DNA of 16,194 nt from an uncultured beta proteobacterium (GTDB lineage Bacteria > Pseudomonadota > Gammaproteobacteria > Burkholderiales > Burkholderiaceae_C), in contig CAIXMC010000260.1 in assembly GCA_903920405.1 (NCBI GenBank), positions 1 to 16,194 of the forward strand. Direction: 5' to 3'. The notes below the pieces were generated by a model. That model had not been told where the DNA came from. It saw only the letters and a program-made list of their open reading frames with translations, and did not search any database. Shown here in pieces: positions 1 through 16,194 of the stretch. The stretch's first letter is position 1; the number at the start of each line of letters is the position of its first letter. The translations under genes were made by a program, and so were the position numbers.

Positions 1-143
1 AATGATTTCTAAAAATAATTATAAATTTACACAATTGAGAAAATCCTTAAAAATCAATTTGTTATACCTTCAAGTCCGACAGGCTGCTAGCACTGCATCC
101 CAACTCTGACGGCCAAATACGGAACTTATTATTGACCATATCC
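1..143. other. Non-coding stretch downstream of the heme oxygenase gene
   Basis: No credible gene lies here. About the first 66 bases are strongly AT-rich, unlike the genes to the right. Around 78-114 there is an imperfect inverted repeat: arms CCGACAG and CTGACGG pair at six of seven positions around a long loop that contains the 8-bp palindrome TGCTAGCA (85-92). On the transcript strand no clean U-tract follows it, so I do not call a terminator. The accessory operon may end here, but the sequence does not prove it. Confidence 0.5.
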
Positions 144-746
144 TTACTGTTTTTCAGAACGGTAAGCACTGTCCAAATGAACACCAATCATGTCAAACAA
201 AGTAGCAGCAGTGTTGGCCGCCAGATCGTATTGATCTGCCGGACAGACGGTATCGGCAAAGTGCAGGAAATTTTCCCAGTATTGGCGTGCAGTATCGCGA
301 TAGCCAACAAAAAACTGCATGGGCAAATGGGCTGACCCCAAGTCACACAGGGTTTTGGCAATGACTTGCCCGCCCATGTTAGAGCCTTCAACGGTGTACA
401 TCAGTCCAATCAATTCTCCAACAGACTGGGGTTCAGTAAAACCGACAGTGCCTGCAAACGGCTTTTGCTGGAGTGCTGCCAAATCAGCTTCTAACAAGGA
501 CAATCTGCGCTGAGGGCGAAATCCTGACAATTCAGGGTGTTTATCCAAATAGGCATGAATGAGAAATTCAGCTTCGGCTTGAACACTGTGCAGTGCGGCC
601 AGTGCATGGGCGTATTGCTCTGTGCCGAGTTTGGGCTTGAGCAGAGGAGCCAACAGAGGGTGATGGTCCAAACTGTGGTGCGCATGTTTGCTTGCCTGGC
701 GCAAACGATGGTGGAGGGGAGATTTTTCAGGGGTAGTGTGATTCAT
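144..746 (-). CDS. bphO: Heme oxygenase, BphO type (biliverdin-producing)
   Basis: A 200-residue heme oxygenase. The family cleaves heme to biliverdin, CO and iron in the cytoplasm; next to a bacteriophytochrome gene the expected job is supplying the biliverdin chromophore. Near the N-terminus is the helix LRQASKHAHHSLD, which fits the pattern L-R-x-A-T-R-x-x-H-x-x-L-E and makes His23 the likely proximal heme ligand. The distal-helix motif YTVEGSNMGGQVI lies at about 117-129, with GSNMGG at 121-126 as in this family. Length matches BphO-type enzymes. I chose the ATG at 746 because it overlaps the phytochrome stop codon as ATGA; a longer in-frame ATG at 806 would add 20 unconserved residues inside the upstream gene. 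No Shine-Dalgarno sequence precedes the ATG, so translation probably depends on coupling to the phytochrome gene. It is the last gene of the operon. Whether it is a BphO or another bacterial heme oxygenase is decided mainly by context. Confidence 0.9.
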   Translation of the reverse strand: MNHTTPEKSPLHHRLRQASKHAHHSLDHHPLLAPLLKPKLGTEQYAHALAALHSVQAEAEFLIHAYLDKHPELSGFRPQRRLSLLEADLAALQQKPFAGTVGFTEPQSVGELIGLMYTVEGSNMGGQVIAKTLCDLGSAHLPMQFFVGYRDTARQYWENFLHFADTVCPADQYDLAANTAATLFDMIGVHLDSAYRSEKQ

Positions 747-2233
747 AGCCAGCGTAAAAGGTTGTTGCGAAATTTTGCTGCGACGATTTGCTCTTCTTTC
801 GTCCAAGGGCGACTATAGTCACTCTTGATTTCTACCCAGCGTTCAAATGAACGCCGTGGCGACAGGGCGACGGCACCGGCGTTTTCAGTCATGGGTTTGT
901 TGGGGTTTCCTGCCCAAGCCACATGCTGAGGCTCGGCCTGGCGAAACCAGTAAAAACGTACCCAGCCCGATCGTGGCGATTGCGCTTTGATCGCCATCAT
1001 GCCGCTGGCCACTGAAAGCACCAGCGATTGATGCGGGAATATATCAGCCAGATGATCGGAACTCAAAACAAGTTCTGGGCACTGATTGACAAACCAGTCG
1101 TCAATCAAGGCCAGTCCATCCAGATTAGGTCCGTCACCGTCAATCACAACATTGTCCTGGATGGCCATGGCAAAACCTTGTGCGCCCAAAGCATCAAGCA
1201 AAGCCTGACCGTTGGTTTCAATACCGTCCAAAGGATCAGCGAAGTTGCCCAGTTTTTCCAATACCGAGTCAATGCGGCGATCTAGACTGTCAATCATCTT
1301 GAGGCGTTGACCTGACATATAGGAAGACATACCCAAGGAATAGGTGCTAGCCAGCGTGACACATGCGTTACGCTGGTCAGGAGTCAGTACTTGTGCAGTT
1401 TGATGATGACACGCTACCAGCCCCCACAGGCGGCCTGCAATGCGAATGGGTACCGAGAAAGAAGCAACAACGCCCATGTTGGCCAAGTATTCCAGATGCA
1501 CCGGCGACACACTGCGCAAGTCAGATCGGGTAAGGTCTGGAAGAGACGCATCCACGCCGAGCACCGGCACTGTGGCGGCGTGGGTATCGGGGATCATGCG
1601 TGAAGGGTTTTGCATGTAAAGATTGCGGGCAATCGCCGGAATGTCGCTGGCGGGAAAGCGAAGCCCCAGGTAGCTGCCCACATTAACGGCGGTGGCCTCG
1701 GCGATGACCTCACCCGACCAATCAGTTGCAAAGCGATAAATCATGATTCGGTCAAAACCGATGATGCTGCGAAAAGAATGCACCAGGTTTTGATGGTATT
1801 TCTCGAATTCGTCCGCATTTTGCGGAGCGTTGAGAAAAGGTTGTTGAAGTTGTTGAAGTGCGATGGGTTCAGCGGGCGCGTTGTTGCGTTCGAGTTCGAC
1901 CAGAACAAAACCGTCTCCACGAATCAACAAGGCATCAATGCGCCCAAGTGCATCCTGAACCACACCTCGTATGGCGGCCGTTTGGCCTGGTGTGGTGACC
2001 AATGCTGCAATCGTTCGTGAAGACAGCCCGCTGACATTGTCTAGCGAGTGACTCAGAACATCGCGGGGTTCTACCCCAACAAACGTCTTCAGATTGGCAC
2101 TGGCGTGGCTCACGATCAACTGCTCGCCTTCCAGGCGCAACATGGCACCAAACGCCTGTATGGCGCCTGAGAGATGCAACTGCTCGGCTTCACAGCCTTG
2201 TAACAGTCGTTCCAGAATATTAATATCGGTCAT
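743..2233 (-). CDS. bphP: Bacteriophytochrome photosensory core (PAS-GAF-PHY) without output domain
   Basis: A 496-residue cytoplasmic red/far-red photoreceptor core. The N-terminal CEAEQLHLSGAIQ carries Cys14 where biliverdin-binding bacteriophytochromes have their thioether Cys, at the start of the PAS domain (about 14-120). The GAF domain (about 140-310) has DRIMIYRF (Tyr166), the PASDIP motif (194-199, Asp197), SPVH (His246) and LWGLVACHH (His276/277), the usual chromophore-pocket residues. The PHY domain (about 320-496) has the tongue signature WAGNP at 440-444 and PRRSF at 459-463, followed by W-x-E. The protein ends at Leu496, roughly where the photosensory module of full-length phytochromes ends, before the long signalling helix; no histidine kinase, GGDEF or other effector follows, and the next gene starts at once. 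The start codon overlaps the stop of the giant upstream gene (ATGA) and has a strong AAGGAG eight bases away. The lack of an output domain is real in this sequence, and the partner is inferred to be the upstream gene product. Confidence 0.94.
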   Translation of the reverse strand: MTDINILERLLQGCEAEQLHLSGAIQAFGAMLRLEGEQLIVSHASANLKTFVGVEPRDVLSHSLDNVSGLSSRTIAALVTTPGQTAAIRGVVQDALGRIDALLIRGDGFVLVELERNNAPAEPIALQQLQQPFLNAPQNADEFEKYHQNLVHSFRSIIGFDRIMIYRFATDWSGEVIAEATAVNVGSYLGLRFPASDIPAIARNLYMQNPSRMIPDTHAATVPVLGVDASLPDLTRSDLRSVSPVHLEYLANMGVVASFSVPIRIAGRLWGLVACHHQTAQVLTPDQRNACVTLASTYSLGMSSYMSGQRLKMIDSLDRRIDSVLEKLGNFADPLDGIETNGQALLDALGAQGFAMAIQDNVVIDGDGPNLDGLALIDDWFVNQCPELVLSSDHLADIFPHQSLVLSVASGMMAIKAQSPRSGWVRFYWFRQAEPQHVAWAGNPNKPMTENAGAVALSPRRSFERWVEIKSDYSRPWTKEEQIVAAKFRNNLLRWL

Positions 2234-5200
2234 AAGTAGGACTCCTTGTGGGTATGGCTTAGGATATGCTCTGAACTGGCATTCATCATCTTGTCTGGCG
2301 TTTCAAGCAAACGCTGGAAATCTTCAACGGACAGGGGTCGGTAATACAGGTAGCCTTGGATCATATCGCAGCCATCCTGTTTGAGAACATTCAATTGCGC
2401 CTGAGTTTCAACACCTTCAGCCACTACCTGAAGGCCAAGGGCATGGGCCATGTCAATGATGGTTTTGGCAATCGATCGGTCATCGCGTTCCACGGCGATA
2501 CCATCCACGAAACTGCGATCCACCTTGAGTTCATGTAAGGGGAGTTTGCGCAAGTAGGCCAGAGACGAGTAACCCGTGCCGAAATCGTCAACACTCAGCG
2601 CAGTTCCCATGGCTGCGAGTTTGACCAGCTTCTCGCGCATAACGTCAATTCTTTGCATCAAGACACTCTCGGTGATCTCAATGCTGATGCAAGTGGCAGG
2701 AAGATTCACAGATTCCAATCTGGCCATCAGGTTGGTCACAAAATCGGTATTGCGTAATTGGTAAGCAGAGACATTGATGGCAATGCGAGGCACATTCAAA
2801 CCCTGTTTGCGCCAAGCTGCAATTTGTGCAAGCACCAAGTCCAAAACGCGCTCACCCAAAGCCATGATCAAGCCACATCCTTCCGCCACCGGGATGAACT
2901 GGGTTGGCGACACATCACCCAAAACGGGATCGCACCAGCGCAGCAGGGCTTCTGCTGCAATGACCAAACCACTTTCAAGATCGACTTTGGGTTGATAGAC
3001 CATGAACAAATGTCCATTCTCAAGTGCCCCACGCAAACCGATTTCTAGTGACATACGTTGCTGTGCGAGCACTTTCATTTCTTCTACAAAAAACTGGTAC
3101 TGGTTTTTACCTCGGTCTTTAGCTCGGTACATGGCGGTATCAGCGTTTTTAAGAAGAGTAATACTGTCGTCACCATCATCAGGAAAAATGCTGATACCGA
3201 TGCTGGCAGAGACATGCAACGGGTTGTCGCCAATCACAAACGAGGATCCAAGGCTTTCGACGATTCGCCCTGCCACTGTGTTGACCTCTTCAAGTTCGAC
3301 ATCTGCCAGCACAGCGACAAATTCGTCGCCGCCCAAGCGTGCCAAAGTATCTGCATCACGTACGCATTGCCGAAGCCGATGTGTGGCTTGTTTCAGCAGG
3401 CTATCACCGACATCATGCCCGAAGGTGTCATTGATGTTTTTGAAGTTATCCAGATCAATGAACAAGACAGCCAGGCGCTGCTTTTGGCGTTGTACCTGAA
3501 ACAAGGCTTGCTTGAGACGATCCATCAGCAAACTGCGATTGGGAAGACAAGTCAATGCGTCGTGGGTGGCCAAAAACTCAATACGCTGTTGCGACAGTTT
3601 GAGGGTGGAGATGTCACTGAAAATGGCAACGTAATTGACCAATTGACCATCGTTATTTTTGACGGTATTGATGGTCAGCCATTCTGGATAAATCTCACCG
3701 TTTTTGCGACGGTTGAGAATTTCACCTTGCCAAAAACCCTGATCAAGCAAGCTGCGCCACATCGTCTGGTAAAAAAGAGGGGGATTTTGACCCGACTTGA
3801 GCAGGCTTGGCGTTTTACCAATGACCTCATCAGCCGAGTATTCAGTGATTTGGGTAAAGGCATCGTTGATGCTCAAAATACGCGATTGCGTGTCTGTGAC
3901 CATAATGGCCTCGCCAGAACGCTCGAACACTTTGGAGGCCAGACGCAATTGCTGGTCAGCCTGGTGACGATAAGTCACATCGTTGGACTGGGTACACACC
4001 GAACGCAAGTTGCCGCTGGTATCGAAGATAGGAAATCGGATGCTGTCAATCCACAGTGTGCCCCTGTCCAAGGCTATAGCGTCGGTCGATTCCACTGCGA
4101 TGAGTTTGAGCATGACCTCAAGATCACTTGAACGTATCTGTTGTCCTAGCTCAGTGCCAAACACCTCATGGTCTGTTTTGCCCATCACGTCGTCTGCCTT
4201 GACACCCAAAAGCGTTTCAAAACGGTGATTGACAAATTCGTAGCACCCTGCTGCATCTTTGACCGAGATCAGCGACATGGAGTGATTCATGATGGACAGC
4301 AGGCGTTCCTGACTGTCCTGCGTGTGCTGCTGGGCGAGTGTCAGGTCAGTGTTGTCAATGACCACAAGCACGGCACCTTGTACCGAATCAGGGTGGTTTA
4401 ACACGGGAGTGACGAATATTTGGTAAGTGCGCCCCTCAAACTTTGTCGCAAAATTCTCTTTGGCTGCATTCGCAATGGCTGCCTTGATGTGGCTGCCAAT
4501 GTTTCGGAGATGGCCAGGCAGATTAAGACGGGTCACGGGCTGACTGGCCGATGCCATGGACAGGTCATAACTGCGCATGGCAGCACCATTGGCACGTTTG
4601 AGAATGAGCTGGTTATCAAGCAGCAAGACAGGAAAGTCAACCGTATTGAACAGACTCTCAAAATCGCTGTTGATCACCGCCAACTCTGACGATTTGATTT
4701 GGCTTTCGTCATTGGCGCTGAGCAGTTCCTCGTTGGATGCCTGTAATTCTTCGTTGGATGTTTGCAGTTCTTCCGTAAGTGCCGACATTTCTTCTTTGAA
4801 TGCACTCAAATCTTCAGCCATGGTTTGCAGTCGTTCACGCGCCAAGGCTAATTCATGGGCTAGCGCATGTTCTGCGTCCATCTTTCTCTCATTGTTTTTG
4901 TCCTGTTGTATATCCTCGGTAGGTTGATTGATCTTCTCAAATACGACCAAAAACAAATCGTTGCCGGCTGAAGATACCAGTGGATGAATAGCCAAACGCC
5001 ACACTGCCTGATCCAAAGATGCGATACAAAGTTGACGACTGTAAGCACTGACCTTGAGTCGCTGCGCACGATACAAGGTCGTTGTCACCTCGTGGGCAAA
5101 TTCGGGAACGATCAAATGCAAAAGATTCAATTCTGGCGTACCACTTGGGAAAGTAATGAACTGGGCAACTTCCCCGTGCGTGTGCAAAATTTTAAAATTG

Positions 5201-6756
5201 ACATCCACCAGCATCACCGGACCAACGCGATCGGCTAACGCGTTCATGAAAACAGTTTCGTGCATTGTGGCAAAGGCGTGCAATCCTTCAGTGGGACGTT
5301 TCAATTGACCGCGAACCAGTTTGGATGAGTATGCTGATGTGACTATCCCGCGTGAGCGAAAGATTTTGGCCTGGTGATCAACCGTTGAAAACAGTGTCTC
5401 TTGCTGATTGATCGTTTCAGCAAGACCCAAAAATACCAGTCCATTGTCAAGCAGACAACGATGCACAATGGCCAAAACCTTGGCTTGTAGATCATTATTA
5501 AAATAAATCAATACGTTACGACAAGATACCAAGTCTATCTTGGGAAAGGAAGGATCAACAGCAATGTCTTGATGAGCAAAAACAACACAATCGCGCAAAG
5601 CTTTGGTGACTTCAAAGCCGTTGTGATGGGGTTGAAAATATCGGTTGGTGTAAGAATCGGGGACATCAACCAACGCAGCCTGACTGTAAACACCGTGGCG
5701 GGCGACAGTCAGTGCGTCGTTGTCAATGTCGGTAGCAAAAACAAGCAGATGCAAAGGTTTGCGGGATTCCGTAATCAAGTCGAGGCACATCATGGCCAGT
5801 GAATAGGCTTCCTCGCCCGATGCGCAACCCACAACCCAAATACGCAGTTCTTCATCAGGCTGCTTTTGTTGCACAATTTCATAGAGATGATGTTTGAGTG
5901 CCTGGAAGGCTTCTGCATCGCGAAAAAATTCAGTCACAGAAATCAGTGCATCCTTGGCCAGCGCATCGAGTTCATTGGGATGGGTATCAATATAGGCCAG
6001 GTAGGCCTCAAGCGTGAACGTCCTGGTAGTGTTCATGCGCCGCTGAAGTCGCCGCTGAACGGTTGCTGGCTTGTAGTTGGAAAAGTCGATTTGGGTATGC
6101 AGGCGTACCCGTTCAAGCAGGTCAGCAAAGGTGTCACGATGCTCTTCTTGCTTGTTGAGATACGACGCATCGGTTGGCAAACGCAGCAAGTGATCTAAAA
6201 CATGGCAGATTTCGTCGGGTGGAGCAACGTAGTCAGCAACACCCGCTTCGATGGCCGAGCGCGGCATGCCATCATATTTGGCGGTTTCGGGAGACTGGAC
6301 AAAAGTCATGCCACCCGCATCCTTGATGGCACGCAAACCCAAAGTGCCGTCTGAACCAGTGCCTGAGAGCACGATGCCGATAGCTCTGGTGTCAAATTCT
6401 TTGGCCATCGATTGAAAAAGCAGATTGATCGATGGTTTTGGCGCAACTTCAGTGTCTGGCGTACACAGGTGCAAACGACCTTCCAAAAATTCCAGGTTCG
6501 AACCCGTCGGCACAATATAAATGACATTGGGCAGGGGTATTTCGTCAGAGACAATTTCTTGCACGGTCAACTGCGTTTGCCGCGACAAAATCTCAGCCAT
6601 CATGCTGCGATGTGATGCTGACATGTGTTGGGCAATCACAAAAATGCTGTCGGATTGCGTTGGCAAATCGGCAACCAATTGCGTCAGGGCATCCAGGCCA
6701 CCGGCAGATGCACCCATGCCAATCACATACCGTCGATTTTGAAGTGCAGAATCCAT
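2230..6756 (-). CDS. Giant hybrid signalling protein CheB-CheR-PAS(x4)-GGDEF-EAL
   Basis: A 1508-residue soluble protein without membrane segments. Residues 8-190 are a CheB methylesterase domain lacking the usual receiver domain; the triad is intact (Ser17 in GASAGG, His44, Asp136 in GTGSDGT). Residues 205-470 are a CheR methyltransferase with TEFFRD (275-280), the SAM-binding VGCASGEEAYS (309-319) and CRNVLIYF (412-419). A PAS-like domain (about 500-610) and a coiled coil (about 622-692, with EELQTSNEELQASNEEL) are typical of CheB/CheR fusions. Three further PAS domains lie at about 695-810, 815-935 and 940-1055. GGDEF (1058-1230) has an intact GGDEF at 1142-1146 and the inhibitory RxxD at 1133-1136. 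EAL (1235-1495) keeps Glu1269, Asn1328, Glu1360, Asp1390/1391, Lys1411, Glu1447 and Gln1467 with family-like spacing. Cyclic di-GMP synthesis and hydrolysis are therefore both possible, and the methylation target is unknown. The gene follows rnhB by 34 nt and its stop overlaps the phytochrome start. No good Shine-Dalgarno precedes the ATG, but CheB homology begins at residue 9-10, supporting this start. Confidence 0.93.
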   Translation of the reverse strand: MDSALQNRRYVIGMGASAGGLDALTQLVADLPTQSDSIFVIAQHMSASHRSMMAEILSRQTQLTVQEIVSDEIPLPNVIYIVPTGSNLEFLEGRLHLCTPDTEVAPKPSINLLFQSMAKEFDTRAIGIVLSGTGSDGTLGLRAIKDAGGMTFVQSPETAKYDGMPRSAIEAGVADYVAPPDEICHVLDHLLRLPTDASYLNKQEEHRDTFADLLERVRLHTQIDFSNYKPATVQRRLQRRMNTTRTFTLEAYLAYIDTHPNELDALAKDALISVTEFFRDAEAFQALKHHLYEIVQQKQPDEELRIWVVGCASGEEAYSLAMMCLDLITESRKPLHLLVFATDIDNDALTVARHGVYSQAALVDVPDSYTNRYFQPHHNGFEVTKALRDCVVFAHQDIAVDPSFPKIDLVSCRNVLIYFNNDLQAKVLAIVHRCLLDNGLVFLGLAETINQQETLFSTVDHQAKIFRSRGIVTSAYSSKLVRGQLKRPTEGLHAFATMHETVFMNALADRVGPVMLVDVNFKILHTHGEVAQFITFPSGTPELNLLHLIVPEFAHEVTTTLYRAQRLKVSAYSRQLCIASLDQAVWRLAIHPLVSSAGNDLFLVVFEKINQPTEDIQQDKNNERKMDAEHALAHELALARERLQTMAEDLSAFKEEMSALTEELQTSNEELQASNEELLSANDESQIKSSELAVINSDFESLFNTVDFPVLLLDNQLILKRANGAAMRSYDLSMASASQPVTRLNLPGHLRNIGSHIKAAIANAAKENFATKFEGRTYQIFVTPVLNHPDSVQGAVLVVIDNTDLTLAQQHTQDSQERLLSIMNHSMSLISVKDAAGCYEFVNHRFETLLGVKADDVMGKTDHEVFGTELGQQIRSSDLEVMLKLIAVESTDAIALDRGTLWIDSIRFPIFDTSGNLRSVCTQSNDVTYRHQADQQLRLASKVFERSGEAIMVTDTQSRILSINDAFTQITEYSADEVIGKTPSLLKSGQNPPLFYQTMWRSLLDQGFWQGEILNRRKNGEIYPEWLTINTVKNNDGQLVNYVAIFSDISTLKLSQQRIEFLATHDALTCLPNRSLLMDRLKQALFQVQRQKQRLAVLFIDLDNFKNINDTFGHDVGDSLLKQATHRLRQCVRDADTLARLGGDEFVAVLADVELEEVNTVAGRIVESLGSSFVIGDNPLHVSASIGISIFPDDGDDSITLLKNADTAMYRAKDRGKNQYQFFVEEMKVLAQQRMSLEIGLRGALENGHLFMVYQPKVDLESGLVIAAEALLRWCDPVLGDVSPTQFIPVAEGCGLIMALGERVLDLVLAQIAAWRKQGLNVPRIAINVSAYQLRNTDFVTNLMARLESVNLPATCISIEITESVLMQRIDVMREKLVKLAAMGTALSVDDFGTGYSSLAYLRKLPLHELKVDRSFVDGIAVERDDRSIAKTIIDMAHALGLQVVAEGVETQAQLNVLKQDGCDMIQGYLYYRPLSVEDFQRLLETPDKMMNASSEHILSHTHKESYL
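2242..2247 (-). promoter_or_regulatory. Strong ribosome binding site of the phytochrome gene
   Basis: AAGGAG on the minus strand, eight bases before the ATG at 2233. It lies inside the last codons of the upstream giant gene (the Lys-Glu of its C-terminal HKESYL). Together with the ATGA overlap it fixes the phytochrome start and allows both re-initiation and independent initiation. Confidence 0.8.
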
Positions 6757-6790
6757 CGTGACAGACTGTTGGTGGGTAAATCGGGATGTG

Positions 6791-7441
6791 TCAAGTATAG
6801 GCCTTGGTTATCTGGGTTATTTGGAGAGTCCTTTGCTTCATTGCACTTCTGTGAATAACCTCGCGCACCGGTCGAAAAGTGGTTCGGTGCTGGGGGCATG
6901 CGCCATGCTCGCGCAAAGCGGCCAGATGCTGTGCTGTGCCATAGCCTTTGTGCTGTGCAAATCCATAGACAGGGTATTGCAAATCAATATCTTCACACCA
7001 GCGGTCGCGGGTGACTTTGGCCAAAATGGAGGCGGCTGAAATGGCGGCCACCAGCGTGTCTCCTTTGACGATGGACTCCGATCGCATGGGCAAAATGGGT
7101 AAGCGGTTGCCGTCAATCAGCACCAGTTTGGGGGGCAGGCGCAGGCCTTGTACGGCGCGACGCATGGCCAGCAAGGTGGCTTGCAAAATGTTGATGTCTT
7201 CAATTTCTTCAACACTGGCTTGTGCCACGGAAAAACAGAGGGCATGGGCACGAATCTCATCAAAGAGCCTCTCACGTTGGCGCGCCGTCAGTTGTTTGGA
7301 ATCTGCCAGGCCAACGATGGGGTGTTGGTCATCCAATATAACGGCGGCAGCCACCACCGGCCCAGCCAAAGGGCCACGACCCGCTTCATCAACACCGGCA
7401 ATCAGGCCATTGACACCCCAGTCAAGCGCCACCTGCTGCAT
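6791..7441 (-). CDS. rnhB: Ribonuclease HII
   Basis: RNase HII cuts RNA in RNA-DNA hybrids and at single embedded ribonucleotides, as in ribonucleotide excision repair. The signature [16 protein letters not shown] holds Asp18 and Glu19; LIDGN supplies Asp111 and VKGD supplies Asp129, with the same 18-residue spacing as Asp108-Asp126 of the E. coli enzyme. [13 protein letters not shown] and [11 protein letters not shown] are also family-typical. The start is uncertain. I give the ATG at 7441 (216 residues), which leaves about 13 residues before the conserved block, as in relatives. An in-frame ATG at 7504 would overlap lpxB by 29 nt and add 21 unconserved residues. Neither has a recognisable Shine-Dalgarno. 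The C-terminus runs about 20 residues past the usual end. rnhB is the usual last conserved gene of this cluster after lpxB. Confidence 0.93.
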
Positions 7442-7475
7442 GATGGACGGGTGAATCTTGGTAGAGTGCGCAGGT

Positions 7476-8645
7476 TTACCAAGAGAGGATGTTTTCAATG
7501 GCATGGGCAGCAAGGTGGGGAGTATCTTGCTGCAACTCACGGTGCAGTGCAGCAAAACGTTGTTCAATTTGCATGATTTTTGCAGGCTGGTGAACTGAAT
7601 CCTCCAGCCAGGTTAAAACTGCATTGGCCAAAGCTGGTGGAGTGGCAGCATCTTGCAGGAATTCAGGCACCACAAATTGCTGGCACAAAATATTAGGCAG
7701 CCCCACCCAGGGCTGGAGTTGTTTGCGCCGCATGATCTGCCACGACAATGCACCCACGGCATAAGTGATGACCATGGGCCGCTTGAAAAGCGCAGCCTCC
7801 AGCGTGGCAGTGCCACTGGCCACCAAAGCAACATCACAGGCTGCCAGTGCAGTATGTGACTGTCCGACCACAATATGTAACTTCTCTTGCATGTTGCAGG
7901 CAACGGCTGCGGCCATGATGTGGGATCGAAGAAAAGGCACGGCAGGAACTATGAATTTTGTAGCTGACTTTGCTTGATGGATAAGGGCTGCAGCCCGAAA
8001 ACACCTTAAAGCTATGTGTTTGATTTCAGACAAGCGGCTGCCCGGCAAAATGGCAACCACCGGGCAGTTGGCAGGCAGTCCAAGTTGCAAACGCGCAGCA
8101 GCTCGATCGGGCTGCATGGGAATGACATTGGCCAGTGGATGCCCCACATAAGTCGCTGCAATGCCGTGCTGTGCCAAAAATGCTGGCTCAAATGGAAAAA
8201 TACACAGCATCACATCAACACTGCGTTTTATTTTTTCAAGCCGCTCTGGCCGCCATGCCCAGACCGATGGGCAGACAAAATGCACAGTTTTGATGCCACT
8301 GTGCCTGAGGGCAGCTTCAAGGTCAAGATTAAAGTCCGGCGCATCCACCCCAATGAACACATCAGGCCGTTCCAAGAGCAACCGTTTTTTGAGTTGGGTG
8401 CGAATACCCATAATTTCGGGGTAACGGCGAAAAACATCCCAGCCAAAACCATGAACGGATAATTTGTTATGCCCCCACCAAGCCTGAAAACCGCGTTGTA
8501 CCATCTGCGGCCCACCAATGCCAGCGCTGCGGAGTTCTGGCCAGCGCGAGCGAAGGCCGTCAAGCAGCAAGCCGGCAAGCAAATCCCCCGAGGTTTCGCC
8601 TGCCACCAGTGCCGCATTCAGTGTAGTGTGGTTTGTCGGGCGCAC
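7476..8645 (-). CDS. lpxB: Lipid-A-disaccharide synthase
   Basis: LpxB joins UDP-diacylglucosamine to lipid X (2,3-diacylglucosamine 1-phosphate) to give the tetra-acylated disaccharide 1-phosphate, a peripheral inner-membrane step of lipid A synthesis. Visible glycosyltransferase family 19 motifs are LVAGETSGD (13-21), GIGGPQM, DAPDFNL (Asp101), [33 protein letters not shown] and [12 protein letters not shown] chose GTG at 8645 (389 residues): it lies 11 nt after the lpxA stop, a weak AAGAG sits eight bases upstream, and homology begins at residue 9-13. An in-frame ATG at 8729 would overlap lpxA by about 70 nt and add an Arg-rich tail foreign to the family. The length is close to the usual 380-390 residues. 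The rnhB coding region begins right after, or overlapping, its TAA stop. Confidence 0.95.
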
Positions 8646-8656
8646 TGCGATTGCTC

Positions 8657-9451
8657 TTATCGAACGATACCGCGTTCTGGTGAAGTTCGCTCTAAAAAAG
8701 AGAGCATCATATGCACGTCTGGCGTGCATTGCGGGCAGTTTTTATCTAATTTTGCAATGCGTTCACAGGCAGACGCAAGAGTGATGTCACTGCGATAAAG
8801 TGCTTTGTACATGGCCTTGACTGCTGCTATGCGCTCAGGCGAAAAACCGCGTCTGCGCAAGCCTTCAAAGTTCATGGAGCGCGCTTTAGCCGGTTGGCCC
8901 TGGCATAAAACAAACGGCGGCAAGTCGGCCAGAATCACTGAACACAGGGCGGTCATACAGTGTGATCCCATTTTGACAAACTGATGCACCATAGTAAAAC
9001 CACCCAAAATAGCCCAATCGCCCACATGCACATGCCCTGCCAATTGTGCATTGTTGGCAAAAATGGTGTGGTTGCCCACTTGACAATCGTGCGCCAAATG
9101 AACGTAAGCCATCACCCAGTTGTCATCCCCCACACAGGTGACGCCAGCATCGCCAGGCGAACCTATATTGAAGGTGCAAAACTCACGAATGGTGTTGCGG
9201 TGACCTATGACCAGTTCACAAGGTTCGCCGTTGTATTTTTTATCCTGCGGAATAGCACCTAGCGATGCAAATTGAAAAATGCGGTTGTCACAACCGATGG
9301 TGGTATGGCCTTCAATCACGCAATGGGGGCCTACGGTAGTGCCTGTGCCAATTTTGACGTGGGGACCAATGACACTGTAAGGGCCCACCGTGACTGTACC
9401 GTCAAGTTCGGCTGCCATATCAACAATCGCAGTGGTGTGGATGGCGGTCAA
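8657..9451 (-). CDS. lpxA: UDP-N-acetylglucosamine O-acyltransferase
   Basis: LpxA makes the first acyl transfer of lipid A synthesis, moving an (R)-3-hydroxyacyl chain from ACP to the 3-OH of UDP-GlcNAc in the cytoplasm. The left-handed beta-helix hexapeptide repeats run from about residue 4 to 190 (TAIVD, VGPYSVIGPHVKIG, LAGHVHVGDWAILGG). The catalytic base is His121 in VHLAHDC, equivalent to E. coli His125. The C-terminal helical part has MNFEGLRRRGFSPERI. The start is TTG at 9451, giving 264 residues against 262 in E. coli: GAGGA lies seven bases upstream, overlapping the fabZ stop, and homology begins at residue 3-4. The only upstream in-frame ATG (9535) lies inside fabZ. The chain-length position (E. 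coli Gly173) is Leu169 here, which suggests a shorter acyl chain. Confidence 0.96.
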   Translation of the reverse strand: MTAIHTTAIVDMAAELDGTVTVGPYSVIGPHVKIGTGTTVGPHCVIEGHTTIGCDNRIFQFASLGAIPQDKKYNGEPCELVIGHRNTIREFCTFNIGSPGDAGVTCVGDDNWVMAYVHLAHDCQVGNHTIFANNAQLAGHVHVGDWAILGGFTMVHQFVKMGSHCMTALCSVILADLPPFVLCQGQPAKARSMNFEGLRRRGFSPERIAAVKAMYKALYRSDITLASACERIAKLDKNCPQCTPDVHMMLSFLERTSPERGIVR

Positions 9452-9458
9452 GACAGTA

Positions 9459-9463
9459 TCCTC
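9459..9463 (-). promoter_or_regulatory. Ribosome binding site that fixes the lpxA TTG start
   Basis: GAGGA on the minus strand, with seven bases to the TTG at 9451. It overlaps the TGA stop of fabZ, consistent with coupled translation of fabZ and lpxA. Without it the TTG would be hard to choose, since no ATG lies near the expected N-terminus. Confidence 0.75.
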
Positions 9464-9899
9464 AAGCCATTTTGCGCACGGCGCAGGTGATTTTGGCTTC
9501 AACGGCCAGTTCACCATCGACCAAAGCACGGGCATTGAATTTAAAAATGCCTACTTTCATGCGCAACAGCTCGACTTGCAAAATCAATTGATCACCCGGC
9601 ACCACAGGGCGTTTGAAGCGTGCGGCATCAATACCAGCAAAGTAATAGATCATGTCGTCTTGCGGTGCAGAGTCCATGGCATCAAACGCCAGCAGCGCTG
9701 CGGCCTGTGCCAGGGCTTCAATCATCAGCACACCCGGCATGACGGGGCGGTTAGGAAAATGCCCTTCAAAAAAAGGCTCGTTGATGGTGACGTTTTTCAA
9801 CGCCTTGATGGTCTTGCCCTTGTCAATTTCAAGCACCCGATCGACCAGTAAAAAAGGATAACGGTGCGGTAACTGCTTGAGAATGGTGTGAATATCCAT
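9462..9899 (-). CDS. fabZ: 3-hydroxyacyl-[acyl-carrier-protein] dehydratase FabZ
   Basis: FabZ dehydrates (R)-3-hydroxyacyl-ACP to trans-2-enoyl-ACP in fatty-acid elongation and competes with LpxA and LpxD for hydroxyacyl-ACP. It is a 145-residue hot-dog fold protein with [11 protein letters not shown] (11-21), the catalytic His47 in [11 protein letters not shown] and Glu61 in MIEALAQAA, then [19 protein letters not shown]. The length is normal. The N-terminus [15 protein letters not shown] matches betaproteobacterial FabZ proteins and supports the ATG at 9899. No Shine-Dalgarno precedes that ATG. The 84-nt leader holds a perfect hairpin and an extended -10 like element, so fabZ-lpxA-lpxB may have an extra promoter or control point here. 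A TAA blocks any longer in-frame version upstream. Confidence 0.96.
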
Positions 9900-9928
9900 G
9901 GTGTTTTTTAACGTGAAAGAACTTTAAA

Positions 9929-9937
9929 ATCATAGCA
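9929..9937 (-). promoter_or_regulatory. Candidate extended -10 promoter element before fabZ
   Basis: Minus strand TGCTATGAT fits the extended -10 pattern TGnTAtaAT with one mismatch in the hexamer. Transcription would start near 9922, leaving a leader of roughly 20 nt before the fabZ ATG. No good -35 hexamer is seen 16-18 nt upstream, where the right side of the hairpin lies; extended -10 promoters can work without one. The same bases also hold an out-of-frame ATG (9933) with an AGGAG seven bases ahead, so the element has a competing explanation. Confidence 0.35.
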
Positions 9938-9943
9938 ATACTC

Positions 9944-9976
9944 CTGTGAGCGAGGGCATCTTGTCCTCGCTCACAG
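9944..9976 (-). repeat. Perfect 12-bp inverted repeat (hairpin) between lpxD and fabZ
   Basis: Arms 9944-9955 and 9965-9976 are perfectly complementary (CTGTGAGCGAGG / CCTCGCTCACAG) around a 9-nt loop. It starts eight bases after the lpxD stop in the transcript. The bases after the stem on the minus strand are GAGTATTGC, not a U-run, so it is not a classic intrinsic terminator. It could be an attenuator, an RNase processing or stability element, or a protein-binding operator. The last two bases of the 3' arm form part of an AGGAG. Confidence 0.75.
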
Positions 9977-9983
9977 TGTTATT

Positions 9984-11009
9984 TCATGATTCGGGGTGGT
10001 GTGAAAGGCCATGCCAGTGATGAGGAGAGTTCAGCGATTGGGCCATTTGCGATTCCAATGCACGGATGCGATCGCGCAGGCTGGCCAATTGTTTGACAGA
10101 GGCCGCGTTTTTTTCCCACACTGCATTCTCGTCAATGGGAAACATACCGGTGTAGTGGCCTGCCTTTTGAATCGAGCGCGTGACCACCGAGGCTGCTGAA
10201 ATATGCACGTCATCAACCAGTTCCAGATGCCCCAGCACAATAGCCCCACCGCCAATGGTGCAGTGAGCGCCAATATGGGCGCTGCCTGCAACGCCTGCGC
10301 AACCGGCCAAGGCACTGTGCTTCCCAATATGGACATTGTGAGCAATCTGAATCAGGTTATCGAGTTTGACACCGTCTTCAATGACGGTGTCTTGCAAAGC
10401 GCCTCGGTCAATGCAGGTGTTGGCGCCAATTTCAACATCATTGCCAATGCGCACAGCCCCCAAATGTTCAATTTTTTCCCACACGCCATCATGGGGTGCA
10501 AAGCCAAAACCGTCCGCACCGATGACCACGCCAGAATGCAGCAGGCAGCGATCGCCAATACGACAATTTTCGCCCACAGTGACGCGAGATTTCAGCACGG
10601 TGTCAGCCCCAATCACGACACCAGCCTCTACCACGCACAATGCGCCGATGCGTGCTGTTGGGGCAATGTTGGCTGTAGCGTCAATCACTGCGCTGGAATG
10701 AATGCGATCTGAGGCAATGGCAGGCAAATGCTTTTTCCACAGTTGAGTCAAACGGGCAAAATAGACGTAGGGCGGGTCTGTCACGATGCAGTCACCGCGC
10801 TTACAGGCCTGTACTTTGAACTGAGAAGACACAATCACACAACCCGCCTGTGATTGCGCGAGTTGTTGCTGGTATTTGGGGTGGCTCAGGAAACTGATGT
10901 GCGTGCTTTGGGCAATTTCCAAAGGCTGCAAACCGTCAATCACCCTGTCGGCATCACCGCATAACTCGCCACCGAGCGTTTCGACAATCGAACCCAATCG
11001 CAAAGACAC
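9984..11009 (-). CDS. lpxD: UDP-3-O-(3-hydroxyacyl)glucosamine N-acyltransferase
   Basis: LpxD adds the second (N-linked) hydroxyacyl chain to UDP-3-O-acyl-glucosamine in lipid A synthesis. It has 341 residues, the normal length. The N-terminal uridine-binding domain (1-100) includes [12 protein letters not shown]. The left-handed beta-helix covers about 105-290 with hexapeptide repeats such as [12 protein letters not shown] and [18 protein letters not shown], and the catalytic His224 lies in [11 protein letters not shown]-terminal helix (about 310-328) carries [11 protein letters not shown]. The start is GTG at 11009: the protein from there ([16 protein letters not shown]) matches betaproteobacterial LpxD. 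It follows the skp stop by 15 nt with only a weak AGAAAG ahead. Downstream lies the 84-nt spacer with the hairpin. Confidence 0.96.
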
Positions 11010-11024
11010 AAACTTTCTGTCAAT

Positions 11025-11537
11025 TTATTTGGAAGCGCTGGAATTCAGTGCCTTGAGCACTTTATCGGTAATGTCATGCCTGGGGTTGACATACACGGCA
11101 TCCTGAAAAATAAAGTCGTATTTTTCAGCCACAGCAATGTCTTTGATGACCTTGTTGGCACGCTGAATGACGAGTTGCAGTTCTTCATTTTTGCGGGCGT
11201 TCAAGTCTTCTTGAAATTCACGGCGCTTTCTTTGAAAATCACGATCCTGCTCCAACAATTGTTTTTGTCGACTTTGGCGTTGAGTTTCAGGCAGAGTGGG
11301 CGCTTCGCGTTCAAATTTTTCAATCGACGACTTGATGGCAGCCCCCTGATCCACCAGTTCTTTCTCGCGTTTGGAAAATTCTTGCTCCAGTTTGGTTTGT
11401 GCCAGTTTGGCTGTGTTGGCTTCTTTGAGCATACGTTCTGTGCTCACAAAACCAAGATGAATATCCTGCGCATGAAGGGGCATCAGGAAAGCGGCAGATA
11501 AGGCCACAGCCGCACATTGAAGCAAAAATGATTTCAT
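11025..11537 (-). CDS. skp: Periplasmic chaperone Skp (OmpH family)
   Basis: Skp holds unfolded outer-membrane proteins in the periplasm and hands them to the BAM complex. It has 170 residues (E. coli Skp 161). The N-terminal signal peptide MKSFLLQCAAVALSAAFLMPLHA probably ends before Gln-Asp at about 23/24. Next comes the short beta segment IHLGFVSTERML and a long charged coiled-coil arm rich in Lys, Glu and Gln (about 35-130), then YDFIFQDAVYVNPRHDITDKVL, the conserved end of the family. The ATG shares one base with the bamA stop (TAATG), so translation is probably coupled, matching the functional pairing with BamA. Sequence identity in this family is low; structure and position carry the call. 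Confidence 0.94.
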   Translation of the reverse strand: MKSFLLQCAAVALSAAFLMPLHAQDIHLGFVSTERMLKEANTAKLAQTKLEQEFSKREKELVDQGAAIKSSIEKFEREAPTLPETQRQSRQKQLLEQDRDFQRKRREFQEDLNARKNEELQLVIQRANKVIKDIAVAEKYDFIFQDAVYVNPRHDITDKVLKALNSSASK

Positions 11538-13837
11538 TAAAAACTTGTCCCGATTTGAAATTGCATGTTCTGAATTTTATCGCCGTCAAACGTGCGGATA
11601 GGTTTGGCAAATGCCAGACGCAGTGGTCCTACCGGAGATATCCAACTAATGCCAACACCAGCAGATGATCGCAAACTATTGGCATCGGCATTGATGGCAA
11701 GCCCCTGATTTGAACCACCGACCATGCCAACATCCATAAAACCGTACATTCTGAGAGTGCGATCGTTGCCAGTGCCTGGTAAAGGAGCCAACACCTCCAT
11801 ATTGATGGTGACTTTTCGCGAGCCACCTACCGTGGTGCCGCTGATGTCTTTTGGCCCAAAACTACCCTGTTCAAAGCCCCTGACAGAACCTAGGCCACCG
11901 CCATAAAAGTTTTTGAAAATGGGAAAAGACCTGTCCCCCGTGGCATCCCCCCAACCCAACTCCATGTTCAAAGCGCCCGTTAATTTCTTGCTCAAAGGTA
12001 CATACTGCTGAAACTGATACACCGTTCGTACATAACGCGCATCACCCACAAATGACCACTCGGCACTGACCCGCTGCATGCGTCCGTTGGACGGTGCCAA
12101 GGCGCTGTCACGACTGTCTCTGGCCCAGCCCAAGGTCAAGGGGAGAGCAGCACTGTCGTAACCATATTCGTCAGCATAGGCCTGATACGACGTGGGCAGC
12201 AAAGTACCTGGGACAATGGTTGTTTTTTCAAGGCCTGCACCAAAATACACGGTGTCAATCTCGGTGAAAGGCACACCAAAGCGCAAACCTAGACCCGATG
12301 TCACCAATTGATAGTAATCTTGATCCTGATACGGGCTGCTGGTTTTGTGGTAGAGATCAAGGGTGCGCGATACGCCATCTTCAGTGAAATAGGGGTCTGT
12401 TGTATTGAATACCACCACACGGTTGATTTTGCTGGTATTGACCTGAACGCCCAAGGAATTTCCTGAACCAAAAGCATTGTCTTGCTTCAAGCCAAAAGAC
12501 AAACCCAAACCATCTCCGCTGGAATAACCCGCACCAACGCTCAGGCTTCCCGTGGGTTTTTCGGTCACATTGATGGTGAGATCAACCTGGTCAGGCGCAC
12601 CGGCAACCTCTTGGGTTTCAACAGAAACATCGCCAAAGTAACCCAGCCGATCGACACGATCACGCGATGCACGAATTTTGTCGCCGTCGTACCAGGATGA
12701 TTCCAACTGTCTGAATTCACGGCGAACCACCACATCGCGCGTCCTTGTATTGCCCGCAACGTTGAGTTTGCGAACATAAGCACGCCGCGAAGGATCAGCC
12801 TGCAAAACCAAAGACACACGGTTGTTTTCTCGGTCAAGTTCTGGCTTGGCTTGTACATTCGCAAACGCATAGCCAAAATTGCCAAAATAATCCGTAAAGG
12901 CTTTGGTAGTTTTGGCAACATCGTCACCGTTGTAAGCCTGCCCTGGACGAATGCGAACCAAAGACTTGAATTCATCATCCTTGCTCAAATAGTTGCCAGC
13001 CAGTTTGACACCGCTGACAATGAAACGTTCGCCTTCTGAAATGTTGATGGTGATGCCAATGTCGGTTTTATTGGGACCAATGGCCACCTGGGTGGAGTCC
13101 ACCTTGAATTCAAGATAACCTCGTGTCAGATAGTAAGAGCGCAGCGTTTCAATGTCGGCATTGAGTTTGGCACGCGAATAGCGGTTGGATTTGGTGTACC
13201 AACTCATCCAGGTGCCCGTGTCCAGGTCAAACAAATTGCGCAGAGTCGCTGAATCAAACACCTTGTTGCCCACAATGCGAATGTCTGTGATTTTGGCAGG
13301 CTCTCCCTCGGCTACCGTAAAGCTCAAATTGACACGATTACGTTCGATGGGAGTGACGGTTGTTTGGACTTCAGCGGCATACAAACTGCGGTTAAGGTAC
13401 TGACGCTTTAACTCTTGCTCGGCACGATCGAGTTGCGCCTTGTCAAAAGGCCGGCCTTCGGACAGACCTACCTCGCGCAAAGCCTTGAGCAAAACATCCT
13501 TGTCAAATTCCTTGACACCGACCAACTCGGTCGCAGCCACCGTGGGGCGCTCTTGCACCACGATCACCAGCACATCACCATGAACATCAACGCGCACATC
13601 GGTAAACAAACCCAATGCAAACAGTTTGCGAATGGCATCAGCCCCTTTGTCGTCATCGTAGGTATCACCAACGCGCACAGGGAGTGACACAAAAACTGTC
13701 CCAGGTTCAACACGCTGCAAGCCTTCCACACGAATATCGCGCACGGTAAAAGGGGAAATGGACCATGCGGTCTGAACTGCCAACATGAGCGCGGCCAATG
13801 CGCCAAGCGCGATGGTGTGAAAACATGGAAAAGGCAT
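11537..13837 (-). CDS. bamA: Outer-membrane protein assembly factor BamA
   Basis: BamA is the Omp85 core of the BAM complex that folds and inserts beta-barrel proteins into the outer membrane. It has 766 residues from the ATG at 13837. The signal peptide covers about 1-26 (IALGALAALMLAVQTAWS). Five POTRA domains follow at about 30-430, starting with PFTVRDIRVEGLQRVEPGTVF. The 16-strand barrel takes the rest, with the loop-6 motif VRGF at 652-655 inside GGGLGSVRGFEQGSFGP and a C-terminal beta-signal ending in QIGTSF. A TTG at 13852 would add five residues; I prefer the ATG, which gives a cleaner signal peptide. No clear Shine-Dalgarno is visible. The gene follows rseP after 63 nt, the second-widest gap in the conserved cluster, and its stop overlaps the skp start by one base. 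Confidence 0.97.
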   Translation of the reverse strand: MPFPCFHTIALGALAALMLAVQTAWSISPFTVRDIRVEGLQRVEPGTVFVSLPVRVGDTYDDDKGADAIRKLFALGLFTDVRVDVHGDVLVIVVQERPTVAATELVGVKEFDKDVLLKALREVGLSEGRPFDKAQLDRAEQELKRQYLNRSLYAAEVQTTVTPIERNRVNLSFTVAEGEPAKITDIRIVGNKVFDSATLRNLFDLDTGTWMSWYTKSNRYSRAKLNADIETLRSYYLTRGYLEFKVDSTQVAIGPNKTDIGITINISEGERFIVSGVKLAGNYLSKDDEFKSLVRIRPGQAYNGDDVAKTTKAFTDYFGNFGYAFANVQAKPELDRENNRVSLVLQADPSRRAYVRKLNVAGNTRTRDVVVRREFRQLESSWYDGDKIRASRDRVDRLGYFGDVSVETQEVAGAPDQVDLTINVTEKPTGSLSVGAGYSSGDGLGLSFGLKQDNAFGSGNSLGVQVNTSKINRVVVFNTTDPYFTEDGVSRTLDLYHKTSSPYQDQDYYQLVTSGLGLRFGVPFTEIDTVYFGAGLEKTTIVPGTLLPTSYQAYADEYGYDSAALPLTLGWARDSRDSALAPSNGRMQRVSAEWSFVGDARYVRTVYQFQQYVPLSKKLTGALNMELGWGDATGDRSFPIFKNFYGGGLGSVRGFEQGSFGPKDISGTTVGGSRKVTINMEVLAPLPGTGNDRTLRMYGFMDVGMVGGSNQGLAINADANSLRSSAGVGISWISPVGPLRLAFAKPIRTFDGDKIQNMQFQIGTSF

Positions 13838-13900
13838 TTTTTTATCAATCAACTAAAGTGGCAAAGAAGGAGTGAATTCATGGGTATCCTGGCAAAACAG

Positions 13901-15268
13901 TCAAGCGCCAGGAAAGAAGCGAGAAAGATCGTTGTACAGGGCAATCATCATCAGCAAACCCAGGATGGCCATACCGCCTTGTTGTAACTTTTCCATCCAG
14001 ACATCAGACACAGGCCTACCTGTGACACCCTCCCAAAGATAATACATCAAGTGCCCGCCATCCAGCACCGGCAGCGGCAGCAAATTAAGCACACCCAGAC
14101 TGACGCTGATGAGCGCCAAAAAAGTCAAATACTGCGTCAAGCCCATCTCAGCCGATCGACCTGCGTAGTCTGCAATGGTGATGGGGCCACTGATATTTTT
14201 GACCGAGGCCTCACCCACCAGCATCTTGCCCATCATTTTCAGTGTCAAAGCCGAGATGTCCCAAGTTTTGACGGTGGCACGCCACAAACCGTCAAAAAAA
14301 CCATAGCGAACCAGCACCATTTCGGGGGATTCACCCACATAAGCACCAATGCGACCTATCAGACGCTCCCCATCAGCCACGAGACGTGGTGTGACCTTGA
14401 TTTGCATGATCAGACCTTGCCTGCGGATGTGCCAGGTTTGTGTTGTGCCCGCCTGTGCTTGCACTGCATCACGAATGATACGGCGCAATTGCTGACCATC
14501 CACAATCTGCTCACGATTGACTTGTAAAACCCTATCGCCGTGCAGCAATCCTGCCCGCATGGCTGCACCGTCTGTCATGACGTCGCCGATCACGGGGGTT
14601 GTGAAGGGGCCTGACAACCCCATTTTTTCAAACAATGCGCCATCCACAATATCGGTGTCGAGTTCAGACAGGCGAAGCAAGAGCAAGCGTTCACCTGTTC
14701 GGCCAGGCACTGTCACTACCAACTGCAAATCACGCGATTCCAAGGTGGCACGCGTGGCAAACCAATAAATATCTTCATAGGATTCAACATCTTCAAGCTC
14801 GGCATTGTCAAAAGCGGCGCGCACAACACGCTCGCCACCTTGCAATCCTGCGCGGGCGGCTATAGAACCCGGTGTGGGCTGTGCCAGCACGGGGGCAGGA
14901 ACATCAACGCCCAACCAATGTACCGTGCTATAAAGCAACACCGCCAACACCAGATTGGCCAAAGGACCGGCAGCCACAATGGCAAAGCGCCGACGCAACG
15001 TCTGGGTATTGAAGGCCAAGTGCCGTAATGCGGGTTCAACTGGCGCTTCACGTTCATCGAGCATCTTGACAAACCCACCCAGAGGAATCAGCGCGATGAC
15101 AAATTCAGTGCTGGATGCGTTGGACTTCCAGCCTATCAGGGGCTTGCCAAAACCAATGGAAAACTTCAACACCCGCACACCACAAGCCACGGCCATGCGG
15201 TAGTGCCCAAATTCATGCACTGCAATCAACAGGGCAATGGCGATGATAAAAGCCAGGACAGTCAGCAT
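13901..15268 (-). CDS. rseP: RIP metalloprotease RseP (site-2 protease)
   Basis: RseP is an inner-membrane zinc protease that cuts anti-sigma factor RseA-type substrates and signal-peptide remnants after site-1 cleavage, releasing the envelope stress response. It has 455 residues. The first membrane segment (about 1-21) carries the zinc motif HEFGH (His18, Glu19, His22). The LDGGH motif with the third ligand Asp403 lies in a C-terminal segment (VLNLLPLPVLDGGHLMYYL), and a final membrane segment (about 430-447) follows. Two PDZ domains sit between, at roughly 130-200 and 220-300. The start ATG lies four bases after the dxr stop with GAGG seven bases upstream. Its position between dxr and bamA is conserved in proteobacteria. 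Confidence 0.97.
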   Translation of the reverse strand: MLTVLAFIIAIALLIAVHEFGHYRMAVACGVRVLKFSIGFGKPLIGWKSNASSTEFVIALIPLGGFVKMLDEREAPVEPALRHLAFNTQTLRRRFAIVAAGPLANLVLAVLLYSTVHWLGVDVPAPVLAQPTPGSIAARAGLQGGERVVRAAFDNAELEDVESYEDIYWFATRATLESRDLQLVVTVPGRTGERLLLLRLSELDTDIVDGALFEKMGLSGPFTTPVIGDVMTDGAAMRAGLLHGDRVLQVNREQIVDGQQLRRIIRDAVQAQAGTTQTWHIRRQGLIMQIKVTPRLVADGERLIGRIGAYVGESPEMVLVRYGFFDGLWRATVKTWDISALTLKMMGKMLVGEASVKNISGPITIADYAGRSAEMGLTQYLTFLALISVSLGVLNLLPLPVLDGGHLMYYLWEGVTGRPVSDVWMEKLQQGGMAILGLLMMIALYNDLSRFFPGA

Positions 15269-15272
15269 AACC

Positions 15273-16194
15273 TTACCTCATGATGTCGTACACGACTTGT
15301 TCTGCTGCCAAACGCGCCAAAGCATCCAGACCCAGCAAGTCTTCCAGGCAATGAGGAGATTGGGGCGAGATACTGGCCAAAGTTTCAAGATTGACCGCAT
15401 GGATGTGATCAAAGCGAATGTGACCCGACAAAAATGCAGCCACGGCCACTTCATTGGCGGCATTGAGGATGGCGGTGCTTCCCGTGGGGGCATTGAGCGC
15501 ATCCCAGGCCAGTTGCAAACCCGGGTAGCGCAAAGGATGATCCTGCGATTGCAGTGACTCAAAGCTTAAGTCACCCATCGCGTTAAAGTCCAGCGCAACC
15601 GCACCTGAGGTGATGCGCTCAGGCCACGATAAACCATAAGCAATAGGCACTTTCATGTCAGGAGTGCCCAACTGTGCCATCACGCTGTGATCGGTGAACT
15701 GCACCATGGAATGAATCACGCTTTGGGGGTGAATGACCACTTCAATTTGCGAGGGTTGCACACCAAACAGATACTTAGCTTCAATAACCTCCAACGCTTT
15801 GTTCATCATGGTGGCCGAATCCACCGAAATTTTGCGCCCCATCACCCAATTGGGATGGGCACAGGCCTCAGTTGGCGTGATGGTGGCAAAACTGGCGGGG
15901 TCCCGTCGCCTGAAAGGACCACCTGATGCCGTCAGAATGATTTTCTGGACTTGTTGCGGCCACAGGGCTGCGTCCAGGGGTAAAGACTGAAACACCGCAG
16001 AGTGCTCACTGTCAATGGGTAAAAGTTTGGCATGGCCTTGGGCTACGACTTGCAAAAAATAGTCGCCACCGACCACCAGGGCTTCCTTGTTAGCCAGTAA
16101 CAAGCGTTTGCCCGCACGCGCTGCCGCCAGGCAAGAGGCCAGGCCAGCCGATCCCACAATGGCAGCCATGACCGTATCCACTTGCTCATGCTCT
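15273..16194 (-). CDS. dxr: 1-deoxy-D-xylulose 5-phosphate reductoisomerase, N-terminus outside window
   Basis: DXR (IspC) rearranges and reduces deoxyxylulose phosphate to 2-C-methylerythritol 4-phosphate with NADPH, the committed step of the MEP isoprenoid pathway. The reading frame is open to the right edge, so about 306 C-terminal residues are visible of roughly 400; the N-terminal NADPH-binding part is missing. Seen are LLANKEALV, DSEHSAVFQSL (the acidic metal-binding Asp and Glu), TASGGPFRRRD, HPNWVMGRKISVDSATMMNK and ALEVIEAKYLFG with the third acidic ligand, then NAANEVAVAAFL in the C-terminal helical domain. The GTG at 16181 is internal (Val), not a start. In related genomes cdsA and uppS usually lie just upstream; that is beyond this window. 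Confidence 0.96.
   Translation of the reverse strand, partial: EHEQVDTVMAAIVGSAGLASCLAAARAGKRLLLANKEALVVGGDYFLQVVAQGHAKLLPIDSEHSAVFQSLPLDAALWPQQVQKIILTASGGPFRRRDPASFATITPTEACAHPNWVMGRKISVDSATMMNKALEVIEAKYLFGVQPSQIEVVIHPQSVIHSMVQFTDHSVMAQLGTPDMKVPIAYGLSWPERITSGAVALDFNAMGDLSFESLQSQDHPLRYPGLQLAWDALNAPTGSTAILNAANEVAVAAFLSGHIRFDHIHAVNLETLASISPQSPHCLEDLLGLDALARLAAEQVVYDIMR
15276..15279 (-). promoter_or_regulatory. Ribosome binding site of rseP inside the end of dxr
   Basis: GAGG on the minus strand, seven bases before the rseP ATG, within the last two codons of dxr (Met-Arg). It supports the rseP start and coupled translation across the 4-nt gap. Confidence 0.6.

Follow-up and report, generated by a model that had tools for sequence, protein, structure and literature searches.

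A stand-alone phytochrome paired with a CheB-CheR-PAS-GGDEF-EAL gene: a candidate light-sensing subunit for a cyclic di-GMP enzyme

Most work on phytochrome signalling follows a change that runs along an unbroken helix to an enzyme on the same chain. Single-chain phytochrome cyclic di-GMP enzymes, such as IsPadC and BphG1, have sensor and enzyme on one helix-joined chain. CheB-CheR-PAS fusion proteins mostly end in a histidine kinase. In the PapB-PapA system of Rhodopseudomonas palustris, an output-less BLUF photoreceptor regulates a separate EAL protein by complex formation (PMC8846402). The same paper describes SwH-NOX-SwDGC of Shewanella woodyi, where a bifunctional GGDEF-EAL enzyme is bound by a separate sensor protein that controls it. 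For 'Candidatus Symbiobacter mobilis', the motile partner in a phototrophic consortium, PMC4053972 reports a phytochrome, Cenrod_2641, with a 706/754 nm photocycle and fast dark return. The paper describes it as having no output domain and likens it to PixD. The heme oxygenase Cenrod_2642 was expressed and active. The authors match the 700–760 nm range to the light response of the consortium (PMC4053972).

We analysed a stretch of 16,194 nucleotides (the window) from an uncultured beta proteobacterium. Open reading frame (ORF) calls place three minus-strand genes in the order large protein, phytochrome, heme oxygenase, joined by two ATGA overlaps (Table 1). Coordinates, lengths and overlaps are all as an earlier note on this DNA had given them. 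The heme oxygenase start was taken as the ATG at 746; the TTG at 806 in the ORF list was judged less likely. The product of this third gene matches Pfam Heme_oxygenase at 33 bits (cut-off 23), as the earlier assignment had it. Compared with the nearest relative (G080), dN/dS was 0.087 for the phytochrome, 0.149 for the large protein and 0.125 for the heme oxygenase. Since these values are low, and the same layout occurs again in another class, the arrangement is more than chance.

Table 1. Positions of the three genes and their parts in the window
Feature	Position	Strand	Basis
Large-partner CDS, CheB-CheR-PAS(x4)-GGDEF-EAL, 1508 aa	2230..6756	-	ORF, Pfam; adjoins phytochrome gene in other genomes
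CheB methylesterase, aa 12-185, S17/H44/D136 present	6202..6723	-	Pfam, alignment
CheR_N, aa 210-260, and SAM-binding CheR, aa 274-463	5368..6129	-	Pfam, alignment
PAS-A, aa ~498-609, outside the best Pfam stretches	4930..5265	-	AlphaFold2 model reading
Long helix, probable coiled coil, aa ~632-705	4642..4863	-	Model
PAS-B, aa ~710-801	4354..4629	-	Pfam, model
PAS-C, aa ~829-926	3979..4272	-	Pfam, model
PAS-D, aa ~950-1048, resembles FAD-containing PAS of NifL and MmoS PAS pair	3613..3909	-	Pfam, model, fold matches
GGDEF diguanylate cyclase domain, aa 1063-1219, GGDEF and RxxD motifs	3100..3570	-	Pfam, alignment
EAL phosphodiesterase domain, aa 1241-1474, checked motif residues present	2335..3036	-	Pfam, alignment
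ATGA overlap, large-gene stop / phytochrome start	2230..2233	-	ORF calls
Phytochrome CDS, stand-alone PAS-GAF-PHY, 496 aa, no output domain	743..2233	-	ORF, Pfam, homologues, model
Chromophore Cys14 codon	2192..2194	-	C in 116/116 full-length homologues
ATGA overlap, phytochrome stop / heme oxygenase start	743..746	-	ORF calls
Heme oxygenase CDS, 200 aa, predicted biliverdin supplier	144..746	-	Pfam; 61% identity to active Cenrod_2642

The phytochrome scores 43 bits for PAS_2, 50 bits for GAF and 121 bits for PHY, each above its cut-off. PHY occupies residues 323–494 of 496. Pfam found no domain past PHY, and no BLUF match in the protein. The NCBIfam model for full-length BphP (NF041576, 622 positions) gave 222 bits, below its cut-off of 1040. 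In the model of P0001, a protein 99% identical to the window phytochrome, the last helix (479–495) stops one residue before the C-terminus. Hence, no signalling helix is predicted past PHY. C14, D197 and I198 occur in all 116 full-length homologues and P199 in 115. The tongue is equally constant, with P459, S462 and F463 in 116 and R460 in 115. We take C14 to be the biliverdin-binding cysteine ahead of PAS and, together with the DIP motif and PRxSF tongue, to mark a phytochrome core. The earlier description, a PAS-GAF-PHY core with Cys14 and without an effector, agrees with these results. A C-terminal WL is found in 98 of the 116 homologues, in the main clade, and we count this for a dedicated subunit. 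Its absence from the distant phytochrome clade counts against.

Recent truncation of a normal phytochrome was considered and rejected. The homologue search took candidates of 0.55–1.75 times the query length, thereby excluding longer phytochromes, and none of the 116 full-length homologues runs more than 3 residues past the end of the window protein. In a tree with weakly supported inner nodes in the main clade, a clean split with UFBoot 100 divides 36 stand-alone phytochromes from 19 that bear an output. Hence, the stand-alone form is not a local truncation. Stand-alone phytochromes were likewise clear of 14 output-bearing ones in another tree.

Pfam domains and an AlphaFold2 model of residues 472–1060 (mean pLDDT 81, pTM 0.33) bear out the domain order first proposed for the 1508-residue large protein. 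By secondary structure the model contains four PAS folds and a long helix, and PAS proteins head its fold matches; hence, the count of four PAS domains holds. The best Pfam PAS stretches correspond to the last three only. Pfam found no receiver domain. We counted motif residues in 34 paired large proteins, a set from which G492 is absent. The CheB, CheR, GGDEF and EAL positions counted are those usually taken to be catalytic. All 34 proteins have the GGDEF and RxxD motifs, as well as EAL, N1328, E1363, D1390, D1391, K1411 and Q1467; E1447 and E1450 are found in 33 (G848 differs). The motifs that cyclase and phosphodiesterase activity require are present in the large protein, and both activities are predicted. 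For CheB, S17 and H44 occur in 29 proteins (5 gaps) and D136 in 33 (1 gap). The S17/H44 gaps accompany shorter N-termini in P0007, P0009 and P0017. In G081 the alignment itself may be the cause, since residues 5–69 are still aligned by BLAST. For CheR, E315, R413, N414 and Y418 are retained in 32 proteins (2 gaps), D343 in 32 and G310 in 31; S313 is mostly T (27 of 34). By sequence, the protein is a CheB-CheR fusion, both domains lying on one chain with their predicted catalytic residues.

The large gene is next upstream, on the same strand, at 16 of 17 stand-alone phytochrome loci. We count this for a sensor subunit. The remaining locus (L032) begins at a contig end. Fourteen of the paired loci have the large gene as one ORF, shortened in G081. 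At the other two, G492 and locus L033 of G038, it forms two ORFs, with a 483-base gap at L033 overlapped by a 192-aa ORF call. Outside the genus, the pair was present at nine of nine loci, retrieved by phytochrome query alone, at 33–48% identity and with one locus in another class. Hence, the linkage is not restricted to close strains. The control set was 13 output-bearing phytochrome loci, drawn from the 18 remaining matches in the genus (G039:C116, G023:C29, G079:C685, G079:C283, a partial match, and G080:C92 were left out). The large gene was adjacent at none of the 13. The contig of L085 shows no neighbour at all, and that of L083 has one on a single side only. A neighbourhood conserved beyond close strains, as the earlier note envisaged, is thus found, and the genomic half of its interpretation is strongly supported. 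In the counts of this analysis L026 and L028, being the same contig, are entered once, L134 (G1006) and L102 are excluded as lacking a usable ORF, and the near-duplicate rows G066/P0009 and G942/P0108 are kept. Intergenic gap sizes depend on the chosen start codon. Genome-sample cut-offs were 1e-75 or 1e-80; therefore, weaker stand-alone relatives would escape.

Among 120 listed phytochromes and 120 listed large proteins of a protein database there were 20 exact coincidences of contig size, against 0.28 per shifted length. Pairs from this source are inferred from identical contig size, except for P0004/P0123 of Ca. S. mobilis (L029), read on one contig. One pair so inferred belongs to Rhodoferax aquaticus, a culturable species. 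Paramagnetospirillum magneticum also has a large protein (P0134). A plasmid collection yielded 135 matching records, all below 60% identity; the 25 listed had 31.7–34.1%, and 10 of these were named histidine kinases.

In Ca. S. mobilis, Cenrod_2641 and Cenrod_2642 are orthologues of the window genes (73% identity for the phytochrome, 61% for the heme oxygenase) and have the same order. The large gene at that locus stops 74 bases ahead of the published Cenrod_2641 start codon. PMC4053972, in its passages on these two genes, covers the photocycle and heme oxygenase activity; its main text has no match to CheB, Cenrod_2640 or Cenrod_2639. The pairing with the large gene comes from the present analysis. 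The earlier statement that no characterised system with this layout was known needs amending for the phytochrome and heme oxygenase, whose orthologues were already expressed and shown to be active. The literature searched lies mostly outside subscription journals, and 'CheB/CheR' with a slash is unsearchable there; for the pair or the output-less family, only PMC4053972 was found to concern the family. The relevant passages of PMC5812497, PMC6532209 and PMC12471899 hold no description of the phytochrome and large-protein pair.

Some loci depart from this pattern. The output-bearing phytochrome at L088 has nearby a PAS-GGDEF-EAL gene and a contig-start fragment with the coil of a CheB-CheR fusion, a 449-aa ORF lying between them and the phytochrome. 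At L093, a GGDEF gene is immediately behind an output-bearing phytochrome. Both count against our reading. The large architecture also occurs without an adjacent phytochrome (L095, L096, L136, L139 and L141), so its domains can work alone, which also counts against. These five proteins, with no phytochrome in the stretch read around them, lie outside the clade of linked ones in a tree rooted on one of the five; we count that position for our reading.

Co-divergence was assessed with G081 and the G038 locus omitted, as they were from the large-protein tree. Phytochrome and large-protein distances correlate (r 0.905, 32 pairs). The value within the main clade is 0.669 (27 pairs), which counts against. 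At the same nine loci, the phytochrome correlates at 0.948 with the large protein and at 0.850 with the heme oxygenase. Since the heme oxygenase needs no contact and co-varies too, the signal largely reflects joint inheritance. When distance correlation was used to map the interface, EAL and PAS-A were the only parts with any hint of a signal.

Most likely, the large cyclic di-GMP enzyme has the phytochrome as its light sensor, on a subunit of its own. One alternative is that the pair shares only regulation, being co-transcribed for light or motility while the phytochrome signals elsewhere, for instance to a chemoreceptor or histidine kinase. All 15 pair-carrying genomes searched contain MCP signalling domains (8–38), so other partners exist, and co-variation of a non-contacting operon mate fits this explanation as well. 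However, the large gene is next upstream at 16 of 17 loci, whereas the heme oxygenase is beside the phytochrome at 13 of 17. By eye, ORFs outside the cluster vary between most loci, and the 0 of 13 control likewise counts against this alternative. We therefore consider shared regulation alone unlikely.

Nor does the phytochrome look like a pigment store or dominant-negative relic, its output lost and the gene carried by the operon. Absence of an output domain is what a relic would show. Against this stand its dN/dS of 0.087, the near-invariant Cys14, D197, I198 and PRxSF residues, the constant C-terminus of the main clade and the red/far-red photocycle with fast dark return reported for the Ca. 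S. mobilis orthologue (PMC4053972). We regard a relic as barely credible. The phytochrome might instead control the CheB-CheR half, and thus chemoreceptor methylation, while the PAS domains alone govern GGDEF-EAL. Gaps in the alignment apart, the CheB triad and CheR E315, R413, N414 and Y418 are invariant, and chemoreceptor domains occur in all 15 genomes. Yet G081, possibly through an assembly artefact, lacks residues 70–445 and 489–637 (PAS-A, almost the whole of CheR and half of the CheB domain) and still has PAS-GGDEF-EAL adjoining the phytochrome. At L033 and L039 it is the GGDEF-EAL piece that adjoins. Furthermore, phytochrome divergence shows a positive partial correlation with EAL (0.55–0.66) and a negative one with CheR (-0.33 to -0.46). 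Control of CheB-CheR alone is thus quite improbable.

Our preferred reading, a light-sensing subunit, would work as follows. The heme oxygenase would make biliverdin, which would attach to Cys14 of the stand-alone phytochrome. Having no output on its own chain, the phytochrome would bind the large protein encoded directly upstream and shift its balance of diguanylate cyclase and phosphodiesterase; the local level of cyclic di-GMP would then follow the light. Through CheB and CheR, this complex would probably also influence the methylation of chemoreceptors. We infer both the half contacted, most likely PAS-GGDEF-EAL, and the direction of the light effect. Support from this analysis consists of gene order, recurrent linkage, the stand-alone clade and conserved motif residues. 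The distant recurrence of an output-less sensor behind a large enzyme gene suggests light control by two-protein contact. Hence, we think it likely that the three genes form a red/far-red unit of this kind. As history, the earlier idea that sensor and effector were separated lacks direct support, since no fused ancestor was seen; a better fit is that an existing CheB-CheR-PAS-GGDEF-EAL protein recruited a stand-alone sensor.

If correct, a family that ends where the signalling helix should start, with one partner gene beside it, points to another route of phytochrome signalling, and to a natural two-part red-light tool. The large protein is a concrete candidate output for Cenrod_2641, photoactive yet published as output-less. 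More tentatively, and with somewhat less than even confidence, we propose that the output-less family, in at least two proteobacterial classes, supplies a light subunit, itself detachable, to a single dedicated partner. The four enzyme domains of that partner (a methylesterase, a methyltransferase, a cyclase and a phosphodiesterase) would tie red light to both cyclic di-GMP and chemoreceptor adaptation. In 'Chlorochromatium aggregatum', the phytochrome and its large partner would together provide the output so far missing for the central rod's light-accumulation response.

Among known systems, IsPadC and BphG1 share with the window a phytochrome core and GGDEF or GGDEF-EAL activity under its control. 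PDB entries 5llw and 6et7, presumably IsPadC, are sequence relatives of the window phytochrome. Unlike the single-chain enzymes, the window phytochrome is predicted to stop with its last PHY helix. CheB-CheR-PAS fusions likewise have CheB-CheR followed by further domains. The CheB-CheR part matched in 66 of 89 genomes of the genus (E <= 1e-60); most full-length matches are open frames of about 870–1100 aa, with at least 1400 aa reached at 6 places, whereas the window protein has 1508 aa and carries GGDEF-EAL. SwH-NOX-SwDGC differs in using a nitric oxide heme sensor rather than light, and the relevant passages of PMC8846402 do not mention CheB/CheR. PapB-PapA pairs a blue-light BLUF flavoprotein with a solo EAL protein, in contrast to a biliverdin phytochrome with CheB-CheR-PAS-GGDEF-EAL. 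Both systems are precedents and count for a separate sensor subunit. PapB-PapA, like the window, combines a photoreceptor that has no output with a separate cyclic di-GMP enzyme, here paired by gene neighbourhood.

We focused on three minus-strand genes encoding a large CheB-CheR-PAS-GGDEF-EAL protein, a stand-alone phytochrome and a heme oxygenase. An ATGA overlap joins stop and next start at both junctions. Open reading frames (ORFs), Pfam matches and structure models bear out the layout, overlaps, domain content and output-less phytochrome described in an earlier note. The model of large protein residues 472-1060 (pLDDT 81) was read as four PAS folds plus a long helix. The phytochrome model (P0001, 99% identical) has a terminal helix at residues 479-495 of 496.

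Genes of the three-gene cluster in the window
Product	Length (aa)	Position	Strand	Pfam domains
Large protein	1508	2230-6756	minus	CheB, CheR_N, CheR, PAS domains, GGDEF, EAL
Phytochrome	496	743-2233	minus	PAS_2-GAF-PHY
Heme oxygenase	200	144-746	minus	heme oxygenase

The window, 16,194 bases long, is one contig among 458 of a 2.68 Mb draft genome. Before the cluster, on the same strand, lies a block read by eye from ORFs as dxr-rseP-bamA-skp-lpxD-fabZ-lpxA-lpxB-rnhB. The final gene of this cell-envelope block, rnhB as read, is separated from the large-gene start by 34 bases (6757-6790). Scanning 6600-7700 for promoters turned up no match on the minus strand. The cassette occupies the same position in genome G080. 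Conversely, the upstream ORFs vary among KT_bin-2367, G006, G066 and G081, as if the cluster moves as a cassette.

The phytochrome was compared with 5.8 billion proteins. Candidates were limited to 0.55-1.75 times its length; 7996 were scored, and 2120 proved to be relatives. The best 120 of these (45-99% identity) contain only PAS_2, GAF and PHY, or GAF and PHY. Among these 120, 116 are at least 480 aa long (489 to 509 aa). All 116 keep Cys14, D197 and I198, none reaches more than 3 residues past the end of the window protein and 98 terminate in WL. In a tree, 36 stand-alone phytochromes split cleanly from 19 output-bearing ones, 14 from the genus and 5 from plasmids of other bacteria (ultrafast bootstrap 100). 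FastTree recovered the same split with 14 output-bearing sequences (support 1.0). The closest solved structures are ordinary bacteriophytochromes (at most 246.7 bits). We conclude from these alignments and trees that the stand-alone phytochrome is a genuine family of its own.

Frequency was assessed with the phytochrome alone as query. Within the genus, a match (E <= 1e-3) was obtained in 15 of 89 genomes, and 6 have a stand-alone form, counted apart from one partial match (G079:C283). At E <= 1e-80, even samples of the family, phylum and class, each counting the window's own genome, gave matches in 1/399, 4/398 and 3/369 genomes, respectively. At E <= 1e-75, matches occurred in 5 of 131 genomes of one order, 1 of 48 of a second order and 2 of 118 of one family. 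G942 was the sole genome searched of its order, and a separate search added one more relative (L027). On these counts the distribution is rare and patchy, across at least two classes.

Gene surroundings were read at 17 stand-alone loci, which come from 16 genomes or records (the window, G080, KT_bin-2367, G006, G066, G081, two in G038, G751, G848, G492, G942, G1105, G1305, G1325, G1226 and G1317). At 14 of them, a single ORF for the large gene lies immediately upstream in the same orientation, shortened in G081. Two ORFs in unchanged order make up the gene in G492 and at L033, one of the G038 loci; at L033, 483 bases, overlapped by a 192-aa ORF call, precede the phytochrome. At L032, the second G038 locus, the phytochrome is where the contig starts, and a PAS-GGDEF gene follows it. 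The junction is a 4-base overlap in 5 of the 17 loci, window included, an 8-base overlap in 2 and a gap of 5-76 bases in 8. The following gene encodes a heme oxygenase at 13 of the 17 loci (a weak match in G1317; 27%, E 3e-6); tblastn found none in the loci of G066, G751, G848 and L032. The pair is present in all nine loci outside the genus (phytochrome identity 33-48%), with G492 in another class. Independently, among 120 + 120 listed proteins, 20 phytochrome/large-protein pairs lie on contigs of exactly equal size; the mean was 0.28 per shifted size.

As a control, we fetched 13 of the genus's 18 other phytochrome matches. In none does the large gene, or any gene matching CheB or CheR, lie adjacent, although L085 shows no neighbour and L083 none on one side. 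Two of these loci count against strict specificity of the pairing. In L088 (47-10728), a PAS-GGDEF-EAL gene and a contig-start fragment with a coil typical of CheB-CheR fusions precede a 1747-aa output-bearing phytochrome, from which a 449-aa ORF separates both. In L093, a GGDEF gene lies immediately behind an output-bearing phytochrome.

The earlier note had proposed that sensor and effector became separated. The large architecture, however, also occurs without a phytochrome beside it. The genus has 6 CheB-CheR matches with open frames of at least 1400 aa, 4 phytochrome-linked and 2 not (L095, L096). Among 274 genomes sampled from the class (E <= 1e-95), the top two matches apart from those of the window's genome (G942, G1105) are both linked; nine other places fetched include 3 GGDEF-EAL proteins with no phytochrome in the stretch (L136, L139, L141). 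With L096 as root, a tree places the linked large proteins that were used in one clade (0.984), which excludes all five unlinked proteins and takes in 11 database proteins not assigned to either group. Hence, the simplest history would be recruitment of a stand-alone phytochrome to a pre-existing large protein, rather than separation of a fused one.

The phytochrome probably acts on the large protein, as the earlier note supposed. Light would switch the phytochrome which, with no helix for passing the signal down its own chain, would have to act on a partner. The sole consistent neighbour, and so the candidate partner, is the large protein. Divergence of the two is correlated (r 0.905, 32 pairs; reached by 0 of 1000 permutations). 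This falls to 0.860 (30 pairs) and 0.669 (27 main-clade pairs), and a heme oxygenase control on nine loci gave 0.850 versus 0.948 for the large protein. Hence, much of the co-divergence reflects joint inheritance. Three hints make the PAS-GGDEF-EAL half the more likely contact. The G081 protein (L031 6308-9304) lacks residues 70-445 and 489-637, comprising half of CheB, nearly all of CheR and PAS-A, possibly by assembly error; the remainder is open and still adjoins the phytochrome. At split loci, the piece with GGDEF-EAL adjoins the phytochrome. Finally, partial correlation with phytochrome divergence is highest for EAL (0.55-0.66).

Conservation was assessed in 34 linked large proteins: that of the window, 14 read at loci and 19 matched through equal-size contigs. 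All keep the GGDEF and RxxD site and the EAL motif, and 33 keep two further EAL glutamates. The exception, G848 (L038 3069-7568), carries E1447D and E1450G with GGDEF intact, and is perhaps a cyclase-only version. CheB Ser and His are present in 29, with gaps in the other 5, and 32 retain four CheR residues (2 gaps); in CheR, G310 is replaced in 3, D343 kept in 32 and S313 mostly T. Against G080, dN/dS is 0.087 for the phytochrome, 0.149 for the large protein and 0.125 for the heme oxygenase. Counts of MCP signalling domains range from 8 to 38 across the 15 pair-carrying genomes searched, with 25 in the window's. Upstream of the pair in G066 (L030 8763-13632) are a 601-aa ORF overlapping an MCP signalling match (G066:C134:8880-9350) and a 1065-aa PAS-GGDEF-EAL gene; that cluster may include a chemoreceptor. 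In fold matches, PAS-D (window 3613-3909) resembles the FAD-containing NifL PAS (36%) and the redox PAS pair of MmoS. Hence, the large protein may sense redox or oxygen besides light.

The annealing parts of both Cenrod_2641 primers and the Cenrod_2642 reverse primer match the G006 locus exactly (L029 7819-7839, 9289-9309, 9896-9914), identifying it as the published Ca. S. mobilis locus; here the large gene ends at 7744. Passages of PMC4053972 describe a 706/754 nm photocycle whose return in the dark is initially fast (0.2 per second), show the heme oxygenase to be active, and match 700-760 nm to the consortium's response. Its main text has no match for CheB, Cenrod_2640 or Cenrod_2639. A search of the open-access literature found no other paper on the pair. 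Hence, the photoreceptor and heme oxygenase are already known; within the literature searched, the constant large partner appears new. PapB-PapA and SwH-NOX-SwDGC (PMC8846402) illustrate that separate sensors can bind and control EAL or GGDEF-EAL proteins. We rate the present pair as a probable system of this kind, a separate sensor with a c-di-GMP enzyme.
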